The notes beneath the pieces are model-generated. The model was not told the DNA's origin. It was given only the letters and a program-made list of their open reading frames with translations, and ran no database searches. A DNA stretch of 64,000 bases from Agromyces allii. GTDB lineage: Bacteria; Actinomycetota; Actinomycetes; Actinomycetales; Microbacteriaceae. Made by a program: the position numbers and the translations under genes. Location of the stretch: positions 1 through 64,000 of the forward strand of contig NZ_WBIN01000002.1 of assembly GCF_009749385.1 (NCBI RefSeq). Reading direction: 5' to 3'. Shown here in pieces: positions 1 to 64,000 of the stretch. Within the stretch, counting starts at the first letter, position 1, and every line of letters begins with the position of its first letter.

Positions 1-47
1 GGGCGCGGCGGCTGGGCGCCCGCCGGCGGCATCCGCCCCTCGTGTGC

Positions 48-1664
48 TCAGGCCGCGAGCGTCGGCGTTCCGTCGGCGTCCGCGACGCGGGCGAGCACTT
101 CGGCGATGCGGCCGCGGCAGCCGCCGCAGCCCGTGCCGGCGCGGGTGTCGCGCCCGACGCACTCGACGGTCGTGTTGCCGCAGGCGGCGGACTCCTCGAT
201 GCGACCCACCGTGACGGCGTTGCACCAGCAGACGGTCGTGGCGGGAGCGAACGCGTCGGCATCGGCGGCCGGGTCGTAGTCGGGGCCGTCGAAGCGGAGC
301 AGCAGGGACCGGTCGGCGGGCAGCTCGCCGCCCCGTTCGAACAGCAGGGTGAGCTCGGCGGCCGTGCGCGGCATCCCGACGCTCACGAAGCCCGTGAGCA
401 CGCCGTCTTCGGTGACCATCTTGACGTACCGGAGGTGCTCGGGATCGGCCCACTGCGCGATGCGGCGACGGGGGTGCAGGCTGTCGTCGTCCCACGGGTC
501 GCCCGAGATGTCGCCCACGGCGACCACGTCGATGTGCTCGGCCTTGAGCATGACGAGCGCGTCGCGTTCGACGGGGGTCTCGACGTCGTGGGCGAGCTGG
601 TCGGCCTCGGCGAGGAAGGATCCCGCGAGCCAGGACGCCTGACGCCAGCCGGGTCCGATCAGACCCGACGGCGCTCCGGGGAGCGTCCGCTGGCCCGCAA
701 ACTCCTCGGTGCGCTCGACGACCTGCGCGCAGTCGCCGATGGCGAAGATCGCGGGGTCGGTCCACGACGCGAGGTGGGGGTGCACGACGATGCCCGCGGC
801 CGTGCGGAGGCCCGCGAGCACGGCGAGCTCGGTGCGCGCGCTCACCCCGCACGAGAGCACGAGCAGGTCGCCGCGGAGCTGCTTGCCGTCGGCCGTGACG
901 AGCATGTCGAAGCGGCGCTGGCCGTCGTCGTCGGTGCGGAACGCGACCGCCTCGGCGCGGCTGTGCGCGATCACCTGGATGCCCGTGCGACGCAGGGCCG
1001 CGCGCAGCACCTGGCCGCCGCCCCGGTCGAGGTTGCGCGGCATCGGGTGGGGTCCGTGGTGCACGACGCAGACCTGCGCTCCGGCGTGCGCGGCCGCGAG
1101 TGCGAGCTCGAGTCCGAGCACGCCCGCGCCGAGCACGATGATGCGCCGGCGCTCGCGCACGGCCTCGAGCACGCGTTCGGCGTCGGCGAGGTCGCGGAGC
1201 GCCGTGATGCCGGCGGGCAGCTCGTCGTCGCGGGCGACCAGCTGCCGTCCGTACTTCTCGAGCGAGGCGAGATCGCGGCGGTGCCGTTCGACGCCGTCGA
1301 GCGTCGGCACGTTCGCCCGAGCGCCCGTGGCGAGCACGAGCCGGTCGTAGGCGAGCTCCTCGCCGGTGTCGAGCAGGACCGTCCGGGCCTCGCGGTCGAC
1401 GGCCGTGACGGCGACGCCGAGCAGGACGCGAGCCCCGGCATCCTCGGCGGTGATGCGGTCGCCGACGATCATCGAGTCGAGGTCGGCGTTGCCGACGGCG
1501 TACTCGGCGACGAGCACGCGGTTGTACGCTTCGACGTCCTCACCGGCGAGCACCGTGAGCTCGACGGCGCCGCGCTGCACGCCGGGAAGGATCTCCTCGA
1601 CGAACCGCGCACCGACCGGACCGTAGCCGACGAGGACGACCTTCAGCGGGCTCGGTCGGCTCAT
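48..1664 (-). CDS. FAD-dependent nitrite/nitrate reductase-type oxidoreductase with C-terminal [2Fe-2S] domain (NasC-like)
   Basis: Predicted electron-transfer partner of the adjacent assimilatory nitrate reductase, passing NAD(P)H electrons to it in the cytoplasm. The 538-residue protein resembles the front half of NirB. It has an N-terminal pyridine nucleotide-disulfide oxidoreductase fold (GYGPVGA near residue 12, a second dinucleotide loop GAGVLGLE, and an FAD-binding IGDCA motif). A bacterioferritin-associated-ferredoxin-like cluster site ends the protein (C479-x-C481 and C513-x2-C516). It lacks the sirohaem domain, so it is not a nitrite reductase itself. The start ATG overlaps the nasA stop in an ATGA, which implies translational coupling as the last gene of narK-nasA-this gene. 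The family assignment is firm; the role as NasA reductase is inferred from context. Confidence 0.85.
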   Translation of the reverse strand: MSRPSPLKVVLVGYGPVGARFVEEILPGVQRGAVELTVLAGEDVEAYNRVLVAEYAVGNADLDSMIVGDRITAEDAGARVLLGVAVTAVDREARTVLLDTGEELAYDRLVLATGARANVPTLDGVERHRRDLASLEKYGRQLVARDDELPAGITALRDLADAERVLEAVRERRRIIVLGAGVLGLELALAAAHAGAQVCVVHHGPHPMPRNLDRGGGQVLRAALRRTGIQVIAHSRAEAVAFRTDDDGQRRFDMLVTADGKQLRGDLLVLSCGVSARTELAVLAGLRTAAGIVVHPHLASWTDPAIFAIGDCAQVVERTEEFAGQRTLPGAPSGLIGPGWRQASWLAGSFLAEADQLAHDVETPVERDALVMLKAEHIDVVAVGDISGDPWDDDSLHPRRRIAQWADPEHLRYVKMVTEDGVLTGFVSVGMPRTAAELTLLFERGGELPADRSLLLRFDGPDYDPAADADAFAPATTVCWCNAVTVGRIEESAACGNTTVECVGRDTRAGTGCGGCRGRIAEVLARVADADGTPTLAA

Positions 1665-3838
1665 GCGAGGACTCCGGTCTCTTCGGGCAGTCGAACGGAT
1701 GCCGCGTCGGCGACGGGTCGCACCCGCACCACGTTCGTCTTGAACTCGGGCATCGACGAGATCGGGTCGACCTCGTCGGAGGTGAGCAGGTTCGCCGCCT
1801 GCTCGTCGCCGTAGTGGAACGGCAGGAACACGGCATCGGGGCGGATGTCGGGGGTCAGCCTGGCCCGGCAGCGCACGAGACCGCGGTGATTGACCACCTC
1901 GACCTCGTCGCCGTCGCCGATGCCGAGGCGCTCGGCGGTGGCCGGATGCATCGAGGCGAGCGCCTCGGGCTGGGACTCGAGGAGCTCGGGCACCCGCCGG
2001 GTCTGCGCGCCGCTCTGGTAGTGCTCGAGCAGGCGGCCGGTCACGAGCGTGATCTCGTCGGATCCGGGCGCCGGTGTCGGCCGCGCGGAGTCGCGCACCG
2101 TGACGGGCACGAGGCGCGCGAGGCCGTCGGGGTGGGCGAAGCGGTCGGCGAAGAGGCGAGGCGTGCCGCGGCCGCCCCGGGGGAAGGGCCAGTACGCGGC
2201 ATCCCCCCGGTCGAGCAGGTCGTAGTCGATGCCGGAGTAGTCGGCGAGGCCGCCCTCGGAGGCGAGCCGCAGCTCCTCGAAGACGAGCGCGGGGTCGGTG
2301 TCGAACGCGGCCGTGCAGCCGAGGCGTTCGGCGAGCTCGTGCAGGATCCAGAGCTCGTCGCGCACGCCGGCGGGGGGCGTGAGTGCGCGGCGGCGGCGGA
2401 TGACGCGGCCCTCGAGCGAGGTCATGGTGCCCTCCTCCTCGGCCCACTGCGTGATCGGCAGCACGACGTCGGCGAGCGCGGCGGTCTCCGAGAGGAAGAA
2501 GTCGCAGACGACGAGGAGGTCGAGCCGCTCGAGGCCGGCGCGCACGTCGCGGACGTTCGGTGAGGAGACGACGAGGTTCGAGCCGTGCACCATCAGGGCG
2601 CGCACGCCGCCGGGGACCCCGAGCAGCTTGAGGAGCTCGATCGCGGGCACGCCGGGTCCTGGGATGTCCGACGGGTCGACGCCCCAGACGCGGGCGACGT
2701 GGGCGCGCGCCTCGGGGTCGACGATCTTGCGGTAGCCGGGCAGCTGGTCGCACTTCTGCCCGTGCTCGCGACCGCCCTGGCCGTTGCCCTGGCCGGTGAG
2801 CGTGCCGTAGCCGCTGCCCGCACGGCCGGGAAGGCCGAGGAGGAGCGCGAGGTTGATCGCCGCGGTCGCCGTGTCGGTGCCGTCGACGTGCTGCTCGACG
2901 CCTCGCCCGGTGAGGATGTACGTTCCGCCGCCCGCGGCGAGCCGCCGGGCGAGCCGCTTGATCGTGAGCGCCGCGACGCCGGTCACCGACTGCACGCGCT
3001 CGGGCCACCAGGCGGCCACGCTGCGACGGAGCCGGTCGAACCCGACCGTGCGCGACTCGACGTAGTCGACGTCGACGAGGCGCTCGGCGATGACCACGTG
3101 GATGAGCCCGAGCAGCAGCGGGAGGTCGGTGCCCGGCGCCGGTTGCAGGTGCAGGCCCTTGCCGTCTTCGGTCAGCCGCGCGGTCGCCGTGCGGCGGGGA
3201 TCGACCACCACGAGTCCGCCGGCTGCCTGTGCGCCTGCCAGGTGGCCGATGAACGGCGGCATCGTCTCGGCGACGTTGGTGCCGAGCAGCAGGATCGTGT
3301 CGGCGCCGTCGAGGTCCTCGAGCGGGAACGGCAGGCCGCGGTCGACGCCGAACGCCCGGTTGCCCGCGGCCGCGGCCGACGACATGCAGTAGCGGCCGTT
3401 GTAGTCGATGCGGCTCGTGCCGAGCGCGAGCCTGGCGAACTTGCCGAGCAGGTAGGACTTCTCGTTCGTGAGGCCGCCGCCGCCGAAGACGCCGACGGCG
3501 TCGGCGCCGTGCTCCGATCGGATGCCGCGGAGCGACGTCGCGATCAGGTCGAGCGCCTCATCCCACGAGGCCTCGTGCAACGCGCCGTCGGCGCCCCGCA
3601 CGAGCGGGGCGCCGAGGCGCGATGGGGAGCGCAGGAGTTCCGCCGAGGTCCACCCCTTCTTGCACAGGCCGCCCCGGTTCGTCGGGAAGTCGCGGCCCTC
3701 GACCGTGACCGGCGCCGAGTGCACGTGGGCGTCGGGCGAGGCGCTCGCCGCGGCATCCGTCGTGCCGATCGTCGGCGTGAGGGTCATCGCGCACTGCAGC
3801 GCGCAGTACGGGCAGTGCGTGTCGGCGGGGTGGGTCAA
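1661..3838 (-). CDS. nasA: Assimilatory nitrate reductase catalytic subunit (molybdopterin, [4Fe-4S])
   Basis: Reduces nitrate to nitrite in the cytoplasm using a bis-MGD molybdenum cofactor and a [4Fe-4S] cluster. Cluster ligands C9, C12, C16 and C59 are visible at the N terminus, followed by the molybdopterin oxidoreductase domain and a C-terminal molydopterin dinucleotide-binding domain (LVTGRLLEHYQSG). I chose the TTG at 3836-3838 as the start because the next in-frame ATG would remove three of the four cluster cysteines. That TTG lies 11 nt after the narK stop. At 725 aa it has the expected size. The downstream oxidoreductase overlaps by 4 nt. The start codon is the least certain part. 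Confidence 0.9.
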   Translation of the reverse strand: MTHPADTHCPYCALQCAMTLTPTIGTTDAAASASPDAHVHSAPVTVEGRDFPTNRGGLCKKGWTSAELLRSPSRLGAPLVRGADGALHEASWDEALDLIATSLRGIRSEHGADAVGVFGGGGLTNEKSYLLGKFARLALGTSRIDYNGRYCMSSAAAAGNRAFGVDRGLPFPLEDLDGADTILLLGTNVAETMPPFIGHLAGAQAAGGLVVVDPRRTATARLTEDGKGLHLQPAPGTDLPLLLGLIHVVIAERLVDVDYVESRTVGFDRLRRSVAAWWPERVQSVTGVAALTIKRLARRLAAGGGTYILTGRGVEQHVDGTDTATAAINLALLLGLPGRAGSGYGTLTGQGNGQGGREHGQKCDQLPGYRKIVDPEARAHVARVWGVDPSDIPGPGVPAIELLKLLGVPGGVRALMVHGSNLVVSSPNVRDVRAGLERLDLLVVCDFFLSETAALADVVLPITQWAEEEGTMTSLEGRVIRRRRALTPPAGVRDELWILHELAERLGCTAAFDTDPALVFEELRLASEGGLADYSGIDYDLLDRGDAAYWPFPRGGRGTPRLFADRFAHPDGLARLVPVTVRDSARPTPAPGSDEITLVTGRLLEHYQSGAQTRRVPELLESQPEALASMHPATAERLGIGDGDEVEVVNHRGLVRCRARLTPDIRPDAVFLPFHYGDEQAANLLTSDEVDPISSMPEFKTNVVRVRPVADAASVRLPEETGVLA

Positions 3839-3849
3839 TGGGGCTCGAT

Positions 3850-5262
3850 TCAGATCTTGTGGGCGCTGAGGCGGCCGGGGCGCACGTACACGGCCCAGGT
3901 GAGCGCGAGCAGCACGACGTAGGCCGCGATGAATCCGGCGAACGCGGCGCCGTAGCCGCCGGTCGACTGGAAGGACAGGTTCAGGGCCTGCGGGATCAGG
4001 AATCCGCCGTAGGCGCCGATCGCCGAGATGAGGCCGAGCGCCGCCGCCGCCTTGCGCTGCGTGGACACGTCGCCCGTGCCGCCGCCGCGCACCGCGAACA
4101 CGACCGGAACCATGCGGTACGTCGAGCCGTTGCCGATGCCGGCCGAGGCGAAGAGGAGCAGGAACAGCCCGAGGAAGAGCCAGAAGTTGCCCAGCGGGAG
4201 CGTCGCGAGCACCGCCACCGTGATGAGGGCCATCGAGGCGAACGCCGTCATCGTGATGCGAGCACCGCCGAAGCGGTCGGAGAGACGTCCGCCGTACGGG
4301 CGGGCGAGTGATCCGGTGAGTGCGCCGAGGAAGGCGAGCGAGATGGAGGTTCCGGCCACGGCGATGCTCGAGAACTCGGGGAACTGGTCGGCGATGAGCT
4401 TCGGGAAGACGCTCGCGAAGCCGATGAACGAGCCGAACGTGCCGATGTAGAGCAGGGACAGCAGCCAGAGGTGCGGCTCCTTCAGCGCGGCGGCGGATCC
4501 CGAGAAGTCGGCCTTCGCGTTCGAGAGGTTGTTCATGTATCGCGCGGCGCCGAACATCGCGACGAGGATGAACGGGATCCAGATCCAGCCGGCGATCGGG
4601 AGGTTGAGCGTTGCGCCGGCGCCGATGGCGATCACGATCGGCACGACGAACTGCGCGACCGCGGCCCCGAGGTTGCCGCCGGCGGCGTTCAGGCCGAGCG
4701 CCCAGCCCTTCTCGCGCTGCGGGTAGAAGAACGTGATGTTCGACATCGAGCTCGCGAAGTTGCCGCCGCCGAAGCCCGCGAGCGCCGCTGCGCCGAGGAG
4801 CACGGGGAACGGCGTCTCGGGGTTTCCGACGCAGAGGACCATCGCGATCGTCGGCAGGAGCAGCAGTGCGGCCGAGATGATCGTCCAGTTGCGGCCGCCG
4901 AAGCGCGGCACGAGGAACGAGTACGGGATGCGGAGCGTGGCGCCCACGAGGCTCGGGATCGAGATGAGCCAGAAGATCTCGCCCGTGGTCAGGTCGAACC
5001 CGGCCGCCGGCAGCGACACGGCGACGATCGACCAGAGCTGCCAGACGACGAATCCGAGGAACTCGGCGAAGATCGACCAGTTCAGGTTGCGGCGTGCGAT
5101 CGACCGCCCCTGGGTCTCCCACTGCTCGGTGTTCTCGGGGTCCCAGCCGTCGATCCACCGGCCCGGCCGCGTCGTCAGCTCGGGGGCGGTCGTCGCCGTC
5201 GCGGATTTCGCGGTCGCGGATGTCGCGGCGACCGGGGGAGCGGTGCTCGTCGTCTGGGTCAT
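3850..5262 (-). CDS. narK: Nitrate/nitrite transporter, MFS NNP family
   Basis: Integral membrane nitrate importer (possibly nitrite exporter) of the major facilitator superfamily, with about twelve hydrophobic segments in 470 residues. The glycine-rich nitrate signature GFGGGNFASSM is present about one third of the way in, and a second NNP-type stretch follows (GNGSTYRMVP). An upstream ATG at 5286 exists, but the ATG at 5260-5262 has a GGAGG ribosome site 5 nt away and is preferred. First gene of the narK-nasA-oxidoreductase operon. The 138 bp between it and the nnaR gene contain a GTGTGA-N8-TCACAC dyad that also occurs, in degenerate form, before nirB. Substrate is supported by the flanking nitrate reductase gene. 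Confidence 0.92.
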   Translation of the reverse strand: MTQTTSTAPPVAATSATAKSATATTAPELTTRPGRWIDGWDPENTEQWETQGRSIARRNLNWSIFAEFLGFVVWQLWSIVAVSLPAAGFDLTTGEIFWLISIPSLVGATLRIPYSFLVPRFGGRNWTIISAALLLLPTIAMVLCVGNPETPFPVLLGAAALAGFGGGNFASSMSNITFFYPQREKGWALGLNAAGGNLGAAVAQFVVPIVIAIGAGATLNLPIAGWIWIPFILVAMFGAARYMNNLSNAKADFSGSAAALKEPHLWLLSLLYIGTFGSFIGFASVFPKLIADQFPEFSSIAVAGTSISLAFLGALTGSLARPYGGRLSDRFGGARITMTAFASMALITVAVLATLPLGNFWLFLGLFLLLFASAGIGNGSTYRMVPVVFAVRGGGTGDVSTQRKAAAALGLISAIGAYGGFLIPQALNLSFQSTGGYGAAFAGFIAAYVVLLALTWAVYVRPGRLSAHKI

Positions 5263-5386
5263 GGGTGCCTCCGAGGTGTCGATCACGTGGTGGAGCCTTC
5301 GACTCGAAGCTATTGAGGTCGTGTTTCCGCGGATCGGCCCGGTCGTAAACCCTGCGTCTCCACCTCCTCACCCGAGCTGCGACCGG

Positions 5387-5406
5387 GTGTGAGGCGGTCG
5401 TCACAC
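5387..5406. promoter_or_regulatory. GTGTGA-N8-TCACAC inverted repeat upstream of narK (candidate NnaR operator)
   Basis: A perfect 6-bp dyad with an 8-bp centre. It overlaps the nnaR stop codon and lies about 125 bp upstream of the narK start. A related site with the same spacing (GTGTGA-N8-TCAC) sits at 10054-10071 between nirB and nirD. The shared form is GTGTGAGGnGGTnnTCAC. Assigning it to NnaR is inference from its recurrence in front of two nitrate operons. Confidence 0.45.
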
Positions 5407-6531
5407 GTCGATGCGGTACCCGCGCTTGACCACGGTGGCGATCAGCCCCGGCACGGCGAGGGTCTGCCGGAGGCGGCTGAGGGCGACCTCGAGCGCGTGC
5501 TCGTCGTTCGTTCCGGGCAGCCCGGCGGCGAGCCGGTCGCGAGCGACCACCGAGCCGCGGGCGAGCACGAGCGTGCGGAGGATCATGAGTGCGACCGGTG
5601 CCAACGAGACGCGGCGCTCGGCGACGTCGACGACGCTGCCGCGGAGCGCAAGGGGCCCGTGCTGCGTCTCGAGCCGGATGACCCGGTTCGTCTCGAGGTA
5701 CTCGCACACCAGCCTGATCAGCGCGCCCATGCGGAACCGGTCGGGCTGGATGGGCGTGATGCCCGCGGCGACGAGCGGCAGCGCGGTGACCGGTCCGACG
5801 GCCGCGGCGACCACCGGCCCGCACATGGCGTCGACGAGATCGTCGTACCGTCCGAGCTCCTCGGCGGCGCCGAAGAGCGCGTGCACGGCCGGCGCGCTCG
5901 TGAACGTGATGGCGTCGAGGCCGCCCGTGCAGGCCGCCTCGATGAGCCGCTCGACGCGGTCGTCGGCCTTGTCGACCTCGACCCAGCGGTAGGGCGCCAC
6001 GGTGAGTACGCGGTCGTGCGCGTCGCTCAGCCGCTGCAGCTGCGAGGCCTCGAGGAACCCGTGCAGCTGCACGGCCACCGTGAGTCCGGGCGGGTAGTTC
6101 TCAAGCACGTGGTCGATGAGCGATTCGGTGGTCTCCTCGGCGCTCATGCCGACGTCGTTGAGCCCGGCCGCACGGATGCCGCCGCGCGCCTTCGGCCCGC
6201 GCACGAGGATCGCGGTGTCGGCCAGCGCGTCGAGCAGGTCCTCACCGAGGCCTGCGGCATCCGCGACCTCGAACCAGCGGCGCACCCCGTAGGCGGTCGT
6301 CGCGAGCAGCACTTCGGGCCGCGCGGCGATGATCGCCCGGGTGTCGGCGATGACGGGGTCGTCGGAGAGCGCGTTCGTCATGCGCAGGGTCGGCGCGTGC
6401 ACGACGGTCGCGCCGCGCCTGGCGAGCGCGTCGATGAGGTCGGCAGACCGGCGATCGCTCGTGACGCCGATGCGGAAGCCGACGAGCTGGTCGACGCGGA
6501 AGCCGGGGGCGAGCTCGAGGAGATCGCTCAT
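5401..6531 (-). CDS. nnaR: NnaR-type nitrate assimilation regulator: uroporphyrinogen-III synthase-like domain fused to winged helix
   Basis: A 376-residue protein. Residues about 15-260 form a HemD-like (uroporphyrinogen-III synthase) fold, and the C-terminal 90 residues look like an OmpR-type winged helix (VVARDRLAAGLPG and TVVKRGYRIDV). This architecture matches actinobacterial NnaR proteins, known in Streptomyces and Mycobacterium to act with GlnR as activators of nitrate and nitrite assimilation genes. Its start overlaps the cobA stop (ATGA), so it is the third gene of nirB-cobA-nnaR. True synthase activity is possible, but position among nitrate genes and the DNA-binding domain favour a regulator that may sense a tetrapyrrole. 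The symbol is by architecture and context. Confidence 0.82.
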   Translation of the reverse strand: MSDLLELAPGFRVDQLVGFRIGVTSDRRSADLIDALARRGATVVHAPTLRMTNALSDDPVIADTRAIIAARPEVLLATTAYGVRRWFEVADAAGLGEDLLDALADTAILVRGPKARGGIRAAGLNDVGMSAEETTESLIDHVLENYPPGLTVAVQLHGFLEASQLQRLSDAHDRVLTVAPYRWVEVDKADDRVERLIEAACTGGLDAITFTSAPAVHALFGAAEELGRYDDLVDAMCGPVVAAAVGPVTALPLVAAGITPIQPDRFRMGALIRLVCEYLETNRVIRLETQHGPLALRGSVVDVAERRVSLAPVALMILRTLVLARGSVVARDRLAAGLPGTNDEHALEVALSRLRQTLAVPGLIATVVKRGYRIDV

Positions 6532-7340
6532 CCGGCCACCGCCGCGAAGCCGACCGCGCGCTCCATGAGCTCCGCCGCGCTGGCGTCGCCGTCGTGCGCG
6601 AGCCGCACGACCTCGCCGATGACGACGACGGCCGGCGAGCCGACCCGTGCGCGCCCGGCGGTCGTGACGATGTCGGCGAGCTCGCCGATGGTCGTGCGCT
6701 GCTCCGACGAGAACCCGCGCTCGACGATCGCCACCGGCATCCGCCCGGCCATGCCGGCGCGGGCGAGGCCCGCGGTGAGCGAGGGCAGCGTGTTCACGCC
6801 CATCAGCACGACGATGGTGCCGCCGAGGCCTGCGAGATGCTCCAATTCGGATGCCGTGAGCGGCTGGTGCCCCGACACGACCGTGAACATGTGGCTGACG
6901 CCGCGGTGCGTGAGGGGGATTCCGGCGGCCCCCGGCACCGAGATCGCGCTCGTGACGCCGGGGATCACCTCGACGGGCACGCCGGCCTTGTGGCAGGCGA
7001 GCACCTCCTCGCCGCCGCGGCCGAGCACGTACGGGTCGCCGCCCTTCAGCCGAACGACCCGGGAGCCCTCGAGGGCGTGCTCGACGAGCAGCGCCTCGAT
7101 CTCGGCCTGCGGGATCGCGTGGTGGCCGGGGCGCTTGCCGACGTCGATCAGCAGCGCGCCCGGTGCGAGCTCGTCGAGGCGGCCGTGCGGGGCGAGCCGG
7201 TCGTAGAGCACGACGTCGGCGTAGCGCAGTGCGCGGACCGCCGCGAGCGTGAGCAGGTCCTCGCGACCTGGGCCGCCGCCGACGAGCGTCACGCTGCCGG
7301 TGCGGCCGAGGCCGTCGCCGTCACGGCCGACGCGGCTCAT
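6528..7340 (-). CDS. cobA: Uroporphyrinogen-III C-methyltransferase (SUMT)
   Basis: Transfers two methyl groups from S-adenosylmethionine to uroporphyrinogen III to make precorrin-2, the precursor of the sirohaem needed by the neighbouring NirB. The 270-residue protein shows the family glycine loop VGGGPGREDLLT, the YDRL motif, the RLKGGDPYVLGRGGEE signature and the VIPGVTSA motif. It is the single-domain methyltransferase; no CysG-type dehydrogenase/ferrochelatase domain is fused, so those steps must be encoded elsewhere. Overlaps by 4 nt with both nirB upstream and nnaR downstream indicate a tightly coupled operon. Confidence 0.93.
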   Translation of the reverse strand: MSRVGRDGDGLGRTGSVTLVGGGPGREDLLTLAAVRALRYADVVLYDRLAPHGRLDELAPGALLIDVGKRPGHHAIPQAEIEALLVEHALEGSRVVRLKGGDPYVLGRGGEEVLACHKAGVPVEVIPGVTSAISVPGAAGIPLTHRGVSHMFTVVSGHQPLTASELEHLAGLGGTIVVLMGVNTLPSLTAGLARAGMAGRMPVAIVERGFSSEQRTTIGELADIVTTAGRARVGSPAVVVIGEVVRLAHDGDASAAELMERAVGFAAVAG

Positions 7341-9946
7341 GCGTCCACCCCGCGGACGGGGATCGTGGTGCCGGCCACGAGCACGGCCTCGCCGCGCTCG
7401 CGCTCCTCGGCGGTCGCCGGTCGCATCTGGCCGCGCCCGTCTGGCACCTGGGCGACCGACGGGTCGGGCGTGTGCGGCGCGTTCACGAAGGAGCGGAAGC
7501 GGCGCAGGCGCTCGGGGTCGGCGAGGGTCGCGGCCCACTCGTCCTCATACGAGTCGACGTGGCGGTCGACCGCGCGCTCGAGCTCCTCGGCCAGGCCGAG
7601 CGAGTCGTGCACGACGACGTCGCGCACATGGTCGAGGCCGCCCTCGATGTCCTCGATCCAGCGGGCCGTGCGCTGCAGCCGGTCGGCCGTGCGCACGTAG
7701 TACATGATGTAGCGGTCGATGTACTTCAGCAGCGTCTCGTCGTCGAGGTCGCTCGCGAGCAGTTGCGCGTGGGCCGGTTGGAAGCCGCCGTTGCCGCCGA
7801 CGTACATGTTCCAGCCCTGGTCGGTGGCGATCACGCCGACGTCCTTGCCGCGGGCCTCGGCGCACTCGCGGGCGCAGCCGGAGACGCCGAACTTGAGCTT
7901 GTGGGGCGACCTCAGGCCGCGGTAGCGGAGCTCGAGCTGCACGGCCATCGCGACCGAGTCCTGCACGCCGTAGCGGCACCAGGTCGACCCGACGCAGCTC
8001 TTCACGTTGCGGAGCGCCTTGCCGTAGGCCTGACCCGACTCGAAGCCGGCGTCGACCAGCCGCTTCCAGATGTCGGGCAGCTGGTCGAGCCGCGCACCGA
8101 ACAGGTCGATGCGCTGGCCGCCCGTGATCTTCGTGTAGAGGCCGTAGTCGCTCGCCACCTGCGCGATCACCAGGAGCTTGTCGGGCGTGATCTCGCCGGC
8201 GGGGATGCGCGGCACGACCGAGTAGGTGCCGTCCTTCTGCATGTTCGCCATGGCCCGGTCGTTCGTGTCCTGCAGGCCGCCGCGGCCGCCGTCGAGGATG
8301 TACGAGCCGTGCTGGGTCGCGAGGATCGACCCGATCACGGGCTTGCAGACGTCGCAGCCGCGACCGGTGCCGATGCGGGCGATGATCTCGTCGAACGAGG
8401 TGAGCTCGAGCACGCGGATCGACTCGAAGAGCTCCTGGCGCGAGAGCTCGAAGTGCTCGCAGAGCGCGCGCGATGGCGTGATGCCCGACTTCGTGAGCTC
8501 GGCCTCGAGCAGCTTCTTCACGAGGGGCACGCACGATCCGCACTGGGTGCCGGCCCGCGTGCAGGTCTTCAGCTCGCCGAGATCGGTGCAGCCCTCGGCG
8601 TGCTCCGTGCCGTTGACGGCGTCGCGGATGGTGCCGGCGGCCACGTTGTTGCACGCGCACACGAGCGCCGAGGCCGGCAGCTCGTCGCCCGCCGGCGCCT
8701 CCATCCCGGATGCCGACAGGTAGGCGGCGGGTTCCGACGAGAGCTGCATGCCGAGCATCGGCCGGAGCGAGGCGTACGGCGAGGCGTCGCCGACGAAGAT
8801 GCCGCCGAGCAGGGTCTTCGCGTCGTCGGTCATGACGAGCTTCTGGTAGAGCCCGCGCGCGGGGTCGGCGTAGACGATCTCGAGCGCTTGCTCGGTGCGG
8901 GCGAGCGCGTCGCCGAAGCTCGCGACGTCGACGCCCGAGAGCTTCAGCTTCGTGGCGTCGTCGATGGTGGTGAACTCGGCCGCCCCGCCGAGCAGGCGGT
9001 CGGCGACGACCTCGGCCATGGCGTTCGCCGGGGCGACGAGGCCCGTGCAGCGCCCCTCGAAGCTCGCGACCTCGCCGATCGCCCAGATATGGGGGGCGGA
9101 TGTCGCGCACGCGCCGTCGATCGCGACGCCGCCGCGGGGCCCGAGCTCGAGCCCGAGGTCTCGGGCGAGCTCGTCGCGCGGGCTGATGCCGATCGCGAAG
9201 ATGACGAGGTCGGCCTCGATCACGCGCTCGTTCGTGAGCTCGACCGCCGTGACGGCGCCGGCCTCGACGCGGATCGCCGACGGGCGCACCCCGAGGTGCA
9301 GGCCGATGCCCTGACCCGAGATGATGCGGCCGAGCGCGCGACCGGCGCCCTCGTCGAGCTGGGCCGACATGAGCCAGCCACCCGAGTGCACGACGGCGAC
9401 GTGCGCGCCGAGCTTGGCGAGGCCGCCGGCGGCTTCGAGGCCGAGCAGACCGCCGCCGGCCACCACGACGCGGGCGGGCCGGCCGTGGAGCTCGGCGAGC
9501 TGCGCCGACTCGGCGACGAGGTTGTCGACGTCCTCGATCGTGCGGTAGACGCGGATGCTCTCCGCGCCCGGAATCGGGGGGACGGGCGCGCTCGAGCCGG
9601 TCGCGAGCACCAGATCGTCCCAGTGCACGACGGTGCCCGCGGAGGTCGTCGCGGTCCGGGCCGCGGAGTCGATGGCCTCGACGCGCTCACCGGTGACGAG
9701 GCGCACGCGCGACTCGTCCCACATGGCGGTCGGCTGCAGCGTGAGGTCGGCGGCGCCGTCGGCGAGCCGGGTGCTGAGGGCGACGCGGTCGTAGGGCAGG
9801 TGCGGCTCGTCGCCGATCACCGTGACGCGGAGCGTGCGCTCCTCGTCGCGCATGTGCAGGCTGTCTGCGAGTCGGTGGGCGGCAGGCCCGCCGCCGACGA
9901 TGACGACGTCGCGCGTGCGGATGCCGGCCGGGCTGTTCTCGGTCAT
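7337..9946 (-). CDS. nirB: Assimilatory nitrite reductase [NAD(P)H] large subunit
   Basis: Reduces nitrite to ammonium with six electrons from NAD(P)H. The 869-residue protein has an FAD/NAD oxidoreductase region (residues about 10-320), a BFD-like [2Fe-2S] module (CACNN with CGSC further on), and C-terminal nitrite/sulfite reductase half-domains. The sirohaem/[4Fe-4S] cysteines appear as SCVGSTWC followed by GCARECAEA. The ATG at 9944-9946 has a GGAGG site 5 nt upstream. It begins the nirB-cobA-nnaR operon. The small subunit nirD is not downstream, as is usual, but is transcribed divergently from the other side of a 202-bp intergenic region that holds GlnR-like boxes. Confidence 0.95.
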   Translation of the reverse strand: MTENSPAGIRTRDVVIVGGGPAAHRLADSLHMRDEERTLRVTVIGDEPHLPYDRVALSTRLADGAADLTLQPTAMWDESRVRLVTGERVEAIDSAARTATTSAGTVVHWDDLVLATGSSAPVPPIPGAESIRVYRTIEDVDNLVAESAQLAELHGRPARVVVAGGGLLGLEAAGGLAKLGAHVAVVHSGGWLMSAQLDEGAGRALGRIISGQGIGLHLGVRPSAIRVEAGAVTAVELTNERVIEADLVIFAIGISPRDELARDLGLELGPRGGVAIDGACATSAPHIWAIGEVASFEGRCTGLVAPANAMAEVVADRLLGGAAEFTTIDDATKLKLSGVDVASFGDALARTEQALEIVYADPARGLYQKLVMTDDAKTLLGGIFVGDASPYASLRPMLGMQLSSEPAAYLSASGMEAPAGDELPASALVCACNNVAAGTIRDAVNGTEHAEGCTDLGELKTCTRAGTQCGSCVPLVKKLLEAELTKSGITPSRALCEHFELSRQELFESIRVLELTSFDEIIARIGTGRGCDVCKPVIGSILATQHGSYILDGGRGGLQDTNDRAMANMQKDGTYSVVPRIPAGEITPDKLLVIAQVASDYGLYTKITGGQRIDLFGARLDQLPDIWKRLVDAGFESGQAYGKALRNVKSCVGSTWCRYGVQDSVAMAVQLELRYRGLRSPHKLKFGVSGCARECAEARGKDVGVIATDQGWNMYVGGNGGFQPAHAQLLASDLDDETLLKYIDRYIMYYVRTADRLQRTARWIEDIEGGLDHVRDVVVHDSLGLAEELERAVDRHVDSYEDEWAATLADPERLRRFRSFVNAPHTPDPSVAQVPDGRGQMRPATAEERERGEAVLVAGTTIPVRGVDA

Positions 9947-9989
9947 GCTGCCTCCGTGGGCTCGAATGCTGCCAACGTAGGACCGGGCG

Positions 9990-10016
9990 GTTTCGGCCCT
10001 GTTACGGCGGCGTAAC
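9990..10016. promoter_or_regulatory. Three GlnR-like half-sites at 11-bp steps (nirB-nirD intergenic)
   Basis: Half-sites GTTTC (9990), GTTAC (10001) and GTAAC (10012) lie exactly 11 bp apart. Read on the minus strand, the first pair is GTAAC-N6-GAAAC, a full match to the actinomycete GlnR consensus gTnAc-n6-GaAAc. The second pair is a perfect GTTAC-N6-GTAAC palindrome. It sits 44-70 bp before the nirB start. GlnR itself is not in the window; binding is inferred. Confidence 0.6.
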
Positions 10017-10053
10017 CGCGACCGCAATCGTGCCTCACCTCGCACCCGCATCC

Positions 10054-10082
10054 GTGTGAGGGGGGTTTCACCTCGGGGAAAC
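10054..10082. promoter_or_regulatory. Overlapping NnaR-like dyad and second GlnR-like box upstream of nirD
   Basis: GTGTGA-N8-TCAC at 10054-10071 repeats the motif found upstream of narK. It overlaps TTCAC-N6-GAAAC (10067-10082), which fits gTnAc-n6-GaAAc except at the first base. Adjacent sites would suit the joint action of NnaR and GlnR described in other actinomycetes. Confidence 0.45.
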
Positions 10083-10110
10083 ACCCGCTGCCGCGTGCGG
10101 AAACACCCGC
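10077..10110. repeat. 12-bp direct repeat GGAAACACCCGC, spaced 22 bp start to start
   Basis: Two exact copies at 10077-10088 and 10099-10110, just upstream of nirD. The 22-bp step is two helical turns, and each copy contains a GAAAC half-site, so the second copy may extend the GlnR-like array. Confidence 0.55.
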
Positions 10111-10148
10111 GCCGTACGTTCGGGGCATCCGAACGGGAGGAGCGCGAC

Positions 10149-10559
10149 ATGACGATCACGATCGAACCGACGACGGTCGGGGCCGGCACCGAGGCGAGCG
10201 CCGTCGAGGGCACTGCGGGTGAGGGCGGCACGACCTGGGTGCGCGTGTGCGAGATCCGGGAGCTGGAGCCCGGATGGGGCGAGGTCGCGCTGCTCGGCAC
10301 CGACCAGGTCGCTCTCGTGCGCCTCGGCGGCGAGGAGGTCTACGCCGTCGACCACCTCGATCCGCACACGGGTGCGCCCGTGATGGCCCGCGGCATCACC
10401 GGCTCGCGCGGCGACCGGCTCACGATCGCCTCGCCGCTGCACAAGGAGGTCTACGACCTCGTCACGGGGGAGTGCTTCACGAACGAGGAGCTCGCGCTGC
10501 GCACCTTCGCGTCGCGCGTCGTCGACGGCGTCGTCGAGGTCGAGGTGCGGGCGGCCTGA
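10149..10559 (+). CDS. nirD: Nitrite reductase [NAD(P)H] small subunit
   Basis: A 136-residue Rieske-fold partner of NirB needed for nitrite reduction. The core runs from WVRVCEIRELEPGWGEVAL to the C terminus. As is typical of NirD, the Rieske cluster ligands are missing: the first box reads DHLDPHTG instead of the usual Cys-x-His, so it should bind no [2Fe-2S] cluster. The ATG has a GGGAGGA site 9 nt upstream. About 25 residues of Thr/Ala/Gly-rich tail precede the fold. Unusually it is not co-transcribed with nirB but divergent from it, and is followed by a strong bidirectional terminator. Confidence 0.92.
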   Translation: MTITIEPTTVGAGTEASAVEGTAGEGGTTWVRVCEIRELEPGWGEVALLGTDQVALVRLGGEEVYAVDHLDPHTGAPVMARGITGSRGDRLTIASPLHKEVYDLVTGECFTNEELALRTFASRVVDGVVEVEVRAA

Positions 10560-10599
10560 GACCTGGCGGGGCCCGCCTCGAACGGCCCGCGAACAGCAG

Positions 10600-10646
10600 A
10601 ACGCCGCGTCGCGGCATCCGAAGACCGGATGCCGCGACGCGGCGTT
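10600..10646. terminator. Bidirectional intrinsic terminator, nirD / map
   Basis: A perfect 21-bp GC-rich stem with a 5-nt loop (10621-10625) between two convergent genes. The upper stem consists of the GCGGCATCCG/CGGATGCCGC motif that is over-represented in this genome. Confidence 0.9.
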
Positions 10647-10655
10647 CGTGCGTTC

Positions 10656-11423
10656 TCAGCCCCGCTTCGTCAGCACGATCGGGTCGCCGTCGGTGATGGC
10701 GATCGTGTGCTCGGAGTGCGCGCCTCGCGAACCGTCGGCGCTGCGCAGGGTCCAGCCGTCGGGATCGGTGAAGATGCGGTCGGTGGTCTCGAGGAACCAC
10801 GGCTCGATCGCGACCACGAGGCCGGGCTTCAGCGGCAGGCCGCGACCCGGGCGCCCGTTGTTCGGGATGTGAGGGTCGCCGTGCATGGTGCGGCCGACGC
10901 CGTGGCCGCCGAAGTCGGTGTTGATCGAGTAGCCCTCGGACTTCGCCACGTCGGCGATCGCGCGGGAGATGTCGCCGATGCGGTTGCCGACGCGTGCCGC
11001 CGCGATGCCGGCGTCGAGGGCGCGCTGGGTCGTGTCGATGAGGCGCAGGTCGGCCTCGCGCGGCGTGCCGACGACGATCGAGAGCGCCGAGTCGGACACC
11101 CAGCCGTTCACCGAGGCGGCGAAGTCGAGGCTCAGCAGGTCGCCGTCCCTGAGCTTGTAGTCGTGGGGGAGGCCGTGCAGCACCGCGTCGTTCACCGACG
11201 TGCAGATGACCTTGCCGAACGGGCTCGCGCCGAACGACGGGTGGTAGTCGATGTAGCAGCTCTCGGCGCCCGCCTTGCGGATCATCTCGTGCGCGAGCGC
11301 GTCGAGCTCGAGCAGGTTGACGCCGACGGCCGCGGCCTTCGACGTGGCCTCGATGACGCTCGCGACGAAGCGGCCTGCAGCGCGCATCTCGTCGATCTCG
11401 GCGGTGGTCCTCAGTTCGATCAC
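10656..11423 (-). CDS. map: Methionine aminopeptidase, type I
   Basis: Removes the initiator methionine from nascent proteins in the cytoplasm; a dimetal enzyme. The 255-residue protein carries the metal ligands in sequence order: SLDFAASVNGWVSD, then GHGVGRTMHGDPHIPN, then AIEPW. I chose the GTG at 11421-11423 because GAGAGG lies 7 nt upstream; in-frame ATGs further upstream (11444, 11471) have no good ribosome site. No SecY/adk neighbours are present, so this may be one of several Map paralogs, as is common in actinobacteria. Confidence 0.93.
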   Translation of the reverse strand: MIELRTTAEIDEMRAAGRFVASVIEATSKAAAVGVNLLELDALAHEMIRKAGAESCYIDYHPSFGASPFGKVICTSVNDAVLHGLPHDYKLRDGDLLSLDFAASVNGWVSDSALSIVVGTPREADLRLIDTTQRALDAGIAAARVGNRIGDISRAIADVAKSEGYSINTDFGGHGVGRTMHGDPHIPNNGRPGRGLPLKPGLVVAIEPWFLETTDRIFTDPDGWTLRSADGSRGAHSEHTIAITDGDPIVLTKRG

Positions 11424-11509
11424 GGTGTTCCTCTCCACGACCATTCTGTCGGCTCCGCCCTGAGTGAACACCCCGGCCGCGCCCTGCGGCGCGGCGTTAC
11501 GCTGGGACC

Positions 11510-12022
11510 ATGCTCTTCCGGCGCATCTTCTTCCGATGGATCCAGGCCGCCACGATCGTGCTGCCCGTCTGGCTCGTGATCGGCTGGGCCGTGTTCGGCG
11601 GCGGCGGATGGGGCACGCTCGGCCTCATCATCACCGTGCCGGTGACCTTCCTCTCGCTGGCGGTCATCGCCCTGCTCACCTCGATGCGCCCGACGGTGCG
11701 CGAGACGCGCGCCGTGTCGTGGATCGACGTCGGCATCATCGGCGCCTGGCACGCCGCGATCATCGCGTTCGGCTTCTCGGGCCCTTCGATGGCCTCGTTC
11801 GCGGTGCTCTCGATCGCCCTCGCACTCGTGGCCTTCTGGTACGCGATCGTGCAGCTCGTGCGCGACGGCGCCAAGCGCATGCAGGAGCAGATGGCCGAGT
11901 ACGAGCGCGCCGCGCAGGCCGGGGCGGTTCCCCGAACGGATGCGGGCGGCGCTCCGTCCGTGCAGCAGCCCTACGACATCGGCGAGGTCATCGTCGTCGA
12001 GGAGCGGCACCGCGAGGACTGA
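11510..12022 (+). CDS. Conserved small membrane protein, unknown function
   Basis: A 170-residue protein with four predicted membrane segments (residues about 12-30, 36-56, 71-90 and 96-116), followed by a charged cytoplasmic tail rich in Glu and Ala that ends in VVEERHRED. I do not recognise a functional family; similar proteins in related genera are usually called hypothetical or permease-like. It is probably leaderless: TACGCT lies 6 nt before the ATG. It sits divergently from map and ahead of rplS, which does not define a role. Confidence 0.8.
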   Translation: MLFRRIFFRWIQAATIVLPVWLVIGWAVFGGGGWGTLGLIITVPVTFLSLAVIALLTSMRPTVRETRAVSWIDVGIIGAWHAAIIAFGFSGPSMASFAVLSIALALVAFWYAIVQLVRDGAKRMQEQMAEYERAAQAGAVPRTDAGGAPSVQQPYDIGEVIVVEERHRED

Positions 12023-12104
12023 CGTCCGGGCGCGTCGCCTTCCTGGGCGCCGACCGTGTCCGGCGACGTGCGCACGCGGCATCCGCCCCCACCGGAGCCT
12101 CGCT

Positions 12105-12147
12105 TTGGCGCGAGGGCGCCGAACATGGCACAATAGAGGATTGTGCC
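12105..12147 (+). promoter_or_regulatory. rplS promoter with overlapping perfect dyad
   Basis: Candidate -35 TTGGCG (12105-12110), 18-bp spacer, -10 CACAAT (12129-12134). The -10 box lies inside a perfect inverted repeat: GGCACAAT at 12127-12134 and ATTGTGCC at 12140-12147, with a 5-bp centre. The dyad could be an operator or the first hairpin of the roughly 125-nt 5' leader of rplS. Confidence 0.5.
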
Positions 12148-12265
12148 GCCGCGGGACTCTGCCTCCGGGGAGCATGCACAGCGCGAGCGATCGCGCGGGC
12201 GGCACCAGATTCTTCCATTCATTGATCCGCGTTCGACCGGTTGCGGGCGCAGAGAGCGAACCATC

Positions 12266-12613
12266 ATGCACATCCTCGACCACGTCGACGCTGCGAGCCT
12301 GCGGTCGGACGTCCCCGACTTCCGCGCGGGCGACACCGTCAAGGTGCACGTCAACATCATCGAAGGCACGCGCTCGCGTGTCCAGGTCTTCCAGGGCGTC
12401 GTCATCGGCCGTTCGGGCGAAGGCGTCCGCGAGACCTTCACGGTCCGCAAGGTCAGCTTCCAGGTCGGCGTCGAGCGCAAGTTCCCGGTGCACTCCCCGG
12501 TCATCGACCACATCGAGGTCGTCACCCGCGGTGACGTGCGTCGCGCGAAGCTCTACTACCTGCGCAAGCTCCGCGGCAAGAAGGCGAAGATCAAGGAGAA
12601 GCGCGACGCCTGA
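12266..12613 (+). CDS. rplS: 50S ribosomal protein L19
   Basis: A 115-residue ribosomal protein at the 30S-50S interface. Family hallmarks include [16 protein letters not shown], the [10 protein letters not shown] stretch, the [10 protein letters not shown] segment and the basic end [16 protein letters not shown]. The ATG at 12266 gives the standard length. It is preceded by a long untranslated leader and followed by a strong hairpin that separates it from lepB. The order rplS-lepB-rnhB-DUF2469-yraN-comM-dprA is the usual actinobacterial arrangement. Confidence 0.97.
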
Positions 12614-12656
12614 TCCGGCTTCGCGGCCCGCGCGTCGCACGGGCCACGGCCTTCGA

Positions 12657-12697
12657 CCTGAGCTCCTCACCCCTACACTTGGGGTGAGGAGCTCAGG
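12657..12697. terminator. Strong hairpin between rplS and lepB, with TACACT in its loop
   Basis: A perfect 17-bp stem (12657-12673 and 12681-12697) closed by the 7-nt loop TACACTT. It should terminate rplS. The loop also reads as a -10 box for lepB, whose ATG is only 25 nt further on. Confidence 0.8.
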
Positions 12698-12704
12698 CGG
12701 TTAA

Positions 12705-13460
12705 ATGACAGAAGAAATCAGCACCACTCGTATCGAGGGCGATGGGAGTCCGGTGAACCGTCGCAAGCGGGGCGCACTGCTCTTCCTCCGGGATCTGCTC
12801 GTCATCTTCGTGGTGGCGGTCCTCGTCTCGTTCCTGATCAAGACGTTCCTGATCCGGTCGTTCTTCATCCCGTCGGAGTCGATGGAGATGACGCTCGTGA
12901 AAGACGACCGCATCATCGTGAACCAGCTCGTGCCGGGCGTCACGCCCCTCGAGCGCGGCGACGTCGTCGTGTTCAAGGATCCCGGCGGATGGCTGCCCGC
13001 GCGCGTCGAGCCCGAGACGCCGCCGCTCGCGGCCGCGGTCGACTGGTTCCTCGCCTTCGTGGGGCTCTCGGCACCCGACTCGAACGATCACCTCGTCAAG
13101 CGCGTCATCGGGCTGCCGGGCGATCACGTCGTGTGCTGCAACGCCCTCGGGCAGATGAGCGTCAACGGCGTGCCCCTCGACGAGCCCTACGTCGTGCTCC
13201 CCGCGGGCGACACGAAGGTGTCGCGCGACGACTTCGACCAGGTCGTCCCCGACGGGTCGCTCTGGGTCATGGGCGACAACCGGTACAACTCGAAGGACTC
13301 CCGCTACAACGCCGACACGCCCCTCAAGGGCTTCGTGCCGATCGAGAACGTCGTCGGGCGCGCCTTCGTGGTGAGTTGGCCGGTCTCGCACTGGGCCTGG
13401 CTCGGCAATTACCCCGAGACGTTCGCGGGCGTCGACGAGGCCGCAGGGAACGGCGACTGA
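12705..13460 (+). CDS. lepB: Signal peptidase I
   Basis: Membrane serine peptidase that removes signal peptides from exported proteins. The 251-residue protein has one N-terminal membrane anchor (residues about 25-48), the catalytic serine S59 in IPSESMEMTL, and the catalytic lysine K132 in HLVKRVIGLPGD. The substrate-pocket box GDNRYNSKDSR comes later. The rest is the extracytoplasmic catalytic domain. The rnhB GTG begins one base after its stop. Confidence 0.95.
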   Translation: MTEEISTTRIEGDGSPVNRRKRGALLFLRDLLVIFVVAVLVSFLIKTFLIRSFFIPSESMEMTLVKDDRIIVNQLVPGVTPLERGDVVVFKDPGGWLPARVEPETPPLAAAVDWFLAFVGLSAPDSNDHLVKRVIGLPGDHVVCCNALGQMSVNGVPLDEPYVVLPAGDTKVSRDDFDQVVPDGSLWVMGDNRYNSKDSRYNADTPLKGFVPIENVVGRAFVVSWPVSHWAWLGNYPETFAGVDEAAGNGD

Positions 13461-13461
13461 C

Positions 13462-14163
13462 GTGGCTCCGGCCGTCATCCCGAACCTCAAGGTCGAACGC
13501 GAGTACTTCGAGTCCGGAGCACCCGTGGTGCTGGCGTGCGACGAGGTCGGTCGCGGAGCGCTCGCCGGCCCCGTCGCGGTCGGACTCGTCGTCATCGATC
13601 CCACGGTGCGACGCATGCCCACGGGGCTCCGCGACTCAAAGCTGCTCAGCGAGCCCAAGCGCGAGCTCATGGCGCCCCGCGCCGGGGCGTGGGTTCGCGG
13701 CTGGGCGGTCGGCGAGGCATCCGCCGCAGAGATCGACGAACTCGGCATCATGGCCTGCCTCGGCCTCGCCGGATCGCGTGCGCTCGATGCCCTGCGCGAG
13801 AGCGAGGCGAGGGCCGGCAGGGCGGGCGAGCTCGACGACGCACCGCTCGTGCTCGACGGCAACCACGACTGGCTCAGCCGCCCGATCGGGTTTCGCGCCA
13901 GGGTCACCACCCGCATCAAGGCCGACCGCGACTGCGCGTCGGTCGCTGCGGCATCCGTTCTCGCGAAAGTGCACCGCGATCGCCTCATGCACGCGGCGCA
14001 CGCCGACCTGCCGCTGTACGCCTGGAACGAGAACAAGGGCTACTCGAGTCGGGCGCACTTCGACGCGATCGCCGAGCACGGGCCGAGCGGGCTGCACCGG
14101 CGTTCCTGGCTCCACGAACGCCCCGTCGAGGCGCCCGCGCTCTTCGACCTCGGCGTAGGATGA
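13462..14163 (+). CDS. rnhB: Ribonuclease HII
   Basis: Cleaves RNA in RNA-DNA hybrids and at single ribonucleotides in DNA. The 233-residue protein shows the signature ACDEVGRGALAGPVAVG (first two acidic catalytic residues), then RDSKLLSEPKR and the later KADRDCASVAAASVLAKVHRD region with the remaining catalytic Asp. GTG start one base after lepB, so co-transcribed. Its stop overlaps a possible ATG of the next gene. Confidence 0.95.
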   Translation: MAPAVIPNLKVEREYFESGAPVVLACDEVGRGALAGPVAVGLVVIDPTVRRMPTGLRDSKLLSEPKRELMAPRAGAWVRGWAVGEASAAEIDELGIMACLGLAGSRALDALRESEARAGRAGELDDAPLVLDGNHDWLSRPIGFRARVTTRIKADRDCASVAAASVLAKVHRDRLMHAAHADLPLYAWNENKGYSSRAHFDAIAEHGPSGLHRRSWLHERPVEAPALFDLGVG

Positions 14164-14168
14164 ATCCG

Positions 14169-14492
14169 ATGGATGACGACGAATTCGAAGACTACGACCG
14201 CGAGGTCGAGCTTGCCCTGTACCGCGAGTACCGCGACATCGTCTCGCAGTTCAAGTACGTGGTCGAGACCGAGCGTCGCTTCTACCTCGCGAACGAGGTC
14301 GAACTCGTCCGCCGCGACACCGAGCACGACTTCTACTTCGAGCTCACGATGAAAGACGTCTGGGTCTGGGACGTCTACCGTGCCGACCGCTTCGTCAAGT
14401 CGGTGCGCGTGCTGACCTTCAAGGACGTCAACGTCGAAGAGCTCGCCACGCGCGAGTTCGAGCTGCCGAAAGAGCTCGCGCTCGACGAGTAG
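14169..14492 (+). CDS. DUF2469-family protein, unknown function
   Basis: A 107-residue acidic protein of the actinobacterial DUF2469 type. Conserved stretches are ELALYREYRDIV, KYVVETERRFYLANEVE and VRVLTFKDVNVEEL. It has no known enzymatic motif. The family is nearly always located between rnhB and yraN, as here. The ATG at 14169 has AGGA 8 nt upstream; an ATG at 14160 that overlaps the rnhB stop is an alternative and would add three residues. Confidence 0.88.
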   Translation: MDDDEFEDYDREVELALYREYRDIVSQFKYVVETERRFYLANEVELVRRDTEHDFYFELTMKDVWVWDVYRADRFVKSVRVLTFKDVNVEELATREFELPKELALDE

Positions 14493-14618
14493 TCGGCCGT
14501 TTCCGCCGGGGCGACCGCTCCTCCACACGGCGGGCGCACGACTGAGGGTCGCACCTCGAGGCCGGCGACGGCGAGCGGATGCCTCTGCGCCACCACGCTG
14601 ATCGCGGAGGTGGTGCAG

Positions 14619-14975
14619 GTGGCCCACAATGCAGAACTCGGTCGGCGCGGCGAACAGCTCGCGGTCGACCACCTGGAATCGCGCGGACTGCGCGTGATCG
14701 ACCGCAACTGGCGGTGCGCGCACGGCGAGATCGACATCATCGCGCGCGACGGCGATGCGACGGTCTTCATCGAGGTCAAGACGCGCACGTCGCACGACTA
14801 CGGGCATCCGTTCCAGGCGATCACGCCGGTCAAGCTCGCGCGGCTGCGACGGCTCGCGGTCGCCTGGTGCGAGACGACGGATGCCGCGGCCGCACGCATC
14901 CGCATCGACGCCGTCGCGGTGCTCGCGCCCGACGAGGCGCCTGCGCTCATCGAGCACCTCGAGGGCATCAGCTGA
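14619..14975 (+). CDS. yraN: YraN/UPF0102 family endonuclease-like protein
   Basis: A 118-residue protein with the Holliday-junction-resolvase-like fold of the UPF0102 family. Visible motifs are [30 protein letters not shown] (the Asp of the nuclease-like core) and FIEVKTRTS (the E-x-K). The exact cellular role of the family is not settled. I chose the GTG at 14619-14621 because GGAGG lies 8 nt upstream; in-frame GTGs at 14610 and 14613 are alternatives. Its TGA shares one base with the comM ATG. Confidence 0.88.
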
Positions 14976-16513
14976 TGACCGTCGCCAGAACGCATGCGGT
15001 CGCCCTGCTCGGGCTCACGGGCTCGATCGTCGAGGTCGAGGCCGACCTGTCGGCCCAGCTTCCGGGCTTCTCGATCATCGGCCTGCCCGATGCCGCGCTC
15101 GGCGAGGCGCGTGAACGTGTGCGCGCCGCCGCCGTGAACGCCGGCTGCCCGCTGCCGCAGCGCAAGCTCACCGTGAACCTCTCGCCCGCGGCACTGCCGA
15201 AGCACGGCTCGGGGTTCGACCTGGCGATCGCGGTCGCCTGCCTCGCCGCTGCAGGCGAGGTGTCCGTCGAGTCCGTCGCCCGGGTCGTGCACCTCGGCGA
15301 GCTCGGCCTCGACGGTCGCCTGCGACCGATCGACGGCATCCTGCCCGCCGTGCTCGCGGCCGTCCGGGCGGGCCATCGGACGGTGATGGTGCCGAGGGCG
15401 AACGCCGACGAGGCAGGTCTCGTACCCGACGTGACGATCATCGGCGTGGTCTCGCTGCTCGACGCGGCGATCCACCACGGCGGCCGGTTCGACGCGCGCG
15501 AGGTCGATGCCGTTGCCTCGGTTCGCACCGAGCACCAGGGCATGGCGGAGGCATCCGGCGATCTCGCGGATGTCGCGGGCAACGCCGACGCGATCGACGC
15601 GCTGCTCGCGGCGGCCGCCGGTGGGCACCACCTCTCCATGATCGGCCCGCCGGGGGCGGGCAAGACCATGCTCGCGTCGCGGCTGCCAGGCATCCTGCCC
15701 GATCTCGACGCCGACGCGGCCCTCGAGGTGTCGTGCCTGCGCTCGCTCTCAGGGCAACAGGTCGGATCGGGCCTGTCGTTCCGGCCGCCGTTCGAGGCGC
15801 CGCACCACACCGCGACCGCCGCGGCCATGGTCGGCGGCGGCAGTCGGCTCATCCGACCGGGTGCCGCCGCGCGTGCATCGCACGGAGTGCTCTTCCTCGA
15901 CGAGGCGCCGGAGTTCCCGGCCGCGGTGCTCGACGTGCTCCGTCAGCCGCTCGAGTCGGGCACGATCAGCATCCATCGGGCGAACGCCGTCGCGAGCTTC
16001 CCCGCACGATTCCAGCTCGTGATCGCCGCGAATCCGTGCCCCTGCGGGCTCGACGGCACCGCAGAGTGCACGTGCCCGCCGAACACCAGGCGGCGATACC
16101 TCGCACGCATCTCGGGGCCGCTGCTCGATCGCATCGACCTGCAGCTCAAGGTGCCGCGACTGTCCGCGGCGCACCTTCGGGGTGCGAGCGACCGGCCGGG
16201 CATGACGAGCGCCGAGGCTCGGGCGAAGGTCGCCGAAGCGCGTGCGACCGCGGCCGAGCGGCTTCGAGGCACACCCTGGCGCACCAACGCGCAGATGCCC
16301 GGGCCGTGGCTTCGCGGCGCCGGACGGCTCCACCCCGGAGGGCACGCGACCGCCGCGCTCGATCGATCGCTCGAACGCGGCGGCATCACCATGCGCGGCT
16401 ACGATCGGGTGCTCAAGACCGCGTGGACCCTCGCCGACCTCGCCGGAGCGGCACGGCCCGATGCGGGACACATCGGCAACGCGCTCTTCTTCCGTCAGGG
16501 TTTCGGGCGATGA
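14975..16513 (+). CDS. comM: ComM/YifB family AAA+ helicase-like protein (Mg-chelatase-like)
   Basis: In naturally transformable bacteria ComM promotes branch migration during uptake-linked recombination. The 512-residue protein has the N-terminal ChlI-like domain (PGFSIIGLPDAAL, TVNLSPAALPK). The AAA+ Walker A GPPGAGKTML follows near residue 226, the Walker B LFLDEAPEFP comes next, and a C-terminal Mg-chelatase domain with an ANPCPCG cysteine cluster ends it. It overlaps dprA by 4 nt, so yraN, comM and dprA form one operon. The downstream gene is interrupted here, but comM itself is intact. Confidence 0.93.
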   Translation: MTVARTHAVALLGLTGSIVEVEADLSAQLPGFSIIGLPDAALGEARERVRAAAVNAGCPLPQRKLTVNLSPAALPKHGSGFDLAIAVACLAAAGEVSVESVARVVHLGELGLDGRLRPIDGILPAVLAAVRAGHRTVMVPRANADEAGLVPDVTIIGVVSLLDAAIHHGGRFDAREVDAVASVRTEHQGMAEASGDLADVAGNADAIDALLAAAAGGHHLSMIGPPGAGKTMLASRLPGILPDLDADAALEVSCLRSLSGQQVGSGLSFRPPFEAPHHTATAAAMVGGGSRLIRPGAAARASHGVLFLDEAPEFPAAVLDVLRQPLESGTISIHRANAVASFPARFQLVIAANPCPCGLDGTAECTCPPNTRRRYLARISGPLLDRIDLQLKVPRLSAAHLRGASDRPGMTSAEARAKVAEARATAAERLRGTPWRTNAQMPGPWLRGAGRLHPGGHATAALDRSLERGGITMRGYDRVLKTAWTLADLAGAARPDAGHIGNALFFRQGFGR

Positions 16514-17379
16514 GCGCCGTGGAGCGTGCCGAGCGGCACCTGCGTTCCGAGTTCGCGGCGGTCCGACCCGACCGCCCCGCGCGGCCCGATCGGGCGCCCG
16601 ATGAGCTGCTCGGGGGTGCCGCGCCCGTCGCGCCGGGCGCGCCGGTCTCCGAGACCGCGTCCGAAGCCGTCGCCGAGGTCGATGCATTCGCTCGGGCGAT
16701 CCTCGGAACACTCGCCGAACCCGGCGACGGCACGCTCGGGCGCCTCGTCGCCGTGCTCGGGACGGTGCGCACGGTCGATCTCCTGCTCGAGCGCGCACCC
16801 GTGGAACGGTTCATCGACGCGGTCGACGCCGCGGGGGAGCACCTGACGACGAACGACCTCGAGACAGCCCTCGCGAGGTGGACGCCGCGCATCGACCATC
16901 CGGCGTTCGTTCGCGGCCTCGCCCAGGCGGCGCGCGTCGACGCCACCTTCATCGTGCCGGGCGACGCCTGCTGGCCGGCTGGAGTCGACGACCTCGGCGC
17001 ACATGCGCCGCTCGGGCTCTGGGTCCGCGGCGACCCCGCGGTCCTTCGGCCCGCGCCGCCCGCGGTCGCCCTGGTGGGAGCGCGCGCCGCGACCGGGTAC
17101 GGCGAGCACGTGACCATGGAGATCTCGGCGGGGCTCGCCGACCGCGGGGTGACCGTCGTCTCCGGAGGCGCCTACGGCATCGACGGCATGGCGCACCGCG
17201 CGGCACTCGCGAGCGGCGGCACGACGATCGCGTTCCTCGCGGGCGGGGTCGACCGCTTCTACCCGGCCGGGCACGACGGGCTGCTGCAGCGCATCGCCGA
17301 GACCGGCGCGGTCGTGTCGGAGCTCCCGTGCGGCGCCTCGCCCACGAAGTGGCGCTTCCTGCAGCGGAATCCGCAATAA
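16510..17379 (+). pseudogene. dprA: dprA, 5' part, truncated by the integrated element
   Basis: DprA loads RecA onto incoming single-stranded DNA. This part encodes 289 residues: an N-terminal extension, a helical region, and most of the Rossmann-like core (VALVGARAATGYG, VVSGGAYGIDGMAH, GGVDRFYP, SELPCG). It then breaks at FLQRN, where two element-derived codons and TAA follow. The missing third of the gene lies 9 kb away at 26448-26920. Joining 17371 to 26448 gives a continuous 444-codon frame. The truncated protein lacks the end of the core and the winged-helix tail, so it is probably inactive until the element excises. Confidence 0.93.
17362..17371. other. attL core repeat CAGCGGAATC
   Basis: Ten-base direct repeat shared with 26438-26447. 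The left copy is in frame with dprA (Gln-Arg-Asn and the first base of the next codon). Element sequence starts at 17372. Confidence 0.85.
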
Positions 17380-17384
17380 GTGGG

Positions 17385-17555
17385 TCAGGCGCCGCCGCGT
17401 GTAAACGGGTCGGCGAGGCTTACCGCGCCATGCGCAGGGCAGACAAGAGCGACGCGGAGACTCGCGCGCTCGGGCAGGATCTCACGGTCGAGTTCGCCGC
17501 CGCATCTCGGGCAGAAGGGCCCTGAGGGGAGGCCGTCGGCGTCGATATCGCTCAT
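17385..17555 (-). CDS. Small zinc-ribbon protein (56 aa), element-encoded
   Basis: A 56-residue protein with two knuckles, FCPRCGG near residue 15 and VCPAHG near residue 40, a likely zinc ribbon of C-x2-C / C-x2-H type. The next gene upstream on the same strand ends 10 bp before it, so the two form a small operon that reads towards attL. The GGAGG in front of the ATG leaves only one base of spacing, so the start is uncertain. Function unknown; such ribbons in phage-like elements often bind DNA or act as small regulators. Confidence 0.55.
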   Translation of the reverse strand: MSDIDADGLPSGPFCPRCGGELDREILPERASLRVALVCPAHGAVSLADPFTRGGA

Positions 17556-17565
17556 GCCTCCGAGG

Positions 17566-17787
17566 CTATCCCGCGGTCGGCCCGCGGTGCGCGGCATCCC
17601 ACGCGAGCGCGCGGCGGACACCGACGAGCATCGCCTCGCGCGTCCCGGCGTTGACGAGATCGAGGTCGCCACGAATGACGCGAACCGGTGCGCTCGGGGA
17701 GACCTCGAACTCAACGACGAGTTCGCGGCCGTCCTCGGCGGTGAACTTGATCGCGACGCGCGCGAGCGCCGGGCGCGGTGAGCTCAT
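17566..17787 (-). CDS. Hypothetical 73-aa protein, element-encoded
   Basis: Predicted beta-rich N-terminal half (VAIKFTAEDGRELVVEFEVS) and a helical C terminus. I do not recognise a family. It is transcribed away from the 38-aa gene at 17938, with a palindrome CGCGTAA-N7-TTACGCG between them, and is followed 10 bp later by the zinc-ribbon gene. No clear ribosome site precedes the ATG. Coding is supported by codon pattern and tight spacing only. Confidence 0.5.
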   Translation of the reverse strand: MSSPRPALARVAIKFTAEDGRELVVEFEVSPSAPVRVIRGDLDLVNAGTREAMLVGVRRALAWDAAHRGPTAG

Positions 17788-17831
17788 GCGACGAGGATCG
17801 CACGGGCCGCCGACGTCGCCGTGAGCGGAGC

Positions 17832-17852
17832 CGCGTAAGAGCGTTTTACGCG
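17832..17852. promoter_or_regulatory. Palindrome CGCGTAA-N7-TTACGCG, candidate operator
   Basis: Perfect 7-bp arms in the divergent region between the genes at 17787 (minus) and 17938 (plus), ending 14 bp before a consensus -35 box. Its position suits a repressor or activator site controlling early genes of the element. No repressor gene could be identified. Confidence 0.45.
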
Positions 17853-17866
17853 ACCTGATCTGCGAT

Positions 17867-17895
17867 TTGACGCGGGGCGGGGTCGCGCTTAATAC
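17867..17895 (+). promoter_or_regulatory. Near-consensus promoter TTGACG-N17-TAATAC
   Basis: -35 TTGACG (17867-17872), exactly 17 bp, then -10 TAATAC (17890-17895). This is the best sigma-70-type promoter seen in the window. Expected start near 17902, about 35 nt before the 38-aa gene. Confidence 0.75.
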
Positions 17896-17937
17896 TGAGC
17901 TCGGCGCGGCCACACTGGCCGGTCAGGAGGGAACAAA

Positions 17938-18054
17938 ATGGACGACTTCGAGGGCGAGCTGAGCGCGTGGGCGATCGAGACGGACGCCGAGGGGCGCCGC
18001 CGAGCGGTCTGGGGCGACGGGTCGTATTCGTACTGCATCCCCGCCGCGGCGTGA
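17938..18054 (+). CDS. 38-aa microprotein with strong expression signals
   Basis: A short open frame with an AGGAGGG site 6 nt before its ATG, driven by the TTGACG/TAATAC promoter and closed by a terminator that begins two bases after its stop. The product is small, acidic at the N terminus (MDDFEGELSAWAIE), with three arginines in the middle, aromatic residues in the second half and a single cysteine. It has no membrane segment. No family is recognised. The isolated, strongly expressed single-gene unit suggests a regulator, antirepressor, excision factor or packaging/RM inhibitor, but none of these can be shown from sequence. Confidence 0.65.
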   Translation: MDDFEGELSAWAIETDAEGRRRAVWGDGSYSYCIPAAA

Positions 18055-18055
18055 G

Positions 18056-18092
18056 GCGAGGCCGGAACTAGGACTAGTAGCTCCGGCCTCGC
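18056..18092 (+). terminator. Hairpin terminator of the 38-aa gene
   Basis: Perfect 11-bp arms GCGAGGCCGGA and TCCGGCCTCGC around a 15-nt loop, starting two bases after the stop codon. Confidence 0.8.
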
Positions 18093-18102
18093 TCACAGGC
18101 TA

Positions 18103-18140
18103 CCGAGAGGCCTCCCGTATCCACGGACGGGGCCTCTCGG
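18103..18140. terminator. Second hairpin, CCGAGAGGCC / GGCCTCTCGG
   Basis: Perfect 10-bp arms around an 18-nt loop, 10 bp after the first terminator. Likely a tandem insulating terminator or a structured RNA end. Confidence 0.6.
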
Positions 18141-18307
18141 CGTCCGCGGCGCTCTGCGCCTCTCTGAGGCACGATCGCGGGCCGGACGGCCGACGATGCC
18201 TCGGACGACGTGAACGGCCGCGAGTGAGGCGCTCAGATTTAACTAGGGCCGGGCGGGGCCCCCGTGGGGAGCGGGAGCGCTCGGTTGAGGCGGGCTGAGT
18301 CCCGGCG

Positions 18308-18412
18308 GTGACGGAAGTGACGAAAGTTCCGTCACTTCCCTATTCTCCGCTTGAGAGAGAGACGCCTTAGAGGGGGAATGGTAAGTGACGGAACTTTCGT
18401 CACCTTCGTCAC
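18308..18412. repeat. Inverted repeat of 30-bp arms rich in GTGACG units
   Basis: Left arm 18308-18337 and right arm 18383-18412 are reverse complements with two mismatches, separated by 45 bp. Each arm contains two or three GTGACG/CGTCAC units, and its inner part is itself a dyad (GTGACG-N7-CGTCAC at 18318-18336). Iterated short motifs in a dyad are typical of replication origins, initiator-binding sites or phage operators. It sits upstream of the restriction-modification genes. Confidence 0.7.
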
Positions 18413-18528
18413 TCCGGCGGCCCGGGCCTCCTCCGCCCGGCGCTCGCGCGAGAAGCTGAGCGGGTGCCCGGGCCTCCCAGCTGGCGAGCCTGTCCGGTGG
18501 TGTCGTCGGTCGCATCTAGGGTGAGAGA

Positions 18529-20199
18529 GTGAAGCTACTTCCCGGCGATTCTGCTGACCTCCGTAAGGCGCGCGGAGCGTTCTTCACGCCGCCCGCGATT
18601 GCGGAGCACTTGGCTGAATGGGCGATTCGTGGCGACGCCGAGGCAAGCATCCTCGACCCGACGTGCGGGGAAGCAGTCTTCCTGATTGCGGCAGGCCAGG
18701 AGCTGAAGCGACTCGGTCGAACGGCAGGGGATCTCGATCGGCAGCTCTACGGAGTGGACCTACACGAGGGGTCGCTGGTTGAAGCGTCCGCCCTTCTCGA
18801 AGAGGAAGAGCTCGACGGGACGTTGATAGCGTCTGACTTCTTCGCGGTGAAAACGCCGGACATGCTCGATGCGCCGCTCCCATTCGTGGATGCCGTGATT
18901 GGCAACCCTCCGTTCGTCCGCTATCAGGAGCATGTCGGCTTGTCTCGACGGCTCTCCGTCGAGGCGGCGCTCCGGCAGGGCGTCCGCCTGAGCGGGCTTG
19001 CGTCGTCGTGGGCGGCAAGTCTGGTTCACTCGGCGGGCTTCCTGAAACCGGACGGCCGACTCGCAATGGTGCTTCCGGCCGAGTTGCTGACTGTCGGGTA
19101 TGCCGAACCCATCCGCGCGTGGCTTCGGTCACGGTTTGAGCGCGTCAGCCTCGTTCTGTTCGAGCGGCTCCAGTTCGAAGATGCGCTTGCGGACGTCGTG
19201 CTTCTGCTCGCCGAAGGGCGCGGCGGGTGCGATGCCTTCTCGCTCTATCACGTCGAGTCGTCGGAGGATCTCGCGCAGATCCGGCCGTACATGCACACGA
19301 ACGTCACGCCTCCGACTTCCGGGAAGTGGACGGACATTCTCGTTCCGAAGAAGCAGCGTGGTCTTTACCGCGAGGTCGTGACGAATCACTTCACGGCGCT
19401 CGGAGATTACGGGCGGATCGAACTCGGAGCGGTGACCGGTGCGAACTCGTTCTTCGCGATCTCCGAAGAGACGAGGAGCGAGTATGGCCTAACCGAGGAG
19501 CAGCTCGTCCGGATTAGCCCGCCGGGCACTCGCCACTTCCGGTCAGCGAACTTCACCGCGAAGGACTGGGTTGAGCTTCGTGATCGCGGTGAGCGCGTGT
19601 GGTTGTTCCGTCCTGACGCGAGAGACGATTCCGAGGCGCGCCAGTCGTACACGGCTCACGGCGAGGCGCAAGGCGTCGATCAGGCGTACAAATGCCAGAT
19701 TCGTTCGCCGTGGTGGCGTCCCCCGGTTGCAGCTCCGCCGGACCTCTTCTTTACCTACATGAGCCACAATTACCCGCGACTCATTACGAACTCGGCCAAG
19801 GTTGGCTTCCTCAACTCAATGCACGGCCTACGCATGAATTCGTTCGCGCCGGGTGAGGCGGCGGCGGCGCTCCCGCTGCTATGTCTGAACTCGGCGACGA
19901 TGCTGGGTGCTGAAATCAACGGACGTTCATACGGCGGCGGAATCCTCAAAATGGAGCCTCGGGAGGCGGCGTCTCTTCCTGTCCCCGGCCCAGAGATTCT
20001 CGCCGCAGCGTGGGCCGAGCTGAAGCCGATTAAGGCGAAGCTGGATCGTCAACTCGCGGCGGGCGAATGGACTGAGGTAGCAAAGCGCGTCGACGCCGCG
20101 GTCCTCGGCACGGGTGCCGGACTCGCCGAGCAAGAGATCGCCGAGCTACTGGAGGCGGCGCGGCAATTGCGCTCGCGACGCATGAGCCGTGGAGAATAA
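18529..20199 (+). CDS. N6-adenine DNA methyltransferase (restriction-modification)
   Basis: Predicted to methylate adenine in a specific DNA site and so protect the element and its host from the adjacent endonuclease. The 556-residue protein has the S-adenosylmethionine motif DPTCG (residues 43-47) and catalytic motif IV NPPF (126-129), in the gamma-class order, followed by a long C-terminal region that probably recognises the target. GTG start; TAGGGT lies 6 nt before it, so the mRNA is probably leaderless. The stop is 6 bp before the endonuclease GTG. Codon use is visibly less GC-biased than in host genes. Target sequence unknown. Confidence 0.88.
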   Translation: MKLLPGDSADLRKARGAFFTPPAIAEHLAEWAIRGDAEASILDPTCGEAVFLIAAGQELKRLGRTAGDLDRQLYGVDLHEGSLVEASALLEEEELDGTLIASDFFAVKTPDMLDAPLPFVDAVIGNPPFVRYQEHVGLSRRLSVEAALRQGVRLSGLASSWAASLVHSAGFLKPDGRLAMVLPAELLTVGYAEPIRAWLRSRFERVSLVLFERLQFEDALADVVLLLAEGRGGCDAFSLYHVESSEDLAQIRPYMHTNVTPPTSGKWTDILVPKKQRGLYREVVTNHFTALGDYGRIELGAVTGANSFFAISEETRSEYGLTEEQLVRISPPGTRHFRSANFTAKDWVELRDRGERVWLFRPDARDDSEARQSYTAHGEAQGVDQAYKCQIRSPWWRPPVAAPPDLFFTYMSHNYPRLITNSAKVGFLNSMHGLRMNSFAPGEAAAALPLLCLNSATMLGAEINGRSYGGGILKMEPREAASLPVPGPEILAAAWAELKPIKAKLDRQLAAGEWTEVAKRVDAAVLGTGAGLAEQEIAELLEAARQLRSRRMSRGE

Positions 20200-20205
20200 G
20201 CATTC

Positions 20206-21216
20206 GTGACCGATATCGCACTTGACGACGCCGCCGAGTCAGCCTCTGAGGCGACCGATCCCAGGAAGGCATCCCGCGACCCAGCCGATCAGGCGCGCGT
20301 CGAAGCCCTCGTCGGAAGTCCGGTCGAGAAGCTGCTGAAACTCAAGGAGCGCATTCAGAATGAGAATGTGCGCCAGTTTCGCGTAGTCGAGGTTGACTTC
20401 CTCGATCTGCTCTGGTCGATGGACATGTATCGTCGCGAGCATGTGATCCCGCGGACCCCTCGCAGCGTTGACGGCAAGGTCGACAAGGACGAGACAGGCG
20501 AGGGACTCTATCGAAGCAAGGGCAATTGGTTCTCGGAGATCATGGCTCTGATCCTCGGCAACAAGACGACGAGCAAGCTCGCCCCGAGGAGCCGAGTCAA
20601 GGGCTTCTCTCAGGAGCATCAGATCGACATTGCATGGCCGGACCGGGGAACAACGGTCCTCAGGGACCCCTTGATTTGTTGCGAGGCGAAGCTCACCGGT
20701 GCGCCGGGGGTGAAGGGTGGTAAGCCGCGCGGCGGACTCGCGGATTGGTCGAATCGGCGTAAGGAGCTCAAGTTCCAGGCGACCGATCTCAAGCTTGCGC
20801 GGCACGAGGCGAGCACAAGCATCCATCATTGGAATGCATGGCGGAAGAAGGCCGATCCTCGCGTCTTCACGCTCTGGGCGGCGCGCCTCGAAGACACCTC
20901 CGGCAAGGGCGAGGAGTCGAAGCAGTACAAGCGCATGATCCGTGAGGCACAGAACTTGACAGCGACCTATTCAGACGGGGTCGGCATCTATGCGTTCAAG
21001 GCGGACGATACCGCTGGGCGCTACGTCCCTGTGTCTGTGGCCGTCGACGCCGCTGGTCGGGTTACGACGCTTGACGAGGTTCTCGACGAGATCGCGGGTG
21101 AGATCAAGGAACGCATGGAGGAGCACGGGAACCGAGTGCCGCCGGCTCGGTCCGCGAGTCCCTCTTCGCGGATCGATCCGGAGGACGAGGGACCCGAGCG
21201 CCTCACGCTGATCTAG
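20206..21216 (+). CDS. Putative type II restriction endonuclease, PD-(D/E)xK fold
   Basis: A 336-residue protein directly behind the methyltransferase. Candidate catalytic residues are E111 (in NWFSEIMALIL), D141 (EHQIDIAW) and E160-x-K162 (LICCEAKLTG), which together fit the PD-(D/E)xK nuclease core. I recognise no specific endonuclease family, so the name rests on motif plus position. GTG start, with GGAG 11 nt upstream. The second half is Lys/Arg-rich and may bind DNA. It is followed by a strong terminator. If active, the pair would act as an addiction module that stabilises the element and as defence against other phages. Confidence 0.7.
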   Translation: MTDIALDDAAESASEATDPRKASRDPADQARVEALVGSPVEKLLKLKERIQNENVRQFRVVEVDFLDLLWSMDMYRREHVIPRTPRSVDGKVDKDETGEGLYRSKGNWFSEIMALILGNKTTSKLAPRSRVKGFSQEHQIDIAWPDRGTTVLRDPLICCEAKLTGAPGVKGGKPRGGLADWSNRRKELKFQATDLKLARHEASTSIHHWNAWRKKADPRVFTLWAARLEDTSGKGEESKQYKRMIREAQNLTATYSDGVGIYAFKADDTAGRYVPVSVAVDAAGRVTTLDEVLDEIAGEIKERMEEHGNRVPPARSASPSSRIDPEDEGPERLTLI

Positions 21217-21230
21217 CGTAGAAACGACAA

Positions 21231-21263
21231 AACGGCCCCGCTTCGGAGTGAAGCGGGGCCGTT
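21231..21263. terminator. Intrinsic terminator after the endonuclease gene
   Basis: Perfect 14-bp arms AACGGCCCCGCTTC and GAAGCGGGGCCGTT with a 5-nt loop, followed by CTGT. It lies between convergent genes and should work in both directions. Confidence 0.9.
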
Positions 21264-21286
21264 CTGTAGAGGCATTTAGGTTACGT

Positions 21287-21610
21287 TCACGTCACGCCGA
21301 ACGCACGAATGGCACGGGGAACGGCGTTAGAAATCGTTGAGGAGAGTCGCCAGTAGTTTCGCGATCCGGCGGAGCTCCCGCGTGTCGTAAGCGGCAGTGT
21401 CAGGAAGTAGTCGGCCGCAAAGCGGCGTGCGCGGGTCAGGGTCGGGTCGCGCCCGGCCGCGAGCACGGCCGCGCCGCAAACGCCGAGCTCGGCGACCTCG
21501 CGTGCGTCGAGCCTGAGCACCACACCGCGGACGGCGGCCTCGGCGGCAGTGAGGGAACTCCAGCCTTCGCCCGCGTGATCGACGAGGCCGCGGGCGATGC
21601 GTCGCGCCAT
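21287..21610 (-). CDS. Hypothetical protein downstream of small terminase; possible frameshift near the end
   Basis: A 107-residue frame whose ATG is 2 nt after the terS stop, so the genes are probably translated together. The first 70 residues look coding (AAEAAVRGVVLRLDAREVAELGV, then ARRFAADYFL). After residue 71 this frame becomes Ser/Thr/Arg-rich, whereas the -1 frame continues as a sensible helix (YDTRELRRIAKLLATLL) and stops at 21327. That could mean a programmed or accidental -1 frameshift near 21400, but no obvious slippery heptamer is present. No known family. Confidence 0.5.
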   Translation of the reverse strand: MARRIARGLVDHAGEGWSSLTAAEAAVRGVVLRLDAREVAELGVCGAAVLAAGRDPTLTRARRFAADYFLTLPLTTRGSSAGSRNYWRLSSTISNAVPRAIRAFGVT

Positions 21611-21612
21611 GC

Positions 21613-21951
21613 TCAGGCTGCCGGGAGGCCGTAGGAGCCGCGAGCACGGCCTCGGCGCTGGGGACGAGCGTCGTTCTCGTCGGGGATCCGCAGCGAGGCT
21701 AGGAGGCGCGAGAGGGCGACGCCCTGAGCCCTCGCCTCGACGAGGGCCGGATGGGCTTTTACGCCTTGTGGCGAGCTCACGGTGACCCCTTCAGCACAGA
21801 CGACAGCGTTCAGCGCGTCGAGACGATCGCGCACGCGGCAGGCTTCCAGGAGGAGCGCCGTCTCGTGAACGTCGAAGACGACGAAGTCGGTCAGCTCCTC
21901 CCAGAGCGCCGAGCCAGATGCGCCGAGATCGGCGGGCGTTGGCGTGGACAT
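21613..21951 (-). CDS. Phage terminase small subunit, P27-type
   Basis: A 112-residue protein resembling P27-family small terminases. The run GASGSALWEELTDF, ELTDFVVFDVHETALLLEACR with DRLDALN, and the stretch GVTVSSPQGVKAHPALVEAR with LASLRIP at the end fit the family. In a phage it selects the DNA to be packaged and recruits the large subunit. No large terminase is present, so the product would have to redirect a helper phage's enzyme, as described for other phage satellites. AGGA lies 10 nt before the ATG. It is followed by the 107-aa gene. Confidence 0.78.
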   Translation of the reverse strand: MSTPTPADLGASGSALWEELTDFVVFDVHETALLLEACRVRDRLDALNAVVCAEGVTVSSPQGVKAHPALVEARAQGVALSRLLASLRIPDENDARPQRRGRARGSYGLPAA

Positions 21952-22105
21952 AGGAGGTCGTTCCTTTCGGGTAGGTCGATTCGTTTCAGATCAGGCTCGG
22001 CCTGTGGCGCTATGCCTCTCCGAGCTAGAAGGGAGGGGCGGGAGGGGGGTCCTCCCCACGCCTCGCCGGAACTGAAGGGACAGCGGCAGTCGATATGGTC
22101 ATCGC

Positions 22106-22558
22106 ATGGCGTGGCTTACAGTGCTCGGGATCCTCGTTGAGGGCATCGGCCTCTTCCTCGCGGGGCGCGCGCTGCTCCGCGTATGGCGGGACGTTGCCGA
22201 CGGACGGTCGTTGCTAACGAACCGGAGCAAGACGAACTCCGCGGCAGTGTCCGGCACAGTCGGCCGCGTCCGGTCGCACGTCTATGCGCGGGTCGGTAGC
22301 GCAAACGAGACGACCGAGGAAGCCGTCATTGCTATTCGCTCGGAGCTGGATGCGATCTACCGGCGTCTCGACTTGGAGGCGGACACCCGGCAGGACGCAG
22401 ACGAGGCCCTGCGCCACGACGTTGACGCTCTGGGCCGCGCCGAGGACGCGAGGGAGCGGGACAAGGCGCGCGAGGATACCCGTGCGGCTGCGCTTGGCCT
22501 CTTTTGGGCGGTCGGCGGAATCTTGTTGCAACTGCTCGGCGGAGTTCTTGGCCTGTAA
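22106..22558 (+). CDS. Small membrane protein with coiled-coil middle, element-encoded
   Basis: A 150-residue protein with an N-terminal hydrophobic segment (residues about 3-25), a long charged helical middle rich in Arg, Asp and Glu (about 65-125), and a C-terminal hydrophobic segment (about 128-148). The two-anchor layout resembles some holin or phage-exclusion proteins, but no family is recognised. It is probably leaderless: TATGGT lies 6 nt before the ATG. It runs against the surrounding minus-strand genes and is followed 12 bp later by another plus-strand gene. Confidence 0.65.
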   Translation: MAWLTVLGILVEGIGLFLAGRALLRVWRDVADGRSLLTNRSKTNSAAVSGTVGRVRSHVYARVGSANETTEEAVIAIRSELDAIYRRLDLEADTRQDADEALRHDVDALGRAEDARERDKAREDTRAAALGLFWAVGGILLQLLGGVLGL

Positions 22559-22570
22559 GGGGCGTTTCGA

Positions 22571-22789
22571 TTGGCGGATCGCATGATCGACCGCGCGGAG
22601 ATCCGCCGACGGATCGCGTCTCACGCCCCCGAGGAGCCGCTGAAGGTCAGCGCCCAGCGAGCCGCCTTCGAGGCGCTCAGCGAGGCGCAGGCGGCCGGAG
22701 CGCCGGGGTCCGTGAAGGCGGGCCTCCTCGTCGCGTATGCGGAGGAGTATCGCGTCCTCGCCGAGGAGCTCGCCGAGCTGAGCGACTAG
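22571..22789 (+). CDS. Hypothetical 72-aa helical protein
   Basis: An alanine/glutamate-rich, probably all-helical protein. The TTG at 22571 has AAGGGG 8 nt upstream and is preferred; an ATG at 22583 is the alternative. It overlaps by 4 bp, tail to tail, with the minus-strand gene ending at 22786. Probably co-transcribed with the membrane-protein gene before it. Function unknown. Confidence 0.6.
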   Translation: MADRMIDRAEIRRRIASHAPEEPLKVSAQRAAFEALSEAQAAGAPGSVKAGLLVAYAEEYRVLAEELAELSD

Positions 22790-23133
22790 GCAGAGGCGGG
22801 GCGCTTGTCGGCGCGCCGCATCGTGATCTCGTTGAAGGCCGCGGATGCACTGGAATCCGCGGGGGAGTCGAGTCCGACGATTCCTCGGCGACGTCGGTCC
22901 AGGACTGTTTCGACGGCCCGCTCGACGCGCGCGTCCGACCGGAGCTCAGTTCGCGCGGCCGACTGCGCCGAACGCACGACGGCGAGCGCCGCGGTCAAGG
23001 AGAGGCCCTCACGCTTCGCGAAGGTTTCGAGGCGGTCGCGGGTCGCCTCGTCGAGGCGGTCGACCGAAGGCGGGAGAGCGGCGGCCTCGACGGCGGCGCG
23101 GACGAGGGCAGAGAGACGGCGAGAGCGGGGCAT
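22786..23133 (-). CDS. Hypothetical 115-aa protein, element-encoded
   Basis: Arginine- and alanine-rich, mostly helical. The segment RLDEATRDRLETFAKREGLSL in the first half resembles a ribbon-helix-helix type or short DNA-binding region, but this is not a confident match. The ATG at 23131-23133 has AGGA 8 nt upstream. It is the last gene of a minus-strand run of capsid, 54-aa zinc protein and this gene. A longer upstream frame exists but would read through the zinc-protein gene in another frame and is rejected. Confidence 0.6.
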   Translation of the reverse strand: MPRSRRLSALVRAAVEAAALPPSVDRLDEATRDRLETFAKREGLSLTAALAVVRSAQSAARTELRSDARVERAVETVLDRRRRGIVGLDSPADSSASAAFNEITMRRADKRPASA

Positions 23134-23186
23134 CGTATGTCCTTTCGGGACGGAGAGAGGTCTGGGTCGTCGACGAGCTGGAGCGT

Positions 23187-23351
23187 CTACACGCCCTCGA
23201 AGAACGCGGCGGCCGCCAGCATGCGGGCGGAACGATCGCGAGCTCGGAACGCGGCCCGGCGACAAACTGGGCCGCAGGCCGTCGCGTAGGCGTTCGCGGC
23301 GGTGAAGGGGAATCGGCAGTTCGAGCACGTAAGGACGTGAGTCGCGGCCAT
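23187..23351 (-). CDS. 54-aa zinc-finger protein
   Basis: A small frame with GGAGG 4 nt before its ATG. The product contains LTCSNCRFPF near residue 9 and TACGPVCRRAAF near residue 26: a C-x2-C followed by C-x3-C pattern that should bind one zinc ion, then a basic helix. It resembles short phage zinc-finger proteins that recognise nucleic acid. It lies 80 bp downstream of the capsid gene and 53 bp upstream of the 115-aa gene on the same strand, so it belongs to the late operon. Function unknown. Confidence 0.65.
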   Translation of the reverse strand: MAATHVLTCSNCRFPFTAANAYATACGPVCRRAAFRARDRSARMLAAAAFFEGV

Positions 23352-23431
23352 GAGGCCTCCAAGACAGATCAGGGACGGGGAGGGGGCCCGCTCAGCTCTG
23401 AGAGCGTGAGCGGGCCCGAATGGTGAGCGGC

Positions 23432-24325
23432 TCAGGCCGCGGTGTCGACGCGGACCGCGCCGCCGTGCGGCACGAGCTCGACGACGCCGTTCTCGCGGTC
23501 GACCGCGAGGGGCATCGGCGCGACGGCGACGAGGGCCTCGACGATTGAGCGGTCCGAGCCGGTCGCGACGTCGAACGCCTGAATGTGCGTCAGCGCGAAG
23601 GGCGAGTCTCCCTCGGCGCGGACGCTCGCCGCGTAGGGCGCACCGGCTGGGGGCTCGGGAGCGCGCACGACGAGCGAGAAGGCCTCCTTCACGAAGGCGA
23701 CTACGTTGTCCGCCGGGACCCGGCTCGACTCGTGGATCTCGATCCCGCGGACGGTCGTCCCGTTCGAGTCGAAGCCCGAGCCGACAGGGGCGTCGAGGAT
23801 GTCCGCGTAGACCGAGGAGCCCACGACGGCAACGATCTTCGACTCGGCGTCGACGCCGCGATCACGGAGGGTCTTCCGAAGCTGAGTAAACAGCTTCGCC
23901 GGGGTCGCGGCGGTGTATGCCAGCGTCGTCGCCGGAGTGGCGAGAAGCGCGGCGGCGGCCTCAGTCTCGACCTTTCGGGTCACCGAGCGTGTCTGAGGGT
24001 AGAGGACCTGCTTCGCGAAATCGACGAGGTTCAGCTCCGCATCGGCGACTGAGATCGCGACGTTGCTGTAGGCGAGAGTCGAGAGCTCAACCGAGATGCT
24101 CTGCTCGGAAATCGTGTCGACAGCAAGCGGCGTGGTCGTGTCATCCGCGGCGCGCTCGCGCGAAGGTACAGCGCCGGGAACGCGGACGCGGATCGTCTCG
24201 CCCTTGCCGCCGCCGAAGTCGGCCGCGACATCGCGGCTGAAGAGATTAGAGAGGCCGAGGTCGGCTCCGACAAGCTTCGCGCCGATCGTCGCGATCTCGT
24301 CAGCGGTGAGGATGGTGTTAGGCAT
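23432..24325 (-). CDS. Major capsid protein, P22 coat-like
   Basis: A 297-residue protein with the features of P22 coat-type capsid proteins: the N-terminal LGLSNLFSRDVAADFGGGKGETIRV region, the SVELSTLAYSNVAISVADAEL segment, repeated beta-rich insertions, and the late LTHIQAFDVATGSD motif. AGGAGA lies 4 nt before the ATG. It is the only virion structural gene recognised in the element: no portal, scaffold, protease or tail gene is nearby. It may form small capsids in which element DNA is packaged with helper-phage proteins. The fold call is good; the packaging role is inference. Confidence 0.8.
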   Translation of the reverse strand: MPNTILTADEIATIGAKLVGADLGLSNLFSRDVAADFGGGKGETIRVRVPGAVPSRERAADDTTTPLAVDTISEQSISVELSTLAYSNVAISVADAELNLVDFAKQVLYPQTRSVTRKVETEAAAALLATPATTLAYTAATPAKLFTQLRKTLRDRGVDAESKIVAVVGSSVYADILDAPVGSGFDSNGTTVRGIEIHESSRVPADNVVAFVKEAFSLVVRAPEPPAGAPYAASVRAEGDSPFALTHIQAFDVATGSDRSIVEALVAVAPMPLAVDRENGVVELVPHGGAVRVDTAA

Positions 24326-24777
24326 GGGCTCTCCTGAATGGTGAGGGTTGAGTGGTGGAGTCCCGTCGCATCTATGCGGACCTCGGCCGATCCCGGAGCC
24401 TGCCGGTCGGCGTCAGTCGATGGGAAGCGCTCCGGTAGCCGAACCGCGGCCCGTTGCCTGAACGGGTGCGAGAAGGCGTGACGAAGCGCCGCGCCGAGGA
24501 GATCCTCGGCGGACCGTCGGCAGCGTCGCGATAGGCGCGAGCAGGACGGGAGCAAAGTGAGGCGGGCCCCATCGCTCGCGACAGGAGCACGAGCGACGGG
24601 GCCGCCGGGCGGCGTCCCGTCGACCACAGAAGGGACGCCGCGGGGTGCGAGCTGGGGCCGTTGAAAGGGGACGGTCGCAGCTCGCGGAGGCGCGGCATGA
24701 TGGCCGCGGGGCGGAAGAAACGTGCGCCTCTTGGGCACATATGCATAGAGGCCTGCCGGGGTCAGACATTGGTCACA

Positions 24778-24889
24778 GGGCCTCTGAAGTAGGAGAGGGC
24801 CAGCACTGTTTACATATGGGGCCTCTGTAGAAGAAGAGGGCCGACGGCGGGAGACATCCGTCACAGGGCCTTTGTAGAAGAAGAGGGCC
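24778..24889. repeat. Three 24-bp direct repeats, each a bulged hairpin
   Basis: Copies at 24778-24801, 24819-24842 and 24866-24889 follow GGGCCTnTGnAGnAGnAGAGGGCC, at steps of 41 and 47 bp. Each copy can pair GGCC-TCT with AGA-GGCC, leaving one bulged G. Copies 1 and 3 are also preceded by ACATnnGTCACA. The spacers are too few and too unequal for a CRISPR array. Candidate roles: protein-binding sites, a packaging (pac/cos) signal, or structured RNA in the late transcript. Confidence 0.7.
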
Positions 24890-24908
24890 AGCGGCACGGT
24901 ACGACGAA

Positions 24909-24937
24909 GCCCCTCGCCGAGAACACTCGGGAGGGGC
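24909..24937 (-). terminator. Terminator of the serine recombinase gene
   Basis: Arms GCCCCTCGCCGAG and CTCGGGAGGGGC pair with one bulged base around the loop AACA, about 23 nt past the recombinase stop on the minus strand. Confidence 0.7.
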
Positions 24938-24959
24938 CAGGAGACGGGCGCGAGAGCGG

Positions 24960-26417
24960 TCAGCCGACGTCGGCGAGTTCCTCGTCGAGCCCCAACGTCG
25001 CGGCGTCGACGTAATCGGGGTTGAGGCGGGTCGCCGCAAGGTGCCAGACCTCGACGCGACGAGCGTCCCGGCCGGGGTGAACCGTGACGTCGAGAAGGGC
25101 GCGGACTACCTCGCGCTGACGGTCGAGCTCCAGCGCCGCGAAGCGGGACGCGACCGCGTCGACCATGTCGGCGTAGGCGGACATCGAGAACGACGACGGG
25201 ACGCCCGCGAGGGCCTCCCGCGCTGCTTCGGCGAGGACGGCGGACGCCGAACGGTCCGAGCGGGCGGCCTCGATATCCGCTTCGATCGCCTCGCGCTGGG
25301 AGCGGAGTTCGACGAGACGCTCGCGGGCCGCAGCTGCCGGGAGGAGGCCCTCGTCGCGATCCTCGACGGTTGCCTTCGCCGCGGCCTCGTTCCGGGTCAG
25401 GGCTTCGACGAGCGGAGCGATCCGGCGGCTTGGCGCCGACTCGCCGCCGACGGCGTCGCCGAGCTCAAGGAAGGCCCGAGCGACCTCACGCCGGAGCCGG
25501 GTGTCGAGGCGGTCCTTCGTGATCGTCGGGTGGGAAGAATCGAGCTTGCATCGGTACGCGCCCGCGAGGTTCATCAGGAAGGCGGCGCAGTCCGGCGCGC
25601 CGCACGCCGCGATGCCCGAGCCAAGGTGCCTCGGGGTCGGGCCCGGCGTCGTGCGGCGGCTCTCGTCTGCGAGCACGGCCCGCGCCTCGGCGGCGAGTTC
25701 AGGGTCGACGATCGCGGCGACGACATCCGAGGGGGTGGCTTCGCCCTTCCGCACGACGTAGCCGCCATACGTTGGGTTCTGGACGATGTAGCGGACGCGG
25801 CCGGTCGACCATGAGCGGCCGGGCGCCGGGTCGACGCCCTCGTTCCTTAGCGCGAGAGCGATCGACCGGATCGAACCGCCGTCAGCGATATGCGCGAACA
25901 TGCGACGCACTACGGCCGCTTCGGACTCGCGAGCGGTAATTCCGTCGGACTCGTAGCCGTACCGGCGGCGTCCGGGCGTGGGGCGGCCCGTGCTCGCTCG
26001 ATACTCATTCGCTCGCTTCTGGCGCTCGCCCTTGCGCCGGACCTCGAATCGGGCGATCGCCGCGAGCATCGTCGCTCGGAATTCTCCGTCTGCGGTCGTG
26101 AGGTCGATCTCGCCGTCGACGGTGAGCACTCGGACGCCGAGGTCGATCAGTGTCCCGATATCTTGGATCGAGCGGACGAGGCGATCGACGTCGATCCCGA
26201 CGACGACGTTGACGCGGCGGGTCGAGATCTCGTCGAGGAGATCGGCCCATCGAGTCGAGGCTCGGGACTTGGAGGCGCTGACGTCGTTGTCTTTGAACGT
26301 GTCGACGAGGGTCCAGCCGCGGGCCTCTACGAGGCGCTCGCACCTAGCTACGGCCCGGTCGATACCCTCGGCGTGATTGACGGACTGACGTACGTAGATC
26401 GCGGCACGAAGGGTCAT
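24960..26417 (-). CDS. Large serine recombinase (site-specific integrase)
   Basis: Catalyses integration, and with a directionality factor excision, of the element at dprA. The 485-residue protein has an N-terminal resolvase domain (residues 5-140) with the nucleophile S12 in YVRQS, a recombinase domain (about 150-250), and a zinc ribbon with C272, C277 and C290. A coiled-coil stretch (about 335-400) and a DNA-binding tail complete it. The length is at the short end for the class. The ATG is probably leaderless, with TAGGCT 6 nt upstream. The gene starts only 20 bp from attR, so its promoter spans the junction. No excisionase/directionality gene was identified. Confidence 0.93.
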   Translation of the reverse strand: MTLRAAIYVRQSVNHAEGIDRAVARCERLVEARGWTLVDTFKDNDVSASKSRASTRWADLLDEISTRRVNVVVGIDVDRLVRSIQDIGTLIDLGVRVLTVDGEIDLTTADGEFRATMLAAIARFEVRRKGERQKRANEYRASTGRPTPGRRRYGYESDGITARESEAAVVRRMFAHIADGGSIRSIALALRNEGVDPAPGRSWSTGRVRYIVQNPTYGGYVVRKGEATPSDVVAAIVDPELAAEARAVLADESRRTTPGPTPRHLGSGIAACGAPDCAAFLMNLAGAYRCKLDSSHPTITKDRLDTRLRREVARAFLELGDAVGGESAPSRRIAPLVEALTRNEAAAKATVEDRDEGLLPAAAARERLVELRSQREAIEADIEAARSDRSASAVLAEAAREALAGVPSSFSMSAYADMVDAVASRFAALELDRQREVVRALLDVTVHPGRDARRVEVWHLAATRLNPDYVDAATLGLDEELADVG

Positions 26418-26423
26418 GTACTT

Positions 26424-26453
26424 AGCCTAGGTTCTGACAGCGGAATCGGTTGA
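26424..26453 (-). promoter_or_regulatory. Recombinase promoter spanning attR
   Basis: The -10 TAGGCT is at 26424-26429. In the integrated state the hexamer 17 bp upstream is CAACCG, which lies mostly in host dprA DNA. In the excised circle, the left end of the element would supply TTGCGG at the same spacing. The promoter should therefore be stronger in the circular form. Confidence 0.6.
26438..26447. other. attR core repeat CAGCGGAATC
   Basis: Right copy of the 10-base repeat at 17362-17371. After it, host dprA resumes in frame as GGTTGATCGCC. The reconstructed attB reads Phe-Leu-Gln-Arg-Asn-Arg-Leu-Ile-Ala, a highly conserved DprA stretch. Confidence 0.85.
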
Positions 26454-26920
26454 TCGCCGCCGCGAGCGACGCCACCGTCGTCCTCGAGGCCGGGGCTCGG
26501 TCGGGCTCGCTCAACACCGCGAGCCATGCCGCGACCCTCGGACGCCCGCTCGGGGCGTTGCCCGGTCCGGTCACGAGTCCCGCATCGGCCGGCTGCCACC
26601 GCCTGCTTCGGGAGTTCGACGCCGTGTGCGTCGTGAACGCCGATCAGGTGGTCGAGCTGATCGGCCGGGTCGAAACCGGGGGCGGTTCCGAGACCGCGGC
26701 AGGCGGCGGCCGAGCGGCTTCCGCCCCGCAGGCCACGCCCGAGGAGGTTCGGGTGCTCGACGCGCTCAGCACACGCGCGCCGCGCGACGTCGCAGACCTC
26801 GCGCGTCGCGCCGGCCTCGGCGCCGGTGAGGTCATGGCGGTGCTCGGGGTGCTCCAACTCGACGACGTCGTGGCGTACCGCGTCGACGGATGGGTCCGCC
26901 GTCGTCGACGGGCGACGTGA
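26448..26920 (+). pseudogene. dprA: dprA, 3' part, separated by the element
   Basis: Continues the dprA frame from attR: LIAAASDATVVLEAGARSGSLNTA (end of the Rossmann-like core), GALPGPVTSPASAGCHRLL, a variable Gly/Ala linker, and a C-terminal winged helix (APRDVADLARRAGLGAGEVMAVLGVLQLDDVV). There is no start codon or ribosome site of its own at the junction, so it is probably not translated alone. No frameshift or stop has accumulated, which argues for recent insertion or regular excision. Confidence 0.92.
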
Positions 26921-26972
26921 GGCTCCGCCGTCGTGACAGGGGCAGGCCGTAGGCTTTCGCACGGAGGTGCCC

Positions 26973-27878
26973 ATGGGAGTACAGCTCGGCAGATATCCGG
27001 CAGCGAGGCAGGTCATCGCGCATGTCAGCGACACGCACCTGCTCGACGGCGGTGCACCGCTCGGCGGCAAGGCCGACACCGTCGAGGCGCTCGCGCAGAC
27101 GGCCTCCCAGCTGTCGCGGCTCGGCACCGCCCTCGACGCGATCGTCGTCACCGGAGACGTCGCCGACCTCGGCGAACCCGATGCGTACACACGGGTCCGC
27201 GCCGTCCTCGAACCGCTCGCCGACGCCGCCGACGCCGTGCTCGTGTGGGTCATGGGCAACCACGATGAGCGAGATGCGTTCCGCGTGGGCCTGCTCGACG
27301 AGGCACCGGCGGGCGATGCGCCGGTGAACCACGTGGTCGACGTCGGAGGCGTGCGGGTCGTCTCGCTCGACTCCACCGTTCCCGGGTATCACCATGGCTC
27401 GCTCGACGACGCGACCCTCGAATGGCTCGCAGCGGTGCTCGCGACGCCGGCCGACCACGGCACGGTGCTCGCGCTGCATCACGCGCCGATCCCTACGCCG
27501 ATCGCGCTCATGGACGTGCTCGAACTCCGAGGTCAAGACGAACTCGCCGGCGTGATCCGCGGCAGCGACGTGCGCCTGATCCTCGGAGGGCACCTGCACT
27601 ACGCCACGAACGGGACCTTCGCCGGCATCCCGGTCTCCGTGGCCGGGGCGACCGCCTACACGATGGACGTCTCGGCACCCGATCGCGAACTCGTCGGCGT
27701 CGACGGCGGGCGCTCGTTCAACCTCGTGCACCTCTTCGACACCGACGTCGTGACCTCGACCGTTCCGGTGGGCCCGTATCCGGCGATCGCCGGATTCGAT
27801 GCGCCCTTCCTCGACGAGATCGAGTCGCTCGGCCCGGCCGAACGGCTCGAGCGCTTCTCACGGAAACGCCCATTCTGA
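26973..27878 (+). CDS. Metallophosphoesterase (CpdA-like 3',5'-cyclic-nucleotide phosphodiesterase family)
   Basis: A 301-residue calcineurin-like phosphoesterase with the metal-binding motifs in order: HVSDTHL, VVTGDVADLGEP, GNHDERD, then ALHHAP and GGHLHY. This arrangement resembles CpdA-type enzymes that hydrolyse cyclic nucleotides, but the substrate cannot be read from sequence. The ATG at 26973 has GGAGG 5 nt upstream; a GTG at 26967 is the alternative. It lies 52 bp downstream of the dprA remnant and just before xerC. Confidence 0.85.
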   Translation: MGVQLGRYPAARQVIAHVSDTHLLDGGAPLGGKADTVEALAQTASQLSRLGTALDAIVVTGDVADLGEPDAYTRVRAVLEPLADAADAVLVWVMGNHDERDAFRVGLLDEAPAGDAPVNHVVDVGGVRVVSLDSTVPGYHHGSLDDATLEWLAAVLATPADHGTVLALHHAPIPTPIALMDVLELRGQDELAGVIRGSDVRLILGGHLHYATNGTFAGIPVSVAGATAYTMDVSAPDRELVGVDGGRSFNLVHLFDTDVVTSTVPVGPYPAIAGFDAPFLDEIESLGPAERLERFSRKRPF

Positions 27879-27939
27879 TTCGCGCCATGGGCGCGCCTCG
27901 GGGCGCGTTCGTCGTGGATGAGAGCACGCTGGAGGCGTG

Positions 27940-28923
27940 ATGAGTCTCGACCTCGTCCTCGCGGACTACCTTGCGCACGTCAAGACGGAGCGCGGGTACT
28001 CGGAGCACACGATCACCGCCTACGCGGCGGATCTCGCGGATCTCGTCTCCTTCGCCGAGTCGCGGGGGGTCGGCGGCCCCGACGGCATCGACCTCGCGCT
28101 CCTGCGGGATTGGCTGTGGGCGGCCACCGAGCGCGACCTCGCGCGAGCCAGCATCGCCCGGCGCGCGGCATCCGCTCGGGGCTTCACCGCGTGGTTGGCC
28201 CGCCGAGGACTCGTCGAGATCGACCAGGGTGCCAGGCTCAAGGCGCCGCGTGCGCTGCGAACGCTGCCGAGGGTCGTGCCCCAGACCGCGCTCGAGGCCG
28301 CCATCGCGCGTCTCGAGGCGCGCGCCGGTGAGGGCGATCCGATCGCCGAACGGGATGTCGCGATCATCGAACTGCTCTACGCATCGGCCCTGCGCGTCTC
28401 CGAGCTCGTCGGCCTCGACCTGACCGACGTCGACCGGGAGCGTCGAGTGGTGCGGGTCATGGGCAAGGGCTCGAAGGAGCGCGTCGTGCCCTACGGGGCG
28501 CCGGCCGCGCGGGCGATCGATCGGTATGTCGAGCACGCGCGACCTGCGATCGCCGCCGCGGCGACCGAGCGACTCGATCGGGGCGGGGCGACCGAGCGGA
28601 ACGACCAGATCGCGGGGGTCGGGAATCGCCGCGGGCCGGCGCGGCCCGAGGCCGTGTTCCTCGGTGCCCGCGGTGCGCGCATGGGCGTGCGCAGCGTGCA
28701 CCGTCTCGTCGCGGGAATGCTCGCCGAGATCCCGGGCACCGGTCCGAGCGGGCCGCACGCCCTGCGCCACACCGCTGCCACGCATCTGCTCGACGGCGGC
28801 GCCGACCTGCGCGCGGTGCAGGAGTTCCTCGGGCATGCCAGTCTCGGCACCACGCAGATCTACACGCACGTCTCGGCCGAACGGCTGAAGCAGAGCTACC
28901 GCACGGCGCACCCTCGGGCCTGA
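27940..28923 (+). CDS. xerC: Tyrosine recombinase XerC
   Basis: Resolves chromosome dimers at dif together with XerD near the division septum. The 327-residue protein has the N-terminal SAM-like domain ([22 protein letters not shown]) and the C-terminal catalytic domain. Catalytic residues are seen in [12 protein letters not shown] (Arg), [10 protein letters not shown] (Lys), [15 protein letters not shown] (His-x2-Arg) and [16 protein letters not shown] (His and nucleophilic Tyr). GGAGG lies 4 nt before the ATG. The usual actinobacterial order dprA-xerC is preserved around the insertion. Confidence 0.92.
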
Positions 28924-28948
28924 ACCGACCTCGCACTGCGCGTCGGCT

Positions 28949-29518
28949 TCATCGGGGGAGCAGCACCGCCCACGGCACCCCGCCGAGGTAGCGCATCGGC
29001 GAGACGTACTCGCCGTCCAGGCGCACGCCGAGATGCACGCATCGATCCTCGCAGTGACCGCCGGAACCGACCGACCCAAGCCGATCGCCCGCCCTGACGT
29101 TCTCGCCTTCTGCAGCGATCGCCTCGACGGGCTCGAGTGAGCTCACGAGCCCGTCGCCGTGGTCGATCGAGACGACCGGCCGGCCGGCGACCATGCCGAC
29201 GAACGACACCACGCCGTCGGCGGGCGCGGCGACGGGCTCGCCGGGCGAGGCCCGCAGGTCGACGCCCCGATGACCGGCGGCGTACGGGGTCGCGGGTGCG
29301 CGGAACGGAGCCAGCACGCGGATCGGCGGCGACGTCGGCCAGGTCCAGTCGGCCAGCACGAGCAACCGGTCGGCGGCCGCGGCCCCTCCGCCCTGCACGG
29401 CGATCGCGGCCGCCAGCGTCAGCGCCACTGCGACGCGCACCGCGGCATCGAGCGCTCGGCGCGATCGACCGGAGGCGGAGCTGGGTCTCGTGCGCACCGC
29501 ACGTCGGGGGATGGTCAT
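28949..29518 (-). CDS. Secreted M23-family peptidase (LytM-like)
   Basis: A 189-residue exported protein. A basic N terminus and a hydrophobic stretch (residues about 24-50, ending in an alanine-rich cleavage region) form a signal peptide. The LytM domain follows, with AGHRGVDLRASPGEPVAAPADG (metal-binding His and Asp) and HLGVRL near the end. It may cleave peptidoglycan cross-links or, as a non-catalytic form, regulate wall hydrolases. The location between xerC and rpsB is common in actinobacteria. The start is uncertain: the ATG at 29516-29518 has only a weak ribosome site, and a GTG lies 6 nt upstream. Confidence 0.82.
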   Translation of the reverse strand: MTIPRRAVRTRPSSASGRSRRALDAAVRVAVALTLAAAIAVQGGGAAAADRLLVLADWTWPTSPPIRVLAPFRAPATPYAAGHRGVDLRASPGEPVAAPADGVVSFVGMVAGRPVVSIDHGDGLVSSLEPVEAIAAEGENVRAGDRLGSVGSGGHCEDRCVHLGVRLDGEYVSPMRYLGGVPWAVLLPR

Positions 29519-29594
29519 CCCCACATGCTCTGCGACATCGTGCTCGCGATCGGCGCGACGATCGGCATCCGGGTGCCCGACGACCGGCACCGGG

Positions 29595-29623
29595 TTGGGG
29601 AGGATCGGTGCCGGTGCTAGACT
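29595..29623 (+). promoter_or_regulatory. rpsB promoter TTGGGG-N17-TAGACT
   Basis: -35 at 29595-29600, 17-bp spacer, -10 at 29618-29623; expected start near 29630. The resulting leader of about 160 nt contains a short hairpin (CACCCC/GGGGTG near 29632-29650) and may take part in S2 autoregulation, which is common for rpsB operons. Confidence 0.6.
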
Positions 29624-29789
29624 TTCGAGAGCACCCCGCGCGTCGGGGTGACTACGCGTGCCATTTCGGCAGACGACTCCACTCGGTCCGACTTCAGCTC
29701 TCACGAGCGCGAAGGCGGCGGAGCCGTGCCGGGCACCAGGGCTCCGACCGCCGGTCGGTGCGTCAACTGAGAACAAAGGAGTACGGCTC

Positions 29790-30713
29790 ATGGCCGTCGT
29801 CACCATCCGCCAGCTGCTCGACAGCGGCGTGCACTTCGGGCACCAGACCCGCCGTTGGAACCCGAAGATGAAGCGGTTCATCTTCACCGAGCGTTCCGGC
29901 ATCTACATCATCGACCTGCAGCAGTCGCTCGCCTTCATCGACAAGGCGTACGACTTCGTCCGCGAGACGGTCGCCCACGGCGGCACCGTCCTCTTCGTCG
30001 GCACGAAGAAGCAGGCTCAGGAATCCATCGCCGAGCAGGCGACCCGCGTCGGCCAGCCCTACGTCAACCAGCGTTGGCTCGGTGGCCTCCTCACCAACTT
30101 CCAGACGGTCTCCAAGCGCCTCGCGCGCATGAAGGAGCTCGAGGAGCTCGACTTCGAGGGCACCACGAGCGGCTTCACCAAGAAGGAGCTCCTCATCAAG
30201 AAGCGGGAGCTCGACAAGCTGCACAAGTCGCTCGGCGGCATCCGCAACCTGACGAAGACCCCTTCGGCGCTCTGGGTGGTCGACACCAAGAAGGAGCACC
30301 TGGCGATCGACGAGGCCAAGAAGCTCGGCATCCCCGTCATCGGCATCCTCGACACCAACTGCGACCCCGACGAGGTCCAGTACCCGATCCCGGGCAACGA
30401 CGACGCGATCCGTTCCGTCGCGCTGCTGACCCGCATCATCGCGGACGCTGCTGCCGAGGGCCTCATCGAGCGCCACCAGAAGCCTGAAGAGGCCGGCAAC
30501 GTCTCGGCCGTCGAGCCGCTCGCCGAGTGGGAGCAGGAGCTCCTCCAGGCCGGTTCCGCCACCACGCCCGAGCAGGCTTCCGCTGAGACCGAGAAGGTCG
30601 CCGAGACCGAGGCCGAGGCCAAGGTCGAGGCTGCAGAGGTCGTCGAAGAGGCTGCCGCTCCCGAGGCCGTCGAGGTCGTCGAAGAGGCCGCCACCGAGGC
30701 TGCTGCCGAGTAA
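29790..30713 (+). CDS. rpsB: 30S ribosomal protein S2
   Basis: A 307-residue small-subunit protein. Family motifs include [42 protein letters not shown] and [15 protein letters not shown]. Beyond the conserved 240 residues there is an acidic Glu/Ala-rich tail of about 60 residues with a repeated EVVEEAA element, as in many actinobacterial S2 proteins. AAAGGAG lies 8 nt before the ATG. It is the first gene of rpsB-tsf, separated from pyrH by a terminator. Confidence 0.97.
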
Positions 30714-30752
30714 TTCAGCCGCTCCACTTCAACTCAAAGGAGAATGCCGGAA

Positions 30753-31577
30753 ATGGCAATCAGCATCGCCGACATCAAGGCCCTGCGCGAGCAGCTCGGC
30801 ACGGGCATGGTCGACACGAAGAAGGCGCTCGAGGAAGCCGACGGCGACCTCGAGAAGGCCACTGAGATCCTCCGCCTCAAGGGTGCGAAGGGCAACGCGA
30901 AGCGTGCCGACCGCTCCACCAGCGAGGGCCTCGTCGCCGCCAAGGAGTCGCCCGCGGGCTACACCCTGATCCAGCTCGCGTGCGAGACCGACTTCGTGGC
31001 GAAGAACGAGAAGTTCGTCGCCCTGTCGGAGCGCGTCCTCGACGCGGTCGCCGCCGCCGGTTCCGCCGATGTCGACGCCGCACTCGCGGCGCCGCTCGAC
31101 GGCAAGACCGTCGGCGAGGTCATCGACGAGTCGGCCGCCATCCTCGGCGAGAAGGTCGCGCTCACGCGCGCCGTCACGCTGCCGGGCGACCAGTTCGCGG
31201 TTTACCTGCACAAGACCTCGAAGGACCTCCCGCCGCAGATCGGCGTCGTCGTGTCCTACACGGGAGACGACGCGGAGACCGCCCGTGCGATCGCGCAGCA
31301 CATCGCGATGTTCGACCCCACGTACCTGACGCGCGACGAGGTTCCGGCCGACGTCGTCGACAAGGAGCGCGAGATCGTCACCGAGATCAGCCGCAACGAG
31401 GGCAAGCCCGAGGCGGCCCTGCCGAAGATCATCGACGGTCGACTGACCTCGTTCTTCAAGCAGGTCGCCCTGCTCGAGCAGGACTACGCTCGCGACAACA
31501 AGCAGCAGGTCCAGAAGGTTCTGGCAGACGCAGGCATCACGGTGTCGTCGTTCGCCCGCTTCAAGGCCACGGCGTAA
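30753..31577 (+). CDS. tsf: Elongation factor Ts
   Basis: Nucleotide exchange factor for EF-Tu. The 274-residue protein begins with the UBA-like motif IADIKALREQLGTGMVDTKKAL and contains the conserved CETDFVAKNEKF box and the KDLPPQIGVVVSY region. I prefer the ATG at 30753, since AAGGAG lies 11 nt upstream; an ATG at 30744 is only one base from that site. A strong terminator follows. Confidence 0.96.
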   Translation: MAISIADIKALREQLGTGMVDTKKALEEADGDLEKATEILRLKGAKGNAKRADRSTSEGLVAAKESPAGYTLIQLACETDFVAKNEKFVALSERVLDAVAAAGSADVDAALAAPLDGKTVGEVIDESAAILGEKVALTRAVTLPGDQFAVYLHKTSKDLPPQIGVVVSYTGDDAETARAIAQHIAMFDPTYLTRDEVPADVVDKEREIVTEISRNEGKPEAALPKIIDGRLTSFFKQVALLEQDYARDNKQQVQKVLADAGITVSSFARFKATA

Positions 31578-31586
31578 GTCGTTGTG

Positions 31587-31621
31587 AAGGAGTCCGGATC
31601 GCCTCGCGATCCGGACTCCTT
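31587..31621 (+). terminator. Intrinsic terminator of the rpsB-tsf operon
   Basis: Perfect 15-bp arms (31587-31601 and 31607-31621) with a 5-nt loop, followed by TTGCTGT, 10 bp after the tsf stop. Confidence 0.9.
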
Positions 31622-31747
31622 TGCTGTGTCCGGACTGCTCCGGACCTCCGCCGACGGATCCGTCGCGGAAAGACCCGTGTTGCGCCGCTGCGCCGAAGAC
31701 ACGGGAGGCACTAACTTTGACTCCCAAGGGGAAGGAACGGTTCGGGG

Positions 31748-32479
31748 ATGACGGAACGTAGACGCAGGGTCATGCTCAAGCTCTCGGGCGAGGCGTTCGG
31801 CGGAGGCGCGCTCGGCGTGAACCCCGACGTGGTGAGCGCACTCGCGCGCGAGATCGCCGATGCCGCCCGCACGGTCGAGATCGCGATCGTGGTCGGCGGC
31901 GGGAACTTCTTCCGCGGCGCGGAGCTCTCGCAGCGCGGCATGGACCGCGGGCGCGCCGACTACATGGGCATGCTCGGCACGGTCATGAACTCGCTCGCCC
32001 TGCAGGACTTCCTCGAGCAGGCCGGCGCCGAGACGCGCGTGCAGTCCGCGATCTCGATGACCCAGGTCGCCGAGCCGTACATCCCGCGCCGCGCCGAGCG
32101 CCACCTCGAGAAGGGCCGCGTCGTCATCTTCGGCGCCGGCGCCGGACTGCCGTACTTCTCGACCGACACCGTGGCCGCGCAGCGCGCACTCGAGATCGAT
32201 GCCGAGGTCGTGCTCGTCGCGAAGAACGGCGTCGACGGCGTCTACTCCGACGACCCCCGTACGAACCCCGATGCGCACAAGATCGATCGGATCACCTACC
32301 ATGAGGCGCTCCAGCGCGGCCTCAAGGTGGTCGACTCGACGGCGTTCAGCCTGTGCATGGACAACGGAATGCCGATGCAGGTGTTCGGCATGGAGCCGGG
32401 CGGCAACGTGACGGCGGCGATCCTCGGCGCCGACCTCGGCACGATCGTCAGCAACAGCGAGACCCCGACCACTCGATAG
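31748..32479 (+). CDS. pyrH: UMP kinase
   Basis: Phosphorylates UMP to UDP in pyrimidine nucleotide synthesis; a hexameric amino-acid-kinase-fold enzyme. The 243-residue protein has [31 protein letters not shown], the nucleotide site [13 protein letters not shown] and [18 protein letters not shown] and GGAAGGAA lie before the ATG. The 170 bp since tsf include the tsf terminator and probably its own promoter (TAACTT near 31712). Co-oriented with frr and cdsA. Confidence 0.96.
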
Positions 32480-32510
32480 ACTGTTCCGAGCAGCGAACGA
32501 AGGAGCCCCC

Positions 32511-33065
32511 GTGATCGCGGATGTACTGTCCGATGCCAATGCACGCATGCAGAAGGCGGTCGAGGTCGCCAAGGACGACTTCGCGTCCGTCCGCACCGGC
32601 CGTGCCAACCCCCAGCTCTTCCAGAAGATCCTGGTGAGCTACTACGGCACCCCCACCCCGCTCGCGCAGCTCGCGTCGCTGGCGAACCCCGAGGCCCGCA
32701 CGCTCGTCGTGACGCCCTACGACAAGAGCGCCATCCGCGACATCGAGCAGGCGATCCGCGACACCCCGAACCTCGGCGCGAACCCGACGAACGACGGCAA
32801 CATCGTTCGCGTGACCCTGCCCGAACTCACCGAGGAACGTCGGCGCGAGTTCGTCAAGATCGTGAAGTCCAAGGCCGAAGACGCCAAGGTCTCCGTCCGC
32901 AACATCCGCCGCAAGGCGAAGGACGACCTCGACGCGCTGAAGGGCGAGGTCGGAGACGACGAGGTCGGCCGCGGCGAGAAGGAGCTCGAGCAGGTCACGA
33001 AGTCGAACATCGACGCGATCGACGACGCGCTCAAGCGCAAGGAAGCCGAACTCCTCGAGGTCTGA
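32511..33065 (+). CDS. frr: Ribosome recycling factor
   Basis: Releases ribosomes from mRNA after termination with EF-G. The 184-residue protein has [24 protein letters not shown] and [13 protein letters not shown] in the hinge-proximal part. [15 protein letters not shown] and the final long helix complete the three-helix bundle. GTG start with AAGGAG 5-6 nt upstream. Standard length. Confidence 0.96.
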
Positions 33066-33074
33066 GGGAAGACG

Positions 33075-34058
33075 ATGTCGGGCGTCCCTGAACATGACGA
33101 TGCGGACGCCGGTGGGCGGGACCGCAACGCTCGTGATGAGTTCCGGTCGCAGGTGCATGCCAAGCGCGTCGATATCGAGCGCCAGCTCGAGGCTTCGAAG
33201 GCGCAGTTCGATCAGGCGCAGGAGAAGATCAACGCCCGCACGGGCCGCAACCTGATCCTCGCGATCCTCATCGGACTCGGGTTCGGCGCAGCCCTGCTGC
33301 TGAGCCTGCTGGTGATCAAGGAACTCTTCCTGGTCTTCGCCGTCGCCCTCGTCGGGTTCGCGAGCTACGAGCTCGCACAGGCGCTTCGCAAGGGACGATT
33401 CGACGTTCCCCGCATCCCGACGGTCGTCGCAGCGGTGGCCGTCGTGCCGTTCGCCTACTTCGGCGGCGCCGGCGGGCAGGTCATCGCCGTGCTCGTCGGC
33501 GTCGCCTTCGTCTCGGCGTGGCGGCTCTTCGAGCAGCTGTCGGCGGGCCGGCGCACCTCCGGGCGCATGCTGCTGCGCGACCTGGGTGCCGGCGCCTTCG
33601 TGCAGGGGTACGTCACCTTCCTCGCGACCTTCGCCGTGGTGCTCACCGCGGCCGACGGCGGTGAGTGGTGGACCCTCGCGTTCGTGATCGTCGCGATCTC
33701 GGCCGACACCGGCGCGTACGCGTCGGGACTCATGTTCGGCAAGCATCCGATGGCGCCGATCATCAGCCCGAAGAAGACGTGGGAGGGCTTCGCGGGAGGC
33801 GCTCTCGCCAGCGTGCTCGCCGGCGTGCTGCTCTCGCTCTTCATGCTCGAGAACACGTGGTGGTTCGGACTCATCTTCGGTGTCGCGATCTTCCTGACGG
33901 CGACGCTCGGCGACCTCGCCGAATCGCTCGTCAAGCGCGATCTCGGCATCAAGGACATGAGCTCGTGGCTGCCGGGTCACGGCGGATTCCTCGACCGGCT
34001 CGATTCGATCCTGCCGTCCGCGGCAGTCGCGTTCGTGGCGTTCCGCATCTTCGGGTGA
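33075..34058 (+). CDS. cdsA: Phosphatidate cytidylyltransferase
   Basis: Makes CDP-diacylglycerol from phosphatidic acid and CTP at the membrane. The 327-residue protein has a hydrophilic N-terminal extension of about 60 residues predicted to be coiled coil, then about eight membrane segments. The C-terminal signature is SPKKTWEG...GDLAESLVKRDLGIKD and LPGHGGFLDRLDS. It begins 9 bp after the frr stop with AGGGAAG upstream. The long charged N-terminal extension is typical of actinobacteria. Confidence 0.93.
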   Translation: MSGVPEHDDADAGGRDRNARDEFRSQVHAKRVDIERQLEASKAQFDQAQEKINARTGRNLILAILIGLGFGAALLLSLLVIKELFLVFAVALVGFASYELAQALRKGRFDVPRIPTVVAAVAVVPFAYFGGAGGQVIAVLVGVAFVSAWRLFEQLSAGRRTSGRMLLRDLGAGAFVQGYVTFLATFAVVLTAADGGEWWTLAFVIVAISADTGAYASGLMFGKHPMAPIISPKKTWEGFAGGALASVLAGVLLSLFMLENTWWFGLIFGVAIFLTATLGDLAESLVKRDLGIKDMSSWLPGHGGFLDRLDSILPSAAVAFVAFRIFG

Positions 34059-34078
34059 AGCTCGGAGATAATGGGTCG

Positions 34079-34633
34079 GTGGATTCCACCTTCCCCCGCA
34101 CCCGCAAGCCTCAGCGCGGCTACAACGCCGATCAGGTCGACGAGTTCCTCCAGATCGCTCGCCGCGCGTACGACGGCTCCGCCCTCCCGTCCGATCCGCC
34201 GCTGAACTCCGAGCGCATCCGACTCACGGCGTTCGCGCTGCAGAAGGGCGGGTACGCGACGGCCGACGTCGATGCCGCCATGGAGCGACTCGAAGACGCG
34301 TTCGCCATCGAGGAGCGCCAGGTCGCCGCGCGTCTGCACGGCGACGAGGTCTGGCTGGCCGAGGCCCGAACGACGGCCCAGGTGATCTCCAACCGACTCG
34401 CCAGGCCCGAGGGCCACCGGTTCGACCGCATGAGTCCGCTCGCACTGGGGTATCGCGTGCGCGACGTCGACAAGTTCGCCGAGAAGCTCACGCGCTACTT
34501 CCGCGACGGCTGGCCGATCTCGATCGACGACGTCCGGAGTGTCGTCTTCTCGACGCAACGCGGCGGATACCGCGAGTCGCAGGTCGATCTCGTGCTCGAC
34601 GCGGTCGTCGACGTCATGCAGGCCGTCCGCTGA
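34079..34633 (+). CDS. DivIVA-domain protein
   Basis: A 184-residue soluble protein with repeated DivIVA-like units. FPRTRKPQRGYNADQVDEFLQIARRAYDG is the first, RIRLTAFALQKGGYATADVDAAMERL the second, and two further copies appear as SPLALGYRVRDVDKF and VVFSTQRGGYRESQVD. These units usually mark proteins recruited to curved membrane or to polar growth complexes. The GTG at 34079 is preferred because GATAAT sits 6 nt upstream, giving a leaderless message. It overlaps no other gene and follows cdsA by 20 bp. Exact role unknown. Confidence 0.8.
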   Translation: MDSTFPRTRKPQRGYNADQVDEFLQIARRAYDGSALPSDPPLNSERIRLTAFALQKGGYATADVDAAMERLEDAFAIEERQVAARLHGDEVWLAEARTTAQVISNRLARPEGHRFDRMSPLALGYRVRDVDKFAEKLTRYFRDGWPISIDDVRSVVFSTQRGGYRESQVDLVLDAVVDVMQAVR

Positions 34634-34695
34634 GCGGGCAGCCGCGAGGACGCCGTTCGCTCGAGCGTGCGGACCTCGGATACACTCGACGAATC

Positions 34696-35352
34696 GTGGG
34701 CAGGCATACAGGCATCGAGCAGGGCGCAGCGCCCGCGAACACCGCTCGTACGGCGACGGGCACGCGCAGCGCCGTCAAGCAGGGCGTCACGGTCGTCTTC
34801 GCGTTCTGCGCAGCCCTGAGCTTCGTCGCGATCAACCTGGTCGACCCGAATGCGGGCGCCACCGCCACACCCGACAGGGTGACCGTCGACCGGTTCGGCG
34901 GCGCCGCGATCCAGGCCCTCGAGGTCGACGGCGACTACACGATCGACGCCTCGAAGGAGAGCTACGCCGTCGAGGCGAAGCCCGCGTACGTCGAGCCGGC
35001 ATCCACGAGCGCCTCCAGCGGCTGGGCACCGCCCGCGGTGACGCCCGATCCCGGTTCGGCGCAGGCCTATGCCGCGACGGCCGTCGCCGCTCGCGGATGG
35101 GCCACCACCGAGTTCGACTGCCTCGTGGCGCTCTGGAACAAGGAGTCCGGCTGGCGGGTCAACGCCTACAACGCCGGCAGCGGCGCGTACGGCATCCCGC
35201 AGGCGCTCCCGGGCTCGAAGATGGCCTCCGCCGGCGCCGACTGGGAGACGAACGCGGCCACGCAGGTCGAATGGGGTCTCGGATACGTGCAGGGGCGCTA
35301 CGGCACGCCGTGCGGGGCGTGGGCGCATTCCGAGTCCATCGGGTGGTACTGA
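34696..35352 (+). CDS. Exported lytic-transglycosylase-like protein
   Basis: A 218-residue protein with a basic N terminus and one hydrophobic segment (residues about 28-48) that acts as signal or anchor. A linker follows, and then a C-terminal SLT-like domain of about 90 residues: CLVALWNKESGWRVNAYNAGSGAYGIPQALPG, where the Glu in NKESGW is the likely catalytic acid, and WGLGYVQGRYGTPCGAWAHSE. Small actinobacterial proteins of this type trim peptidoglycan. GTG start, with TACACT 9 nt upstream. Substrate not provable from sequence. Confidence 0.82.
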   Translation: MGRHTGIEQGAAPANTARTATGTRSAVKQGVTVVFAFCAALSFVAINLVDPNAGATATPDRVTVDRFGGAAIQALEVDGDYTIDASKESYAVEAKPAYVEPASTSASSGWAPPAVTPDPGSAQAYAATAVAARGWATTEFDCLVALWNKESGWRVNAYNAGSGAYGIPQALPGSKMASAGADWETNAATQVEWGLGYVQGRYGTPCGAWAHSESIGWY

Positions 35353-35454
35353 GAGCCCGGTCCTGGCGATCGGCGCCGACGCGCCCGGCCGCTCGGCCCG
35401 GCGATGGCTCCGAGCTGACCCGCGGATGCGGCATCCGACCCTAGACTTGTGGTC

Positions 35455-35763
35455 ATGCCGCGCTCGAACCGTTCCCATGGTCGCGCCGCGAAGGCTCGCG
35501 AACCGCACCCCGAACTCGACGTCGATCGGCTGAGCGCTGGCTGGCGCCGCACCGAGTCGCGCGATGGTCGGGAGTGGAACGTGCAGCCCGTCTCGGAGGC
35601 GCAGGCCGTCAAGCGCTACGTGTGTCCCGCGTGCGGGCTCGACGTCGCTCCGGGTGTCGCGCATCTCGTCGTCTGGCGCGCCGACGGCGTGCTGGGCGAT
35701 GCGGCCGACCTCTCGGCCCGGCGTCACTGGCATCAGCACTGTTGGAGGATCGGAACCCGATGA
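35455..35763 (+). CDS. Small zinc-knuckle protein, unknown function
   Basis: A 102-residue basic protein with a C-terminal metal-binding pattern: YVCPACGLDVAPG, then HWHQHCW. Homologs in related genera are usually hypothetical. TAGACT lies 7 nt before the ATG at 35455, which suggests a leaderless mRNA; a GTG at 35449 is less likely. Its TGA overlaps the ATG of the next gene by 4 nt, so it is co-expressed with the hydrolase. Confidence 0.75.
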   Translation: MPRSNRSHGRAAKAREPHPELDVDRLSAGWRRTESRDGREWNVQPVSEAQAVKRYVCPACGLDVAPGVAHLVVWRADGVLGDAADLSARRHWHQHCWRIGTR

Positions 35764-36506
35764 GCAGTCCTGAATCCGCGCCGGTCGAGATCCGCGCCGC
35801 AGTCGAACTCCCGGCCGTCCGCGAGGAGGTTCGGCTGCACACGGCCGACGGCCTCACGCTGGTCGGCGAGCTCGCGACCCCGGTCGGGGGCGAGCCGGTC
35901 GCGACGCTCGTCACGCTGCATCCGCTGCCCACCGCCGGCGGCTTCATGGACTCCCACATCATCCGCAAGGCCGCGGCACGACTTCCGGCGCTGGCGAACC
36001 TCGCCGTGCTCCGCTTCAACACGCGCGGAACCACCTCTCCGCGCGGAACGAGCGACGGCTCGTTCGGCGAGGGCATCTCGGAGCGAGAGGATGTCGCGGC
36101 GGCGATGGCGTTCGTCGCCCAGCGCGGCCTGCCGAACCCGTGGCTGGTCGGCTGGTCGTTCGGAACCGAGCTCGCGCTCAAGTACGGTCTCGAGCACGAC
36201 ATCGCCGGCGCGATCCTGCTCTCGCCGCCCCTCCACCGCACGTCGGCCGAAGAACTGCGTCGCTGGAACGACGTCACGGTGCCGGTCGTCGCGCTGATTC
36301 CCGAGTTCGACGACTTCCTTCGTCCGGATGCCGCGGCCGAGCGGTTCGCGGTCGCGCCGAAGATCGCCCGCATCGACGTCGAGGGCGGGCGGCACCTGTG
36401 GGTGGGGGAGAGCCAGACCCGTCGCGTGCTCGACGAGATCGTCGCCGCGGTCAACCCGTCGGCGCTGCCCCTGCCGACGACCTGGCCGCCTGCCGACGCC
36501 GTGTGA
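35760..36506 (+). CDS. Alpha/beta hydrolase
   Basis: A 248-residue alpha/beta-hydrolase-fold protein of the CocE/NonD or KANL3-like type. It has an oxyanion region HPLPTAGG, a fold-typical LRFNTRGTTSPRG and the nucleophile elbow VGWSFGTELAL (Ser in G-W-S-F-G). A late Asp (PEFDDFLRP) and the final His in GGRHLWVGE complete the triad. Translationally coupled to the small zinc-knuckle protein upstream. Substrate unknown. Confidence 0.85.
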   Translation: MSSPESAPVEIRAAVELPAVREEVRLHTADGLTLVGELATPVGGEPVATLVTLHPLPTAGGFMDSHIIRKAAARLPALANLAVLRFNTRGTTSPRGTSDGSFGEGISEREDVAAAMAFVAQRGLPNPWLVGWSFGTELALKYGLEHDIAGAILLSPPLHRTSAEELRRWNDVTVPVVALIPEFDDFLRPDAAAERFAVAPKIARIDVEGGRHLWVGESQTRRVLDEIVAAVNPSALPLPTTWPPADAV

Positions 36507-36531
36507 CCCGCCGCTGACGCAATCGCGCCAC

Positions 36532-36559
36532 CACGTGACATCCGGCCGGATGCCACGTG
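36532..36559. terminator. Bidirectional terminator between hydrolase and AI-2E-type gene
   Basis: Two adjoining 14-bp arms with a single mismatch, centred on CCGGCCGG, between two convergent genes. Confidence 0.65.
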
Positions 36560-36568
36560 CGCGTGCGC

Positions 36569-37633
36569 TCAGAGCTCGTTCTGCCGAGGGATGACGACCT
36601 GCTTGATGATGAGCAGGAACGATGCGGCGACCGGGATCGCGACGAGTGCGCCGAGCAGACCGAGCAGGGTGCCGCCGGCCAGCGCGGCGATCACGACGAG
36701 GGCTCCGGGAACCCGCACGGCGCGGTTCATGATGCGCGGGCTCAGCACGTATGCCTCGACCTGCATGTAGACGAGGTAGTAGATCGCCGCGACCAGTGCC
36801 GTCAACGGCGACCCGAGTCCGGGGATCAGGCAGACGAGCACGATGATGACCGACGCCGAGAGCGTGCCGACGAGAGGCACGAGCGAGAACACGAAGGCGA
36901 GGAACGCGAGCACCGCCGGGAACGGCGCCTGGATGATCGACAGGAAGATGAAGCTCGCGACGCCGTTGCAGGCGGCGAGGCTCGCCTGCCCGAGCACGTA
37001 GCGGCCGACGGACTGCGTGATCTGCTCGGTGAGATCGGCGAATCGGGCCCGACGTGACGCGGGCACGAGCTGGTACGCGGTGTGCTTCATCGCGCTCAGC
37101 GAGGCCGAGAAGTACAGCGTGAGGATGAACACGATCACGATCGCGAAGATGCCGGCTCCGAGGGCGAACGCCACCTGGAGCACGCCGCCCGCGAGCTCGC
37201 TGAGCTGCTGGGGGTTGGTGAAGAAATCGGTGATCGACGCGGTGACCTGACGGGTGATGTCGCCGATCGGGACCTGCGGGAACTGCTGGGAGAGCTCCTC
37301 GACCCAGTCGGTGGACTGCACGCGCAGTGCGATCGCCGGGATCTCCTCGACGAGCTGGCCGACCTGGTCGACGACGATCGGCACCACCGCGAGCACGAGC
37401 GCCGCGATGAGCAGCCCGACCCCGGTCATGACGATGAGGATGGACGCCCAACGGGGAAGCCCCCGGCGCTCGAGCCAGCCGATGGCCGGCTCGAGGCCGA
37501 GGGCCAGGAAGAGTGCGGCGCCGACGTAGGTCAGCACCGTCGACAGGCTCGCGATCGACGAGAGGATCACGATGCCCACACCGACGCCGAGCGTGCCGGC
37601 GAGGCCGATGCGGAACGCGTTCTGGATCTTCAT
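36569..37633 (-). CDS. AI-2E family transporter (PF01594-type permease)
   Basis: A 354-residue integral membrane protein with about eight hydrophobic segments. Typical family stretches include GLEPAIGWLERRGLPRWASI, a long amphipathic region (residues about 80-140), GQASLAACNGVASFIFLSIIQAPF, LVPLVGTLSASVIIVLVCLIPG and the late VIAALAGGTLLGLLGALVAIPVAAS. Family members export varied small molecules or ions; autoinducer-2 export is known only for some, so the name does not fix the substrate. It lies 32 bp downstream of the coiled-coil gene on the same strand. Confidence 0.88.
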   Translation of the reverse strand: MKIQNAFRIGLAGTLGVGVGIVILSSIASLSTVLTYVGAALFLALGLEPAIGWLERRGLPRWASILIVMTGVGLLIAALVLAVVPIVVDQVGQLVEEIPAIALRVQSTDWVEELSQQFPQVPIGDITRQVTASITDFFTNPQQLSELAGGVLQVAFALGAGIFAIVIVFILTLYFSASLSAMKHTAYQLVPASRRARFADLTEQITQSVGRYVLGQASLAACNGVASFIFLSIIQAPFPAVLAFLAFVFSLVPLVGTLSASVIIVLVCLIPGLGSPLTALVAAIYYLVYMQVEAYVLSPRIMNRAVRVPGALVVIAALAGGTLLGLLGALVAIPVAASFLLIIKQVVIPRQNEL

Positions 37634-37665
37634 CGAACCTCGCCGACTGCGCGACTGGCGGTGGG

Positions 37666-39282
37666 TCAGCCGCGGCTGGCCGCAGCGACCTGCTCGGCCT
37701 GCGTGAGCACTCCGCGCAGGCTCTCGAAGTAGCCGGCCACCGCATCGCGCTCGATCTTGATCTGCGAGAGCCGGTCCTCTGCGTCGGCGACGAGGGCGCG
37801 TGTGCGCTCCTCGCCGTCGGCGATGAGCTTGCGGGCCTGCGTGTGGGCGGCGGCGATGCGCTCGCGCGCCTCTTCGTCGGCCTTGTCGCGGAGCTTCGCG
37901 ATCTCGCCGCGGACCTCGGTCTCGAGTCGGTCGGCCTCGGCGCGGCTCTCGGCCGTGCGTGCGGTCGCCTCGGCGAGCTCGGTGTTGGCGTCCTCGAGGA
38001 ACTTCTGCGTCTGCGAGGTCGCCTCCTGGTGGCTGGCGAGCAGCTCCTGCTCGGCCTCGTCGCGCTTGGCGGCGAGCTCGGCCTCGAGGTCGAGGTGCGC
38101 CTTCTCGATCTCACGACGCATGCGGTTGACCTCGTGCGTGGTCTTCTTGCGCATCGACGTGAGCTGGTTGTCGAGGTCGATGCGGGACTGCTCGGACTCG
38201 GCGTCGAAGTCGGCACGCGCCTGCTCCTGCTCGAGCAGGAGGTCGGCGCGCATCTGCTCGAGGTCGGCCGCGTGCTTGGCGCGAAGGCGGTCGAGCTCGC
38301 TCTGCAGCTTCACCCGGGCCAGCTCGGCCTCGCGGGTGAGGTCGACGGTCGTCTGCTCGCGCTGCTGCTCGAGCTCGGCACGGCTCGTCGCGAGCTCGCG
38401 GTCGAGGTCGGTGCGCGCCTGCTCGAGTTCGTGCACGAGGGCTGCGCGACGCTCGGTGATCTCAGCCTCGAGGGCGGCGCGCGCCTCGGCGGTCTCCCGC
38501 TCGAGGTCGATGCGGGCCTGGTCGGTCTCGGAGGCGAGGTCGATGCGGGCCTGCTCGGTCTCCTTGGCGAGCTCGGCGCGGGCGCGGTCGAGCTCGATCG
38601 CGACCTCGGCACGGGTCTGCTCGGTCTCTTGGGTGAGGCCGGCGGCGGTGGCACGGGCCTCTGAGGCCTCGTTGTTCGCCGAGACGAGGATCTCGGATGC
38701 CTTGCGCTCGGCGCCGGCGACGGCTGCGGATGCATCGCGCTTGCCGCTCGAGCGGAGGTCGGCGGCCTCGGTGGCTGCCGCACCGCGGATGGCCGCGGCA
38801 TCCCGAGCAGCGTCGTTGCGCAGCTGCTCGCTGGACTCGTGGGCGCGCGAGACCATGTCGTCGGCCTCGGAGCGCGCGTTCTCGAGCAGGCGTGCGGCCT
38901 GCGAGCGGGCTTCGGTGAGCGTGCGCTCGGCCAGCTCGTTCGCGTCGGAACGGAGCAGGTGCACCTCGTCGTCGGCCGCGCGACGCAGCTTCTCGGCGTC
39001 GATGTCGGCCTGGGCGATCAGGCGGGTGGACTGCTCTTCTGCGACGCGCAGCGTGTTCTCGAGCTTGGTGCCGAGGCCCGAGAAGGTCGGGCTGCCGACC
39101 TCTTCGAGCTCTGCGCTCAGCTCTTCGATGCGCGCGAGCAGTCGCTTGTTCTCTTTCGACTGCTCGGTCAGCTGGTTGTTCGCGGTGATGACGTCACGAC
39201 GAAGTCCGTTGATGGACTTGTCGACTTCTTCTTTGTCGTATCCACGGAAAACCTGCGTGAACTCGGTCTCTTCGACGGCCAA
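37666..39282 (-). CDS. Long coiled-coil protein with DivIVA-like N terminus (FilP/Scy-like)
   Basis: A 538-residue protein. Residues 1-35 (EETEFTQVFRGYDKEEVDKSINGLRRDV) resemble a DivIVA N-terminal motif. Nearly all of the rest is predicted coiled coil with Glu, Ala and Arg in heptads. Around residues 215-260 short near-copies such as TEQARIDLASETDQARIDLERE repeat. Proteins of this build scaffold polar growth and cytoskeleton in actinobacteria. I chose the TTG at 39280-39282 because AGGAGGA lies 4 nt upstream; a TTG at 39333 would add 17 residues without a good ribosome site. Specific role unknown. Confidence 0.8.
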   Translation of the reverse strand: MAVEETEFTQVFRGYDKEEVDKSINGLRRDVITANNQLTEQSKENKRLLARIEELSAELEEVGSPTFSGLGTKLENTLRVAEEQSTRLIAQADIDAEKLRRAADDEVHLLRSDANELAERTLTEARSQAARLLENARSEADDMVSRAHESSEQLRNDAARDAAAIRGAAATEAADLRSSGKRDASAAVAGAERKASEILVSANNEASEARATAAGLTQETEQTRAEVAIELDRARAELAKETEQARIDLASETDQARIDLERETAEARAALEAEITERRAALVHELEQARTDLDRELATSRAELEQQREQTTVDLTREAELARVKLQSELDRLRAKHAADLEQMRADLLLEQEQARADFDAESEQSRIDLDNQLTSMRKKTTHEVNRMRREIEKAHLDLEAELAAKRDEAEQELLASHQEATSQTQKFLEDANTELAEATARTAESRAEADRLETEVRGEIAKLRDKADEEARERIAAAHTQARKLIADGEERTRALVADAEDRLSQIKIERDAVAGYFESLRGVLTQAEQVAAASRG

Positions 39283-39497
39283 TTCTTCCTCCGGGCTCTG
39301 TCCCGCGTTCGTGGGGGCTCGTGCGGGATTCAACGATTCTACGGGTGCGTGCGGGGCACTCGGGTACAGGTTCGGCGACGGTGACGCGGTGAGACGCGTC
39401 GATCGGGGATGCGTCGCGGCGGAGGCGACTCACAGGCTGATGTCGGTAGGCTTGGATGTCTTTGTTCAATGCCGCCCGGAGCGGTACCGGAGGTAAC

Positions 39498-41465
39498 GTG
39501 CGATTCGTCTTCGCCATCCTGGCTTTCGCCGCCGCCGCAGTGATGATCGGATTCGGCATCGCGCAGCGCACGGTGTTCCTCGAGCCCGACCGCGTCTCGT
39601 TGACGTCGACGGTCGAATCGGATGCCGCATATGTCGTCGTCGAGCCGGGGGCGCTGGCCGCGCACCCGGGCAAGCAGACGCTCACCGCGGCCGGAGCCGA
39701 CACGGTCTTCCTCGCCTATGGTCGGCTGAGCGACGTGGAGTCGTGGATCGGCGACGCGCCGCACGTGTCGATCACCCATGACGCCGACTCCGACGAGCTG
39801 GTCGCGACCGACTCGCGCGACGTCGAGGGCGAAGAGGCGGGCAGCGGCGACGGCTCGACCGACGAGGGCGACGGTGCGACCGATGCGACCTCTCGTCCGT
39901 CGCCGAGCGAGACGCCGGCCCCGACGCCCGAACCCACGCCGGCCGCGGGCGATGCGGCCTCCGACGACGAGTCGATCGAAGTGGATCCCGCGAACTCGCC
40001 GGTGGGCTCCGACCTGTGGCTCGACGAGCTCTCGGGGGAGCGCACCGTGACGACGACGATCGACGTGCCCGACGACATCGCGGTGCTGATCGCCTCCGAC
40101 GGCACGAACCCGGCGCCGTCGCGAGTCACGCTCACGTGGCCGCTCGACAACGCGACGCCGTGGGCCGGTCCGCTGCTGCTCGGCGGCGGCATCCTGTTCC
40201 TCGTGGGCATCGCCCTGGTGATCTCGGGCTTCCTCCACCACCGCCGTTCGCGCGGACCGCGCCGCAACCTGCCGAAGGGCCGAGCCGGCAGCGGGCCGAA
40301 GCCCGCCGAACTCCGTCGCGGCCCGATGGGCGGCGGACGCCGCGCGATCGGCCGTTCGAAGCGCGTCGCGCTCGTTCCGGTGCTGCTGCTTCCCGCGTTG
40401 GCGCTCACGGCGTGCTCGCCCGACTACTGGCCGAGCTTCGACCAGCCGCCCGCCACCACGGCACCGGCCACCACCGCTCCGCCGGTCGAGCCGCCCGCGA
40501 CCGACGACCCCGACGCCGATGAGCCCATCGCCGAACCGCTCGTCCCTGCGGTGACCGTGCCGCAGATGGAGCTCATCATGGCCCGCGTGGCCGAGAGCGC
40601 CGCGGCCGCCGACGAGGCGCTCGACGGCGACCTCGCCGCCGACCGGTTCATCGGTCCGGCGCTCGAGGCACGGCGTGCGAACTATTCGATCCGCAAGACG
40701 CTCCCCGACCAGGCCGGGCCGGTGCCCGTTCCGGCGACCACGCCGACGCTGATCCTCCCGCAGCAGGTCGCGGGGTGGCCGGCCGGCGGTCGTACGGTGC
40801 TCGTCATCGAGAAGGCGTCCGACGACCCCACCGTCGCTCCGACGGCGCTCTACCTGCAGCAGGCTTCGCCGCGCGAGAACTACAAGATCGTGTACGCGAT
40901 GGCACTCGCCCCCGACGCCGACGTTCCGGAGGTCGCGCCCGCGAGCATCGGCGCCCCGCTGATCTCTCCCGAGTTCAAGGGCCTGGTGATGCAGCCGGAC
41001 GAGGTGGCGGCCGCCTACGCCGACGTGCTGTTGAAGGGCGACGACTCCGCCTACGCGGCGATGTTCGAGCCAGACGGCGACCTGCTGCGCGAGCAGCTCG
41101 GCGTCGCTGGTCAGCAGGTCATTCGCGATGACCTGCACGCGACGTCGCCGACCGCCGACATCGCGTTCTCGAACGCCGTCGGCGACGGCCCGACCATCGC
41201 GCTCGCGACGAACGACTCCGGCGCGCTCGTGACCGCGACGATCGAGCAGACCGAGAAGGTGACGCCGAACGACGGCGGCACGATCGGCTTCCAGGACGGC
41301 GCGCCCGGTGCCGCCCTCTCTGGCTTCACCGGCAAGAGCGCGAAGGGCGTGCAGCGCATCATCGGCATCCAGATGGTGTTCTACGTTCCGGCCGTCGGCT
41401 CAGACGAACAGATCCGACTCCTCGGGTGGTCCGAGGGACTCGTCGGCGCATCGGAGGTACCGTGA
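39498..41465 (+). CDS. Membrane protein with an internal lipoprotein-like signal, unknown function
   Basis: A 655-residue protein. It has an N-terminal signal/anchor segment (residues 3-24), an extracytoplasmic Asp/Glu/Pro/Thr-rich region (about 85-150) and a second membrane segment (about 215-240). A basic cytoplasmic stretch follows. Then, near residues 277-306, comes an apparent complete lipoprotein signal (RSKRVALVPVLLLPALALTAC, Cys306), and a second exported domain fills the C-terminal half. GTG start with GGAGG 4 nt upstream. The stop overlaps the GTG of the next gene. It resembles a fusion of a membrane protein with a lipoprotein; an internal ATG at 40326 could also start the second half. 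Confidence 0.75.
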   Translation: MRFVFAILAFAAAAVMIGFGIAQRTVFLEPDRVSLTSTVESDAAYVVVEPGALAAHPGKQTLTAAGADTVFLAYGRLSDVESWIGDAPHVSITHDADSDELVATDSRDVEGEEAGSGDGSTDEGDGATDATSRPSPSETPAPTPEPTPAAGDAASDDESIEVDPANSPVGSDLWLDELSGERTVTTTIDVPDDIAVLIASDGTNPAPSRVTLTWPLDNATPWAGPLLLGGGILFLVGIALVISGFLHHRRSRGPRRNLPKGRAGSGPKPAELRRGPMGGGRRAIGRSKRVALVPVLLLPALALTACSPDYWPSFDQPPATTAPATTAPPVEPPATDDPDADEPIAEPLVPAVTVPQMELIMARVAESAAAADEALDGDLAADRFIGPALEARRANYSIRKTLPDQAGPVPVPATTPTLILPQQVAGWPAGGRTVLVIEKASDDPTVAPTALYLQQASPRENYKIVYAMALAPDADVPEVAPASIGAPLISPEFKGLVMQPDEVAAAYADVLLKGDDSAYAAMFEPDGDLLREQLGVAGQQVIRDDLHATSPTADIAFSNAVGDGPTIALATNDSGALVTATIEQTEKVTPNDGGTIGFQDGAPGAALSGFTGKSAKGVQRIIGIQMVFYVPAVGSDEQIRLLGWSEGLVGASEVP

Positions 41466-42412
41466 CCGACCCCACTCCGCACGCCGCGCTTCGCGGCGCC
41501 GTCGACCTCTCGTCGCTCGTGCAGCGTCCGCCGCAGCCCGGCGGACCCGCGGCATCCGCACCGGCCGCGCCGGCACCGGGTCAGGTCGTCTTCGCGACCG
41601 ACGACCAGGGCTTTCCGGCCGCACTCGAGCTCTCGCGCACGGTTCCGGTCGTCGTGGCCGTGTGGGGCTCGTGGAGCGAGCCCTCGGTCGAGCTCGTCGC
41701 GACGCTCGACCGGCTCGTCCGTGCGCGCTCGGGTCGCCTCGTGCTCGCGACGGCCGACGCCGACCGCAGCCCGCAGCTCGTGCAGGCGTTCCAGGTGCAG
41801 TCCGTGCCGACGGTCGTGGCCGTCGTCGCGGGCCAGCCGGTCCCGCTCTTCGCGGGCGCCCAGCCCGACGACGTCATCGACCAGGTGTTCGACCAGCTGC
41901 TCGAGCTCGCCTCGCAGCACGGCGTGACCGGGTCGCTCGAGGCGACGGATGCCGCGGGCGACCCCGATGCCGAGGCGCAGGCGCCCGTCGAGCCGCCGCT
42001 GCCGCCGCTGCACCAGGAGGCGTACGACGCGATCGAGCGCGGCGACTTCGACACGGCGGCCGCGACCTACCGCAAGGCGATCGCCCAGGACCCGCGCGAC
42101 CAGATGGCGGTCGCGGGCCTCGCGCAGGCGAACCTGCTCGGGCGCCTGAACGGCAAGACCCTCGACGCGATCCGCAACGCGGCGGCCTCGAACCCCGACG
42201 ACCTGACCGCGCAGCTCGACGTGGCCGACCTCGACCTGTCGGGCGGTCACGTCGACGACGCGTTCGACCGGCTGCTCACGCTCTTCGTGAAGCTCGACGC
42301 CGATCAGAAGAAGCTCGTGCGCGAGCGACTGGTCGAGTTGTTCGAGGTCGTCGGCACGGACGACCCGCGAGTCGTGGTCGCGCGTCGACGCCTCACCAAC
42401 CTGCTGTTCTGA
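41462..42412 (+). CDS. Thioredoxin-fold/TPR protein, YbbN (CnoX)-like
   Basis: A 316-residue cytoplasmic protein. Residues about 40-145 form a thioredoxin fold (VPVVVAVWGSWSEPSVELVATLDRLV), but the redox CxxC is replaced by SWSEPS, so it should not reduce disulfides. The C-terminal half contains tetratricopeptide-like helices (AYDAIERGDFDTAAATYRKAIAQDP and later copies). YbbN-like proteins act as chaperedoxins or co-chaperones. GTG start overlaps the preceding stop (GTGA), so the two genes are coupled. Family name is well supported; the function in this organism is inferred. Confidence 0.85.
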   Translation: MTDPTPHAALRGAVDLSSLVQRPPQPGGPAASAPAAPAPGQVVFATDDQGFPAALELSRTVPVVVAVWGSWSEPSVELVATLDRLVRARSGRLVLATADADRSPQLVQAFQVQSVPTVVAVVAGQPVPLFAGAQPDDVIDQVFDQLLELASQHGVTGSLEATDAAGDPDAEAQAPVEPPLPPLHQEAYDAIERGDFDTAAATYRKAIAQDPRDQMAVAGLAQANLLGRLNGKTLDAIRNAAASNPDDLTAQLDVADLDLSGGHVDDAFDRLLTLFVKLDADQKKLVRERLVELFEVVGTDDPRVVVARRRLTNLLF

Positions 42413-42446
42413 TCCCGGTCCGCCGAGTCGGGCGGAACACGGAGAA

Positions 42447-42484
42447 ACACCTCGGGCCCCGCTGATCAGCGGGGCCCGAGGTGT
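42447..42484. terminator. Perfect 38-bp palindromic terminator, ybbN-like gene / glgB
   Basis: Uninterrupted self-complementary sequence with 19-bp arms centred on TGATCA, between convergent genes whose stops lie 35 and 2 bp away. It should act in both directions. Confidence 0.9.
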
Positions 42485-42485
42485 C

Positions 42486-44693
42486 TCACTCGAGCGTGAA
42501 CCAGACGGCGCCGAGCGGGGGCAGCGTGAATTCGGCCGAGGCCGGGCGGCCGGCCCACGGCGTCGCAGTGGCGTCGACCCCGCCGAGGTTGCCGACGCCG
42601 GATCCGCCCCACTGCGCGGCATCCGAATTCAGGATCTCGCGCCAGCGCCCGGTGACCGGGAGGCCGAGTCGCACGCGCTCGTGCGGCACGCCCGCGAAGT
42701 TCACGATGCAGAGCAGCGGCCGGCGTTCGCGGTCGTAGCGCAGGAACGCGACGACGTTCAGGTGCGCCGCGCCGCCCTCGATCCACTCGAAGCCCGCCGA
42801 GTCGTCGTCGAGCTGCCAGAGCGCCGGCTGTTCGCGGTAGGCGCGGTTCAGGGCGCCGACGAACTCGGCGAGCTGCTTGTGACTGGGCTGTTCGAGGATC
42901 CACCAGTCGAGGCCGCGCTCCTCGCTCCATTCGGAGAGCTGGCCGAACTCCTGCCCCATGAAGAGCAGCTGCTTGCCGGGGTGCGCCCACATGAACGAGA
43001 GGTAGGCCCGCACGTTCGCGAGCTGCTGCCAGTGATCGCCGGGCATCTTGCGGAGGAGCGAGCCCTTGCCGTGCACGACCTCGTCGTGGCTGATCGGCAG
43101 CACGAAGTGCTCGCTGAACGCGTAGAGGAACGAGAACGTCAGGTCGTGGTGGTGGTGCGAGCGGTACATCGGGTCCTTCGAGATGTACTGCAGGGTGTCG
43201 TGCATCCAGCCCATGTTCCACTTGTAGCCGAAGCCGAGGCCGCCGCTCGAGGTCGCGGCGGTCACCCCGGGGAACGAGGTGGACTCCTCGGCGATCATCA
43301 CGACGCCGGGGTTGCGCTTGTACGCCGTCGCGGTCGCCTCCTGGAGGAAGGCGATCGCCTCGAGGTGCTCGCGGCCGCCGTGGACGTTCGGCAGCCACTC
43401 GCCCTCGGCGCGCGAGTAGTCGAGGTAGATCATCGAGGCCACCGCGTCGACGCGGAGGCCGTCGATGTGCATCTCCTCGAGCAAGAACAGGGCGTTCGCG
43501 ACGAGGAAGTTGCGCACGCGGGGGTTGCCGTAATCGAAGACGTACGTGCCCCAGTCCTTCTGCTCGCCGCGCCGCGGGTCGGGGTGCTCGTAGAGCGCCT
43601 CCCCGTCGAAGCGCGCGAGCGCCCACTCGTCTTTCGGGAAGTGGCCGGGCACCCAGTCCATGATCACGCCGTAGCCGGCCTGATGCAGCCGGTCGATCAG
43701 GTACTTGAGGTCGTCGGGGGAGCCGAACCGGCTCGTCACGGCGTAGTAGCCCGTGACCTGGTACCCCCACGATCCGCCGAACGGATGCTCCGCCAGCGGC
43801 ATGAACTCGACGTGCGTGTAGCCCAGCCAGCCGAGGTACTCGATGAGCTCGTCGGCGACGTCGCGGTACGAACGGCCGGGGCGCCACGAGCCGAGGTGCA
43901 TCTCGTAGATGCTCATGGGCGCCTCGTGCGCGTTGGTGCGGGCGCGCTGCGACATCCATTCGCCGTCGCCCCACTCGTGCGAGGTGGTCGAGACGATCGA
44001 GCCGGTGGCGGGCGCGATCTCGGCCTGCCTGGCCATGGGGTCGGCCTTCATGATCCAGTCGCCGGCGGGCGTGCGGATCTCGAACTTGTAGGTGGAGCCG
44101 GCCTCGACGTCGGGGACGAAGAGCTCCCAGACGCCAGACGAACCCATGCTGCGCATGGCGTGCGAGGTGCCGTCCCAGCGGTTGAACCCGCCGACGACGC
44201 GCACCGCCTGCGCACGCGGGGCCCAGACCGTGAACGAGGTGCCGGCGACGGCCCCGGAGATGCCCCAGTGCTCGCGATGGTGGGCGCCGAGCACGCGCCA
44301 GAGCTCCTCGTGCCGTCCTTCGCCGATGAGGTGCAGGTCGAGCTCGCCGATGCTCGGCGCGAAGCGGTACGGCTCGTCGCTCGTCCAGTCGTTCTCGCCG
44401 TAGACGGCGCGGATCAGGTAGTCGCGCGGAGCACCGTCGGCGACGCCGGCCCACACCCCGTGGCCGATGTGCGCGAGCGGCAGCGCGGGCGCGTCGCCGA
44501 AGACGGCCTCGACCGAGTCGGCGAGCGGGCGGAGCGTGCGGATCACGGTGGCCGCGGCATCCGCTCGCCCCGGATCGGTCGGGAGCGGGTGCTGCCCGAG
44601 CACCGAGTGGGGGTCGGCATGGCGGCCCTCGGCGACGGCCAGCAGCACGTCGTCGGGCACGGTCGGGCCCGCCACCGGCATCGGCTCAGGCAT
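42486..44693 (-). CDS. glgB: 1,4-alpha-glucan branching enzyme
   Basis: Introduces alpha-1,6 branches into linear alpha-glucan. The 735-residue protein has a CBM48-type N-terminal region (TSFTVWAPRAQAVRVVGGFN), the GH13 barrel with HPFGGSWGYQVTGYYA, the nucleophile in DGLRVDAVASMIYLDYS, the acid/base AEESTSFPGV and the transition-state Asp in PISHDEVVHGKGS. The C-terminal all-beta domain follows. The ATG at 44691-44693 overlaps the end of glgE by 8 bp, consistent with coupled expression and with the known cooperation of GlgE and GlgB. An ATG 12 nt further in is a possible alternative. Confidence 0.95.
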   Translation of the reverse strand: MPEPMPVAGPTVPDDVLLAVAEGRHADPHSVLGQHPLPTDPGRADAAATVIRTLRPLADSVEAVFGDAPALPLAHIGHGVWAGVADGAPRDYLIRAVYGENDWTSDEPYRFAPSIGELDLHLIGEGRHEELWRVLGAHHREHWGISGAVAGTSFTVWAPRAQAVRVVGGFNRWDGTSHAMRSMGSSGVWELFVPDVEAGSTYKFEIRTPAGDWIMKADPMARQAEIAPATGSIVSTTSHEWGDGEWMSQRARTNAHEAPMSIYEMHLGSWRPGRSYRDVADELIEYLGWLGYTHVEFMPLAEHPFGGSWGYQVTGYYAVTSRFGSPDDLKYLIDRLHQAGYGVIMDWVPGHFPKDEWALARFDGEALYEHPDPRRGEQKDWGTYVFDYGNPRVRNFLVANALFLLEEMHIDGLRVDAVASMIYLDYSRAEGEWLPNVHGGREHLEAIAFLQEATATAYKRNPGVVMIAEESTSFPGVTAATSSGGLGFGYKWNMGWMHDTLQYISKDPMYRSHHHHDLTFSFLYAFSEHFVLPISHDEVVHGKGSLLRKMPGDHWQQLANVRAYLSFMWAHPGKQLLFMGQEFGQLSEWSEERGLDWWILEQPSHKQLAEFVGALNRAYREQPALWQLDDDSAGFEWIEGGAAHLNVVAFLRYDRERRPLLCIVNFAGVPHERVRLGLPVTGRWREILNSDAAQWGGSGVGNLGGVDATATPWAGRPASAEFTLPPLGAVWFTLE

Positions 44694-46707
44694 TGGGCAC
44701 CCGCACGACGTGGAGCACGTGAGCGGGGCGCGTGAACGCGTCGAGGCGCACGTAGTTCGCATCGCCCCAGTCCCAGCGATGCCCGGTGACCAGGTCTTCG
44801 ACGACGAAACGCGCGCCCGGCGCGATGCCGATGGACTCGAGATCGAGGTGCACGGTGGTCTCCCTCACGGAATGCGGGTCCACGTTCGCGATGACGATGA
44901 TCGTGTCGTCGACGCCGTCGGGGGTGTATCGGCCCTCGAGATGCTTCGAGTAGACGAGCACGGCGTCGTCGTCGCTGGTGTGGAACCTGATGTTGCGCAG
45001 CTGCCCGAGCGCGGGGTGAGCGGAGCGGATGCCGTTCAGGATGCCGAGATACAGGCCGAGCGAGCGGCCCTCGGCCTCGGCCGCGGCGAAGTCGCGCGGC
45101 TTGTACTCGAACTTCTCGTTGTCGATGGCCTCTTCGGCGCCGGGCCTGGCGACCGATTCGAAGAGCTCGAAGCCCGAGTAGACGCCCCAGTTCGGCGCGG
45201 CGGTCGCGGCGATGGTCGCGCGCACGGTGAACGCCGCAGGACCGCCGAACTGCAGGTACTCGGTGAGGATGTCGGGGGTGTTCACGAAGAGGTTCGGGCG
45301 CATGAAGTCGGCGGTCTCCTGCGTGACGCTCGTGAGGAACTCCTCGAGCTCCTCCTTCGTGTTGCGCCAGGTGAAGTACGAGTACGACTGCTGGAACCCG
45401 GCCATCGCGAGGGCCTGCATCATCGACGGGCGGGTGAACGCCTCGGCGAGGAACACCACGTCGGGGTCGGTCGCGTTGATCGCCCCGATGAGCCGCTCCC
45501 AGAACGCGAGGGGCTTGGTGTGCGGGTTGTCGACGCGGAAGATGCGCACGCCCTGCTTCATCCAGTGCCGCACGATGCGCTCGACCTCGACGAAGACGCC
45601 CTCGGGGTCGAGGTCGAAGTTGACGGGGTAGATGTCCTGGTACTTCTTCGGCGGGTTCTCGGCGAAGCGGATGCTCCCGTCGGGCAGCACCGTGAACCAC
45701 TCGGGGTGCTCGGCGACCCACGGGTGGTCGGGGGAGGCCTGCAGCGCGAGATCGAGCGCGACCTCGATGCCGAGCGCGTTCGCCCGGCGCACGAACGCAC
45801 GGAAGTCGGCGAGCGTGCCGAGGTCGGGGTGCACCGCGTCGTGGCCGCCCGGCGTGCCGTCGGCCTGGGGGCCGCCGATCGCCCACGGCGAGCCGGGGTC
45901 GCCGGGCGCGGGGTCGAGGGTGTTGTTCGGCCCCTTGCGATTCGTCACGCCGATCGGGTGGATGGGCGGCAGGTACAGCACGTCGAAGCCCATGGCCGCC
46001 ACGCCGTCGAGGCGCTTGATCGCGGAGCGGAAGGTGCCCGACTTCCAGGCGCCGTTCTTCAGGCGCCGCGCACCCTCGGAACGGGGGAAGAACTCGTACC
46101 ACGAGCCGACGCCCGCTCGACGACGTTCGACGAGGATCGTGTGCTCGTCGGAGTCGCTCGAGAGCAGGGCGAGCGGTCGGGTCTCGAACTCGGCGAACGC
46201 GGGATCGTCGACCAGTCGGCGACGCTTCGAGACGGATGCCGCGGGGTCGCGAAGCTGCGCGGCGATCGCCGTCAGGCGCTTGCGGGCGGGCGCGGGGCGG
46301 GACCGCTCGGCGACGGCCCGGTCGAGCAGCCGCGCGCCGATCTCGAACATGAGCTCGACGTCGACGCCGGCGTCGATCTTCAGCGCGGCATCGTGACGCC
46401 AGGTTCCGATCTCGTCGTCGAAGCCGGTCACGAACCAGCGCCATTCGCCGACCTCGTCGAGGAGGAGCTTCGCCTCCCAGCGGTCGGTTCCGGGCGCGGT
46501 GAGGGTCATGCGCTCACGCCGTTCGACGCCGGAGGGCGCGGTGACGACGAGCATCGCGCCGACCTGGTCGTGGCCCTCGCGGAACACGTTCGCCCTGAAC
46601 GGCACGACCTCGCCGTCGAACGCCTTCGGATGCCAGCGGGGATCGGGCACGGCGGGCGAGAGCCGGGTGACGGGGATGCGGCCGGCGCGAACGGTACGGG
46701 TGCTCAC
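44686..46707 (-). CDS. glgE: Alpha-1,4-glucan:maltose-1-phosphate maltosyltransferase
   Basis: Extends alpha-glucan by transferring maltose from maltose-1-phosphate. The 673-residue GH13_3 protein has an N-terminal beta domain (PKAFDGEVVPFRANVFREG), LYLPPIHPIGVTNRKGPNN, the nucleophile in FRVDNPHTKPLAFWE, the acid/base in VFLAEAFTRPSMM, and YSYFTWRNTKEELEEFL. GTG start, with TACGGT 7 nt upstream, suggests leaderless translation. It is co-transcribed with glgB. TreS/Pep2 or GlgM/GlgC, which would supply maltose-1-phosphate, are not in the window. Confidence 0.95.
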   Translation of the reverse strand: MSTRTVRAGRIPVTRLSPAVPDPRWHPKAFDGEVVPFRANVFREGHDQVGAMLVVTAPSGVERRERMTLTAPGTDRWEAKLLLDEVGEWRWFVTGFDDEIGTWRHDAALKIDAGVDVELMFEIGARLLDRAVAERSRPAPARKRLTAIAAQLRDPAASVSKRRRLVDDPAFAEFETRPLALLSSDSDEHTILVERRRAGVGSWYEFFPRSEGARRLKNGAWKSGTFRSAIKRLDGVAAMGFDVLYLPPIHPIGVTNRKGPNNTLDPAPGDPGSPWAIGGPQADGTPGGHDAVHPDLGTLADFRAFVRRANALGIEVALDLALQASPDHPWVAEHPEWFTVLPDGSIRFAENPPKKYQDIYPVNFDLDPEGVFVEVERIVRHWMKQGVRIFRVDNPHTKPLAFWERLIGAINATDPDVVFLAEAFTRPSMMQALAMAGFQQSYSYFTWRNTKEELEEFLTSVTQETADFMRPNLFVNTPDILTEYLQFGGPAAFTVRATIAATAAPNWGVYSGFELFESVARPGAEEAIDNEKFEYKPRDFAAAEAEGRSLGLYLGILNGIRSAHPALGQLRNIRFHTSDDDAVLVYSKHLEGRYTPDGVDDTIIVIANVDPHSVRETTVHLDLESIGIAPGARFVVEDLVTGHRWDWGDANYVRLDAFTRPAHVLHVVRVPNA

Positions 46708-46789
46708 GTGAACGACCGTAGCGCGGAATGCCCCGCCCGAGCGCCTCGACGTTCACACATTCGACATGCACGGCACGTAGGTTGGTGCC

Positions 46790-49363
46790 GTGAAGCCGAT
46801 TCGCAAGTTCACCGTCCGTGCCGTCGTCCCGGCCCCGCTCTCCGCACTCGAGGAGCTGGCCGCCAACCTGCGCTGGTCGTGGCACGAGCCGACGCGCCGA
46901 TTGTTCGAAGCCATCGATCCCGAGCTCTGGCGGACCTCCAATCGCGACCCCGTCACGCTGCTCGGCGAGGTCGCCCCCGAGCGGCTCGACGAGCTGGCCG
47001 CCGACGGCGGCTACGTCGACTGGGCCGAGCGCGAACGCGCCGGACTCCGCGAGTACCTCGAGCAGCCGCGATGGTTCCAGTCGCTCGGCGCGGAGGTCCC
47101 TCGCACGATCGCCTACTTCTCGCCCGAGTTCGGCATCACGGCGGCGCTGCCGCAGTATTCAGGCGGTCTCGGCATCCTCGCGGGCGACCACCTGAAGGCG
47201 GCCTCCGACCTCGGGGTGCCGCTCATCGGCGTCGGTCTGTTCTACAAGGCCGGCTACTTCTCGCAGTCGATCACCGACGACGGCTGGCAGCAGGAGCGCT
47301 ACCCGGTGCTCGACCCCGACGGGCTCCCGCTCTCGATGCTGCGCCATCCCGACGGCTCGCCCGTGCAGATCACGCTCGCGCTGCCCGACGACGCGTCGCT
47401 GCACGCCAGGGTCTGGACGGCTGCCGTGGGACGCATCACGCTGCTCATGCTCGACACCGACATCCCGTCGAACTCCGACGCGCTCCGTTCGGTCACCGAC
47501 CGGCTCTACGGCGGGGGCGGCGAGCACCGGCTGCTCCAGGAACTGCTCCTCGGCGTCGGCGGCGCCCGCGCGGTCAAGCTCTACACCGAGCTCGCGTCGC
47601 GTCCGGCGCCCGACGTGTTCCACATGAACGAGGGTCACGCGGGGTTCCTCGGGCTCGAGCGAATCTCGACGCACATCGGCGAGGGGCTCTCGTTCGCCGA
47701 GGCGCTGCAGCTCGTGCGGGCCGGCACGGTCTTCACGACGCACACCCCGGTGCCCGCCGGCATCGACCGGTTCGATCGCGGCCTCGTCGAGCGCTACCTC
47801 ACCTCGTCGCTGCTGCCGGGCGTCGAACTCGACGACGCGCTCGCGCTCGGCGTCGAGCCCGGAGCCGACCCGGCGACGAGTGCGTTCAACATGGCCGTCA
47901 TGGGGCTCCGGCTCGCGCAGCACGCGAACGGCGTGTCCAAGCTGCACGGCGAGGTGAGCCGGCGCATGTTCGGCGACCTGTGGCCCGGGTTCGACACCGA
48001 GGAGGTGCCGATCACGTCGATCACGAACGGCGTGCACGCGCCGACGTGGACCGACCCGGCCCTCGTCGCGCTCGCCGAGGAGAAGCTCGGCACCGGCGAC
48101 ACCGAGCACGCCGACTGGCGCAGCGCCGCGGTCTCCGACGGGGAGTTCTGGGGCGTCAAGCGTCGCATGCGGCTCCAGCTCGTCGAAGACGCGCGTCGTC
48201 GCCTCGCCGCCGCCTGGAGCGAGCAGCACTCCGGCGCACAACCTCCGAAGTGGGTCGGCCGGGTGCTCGACCCCGACACGCTGACCGTCGGGTTCGCCAG
48301 GCGCGTGCCGACGTACAAGCGCCTCACGCTCATGCTGCAGGACCCCGAGCGCCTGAAGTCGATCCTCACGAACCCCGACCGTCCGGTGCAGTTCGTGATC
48401 GCCGGCAAGTCGCACCCCGCCGACGACGAGGGCAAGCGCCTCATCCAGAAGCTCGTGCAGTTCGCCGCGCAGCCCGAGCTGCGCGAGCGCATCGTCTTCC
48501 TGCCCGACTACGACATGGGCATGGCCGAGCTGCTCTACCCCGGCTGCGACGTGTGGCTGAACAACCCGCTCCGGCCGCTCGAGGCGTGCGGGACGTCGGG
48601 CATGAAGGCCGCCATGAACGGCGCGCTGAACCTGTCGATCCTCGACGGCTGGTGGGCCGAGTACGAGGGCGAGGACTACGGCTGGGTCATTCCGTCGGCG
48701 GATGCCGCGGGCGACGCCGGCGAACGCGACGCGCTCGAGGCGGCATCCCTCTACGAACTGCTCGAGCACCGCGTCGCGACCAGGTACTACGAGCGCGACC
48801 ACGACGGCGTGCCCGTGGAGTGGGTGCGTCGCGTGCGCACGACGCTCAGCGTGCTCGCGCCCGAGCTCGGCGCCGACCGCATGGTCAGGCAGTACGTCGA
48901 CGAGCTCTACCGCCCGGCCGCCGAGCAGGCCGAGCGCGTCGCCGCCGAGAACGACCGCGGCGCGAAAGAGCTCGCGGCCTACGCCGACCGGGTGCGCGAG
49001 GCCTGGCCGCGCGTGCAGGTGCGGCATGTCGAGTCGGGCGGCGTCGAGGCGCCGCACGTCGGCGACGAGCTGCAGCTGCGGGCGCACGTCGATCTCGGCG
49101 GGCTCTCCGTCGACGACGTCACGGTCGAGGCCGTGCACGGGCGCAGCCGCTCCGACGAGCGCATCGAGCATGCGCGCCTGACCCCATTGACCCCGGCGAT
49201 CAGCGGAACGGATGCCGGAGCCGCCGCCCCGGGTCCACAGCTCTACACCGGCACGATCGTGCTCGCCAGGGCCGGGTCGTTCGGGTACACGGTGCGCGTC
49301 GTGCCGCGGCATCCGCTGCTCGTCTCGGCTGCAGAGCTCGGCCTCGTCGCGGTCGCCGGCTGA
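46790..49363 (+). CDS. glgP: Alpha-glucan phosphorylase
   Basis: Releases glucose-1-phosphate from alpha-glucan using pyridoxal phosphate. The 857-residue protein is of the bacterial/archaeal short-N-terminus type, with AYFSPEFGITAALPQYSGGLGILAGDHLKAASDLG, FHMNEGHAGFLGLERI, TITNGVHAPTW-like TSITNGVHAPTW and the PLP-lysine region EACGTSGMKAAMNG. An extra C-terminal beta region (about 120 residues) ends the protein, as in other actinobacteria. TAGGTT lies 6 nt before the GTG, so probably leaderless. It is divergent from glgE across 82 bp, so synthesis and breakdown genes share a regulatory region. Confidence 0.94.
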   Translation: MKPIRKFTVRAVVPAPLSALEELAANLRWSWHEPTRRLFEAIDPELWRTSNRDPVTLLGEVAPERLDELAADGGYVDWAERERAGLREYLEQPRWFQSLGAEVPRTIAYFSPEFGITAALPQYSGGLGILAGDHLKAASDLGVPLIGVGLFYKAGYFSQSITDDGWQQERYPVLDPDGLPLSMLRHPDGSPVQITLALPDDASLHARVWTAAVGRITLLMLDTDIPSNSDALRSVTDRLYGGGGEHRLLQELLLGVGGARAVKLYTELASRPAPDVFHMNEGHAGFLGLERISTHIGEGLSFAEALQLVRAGTVFTTHTPVPAGIDRFDRGLVERYLTSSLLPGVELDDALALGVEPGADPATSAFNMAVMGLRLAQHANGVSKLHGEVSRRMFGDLWPGFDTEEVPITSITNGVHAPTWTDPALVALAEEKLGTGDTEHADWRSAAVSDGEFWGVKRRMRLQLVEDARRRLAAAWSEQHSGAQPPKWVGRVLDPDTLTVGFARRVPTYKRLTLMLQDPERLKSILTNPDRPVQFVIAGKSHPADDEGKRLIQKLVQFAAQPELRERIVFLPDYDMGMAELLYPGCDVWLNNPLRPLEACGTSGMKAAMNGALNLSILDGWWAEYEGEDYGWVIPSADAAGDAGERDALEAASLYELLEHRVATRYYERDHDGVPVEWVRRVRTTLSVLAPELGADRMVRQYVDELYRPAAEQAERVAAENDRGAKELAAYADRVREAWPRVQVRHVESGGVEAPHVGDELQLRAHVDLGGLSVDDVTVEAVHGRSRSDERIEHARLTPLTPAISGTDAGAAAPGPQLYTGTIVLARAGSFGYTVRVVPRHPLLVSAAELGLVAVAG

Positions 49364-49367
49364 GCGG

Positions 49368-49402
49368 CGGTGCGGCGGCGTCCGAGGGGCGCCGCCGCAC
49401 CG
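49368..49402. terminator. Bidirectional terminator between glgP and the deacylase gene
   Basis: Perfect 13-bp arms CGGTGCGGCGGCG and CGCCGCCGCACCG with a 9-nt loop, between convergent genes. Confidence 0.85.
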
Positions 49403-49425
49403 AGCCGCTCGGCGGGCCCGAAGGG

Positions 49426-49923
49426 TCAGCGTGCGCGGGCGATCGGCGCGTACCGCCCGTCGGTGACGGCGAGCAGGTCGTCGGGTGCGAGCTCGAGATC
49501 GAGTCCCCGGCGCCCGCCCGAGACGTAGACGGCCTCGCAGAGGATCGCTGACTCGTCGAGCACCGTCGGCAGGGACGTCTTCTGCCCGATCGGGCTGATG
49601 CCGCCCACGACGTACCCGGTCTTGCGCTCGGCGACGGCGGGGTCGGCCATCTCGGCGCGCTTGCCGCCGATCGCGTGGGCGAACGCCTTGAGGTCGAGCT
49701 GCATCGCGACAGGCACGATCGCGACCGCGAGCGAGCCGTCGACCACGGCGAGCAGCGTCTTGAACACGCGCTCGGGATCGAGGCCGAGCTTCTCGGCGGC
49801 CTCGAGGCCGTATGCGGCGGCGCGGGGGTCGTGCTCGTACGCGTGAGCCCGGAAGGCCACGCCCGCCCGGGTCAGCGCGAGCGTCGCCGGAGTGCCGGCC
49901 GCGGCATCCGACCGTCTCGCCAT
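49426..49923 (-). CDS. ybaK: Cys-tRNA(Pro)/Cys-tRNA(Cys) deacylase, YbaK type
   Basis: Hydrolyses mischarged Cys-tRNA(Pro). The 165-residue protein shows the fold and motifs of the YbaK/EbsC family: YGLEAAEKLGLDPERVFKTLLA, a central VAIVPVAMQLDLKAFA, and KTGYVVGGISPIGQKTSLPTVLDE with the conserved GG-x-SP-x-G loop. Its ATG overlaps the glgX TGA by one base, so it follows glgX in one transcript even though the two functions are unrelated. Confidence 0.92.
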   Translation of the reverse strand: MARRSDAAAGTPATLALTRAGVAFRAHAYEHDPRAAAYGLEAAEKLGLDPERVFKTLLAVVDGSLAVAIVPVAMQLDLKAFAHAIGGKRAEMADPAVAERKTGYVVGGISPIGQKTSLPTVLDESAILCEAVYVSGGRRGLDLELAPDDLLAVTDGRYAPIARAR

Positions 49924-52091
49924 CAGCCGCCGACCCGAGCGTCGGCGACCGGGTCGTCGCCGGTCGGGGGATCGATGACGGCCGTCGCATCCGAGGCCGC
50001 GCTCGATGCCTCGCCGAGGGCCCGGTAGAGCAGCATCGACTGCGGCGGAACGCCCACGCGCTCGCCGGGCAGGTGCTCGCTCGACTCGGTCACCGGGTGC
50101 TCGTCGGACGAGTCCCAGAGCAGCATGTAGCCGGTGACGCCGTCGTGCTCGGGCAGCACGACCTCGGCAGGCGCCTCGTGCGCGTGCACGACGAGCAGGA
50201 TGCGGTTGAACTCCTCGACCTCGGGCGTCGAGGCCGCGAGGTACTGCAGCGTGCGCTCGGCCGGATCGTTCCAGTCGTCGATGGTCATGGTCTCGCCGTC
50301 GGCGTTGTACCAGTCCATCTGCGACGCGCTCGGCGTCGTCTCGCCGAAGACGCCGAAGCGCACGGGCCGGATCGCCGGGTTGTCGCGGCGCAGGTGCACG
50401 AGTCGGCGGGCGGTCGCCTCGAGGCCCGCGTCGCGGTCGTCGGCGTTCCAGGACAGCCAGGTGAGGTCGGAGTCCTGGCAGTAGGCGTTGTTGTTGCCCC
50501 GCTGGCTGCGCCCGTACTCGTCGCCCGCAGTGAGCATGGGCACGCCGGCCGACAGCAGCAGCGTGCCGAGCAGGTTCCGGATGCTGCGCCGCCGCGCCGC
50601 GAGCACCGAGGCGTCGTCGGTGTCGCCCTCGACCCCGTGGTTGTAGGAGTTGTTGCCGTCGGTACCGTCGCGGTTCTGCTCGCCGTTGCCGAGGTTGTGC
50701 TTGACGTCGTACGCCGTGAGGTCGGCGAGCGTGAAGCCGTCGTGCGCGGTGATGAAGTTCAGGCTCGCGAGCGGGCCGCGTTCGAGGCTGAACGTGTTCG
50801 AGGAACCCGCGAGTCGTGTGGCGAAACGGCCGATGCCGCTCCCGGCGTCGCCCGTCTGGCGTTCGCGACGCAGGTCGCCGAGCCAGAAGTCGCGCATGCG
50901 GTCGCGGTAGCGGTCGTTCCACTCGATGAAGCCGCGCGGGAAGTTGCCAGTCTGCCAGCCGCCGGGGCCGACGTCCCACGGCTCGGCGATGAGCTTCGTG
51001 GCGCCGATCACAGGGTCGGCGAGCATCGCCTGCAGGAGGGGGTGGTCGGGCGTGTACGCGCCGTGGTCGTCGCGTCCGAGGGTCGCGGCGAGGTCGAGGC
51101 GGAACCCGTCGACCTGCAGCTCGTCGGCGAAGGTGCGCATCGAGTCGAGCACGAGGCGCGACGGCTCGTCGCGGCCGAAGTCGAGCGTGTTGCCGCATCC
51201 GGTCGTGTCGACGTAGCGGCCGTGCGCGTCGTGGCGGTAGTACGACGCGTTGTCGATGCCGCGGAACGAGTACGTCGGCCCTTCGCGGCCCTCCTCGGCG
51301 GTGTGGTTGTAGACGACGTCGAGCACGACCTCGAGGCCGGCGGCATGGAGGCTCCGCACCATCTCGGCGAACTCGCGGCGCACCGCCCCTGCGCCCTTCG
51401 CGCGCGCCGCAGCCGTGGCGTACGGGGCGTGCGGCGCGAAGAACCCGAGCGTGTTGTAGCCCCAGTAGTTCGTGCGCCCCTGGCGCTTCAGCCGGTGCTC
51501 CGAGAGGAACGCGTGCACGGGCAGCAGCTCGACCGTCGTGACCCCGAGCCCGGTCAGGTACTCGAGGGAGGCATCGTGGCCCAGACCCGCGTAGGTTCCG
51601 CGGAGCGCCTCCGGCACGGCCGGGTTCAGCTTGGAGAAGCCGCGCACATGGGCCTCGTAGACCACCGTGTGGTCGAGGGGCACTCCGGGCTTCGCGACGC
51701 CGTTCCACGAGAACCGCTCTTCGCCGTCGGCCGCGGGCGCCTCGGTCACCCGGTCGAGGGCGACGCCGTGCCACGATCCGCCGCCGACGGCCGCGAGGCC
51801 GCGCGCGTACGGGTCGAGCAGGGTCTGCGCGGGGTTGAACGCGTGCTCGACGCCCGTGGGCCCGTCGACGCGGAACCCGTACCGGGCGCCGTGCACGAGC
51901 GCCGACGAGAACCCCTGCCACACGCCGTGCTCGTCGCGCACGAGGTCGACCCGGTCGGTCGCCCAGCCCGCGTCGGCGCGATCGAACACCTCGAGCTCGA
52001 TCGACGTCGCGTTCGCCGACCACACTCGGACCGTGCCGCCGTCGGCGCCAGTGCTGGCGCCGAGGTCGTGCAGGGGATCGCTCTCAGACAT
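49923..52091 (-). CDS. glgX: Glycogen debranching enzyme GlgX
   Basis: Isoamylase-type GH13 enzyme that removes limit branches left by the phosphorylase. The 722-residue protein has an N-terminal CBM48 region (GTVRVWSANATSIELEVFDR) and EAHVRGFSKLNPAVPEALRGTYAGLGH. The catalytic boxes are VDGFRLDLAATLGRD (nucleophile), LIAEPWDVGPGGWQTGNFP (acid/base) and FITAHDGFTLADL. ATG start, with TACTCT 7 nt upstream, suggests leaderless translation. With glgB, glgE and glgP it makes a nearly complete glycogen/alpha-glucan cluster. Confidence 0.94.
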   Translation of the reverse strand: MSESDPLHDLGASTGADGGTVRVWSANATSIELEVFDRADAGWATDRVDLVRDEHGVWQGFSSALVHGARYGFRVDGPTGVEHAFNPAQTLLDPYARGLAAVGGGSWHGVALDRVTEAPAADGEERFSWNGVAKPGVPLDHTVVYEAHVRGFSKLNPAVPEALRGTYAGLGHDASLEYLTGLGVTTVELLPVHAFLSEHRLKRQGRTNYWGYNTLGFFAPHAPYATAAARAKGAGAVRREFAEMVRSLHAAGLEVVLDVVYNHTAEEGREGPTYSFRGIDNASYYRHDAHGRYVDTTGCGNTLDFGRDEPSRLVLDSMRTFADELQVDGFRLDLAATLGRDDHGAYTPDHPLLQAMLADPVIGATKLIAEPWDVGPGGWQTGNFPRGFIEWNDRYRDRMRDFWLGDLRRERQTGDAGSGIGRFATRLAGSSNTFSLERGPLASLNFITAHDGFTLADLTAYDVKHNLGNGEQNRDGTDGNNSYNHGVEGDTDDASVLAARRRSIRNLLGTLLLSAGVPMLTAGDEYGRSQRGNNNAYCQDSDLTWLSWNADDRDAGLEATARRLVHLRRDNPAIRPVRFGVFGETTPSASQMDWYNADGETMTIDDWNDPAERTLQYLAASTPEVEEFNRILLVVHAHEAPAEVVLPEHDGVTGYMLLWDSSDEHPVTESSEHLPGERVGVPPQSMLLYRALGEASSAASDATAVIDPPTGDDPVADARVGG

Positions 52092-52129
52092 GCGTTCTAG
52101 AGTAGAACCACATCACGGACGGAGGTTGC

Positions 52130-53353
52130 ATGCCGGTCTATCTCGACCACGCGGCGACCACGCCCATGCGGGCAGAGGCGATCGACGCCATGGTCGACGC
52201 GATGCGGCTGGTCGGCAATCCGGCCTCGATCCACAGCGCCGGCCAGCAGGCCAAGCGCGTGCTCGAGGAGTCCCGCGAGCGCATCGCCGCGACCCTCGGC
52301 GTCGACGGCATCGAGGTGGTCTTCACGGGCAACGGCACCGAGGCCGTGAACCTCGCGATCAAGGGCCTCTGGTGGAGCAGGCAGGCGGATGCCGCGCGCC
52401 CGCGCCTCATCGTCCCCGCGGGCGAGCACCACGCCACCGTCGACACGGTCGAGTGGCTCGCGACCCACGAGGGCGCCGTGATCGACGAGGTGCCGCTCGA
52501 CGAGGTCGGACGCCTGCGGCTCGACGTGCTCGAGGCGCTGCTCGCCGAGCACGCGGCATCCGTCGCCCTCGTCACGATGCTCTGGGCCAACAACGAGGTG
52601 GGCACGATCCAGCCGGTCGCCGAGGTCGCGCGCCTGACGGCCGCGGCCGGAGTGCCGCTGCACGTCGACGCCGTGTCGGCGTACGGACAGGTGCCGATCG
52701 ACGTGCGGGCGCTGCGTCGCGTCACGAACGCGCCGCGCGGCGCCGGACTCGTGGCGCTCAGCGTCTCGGCGCACAAGATCGGCGGGCCCACCGGCATCGG
52801 CGCGCTCGTGCTCGACCGGTCGGCCGCGCTCGAACCGCTCATCCACGGCGGCGGGCAGCAGCGCAAGGTGCGCTCCGGCACGCAGGACGTCGCCGCCGCC
52901 GCCGGATTCGCGGCCGCCGCCGAGGCCGTGCACGCGCACCTCGCCGACGATGCGGCGCGCATGACCGCCCTTCGCGACCGGCTCATCGCGGGCGCGCTCG
53001 CCGCGGTCGACGGCGTGCACCTCTCGGGCGACCCCGACGCCGCCGGTCGGCTGGCCGGCAACGTGCACCTCTCGTTCGACGGATGCGAGGGCGACTCGCT
53101 CCTCTTCCTGCTCGACGCCGCCGGAGTCGCCGTGTCGACCGGGTCGGCATGCCAGGCCGGCGTGCCGGAGCCCTCGCACGTGCTCATGGCCATGGGCCGC
53201 ACCGAGGCCGACGCCCGCGGCGCCCTGCGCATCACGCTCGGCCACGACTCGACCGACGCCGACGTCGACGCGTTCCTCGCCGCACTGCCCGCCGCGCACG
53301 CGCAGGCCGTGAAGGCCGGGCTCGCCGCGCGAGCCACCTCGTTCGACCGCTGA
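52130..53353 (+). CDS. Cysteine desulfurase (IscS/NifS-like)
   Basis: PLP-dependent enzyme that releases sulfur from cysteine as a protein persulfide. The 407-residue protein has [11 protein letters not shown] at the N terminus, [37 protein letters not shown], the PLP lysine in [12 protein letters not shown] and the catalytic cysteine in [22 protein letters not shown] lies 4 nt before the ATG. It precedes mnmA by 94 bp, so it most likely supplies the sulfur for tRNA 2-thiolation. A general Fe-S cluster role cannot be excluded. Confidence 0.93.
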
Positions 53354-53447
53354 CCCCGAGCCGAACGCGCTGCGCTCGCCGCGGCATCCGCACGCCGGAA
53401 CGCCGCCACGCGGCATCCGCTCAGGAGGCCCTGCCTACACTGGAGTG

Positions 53448-54569
53448 GTGAAGGTTCTTGCAGCGATGAGCGGTGGCGTCGACAGCGCCGTCGCGGCCGC
53501 GCGCGCCGTCGAGGCGGGGCACGAGGTCGTCGGCGTGCACCTGGCGCTCAGCCGCATGCCCGGCACCCTGCGAACGGGCAGCCGGGGCTGCTGCACCATC
53601 GAGGACTCGATGGACGCCCAGCGCGCCGCGAACGTGCTCGGCATCCCGTACTACGTGTGGGACTTCTCGGAGCGGTTCAAGGCCGACGTCGTCGACGACT
53701 TCATCGCCGAGTACTCGGCCGGCCGCACCCCCAACCCGTGCATGCGCTGCAACGAGCGCATCAAGTTCGCGGCCCTGCTCGAGAAGGCGCTCGCGCTCGG
53801 CTTCGACGCCGTCGCGACGGGCCACTACGCCAAGGTCCTCCCCGGTGCATCGGGTGCGCTCGAGTTGCACCGCGCGAGCGCCGAGGCGAAGGACCAGTCC
53901 TACGTGCTCGGCGTGCTCACGGCCGAGCAGCTCGCGCATGCGTACTTCCCGCTCGGCGACACGCCCTCGAAGGCGCTGGTGCGCGAAGAGGCGGCCCGCC
54001 GCGGGCTCAGCGTCGCGCAGAAGCCTGACTCGTACGACATCTGCTTCATCCCCGACGGCGACACCAAGGGCTGGCTCGCCGACAAGGTCGGCACGGCGAC
54101 CGGCGACATCGTCGACCGCACGGGCGCCGTCGTCGGCACCCACGAGGGCGCGCACGCCTACACGGTCGGCCAGCGCCGCGGCATGCGCCTCGGCACGCCG
54201 GCCGCCGACGGCAAGCCGCGCTTCGTGCTCGAGGTGCGTCCGAAGGAGAACACCGTCGTCGTCGGCCCGAAGGAGGCGCTCGCGACCGCGCTCGTCGCCG
54301 GGTCGCGGTTCACCTGGGCCGGGCTCGCGCCCGCCGACCCCACGAGCGAGTTCGCCTGCGAGGTGCAGATCCGCGCGCACGCCGATCCCGTTCCGGCCGT
54401 CGCCCAGGTGGTCGCGGATGCCGCGGGCGCGGCCGAGCTCGTCGTGACCCCCGAGATCCCGCTCGACGGGGTCGCTCCTGGGCAGACCGCCGTGATCTAC
54501 GTCGGCACGCGCGTGCTCGGGCAGTTCACGATCGACCGCACGGTGAGCGCGGTGCCCGTCGGGGCCTGA
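53448..54569 (+). CDS. mnmA: tRNA-specific 2-thiouridylase MnmA
   Basis: Thiolates wobble U34 of tRNA for Lys, Glu and Gln. The 373-residue protein has the PP-loop [16 protein letters not shown], the first catalytic cysteine in [29 protein letters not shown] and the second catalytic cysteine in [11 protein letters not shown]. The C-terminal beta-barrels follow. I chose the GTG at 53448 because TACACT lies 6 nt upstream (leaderless) and the protein then begins [10 protein letters not shown] as in the family; an adjacent GTG at 53445 is the alternative. Confidence 0.95.
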
Positions 54570-54750
54570 GCCGTTCACCGACCGTTCGCCGCGGCGTCCG
54601 CCCGACGCGCGTCGACGTCTCGATGCGCCCTGCTCACGCGTGGAATAGCGGTTCGTCGGGCGCGGTGTCAAGGCCCCGCAGCCCGTGCTCGGCTTCACTA
54701 GATTCGTGCGGACGTCGCTCGACCGAGCGGCGCATCCCGAGGAGGACGAC

Positions 54751-55617
54751 GTGACCACCCCCCGAGTTCCCGAAGAACGAAGCGCCACGCAGCCCGCACC
54801 TGTCCCCGCCCGCACGCCGGCATCCGGCACCGCCGTGATCGACGAGCGCACCGATGACCGCGCCGACCGCGCCGAGGTTCGCCGCGCCGACCAGCAGGAG
54901 ACCGTCGCGTACCCGACCGTCGCGGCCGGAGCGAACGCTCGGACCGCACCGGTCGACGCCGTCGGCTCGCGTCCGGTCGATGCATCCGGCTCATCCGACC
55001 CATCTGCCGCGTCGGCGTCCGCCGAGCACGGCGAGTCCGCACCCTACGGCGCAGCGGCCCGCCGCGCCGTGGTCGCCCGCCAGCGCGAGGCGTTCGGCGG
55101 CGTGAAGCTCGGCTCGGCCCTGTTCGGCTGGTTGACCGCCACCGGCACCGCGGCGATCCTCACCGGCACCGTGGCCGGAGCCGCCACGGCGCTCGGCGTC
55201 GACACGGCCGGTCGAGCCGCCGTGCTCACGGGCGTGGCCTCCGAGAGCGTCGGGTGGGTCGCGGTGGCCGTGCTCGCGGCGATCCTCCTCGTGTCGTACT
55301 GGTGCGGCGGCTACGTCGCTGCGCGCATGGCGCGGTTCAACGGCGCCGTGCAGGGACTCGCCGTCTGGGTCTGGGCGCTCGTGATCGCGATCGTCGTGTC
55401 GCTCGTGAGCGTCATCATCGGCAGCCAGGTCGACGTGCTCGCGAACGCGAACCTGTACCCGCGCATCCAGATGAGCCCCGAGGAGTTCACGCTCGCCGGA
55501 CTCGCCATCGCTGCGGTCGTGCTCGTCGCCAGCCTCGCCGGAGCGGTGCTCGGCGGCATGTCCGGCACGCGCTACCACCGCCGCGTCGACCGTGCCGGGT
55601 TCGTCGAGGAGGGCTGA
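54751..55617 (+). CDS. Membrane protein with disordered N terminus, unknown function
   Basis: A 288-residue protein. Residues 1-110 are hydrophilic and rich in Pro, Ala, Thr and Asp (probably disordered, cytoplasmic). Four membrane segments follow: about 124-150, 163-185, 200-222 and 244-265. It ends in a short basic tail. GTG start with GGAGG 5 nt upstream. No enzymatic motif is seen. It lies between mnmA and an APH-type kinase, which does not suggest a role. Confidence 0.72.
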   Translation: MTTPRVPEERSATQPAPVPARTPASGTAVIDERTDDRADRAEVRRADQQETVAYPTVAAGANARTAPVDAVGSRPVDASGSSDPSAASASAEHGESAPYGAAARRAVVARQREAFGGVKLGSALFGWLTATGTAAILTGTVAGAATALGVDTAGRAAVLTGVASESVGWVAVAVLAAILLVSYWCGGYVAARMARFNGAVQGLAVWVWALVIAIVVSLVSVIIGSQVDVLANANLYPRIQMSPEEFTLAGLAIAAVVLVASLAGAVLGGMSGTRYHRRVDRAGFVEEG

Positions 55618-55654
55618 TCGGCACGATCTTCGACCGGAACGCCGGTGAGCTCGC

Positions 55655-56413
55655 ATGACGCGCGAGCTCGCCGGCGTTCCAGTCGTGCCGACTCCGGTGC
55701 CGCACGCGGTCGCCGCCTTCGCGGCCGGTGCGCCGATCACGCCGGTCTGGCGCAACGGCGTCGGCGGGCTGACCTTCCGCGTCGACCTCCCCGTGGCCGC
55801 CGGCGGCGGCTGCTTCGTGAAGTGGAACCCGAGCGGCTCGGGGGAGTCGCTCGCCGACGAGGAACGACGCCTCGAGTGGCTGCGCGGCCGCTTCGCGGTG
55901 CCCAGGGTCGTGGCGTCCGGCCGTGACGGGCTCGGCGAATGGTTCGCCACGTCGGCGATCGACGCCGAATCCGCCGTGGCGCCGGCCTGGACGAGCCGTG
56001 CGGATGCCGCGGCACGCGCCATGGGCATCGGCCTGCGTCGCCTGCATGACGCCCTCGACCCCGCCGACTGCCCGTTCGACTGGTCGGTCGCCGAGCGCAT
56101 CGCGGTCGCCGAGGCATCCGGCACCGTCGTGCCCGACGGCCTGCGCGTGCCGCCGCCCGTCGACCGGCTCGTCGTCTGCCATGGAGACCCGTGCGCGCCG
56201 AACACGCTCATCGATGTGCACGGAGCCTTCGCGGGCATCGTCGACGTGGCGAGGCTCGGGATCGCCGACCGCTGGGCCGATCTCGCCGTCGGCAGCTGGA
56301 GCCTCGAGTGGAACTTCGGCGACGGGCACGAGCCCGCGTTCTTCGAGGCCTACGGGGTCGTGCCCGACGCGCGGCGCATCGCCTACTACCGGGCGCTGTG
56401 GGACGCGACCTGA
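55655..56413 (+). CDS. Aminoglycoside 3'-phosphotransferase-like kinase
   Basis: A 252-residue kinase-like protein of the APH(3') type. The catalytic loop is VVCHGDPCAPNTLID (H-G-D-x4-N), followed by the metal-binding GIVDVARLGIADRWADLA. The N-lobe lysine is likely in GGCFVKWNP. Chromosomal members in actinobacteria often show no resistance phenotype and may phosphorylate other small molecules, so the name gives the fold, not a proven drug substrate. It lies 37 bp downstream of the membrane-protein gene, and no mobile-element signs surround it. Confidence 0.82.
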   Translation: MTRELAGVPVVPTPVPHAVAAFAAGAPITPVWRNGVGGLTFRVDLPVAAGGGCFVKWNPSGSGESLADEERRLEWLRGRFAVPRVVASGRDGLGEWFATSAIDAESAVAPAWTSRADAAARAMGIGLRRLHDALDPADCPFDWSVAERIAVAEASGTVVPDGLRVPPPVDRLVVCHGDPCAPNTLIDVHGAFAGIVDVARLGIADRWADLAVGSWSLEWNFGDGHEPAFFEAYGVVPDARRIAYYRALWDAT

Positions 56414-56503
56414 ACGAGGCCGCCATGGGCTTCATGGTCTCGCCGCGGCATCCGCTCGACGACGCGTGCCGGGAGCCGCGCCCTCGTCGGTGGGCGCTCG
56501 TAG

Positions 56504-58864
<2,361 letters not shown>

Positions 58865-58876
58865 TGGGCGGGTCGA

Positions 58877-58902
58877 CGATCGGGCGGGAGGGCCCCCGAT
58901 CG
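58877..58902 (+). terminator. Likely ligA terminator
   Basis: Arms CGATCGGG and CCCGATCG around a 10-nt GC-rich loop, 13 bp after the ligA stop. No T-run follows, so it is only a moderate candidate. Confidence 0.5.
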
Positions 58903-58928
58903 ACACCGAACGGCAGATGGGGGAGCGC

Positions 58929-60746
58929 ATGGCAGACGACGCACGATCGGGGGAGTCCACGCCCGACCGCGCCGAGGGCGCCTCGCCCGTCGTCGGCGCT
59001 CCATCCGTCGACGGCACCTCGGCCGCTGCCGGGGCTTCGCGCCGTGACTTCCTGAAGCTCGGCGGAGCGGCGGCCGCCGGTGCGGTCGTCGGGGGCGGGG
59101 CGGGTGCCGCCGCCGGTCTCGCCGTCGGTCACGCCCGCGGCTTCGCCGAGGGCTCCGACGAGTTCGCGACCCTCACGCCGCGCGAGAAGGCCGGCTTCGA
59201 CCACCTCGTGGTCTTCATGGGCGAGAACCGCTCGTTCGACAACCTGCTGGGCTGGCTCTACTCACCCGACGACCTTCCGGTGGGGCAGAGCTTCGACGGA
59301 CTCGCCTTCGGCGACTACTCGAACACGGGGCTCGACGGCGCCGAGGTGGCCGTGCACGTGTACGAGGGCACCACCGACGAGATCATGGGCAAGCCCAACC
59401 CCGACCCGGGCGAAGAGTTTCCGCACGTCAACACCCAGCTCTTCGGCATCGTCGACCCGTCGTCGAACTCCGACGTCGAGGTCGGCGACATGGACGCGCC
59501 GTACAACGCGCCGAAGCCCGGCCAGAAGCCGACCATGAAGGGCTTCCTCGACGACTACGTCATCAACTACGAGCGGCTGAAGAAGGGAAAGGAACCGACG
59601 GCCGACGAGGCGAACCAGATCATGGGATCGTTCTCGCCCGAGATGCTGCCGGTGCTCTCGACGCTCGCGAAGAACTTCGCCGTGTACGACGCATGGCACT
59701 GCGGGGTGCCGTCGCAGACCTTCTGCAACCGCTCGTTCTTCCACGCGTCCACGTCGCACGGGTTCGTGACGAACAAGCACGGCGGCGGATACCGCAAGTG
59801 GCTCGACGCCGATGCGACGCCCACGATCTTCAACCGGCTCGAAGAGGCCGGCATCAGCTGGCGCATCTACTTCGACGAGTTGCAGCTCGTGTCGTTCACG
59901 GGCGTGCTGCACGCACCCGTGCTCGAGCAGTACTGGCGCACCGAGCGGTTCGCGACCATGGAGCAGTTCTACACCGACGTGAGCACGGGCAAGCTGCCCG
60001 CCTACGCGTTCGTCGAGCCGCGCATGGTCTACAACCACAACGACTTCCACCCGCCGTTCGGCAAGCTCCGCGAGTCCGACTTCGACGGCACCGAGATCGT
60101 CGACAGCGCCGTCTCCGACGTGCGGGCGGGCGAGCTGCTCGTGCACCGCATCTACGAGGCGGTGAAGGCGAGCGCGACCGAAGGCGGTTCGAACGCGCTC
60201 AACACACTGCTGCTCATCACGTTCGACGAGCACGGCGGCACCTACGACCACGTTCCGCCGCCTGCGGGCACGCCGCCCCACGAAGACGCCGACCCCGGCG
60301 AGATGGGCTTCACCTTCGACCGACTCGGATGCCGCGTGCCGGCCATCGCCGTCTCCGCCTACACCCGGGCGGGAACCGTCGTCCACGACGAGATGCACCA
60401 CGCCGCCGTCATCGCGACGCTGTCCAGGCTGCATGGACTGAAGCCGCTCACGAGGCGAGACGCCGGGGCGAACAACCTCTTCAACGCGGTCAACCTCGAT
60501 GCGCCGCGGCATCCGGGATCCTGGCCCTCGACCACGCCGCAGTACCTGCCGCCGAACCCGCAGGCCACGCCGCCGCATCCGGCGCACGTGCACAAGGACA
60601 AGCCGTTGAGCCCGCCGGCGCGCGGACTGCTCGGCATGCTGCTGGCCCGGTTCGGGCAGGCCGACGAGCCCGAGCCCGAGACGTACGCCGACGCCTACCG
60701 GCTGCTCCACAAGTACGGCGACGGGCTCTTCGGCGTGCAGGGCTAG
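58929..60746 (+). CDS. Tat-exported phospholipase C / acid phosphatase-like phosphoesterase
   Basis: A 605-residue protein. A twin-arginine signal follows a hydrophilic leader (R38-R39 in [11 protein letters not shown], then an Ala/Gly-rich hydrophobic stretch to about residue 70). The phosphoesterase domain has [15 protein letters not shown] (metal ligands and the Asn/Ser region of the family), [11 protein letters not shown], the YNHNDFHPP motif and [18 protein letters not shown]. These fit the phospholipase C/AcpA superfamily acting outside the membrane on phospholipids or other phosphomonoesters. The ATG at 58929 has GGGGGAG 4 nt upstream; an ATG at 58917 is the alternative. Confidence 0.87.
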
Positions 60747-60814
60747 GCCCGACGCGCCCAGCGCCCCGCCGCCGATAGAATCGAAGCATCCCCACCACGA
60801 GACGACGGAGCAGC

Positions 60815-61117
60815 ATGTCCGAAATCACTGCGGAGCAGGTCGCGCATCTCGCGAACCTCGCCCGCATCGCGCTCACCGAAGAAGAGATCGCGCACCTCAC
60901 GACGGAGCTCGGCCAGATCATGCAGGCCGTCGAGAAGGTCAGCGAGGTCGCCACGCCCGACGTGCCGCCGACCAGCCACCCGATCCCGCTGCAGAACGTG
61001 TTCCGCGCCGACGTCGTCGGCGCCGACGTGCTGACCGCAGAGCAGGCCGTCGCCGGAGCGCCCGAGGCCGACGGCTCGCGCTTCGTCGTCTCGGCGATCC
61101 TGGGGGAGGAGCAGTGA
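60815..61117 (+). CDS. gatC: Asp-tRNA(Asn)/Glu-tRNA(Gln) amidotransferase subunit C
   Basis: A 100-residue subunit that stabilises GatA-GatB. Recognisable by the N-terminal [22 protein letters not shown] and the central [15 protein letters not shown]. Translation is coupled to gatA (4-nt overlap). A TAGAAT box at about 60776 probably belongs to the promoter of gatCAB, and GGAG lies before the ATG. Presence of GatCAB implies that Gln-tRNA (and/or Asn-tRNA) is made by transamidation. Confidence 0.95.
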
Positions 61118-62646
61118 GCGAGATCATCCGCCTGACCGCCGCCGAGCTCGGCGCGAAGATCGCCGCGGGCGACGTCTCCTCCGTCGAGGCCACGCGCGCC
61201 CACCTCGATCGCATCGCCGCCGTCGACGGCGCGGTGCACGCGTTCCTCCACGTCGACGCCGAGGGTGCGCTCGCCGCCGCCGCCGACGTCGACCGTCGCC
61301 GCGCCGCAGGTGAGGCGTTCGGCCCGCTGGCCGGCGTTCCCATCGCCGTGAAGGACGTGCTCGTGACCGAGGGCATGCCCTCGACCGCCGGCTCGCGCAT
61401 CCTCGAGGGCTGGATCCCGCCCTACGACGCGACCCCCGTGCGCCTCGTGCGGGAGGCGGGCATGATCCCGCTCGGCAAGACCAACATGGACGAGTTCGCC
61501 ATGGGCTCCTCCACCGAGCACTCGGCCTACGGCCCGACCCACAACCCGTGGGACCTCGATCGCATCCCCGGCGGTTCGGGCGGTGGCTCGGCGGCATCCG
61601 TCGCGGCCTTCGAGGCGCCACTCGCGCTCGGCAGCGACACGGGTGGCTCGATCCGCCAGCCCGCGCACGTGACGGGCACCGTCGGCGTCAAGCCCACGTA
61701 CGGTGCGGTGAGCCGCTACGGCTCGATCGCGCTCGCCTCGAGCCTCGACCAGATCGGCCCGGTCACGCGCACCGTGCTCGACGCGGCCCTGCTGCAAGAC
61801 GTCATCGCGGGCCACGACCCGCACGACTCCACCTCGATCGCCGAGCCCTGGCCGTCCATGGCCGACGCGGTCCGGCGGGCGGATGTCGCGGGCGTGCGCA
61901 TCGGCGTCGTGAAGCAGCTCGACTCCGACGGCGTGCAGGCGGGCGTGCGTTCGCGCTTCCACGAGGCGCTCGCGCTCCTCGAGCGCAACGGCGCCGAGAT
62001 CGTCGAGATCGACGCCCCGAGCTTCGAGTACGCCATCGCCGCCTACTACCTGATCCTTCCGGCCGAGGCCTCCTCGAACTTGGCGAAGTTCGACTCGGTG
62101 CGCTTCGGCCTCCGGGTCACGCCCGAGGGCGGCGGCACGGTCGAGCAGGTCATGGCGGCCACGCGCGAGGCGGGCTTCGGGCCCGAGGTCAAGCGCCGCA
62201 TCATCCTCGGCACCTACGCGCTGTCGGCCGGCTACTACGACGCCTACTACGGCAGCGCCCAGAAGGTGCGCACGCTCGTGCAGCGCGACTTCGACGCCGC
62301 CTTCGCGAAGGTCGACGTGCTCGCCACGCCGACCGCGCCGACGACCGCGTTCAAGCTCGGCGAGAAGCTCGACGACCCGCTGTCGATGTACCTCAACGAT
62401 GTCGCGACGATTCCCGCGAACCTCGCGGGCGTTCCCGGCATCTCGCTGCCCGCCGGCCTCGCGCCCGAAGACGGCCTGCCGGTCGGCATCCAGTTCCTCG
62501 CCCCGGCGCGCCAGGACGCGCGCCTCTACAACGTCGGCGGTGCGCTCGAGCGCCTGCTCGAGGCCGAGTGGGGGGCGCCGCTGCTGAGCCGCGCACCCGA
62601 TCTGTCTTCGCACGAGATGGCTGCGGCCGAGGAAGGTGCGCTCTGA
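61114..62646 (+). CDS. gatA: Asp-tRNA(Asn)/Glu-tRNA(Gln) amidotransferase subunit A
   Basis: Amidase subunit that produces ammonia from glutamine. The 510-residue protein carries the Ser-Ser-Lys catalytic set: Lys in [14 protein letters not shown], Ser in [13 protein letters not shown] and Ser in [12 protein letters not shown]. Also seen are [20 protein letters not shown] and [14 protein letters not shown] start that overlaps gatC by 4 nt; GGGGGAGGA lies 4 nt before it. Its TGA shares one base with the gatB ATG. Confidence 0.96.
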
Positions 62647-64000
62647 TGGCCCGCGCAGCACTCATGGACTTCGACAAGGCGCTGGAGCTCTTCGAACCGG
62701 TCATCGGTCTCGAGGTCCACGTCGAGCTGAACACGACGACCAAGATGTTCTCGTCGGCGCCGAACCCGGCGAACTCGGCATTCCACGACGCAGCACCGAA
62801 CACCCTCATCACGCCCGTGTGCCTCGGCCTGCCCGGGTCGCTGCCGGTCGTGAACGAGCAGGCCATCCGCTCGTCGATCTCGCTGGGCCTCGCGCTCGGC
62901 TGCTCGATCGCCGAGTCGAGCCGGTTCGCCCGCAAGAACTACTTCTACCCCGACCTCGCGAAGAACTACCAGATCTCGCAGTACGACGAGCCGATCGCGT
63001 TCGACGGCGAGGTCGAGGTCGAGCTCGAGAACGGCCGTATCTTCCAGGTGCCGATCGAGCGTGCCCACATGGAAGAAGACGCGGGCAAGCTGACGCACAT
63101 CGGCGGTGCCACGGGGCGCATCCAGGGCGCCGAGTACTCCCTCGTCGACTACAACCGCGCCGGCGTGCCGCTCGTCGAGATCGTCACGCGCCCGATCTTC
63201 GGTGCCGAGGCCGACGCCCCCGCGCTCGCGAGCGCGTACGTGTCGATCATCCGCGACATCGCGCTCTCGCTCGGCATCTCCGAGGCTCGCATGGAGCGCG
63301 GCAACCTGCGCTGCGACGCGAACGTCTCCCTGCGCCCTCGCGGTGCGGAGAAGCTCGGCACGCGCACCGAGACGAAGAACGTGAACTCGTTCCGCTCGAT
63401 CGAGCGCGCGGTGCGCTACGAGATCCAGCGCCAGGCTGCCATCCTCGCCGACGGCGGCTCGATCACGCAGGAGACGCGTCACTGGCACGAGGACACCGGC
63501 ACCACGAGCGCGGGCCGTCCCAAGTCCGACGCCGACGACTACCGGTACTTCCCCGAGCCCGACCTGCTGCCCGTGGTGCCCTCGCCTGAGCTCATCGAGC
63601 AGCTCCGGGCCGAGCTGCCCGAGCCGCCGGCGGCCCGACGTCGCCGGTTGAAGGCCGAGTGGGGCTTCACCGACATCGACTTCCAGGGCGTCGTGAACAG
63701 CAACCTGCTCGTCGAGGTCACCGAGACGGTCGCCGCGGGTGCCACGCCCGCGGCCGCGCGCAAGTGGTGGACGGGTGAGCTCGCCCGCATCGCGAACGCG
63801 CAGAACGTCGATGCCGCCTCGCTCGCCTCGCCCGCGCACGTCGCCGAGCTCGCTGGTCTCGTCGAAGCCGGCACGCTCACCGATCGCCTGGCCCGCCAGG
63901 TGCTCGAGGGCGTCATCGCCGGCGAGGGCTCGCCGCAGCAGATCGTCGACGCCCGCGGCCTCGCCGTCGTCTCCGACGACAGCGCGCTCATCGCCGCGAT
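62646..64000 (+). CDS. gatB: Asp-tRNA(Asn)/Glu-tRNA(Gln) amidotransferase subunit B (partial, runs off window)
   Basis: Kinase/tRNA-binding subunit that activates the mischarged amino acid for amidation. About 451 residues are visible: FEPVIGLEVHVELNTTTKMFS, the zinc/active-site region with CLGLPGSLPVVNEQA and ARKNYFYPDLAKNYQISQYD, HMEEDAGKLTH, DYNRAGVPLVEIVT, and the start of the YqeY-like C-terminal domain. The reading frame is open to the last base. Full-length proteins have about 500 residues, so roughly 50 are missing. Confidence 0.96.
   Translation, partial: MARAALMDFDKALELFEPVIGLEVHVELNTTTKMFSSAPNPANSAFHDAAPNTLITPVCLGLPGSLPVVNEQAIRSSISLGLALGCSIAESSRFARKNYFYPDLAKNYQISQYDEPIAFDGEVEVELENGRIFQVPIERAHMEEDAGKLTHIGGATGRIQGAEYSLVDYNRAGVPLVEIVTRPIFGAEADAPALASAYVSIIRDIALSLGISEARMERGNLRCDANVSLRPRGAEKLGTRTETKNVNSFRSIERAVRYEIQRQAAILADGGSITQETRHWHEDTGTTSAGRPKSDADDYRYFPEPDLLPVVPSPELIEQLRAELPEPPAARRRRLKAEWGFTDIDFQGVVNSNLLVEVTETVAAGATPAAARKWWTGELARIANAQNVDAASLASPAHVAELAGLVEAGTLTDRLARQVLEGVIAGEGSPQQIVDARGLAVVSDDSALIAA

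Follow-up and report, generated by a model that had tools for sequence, protein, structure and literature searches.

Mobile elements inside competence genes are already known (PMC4774983, 2016; PMC11472951, 2024; PMC12637031, 2025), among them a Listeria prophage in comK, which PMC4774983 mentions. In the portions of these papers that we draw on, the targets are comYC, comFA, comK, comM, radC, ssbB and comEC, without dprA, and the hosts are not actinobacteria; dprA occurs twice in PMC4774983, both times in the reference list. The target genes of large serine recombinases (LSRs) are strongly enriched in DNA competence genes (PMC10083194, 2022), and the passages concerned give a Mg-chelatase/protease homologue, which we read as the comM type, as the target of 12.4% of site-specific LSRs; dprA is absent from the main text of that paper, and its supplement may list it. 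We set PMC5341023 aside as a precedent, since the part concerned describes dprA carried on an island and not an insertion into dprA. Phage satellites are the other point of comparison. The Mycobacterium candidate PICIs, described together with phiRv1 and phiRv2 (PMC10654092), are small islands with an integrase and a major capsid protein, and some candidates use serine integrases; they occupy other integration sites, and the passages concerned name no competence-gene target. The PLE satellites of Vibrio cholerae, compared here by description only, likewise use an LSR, and the sections concerned offer a model in which a factor encoded by a phage directs excision (PMC6002521).

We analyzed a stretch of 64,000 nucleotides from Agromyces allii (the window), in which a 9,076-bp insertion splits dprA at the codons of its RNR-LIA motif (Table 1). 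The original prediction had described an LSR element that breaks dprA and could restore it by precise excision, and its structural part was borne out. The reading frame is broken after FLQRN, runs on for PQ and a stop, and resumes in frame at 26438; the same repeat is present at both junctions; the LSR gene starts 20 bp inside the right repeat; and the neighboring comM is intact. Joining the flanks by script gave an uninterrupted DprA of 444 aa, and the separated 3' part bears no sign of decay, again as claimed. A PF02481 profile search of the 4.36-Mb genome returned 2 matches, both of them halves of the split gene, and no second dprA copy. When the arms of ten dprA elements were rebuilt, 9 of the 10 arms on either side had CA where crossover is presumed to occur, with the caveat that the pattern anchoring the attR side itself starts C[AG]; the exchanged segment is probably CA alone, and the remainder of the 10-bp repeat would reflect half-site resemblance. 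The attP arms are conserved among the dprA elements. The element thus lies within the coding sequence of a transformation gene, as the published disruptors do in the passages concerned, and exact rejoining would give back the whole gene, a property shared with the integrase-driven element in Listeria comK.

Table 1. Features of the split dprA locus and of the element (window coordinates).
Feature	Position	Strand	Evidence or remark
comM (Mg-chelatase-like), 512 aa	14975..16513	+	intact; interrupted in some relatives
dprA N-terminal part	16510..17379	+	PF02481 positions 4-149, E 4.1e-42
attL, CAGCGGAATC	17362..17371	+	crossover probably CA at 17362-17363
small ORF, 73 aa	17566..17787	-	script gene model; longer frame 17566-17913 without match in Pfam, PHROG and PADLOC scans
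long inverted repeat, GTGACG/CGTCAC type	18309..18412		read from sequence
type II DNA methyltransferase (Eco57I-like)	18529..20199	+	PADLOC PDLC03301 E 2.9e-122; Pfam M_Eco57I_C E 2.2e-13
type II restriction enzyme, 336 aa	20206..21216	+	PADLOC PDLC03576 E 9.5e-13; no Pfam match
ORF, 107 aa	21287..21610	-	no match in Pfam, PHROG and PADLOC scans
terminase small subunit (TerS), 112 aa	21613..21951	-	phrog_1496 E 7.8e-18
ORF, 150 aa, membrane-like by eye	22106..22558	+	no match below E 0.1
small ORF, 68 aa	22583..22789	+	L170 counterpart: 45% over 62 aa, E 5e-06
small ORF, 115 aa	22786..23133	-	gene model; longer frame without firm match
small zinc-ribbon-like frame	23135..23360	-	counterparts in L003, L170, L191 (E 4e-05 to 1e-04)
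phage major head (capsid) protein, 297 aa	23432..24325	-	phrog_283 E 1.8e-28
three 30-bp direct repeats, iteron-like	24778..24895		spacing 41 and 47 bp
large serine recombinase (LSR), 485 aa	24960..26417	-	Pfam Resolvase + Recombinase; phrog_95 E 5.9e-66
attR, CAGCGGAATC	26438..26447	+	crossover probably CA at 26438-26439
dprA C-terminal part	26438..26920	+	PF02481 positions 142-207; open to stop

Judged by its sequence, the recombinase belongs to the LSR class, with Resolvase and Recombinase domains, the catalytic serine and the zinc-ribbon ligands all present. Residues Y8, R10, S12, D78, R79 and R82, as well as C272, C277, C290 and H296, are invariant in all 9 aligned LSRs, and the catalytic motifs look intact. 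The gene models come from a caller trained on 11 chosen genes of the window, which leaves the small ORFs uncertain; a self-trained caller was replaced because it had chosen antisense frames. The head protein compares at about 40% with actinophage head proteins, and a TerS copy with 70-73% identity is found in a related element (L116). Several small proteins conserved between elements have no functional name in PHROGs. An AlphaFold2 model of the head protein (4 rows) was uninformative, with a mean pLDDT of 38.3. Around the genes, the long inverted repeat is a possible control or origin region, with similar arms in L114, L006 and L005, and iteron-like arrays occupy the corresponding position in L003, L170 and L117. 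An Rfam match of the inverted repeat to MIR8670 was discarded, as it fell far under the gathering score.

With an integrase and a capsid gene, the element has what characterizes a candidate PICI as defined in the literature, and it adds TerS and a restriction-modification system to what the passages concerned describe for the Mycobacterium candidates. Its head and packaging set consists of the head protein and TerS alone, which places it outside the capsid-forming PICIs, which we take to be those with a head and packaging set of their own (portal, protease and large terminase). None of these 3 genes, and no tail or lysis gene, was found in the 9,076-bp element among the 9 of 12 gene models that were scanned, all but three small ones. 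A lone head protein is insufficient for a capsid. The head protein, TerS and the restriction-modification genes had not figured in the original prediction.

The same site is used well beyond this strain. Comparison with related dprA genes, which the original prediction had proposed as a check, showed the gene to be contiguous across these codons in 28 of 30 Agromyces loci (fetched out of 75 listed); the two exceptions are Agromyces allii itself and a second Agromyces (G438), which has an element at the same site with an LSR 61% identical. In 13 further genome loci, an LSR of the same radiation lies directly against one half of a dprA gene that is split at these codons, and in 10 of them both halves are present, about 7.6-10.8 kb apart. 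The hosts include Agromyces, Arthrobacter, Glutamicibacter, Curtobacterium and other Microbacteriaceae, so that an orthologous gene is interrupted by related integrases in other species, as in the published disruptors described in the passages concerned. For split dprA genes in the family sample, we claim a link to the LSR radiation only among the matches listed, not for every such gene. IMG/VR contigs add to this picture: L223 has an LSR, a head protein and TerS beside a dprA end, L224 contains both dprA halves, and L228 and L231 are further cases of dprA use. Defence-type genes occur in 7 of the 8 relatives scanned and mostly differ between them, a cargo comparable to the defence systems that the passages concerned report in Acinetobacter comM insertions. 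The head protein was detected in only 5 of 14 dprA elements. A single-sequence search of viral contigs found no relatives of it; an alignment search gave at least 32 matches, and among the matches listed only L191 was close over its length.

With dprA included, transformation genes are targeted by 32 of 43 members of the radiation (dprA 14; comM 13, at three sites; tadA 2; comEC 1; flp 1; and, probably, the tadC 3' end beside flp 1), a fraction whose members are not independent, because the loci were chosen for similarity to an integrase found in dprA, and targets are inherited among related LSRs. The remaining 11 comprise 6 at the ychF 3' end and 5 at other or undetermined sites. The comM and tadC 3'-end insertions may spare function; in one genome comM and dprA are both interrupted. 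Counted by site, this single radiation accounts for at least 8 classes, spread over five or six genes that belong to the same pathway; it spans pilus, channel and processing genes, and its elements occur in ten named genera and several others. Four control genes near dprA (rnhB, xerD, a phosphoesterase gene and rpsB) adjoined 0 of 99 LSR flanks, and 49 MVELV-type and 8 other LSRs gave no match to the gene set compared with LSR flanks. A rough binomial gave P of 1.4e-15 to 2.5e-4 at 0.5% to 14% per site class; when the classes were merged so that four of ten counted, P was 1.4e-7 to 3.1e-5. In both cases, the per-class chances are assumptions and the site classes are not independent draws. Moreover, a 9-kb contig with a head protein 50% identical sits between two parts of tadA, and its LSR is a distant one that shares the PHROG and has no BLAST match to the LSR of the dprA element. 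Head-protein matches do not support placing the comM elements in the same satellite group, since among genome LSR loci they were confined to the dprA LSR clade.

In Micrococcus luteus, deletion of comEC abolishes transformation and Flp pili belong to the transformation apparatus, according to the sections concerned (PMC4322843). Agromyces allii retains, besides comM, comEC, a comEA-like gene and a Tad/Flp pilus cluster. With the conserved DprA domain cut, DprA function would be lost, and natural transformation with it, or at least strongly reduced. We consider it reasonably likely that this is a phage-satellite-like integrative element that uses a conserved attB in dprA and disables transformation to its own benefit: the insertion probably shields it from deletion by recombination with imported DNA. 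That members of one LSR radiation sit in dprA, comM, comEC and Tad-pilus genes alike suggests that an element gains when the gene it occupies is knocked out. Such an element could be mobilized by a helper phage through TerS, with its own head protein either forming the capsid or modifying it, and its excision would be steered by some factor, perhaps supplied by the helper. That suggestion resembles the PLE model, although host and cargo differ and a phage-supplied directionality factor is hypothetical here. Restoration of dprA would then be confined mainly to cells that the element is leaving during a phage attack and to the occasional cured cell, and would not be a host programme.

The last point bears on the proposal that excision turns DNA processing back on when the host needs it, as for the comK prophage of Listeria. 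Site-specific insertion, clean rejoinable flanks, intact LSR motifs, an undecayed dprA 3' part and the retention of other uptake genes all agree with such a switch, and this much of the proposal stands; the same features are expected from a recent insertion, however, and the regulated or reversible excision that it also requires did not find support. The comK element is a full prophage with regulated excision (active lysogeny), whereas the 9-kb element is known from its sequence. Directionality factors are small and diverse, so that failure to recognize one says little. Part of PMC12637031 argues that an element lodged in a coding gene for competence would act against its own interest by excising reversibly. 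A host-controlled switch is thus unsupported, the wider target pattern favors a gain to the element, and we think a regulated competence switch very improbable. To a decaying prophage remnant, by now immobile and without effect beyond the broken gene, we attach equally little credence. The few phage genes, the head-protein match of L003 spread over two adjoining reading frames, and fairly high head-protein pN/pS values in more distant pairs (0.56-0.76) would suit it; against this, dN is below dS in the closest pairs, for the head protein with L115 (0.149 and 0.632) and for TerS with L116, attP arms are conserved, size and LSR placement are alike across divergent hosts, and defence-type cargo varies.

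A neutral landing site is a more serious rival, which we nevertheless regard as unlikely. LSRs would settle on conserved, insertion-tolerant DNA. Competence genes occur widely, contain short conserved motifs and can be dispensed with, and for these reasons they would collect elements that gain nothing from the loss of transformation. The dprA site does fall on a strongly conserved motif, related LSRs sit at the conserved 3' end of ychF, apparently harmlessly, and many distant LSRs converge on single conserved genes such as that for a prolyl isomerase, as stated in the passages concerned of PMC10083194. Such convergence accounts less well for a radiation with so many site classes in one pathway, for the low binomial P under the assumed chances, or for a contig with a similar head protein reaching tadA through a distant LSR.

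We return to the satellite-like reading, which in its broader form we advance tentatively, as something that may or may not hold. One LSR radiation, on small satellites and some temperate-type phages of Actinomycetota, would have moved its target repeatedly along the transformation pathway (Flp pilin, Tad ATPase, ComEC, DprA, ComM) because transformation is an active and widespread means by which these hosts delete integrated elements, with dprA as a main landing site; defence cargo would bar rival DNA while the dprA break prevents curing, and at least one similar satellite would have got there with a distant recombinase. That elements with kindred integrases lie in dprA and four or five other DNA-uptake genes suggests that they disable natural transformation. 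Insertion into dprA, and so wide a range of targets for a single radiation, both look new. They add dprA to the list of targets and connect it with phage-satellite-like elements whose defence-type cargo is exchangeable. Very few actinobacteria have been examined for natural transformation; if the pilus, channel and processing genes of the pathway are hit again and again in ten named genera and several others, transformation is probably active across soil actinobacteria and costly to the elements, and the insertion sites would point to genes that matter for it. The system offers a testable case of the conflict hypothesis, in which transformation serves to remove parasites, and the LSRs with their att sites are candidate genetic tools for these hosts.

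Two phages of 45-47 kb carry LSRs that fall inside the dprA LSR clade, Arthrobacter phage Soondubu (51% identity) and Microbacterium phage UtzChips (42.5%). For UtzChips, the site beside the integrase was the best match for 2 of 6 attP and tied for 1, a weaker result than for Soondubu, where, within the 13.4 kb scanned, an attP-like site beside the integrase came out first for all 4 Arthrobacter-type attP, although for one of them its lead over the best-matching site away from the integrase was just two bases. Integration into dprA is predicted for both.

In the window, dprA overlaps the end of comM, stops reading after FLQRN and returns in frame at the far side of the element (Table). The repeat CAGCGGAATC is present at both junctions, and joining the flanks by script yields 444 aa; the original prediction of a frame broken at FLQRN and resumed in frame, of the same repeat at both junctions and of a 444-codon rejoined gene is thus borne out. 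Across the whole host genome, PF02481 matched the two dprA halves only, in two parts (positions 4-149 and 142-207 of 212), so that the conserved DprA domain itself is cut. The separated 3' part had been predicted to be undamaged, and this also holds: against 5 intact relatives it gave dN values of 0.16-0.25 and pN/pS values of 0.29-0.40, inside the control range of 0.22-0.43 for the 10 pairs among those relatives, and thus shows no decay, as either a recent or an excisable insertion would give. The host genome keeps ComEC and a Tad cluster with flp (gene names read from order and similarity), as well as a ComEA-like gene that scores under the curated cut-off but adjoins comEC.

Comparison with related strains, proposed together with the original prediction, revealed many empty sites. 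The C-terminal part of dprA found matches in 58 of 60 Agromyces genomes, and 28 of the 30 dprA loci fetched (of 75 rows listed) were uninterrupted across the junction codons and lacked the element. The two split loci are those of the window and of genome G438, whose element (~9.5 kb) shares 61% identity with the window in its LSR and 48% in its head protein. In a family sample of 398 genomes, a dprA-family match was present in 388; LSR matches reaching E 1e-40 or better were present in 27, seven of which have an LSR adjoining a dprA half.

Coordinates of features in the window and in loci with related LSRs or head proteins (L-numbers)
Locus	Position	Feature
Window	16510	Start of dprA
Window	17362	Repeat, first copy
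Window	26438	Repeat, second copy; dprA back in frame
Window	~18309-18412	Long TGACG/CGTCA-rich inverted repeat, intergenic
L114	13287-13388	As above
L006	12521-12647	As above
L005	11995-12115	As above
Window	24778-24895	Direct repeats between LSR and next gene
L003	11022-11296	As above
L170	4419-4483	As above
L117	5532-5604	As above
L139	3741-4001	tRNA-3'-end-like stretch between tadA fragment and LSR start (by eye)
L115	12235-13230	No PADLOC match
L004	12778-13992	No Pfam match

The flanks of 99 LSRs were compared with 15 genes, giving a match in 32 and none in 67; the control genes rnhB, xerD, phosphoesterase and rpsB had no match in any of the 99. Setting apart 49 LSRs of a distinct type (MVELV) and 8 of other types, the remaining 42 form, with that of the window, a radiation of 43. 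Their targets are dprA (14), comM (13; at residues ~84 in one, ~308 in six and ~480 in six), the tadA ATPase (2), comEC (1), flp (1, L134, one side only seen), the 3' end of tadC next to an intact flp (1, L011, assigned by eye on 17 residues, one side only seen) and the ychF 3' end (6: L018, L019, L082, L123, L129 and L132; one by BLAST, five by reading terminal codons), with another or unassigned target in five (L014, L038, L065, L073 and L124). The comEC case (L185 and L138, ~16.0 kb) showed both gene halves, as did the two tadA cases (~16.3 and 16.8 kb) and six of the 13 comM cases (L012, L013, L017, with its short 3' part identified by eye, L078, L131 and L115 at its second LSR), the remaining comM members being seen from one side. 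Genome G025 (L115, L175) carries two elements side by side, splitting comM by ~13.1 kb and dprA by ~9.2 kb. Four of the six members at ychF have an intact copy of that gene at the far end, and LSR elements at this conserved 3' end apparently leave the gene unbroken. Mapped on the tree, the site classes number 14 (five being single other or unassigned rows) and require 13 changes, which is the minimum; neither the dprA nor the ychF members form one clade (3 changes each), and L134 and L138 are long branches of unsure placement.

Binomial probabilities for 8 of 14 site classes falling in the pathway were 1.4e-15, 8.9e-8 and 2.5e-4 at an assumed 0.5%, 5% and 14% per class, and 1.4e-7 (0.5%) to 3.1e-5 (2%) once classes are merged into 4 of 10; they are a guide only, because site classes are not independent draws, similarity to a dprA integrase decided which loci were included, and conserved genes are more likely targets.

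An IMG/VR contig, L191, lies between two tadA parts, and these join near the residues that L136 and L139 target; its head protein is 50% identical to that of the window, it has a head-tail adaptor match, and its LSR is of the same PHROG family as the window LSR, yet without a BLAST match to it. The MVELV-type LSRs (47 among L015-L081, plus L120 and L125) come from many actinobacterial genera, have very similar N-termini and, in the full-length cases, share ~36-37% identity with the window LSR; their flanks matched none of the tested genes.

The 14 elements at the same dprA codons, window counted, come from family genomes and a GTDB contig scan (80 of 83 relatives kept), repeats removed. Core-to-core size is ~7.6-10.8 kb in 11 of them (9,076 bp in the window; elsewhere the distance between alignment ends). 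G328 (~17.0 kb) and Frigoribacterium faeni (L009/L118 with L172, 18.1 kb) are larger, the latter reversed, with the LSR beside the N-terminal dprA half; L008 was seen from one end. Head proteins occur in five (window, L003, L114, L115, L170) and a TerS like that of the window in two (window, L116). The 35 IMG/VR LSR loci examined add L223, L224, L228 and L231 at dprA; L226 appears to be the F. faeni element once more. L223 (7.1 kb, metagenome) combines LSR, head protein and TerS with a dprA end, and is likely a relative of the window element.

Cargo was scanned with PADLOC (ten proteins, 7 relatives) and Pfam (nine of the ten, with one more from an eighth relative), leaving out L003, L116, L008, L009 and L119; a PADLOC match is a similarity, a predicted function at most. 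Matches were GmrSD_N/NsnA in L114 (with a HEPN-like neighbour just under the cut-off), an N6 methyltransferase and Hypoth_Ymh in L115, PDC-S59 in L117 (PADLOC only), an N6/N4 methyltransferase with an Mrr-like part in L170, a PD-T4-6 or mad6 type protein kinase in L005, Hypoth_Ymh in L006 (PADLOC matches weak) and a CAP12/Pycsar TIR in L007.

In attachment arms rebuilt from ten dprA elements, the presumed crossover reads CA in 9 of 10, on the left and on the right alike; L004 is out of register. Several Microbacteriaceae elements have inverted arms of the ACTTA/TAAGT type. The LSRs of phages Soondubu and UtzChips both fall inside the dprA LSR clade. In Soondubu (13.4 kb scanned), the integrase-adjacent site was the best position for all four Arthrobacter-type attP strings, with 34, 34 and 32 of 56 bases matched, or 27 for out-of-register L004, against 25-29 at the best position elsewhere. 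In UtzChips (7.5 kb scanned), it was best for two of six attP, tied for one, third for one and outside the top three for two. We predict dprA as the integration site of both phages.

There is strong support that the LSR integrated the element at the attB of dprA. This would inactivate DprA because the conserved domain is cut, and natural transformation would presumably be lost in this host. The breadth of pathway targets suggests that the element gains by escaping removal, and the presence of a head protein and TerS suggests that a helper mobilises it. By analogy with PLE, a Vibrio cholerae phage satellite with an LSR (PMC6002521), we hypothesize that a phage-supplied factor signals excision.

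Mobile elements disrupt comYC, comFA, comK, comM and radC (PMC4774983, where the accessible text has dprA twice, both in the reference list), and LSR targets are enriched in competence genes, a Mg-chelatase homologue serving as target for 12.4% of site-specific LSRs (PMC10083194, with dprA absent from the main text as accessible; its tables may list it). Listings and passages, including those of PMC12637031, PMC11472951, PMC4322843, PMC6002521, PMC10654092, PMC10023795 and PMC5341023, yielded no description of an LSR element in dprA, most subscription papers and all supplements lying outside this scope. Competence-gene disruption by mobile elements and small islands with integrase and capsid gene are known kinds; within the scope searched, what is new is the dprA target, a multi-genus satellite-like group using it and one LSR radiation covering the pathway.

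Ten frames of the window element, covering 9 of 12 gene models, were scanned against three libraries. Five had named matches (Eco57I-type methyltransferase, restriction enzyme, TerS, phage major head protein and LSR), and five had none above curated cut-offs. Compared with 168 phage records, the head protein has its nearest counterparts in actinophages (~40%). Its dN and dS against L115 are 0.149 and 0.632, those of TerS against L116 are 0.239 and 1.266, and more distant head protein pairs have pN/pS of 0.56-0.76. The long inverted repeats (Table) are candidate origins or operators. The LSR-adjacent direct repeats, with 26-48 bp units spaced 39-50 bp and a common GGCCC-CTCCT-like motif (by eye), are possible replication iterons.
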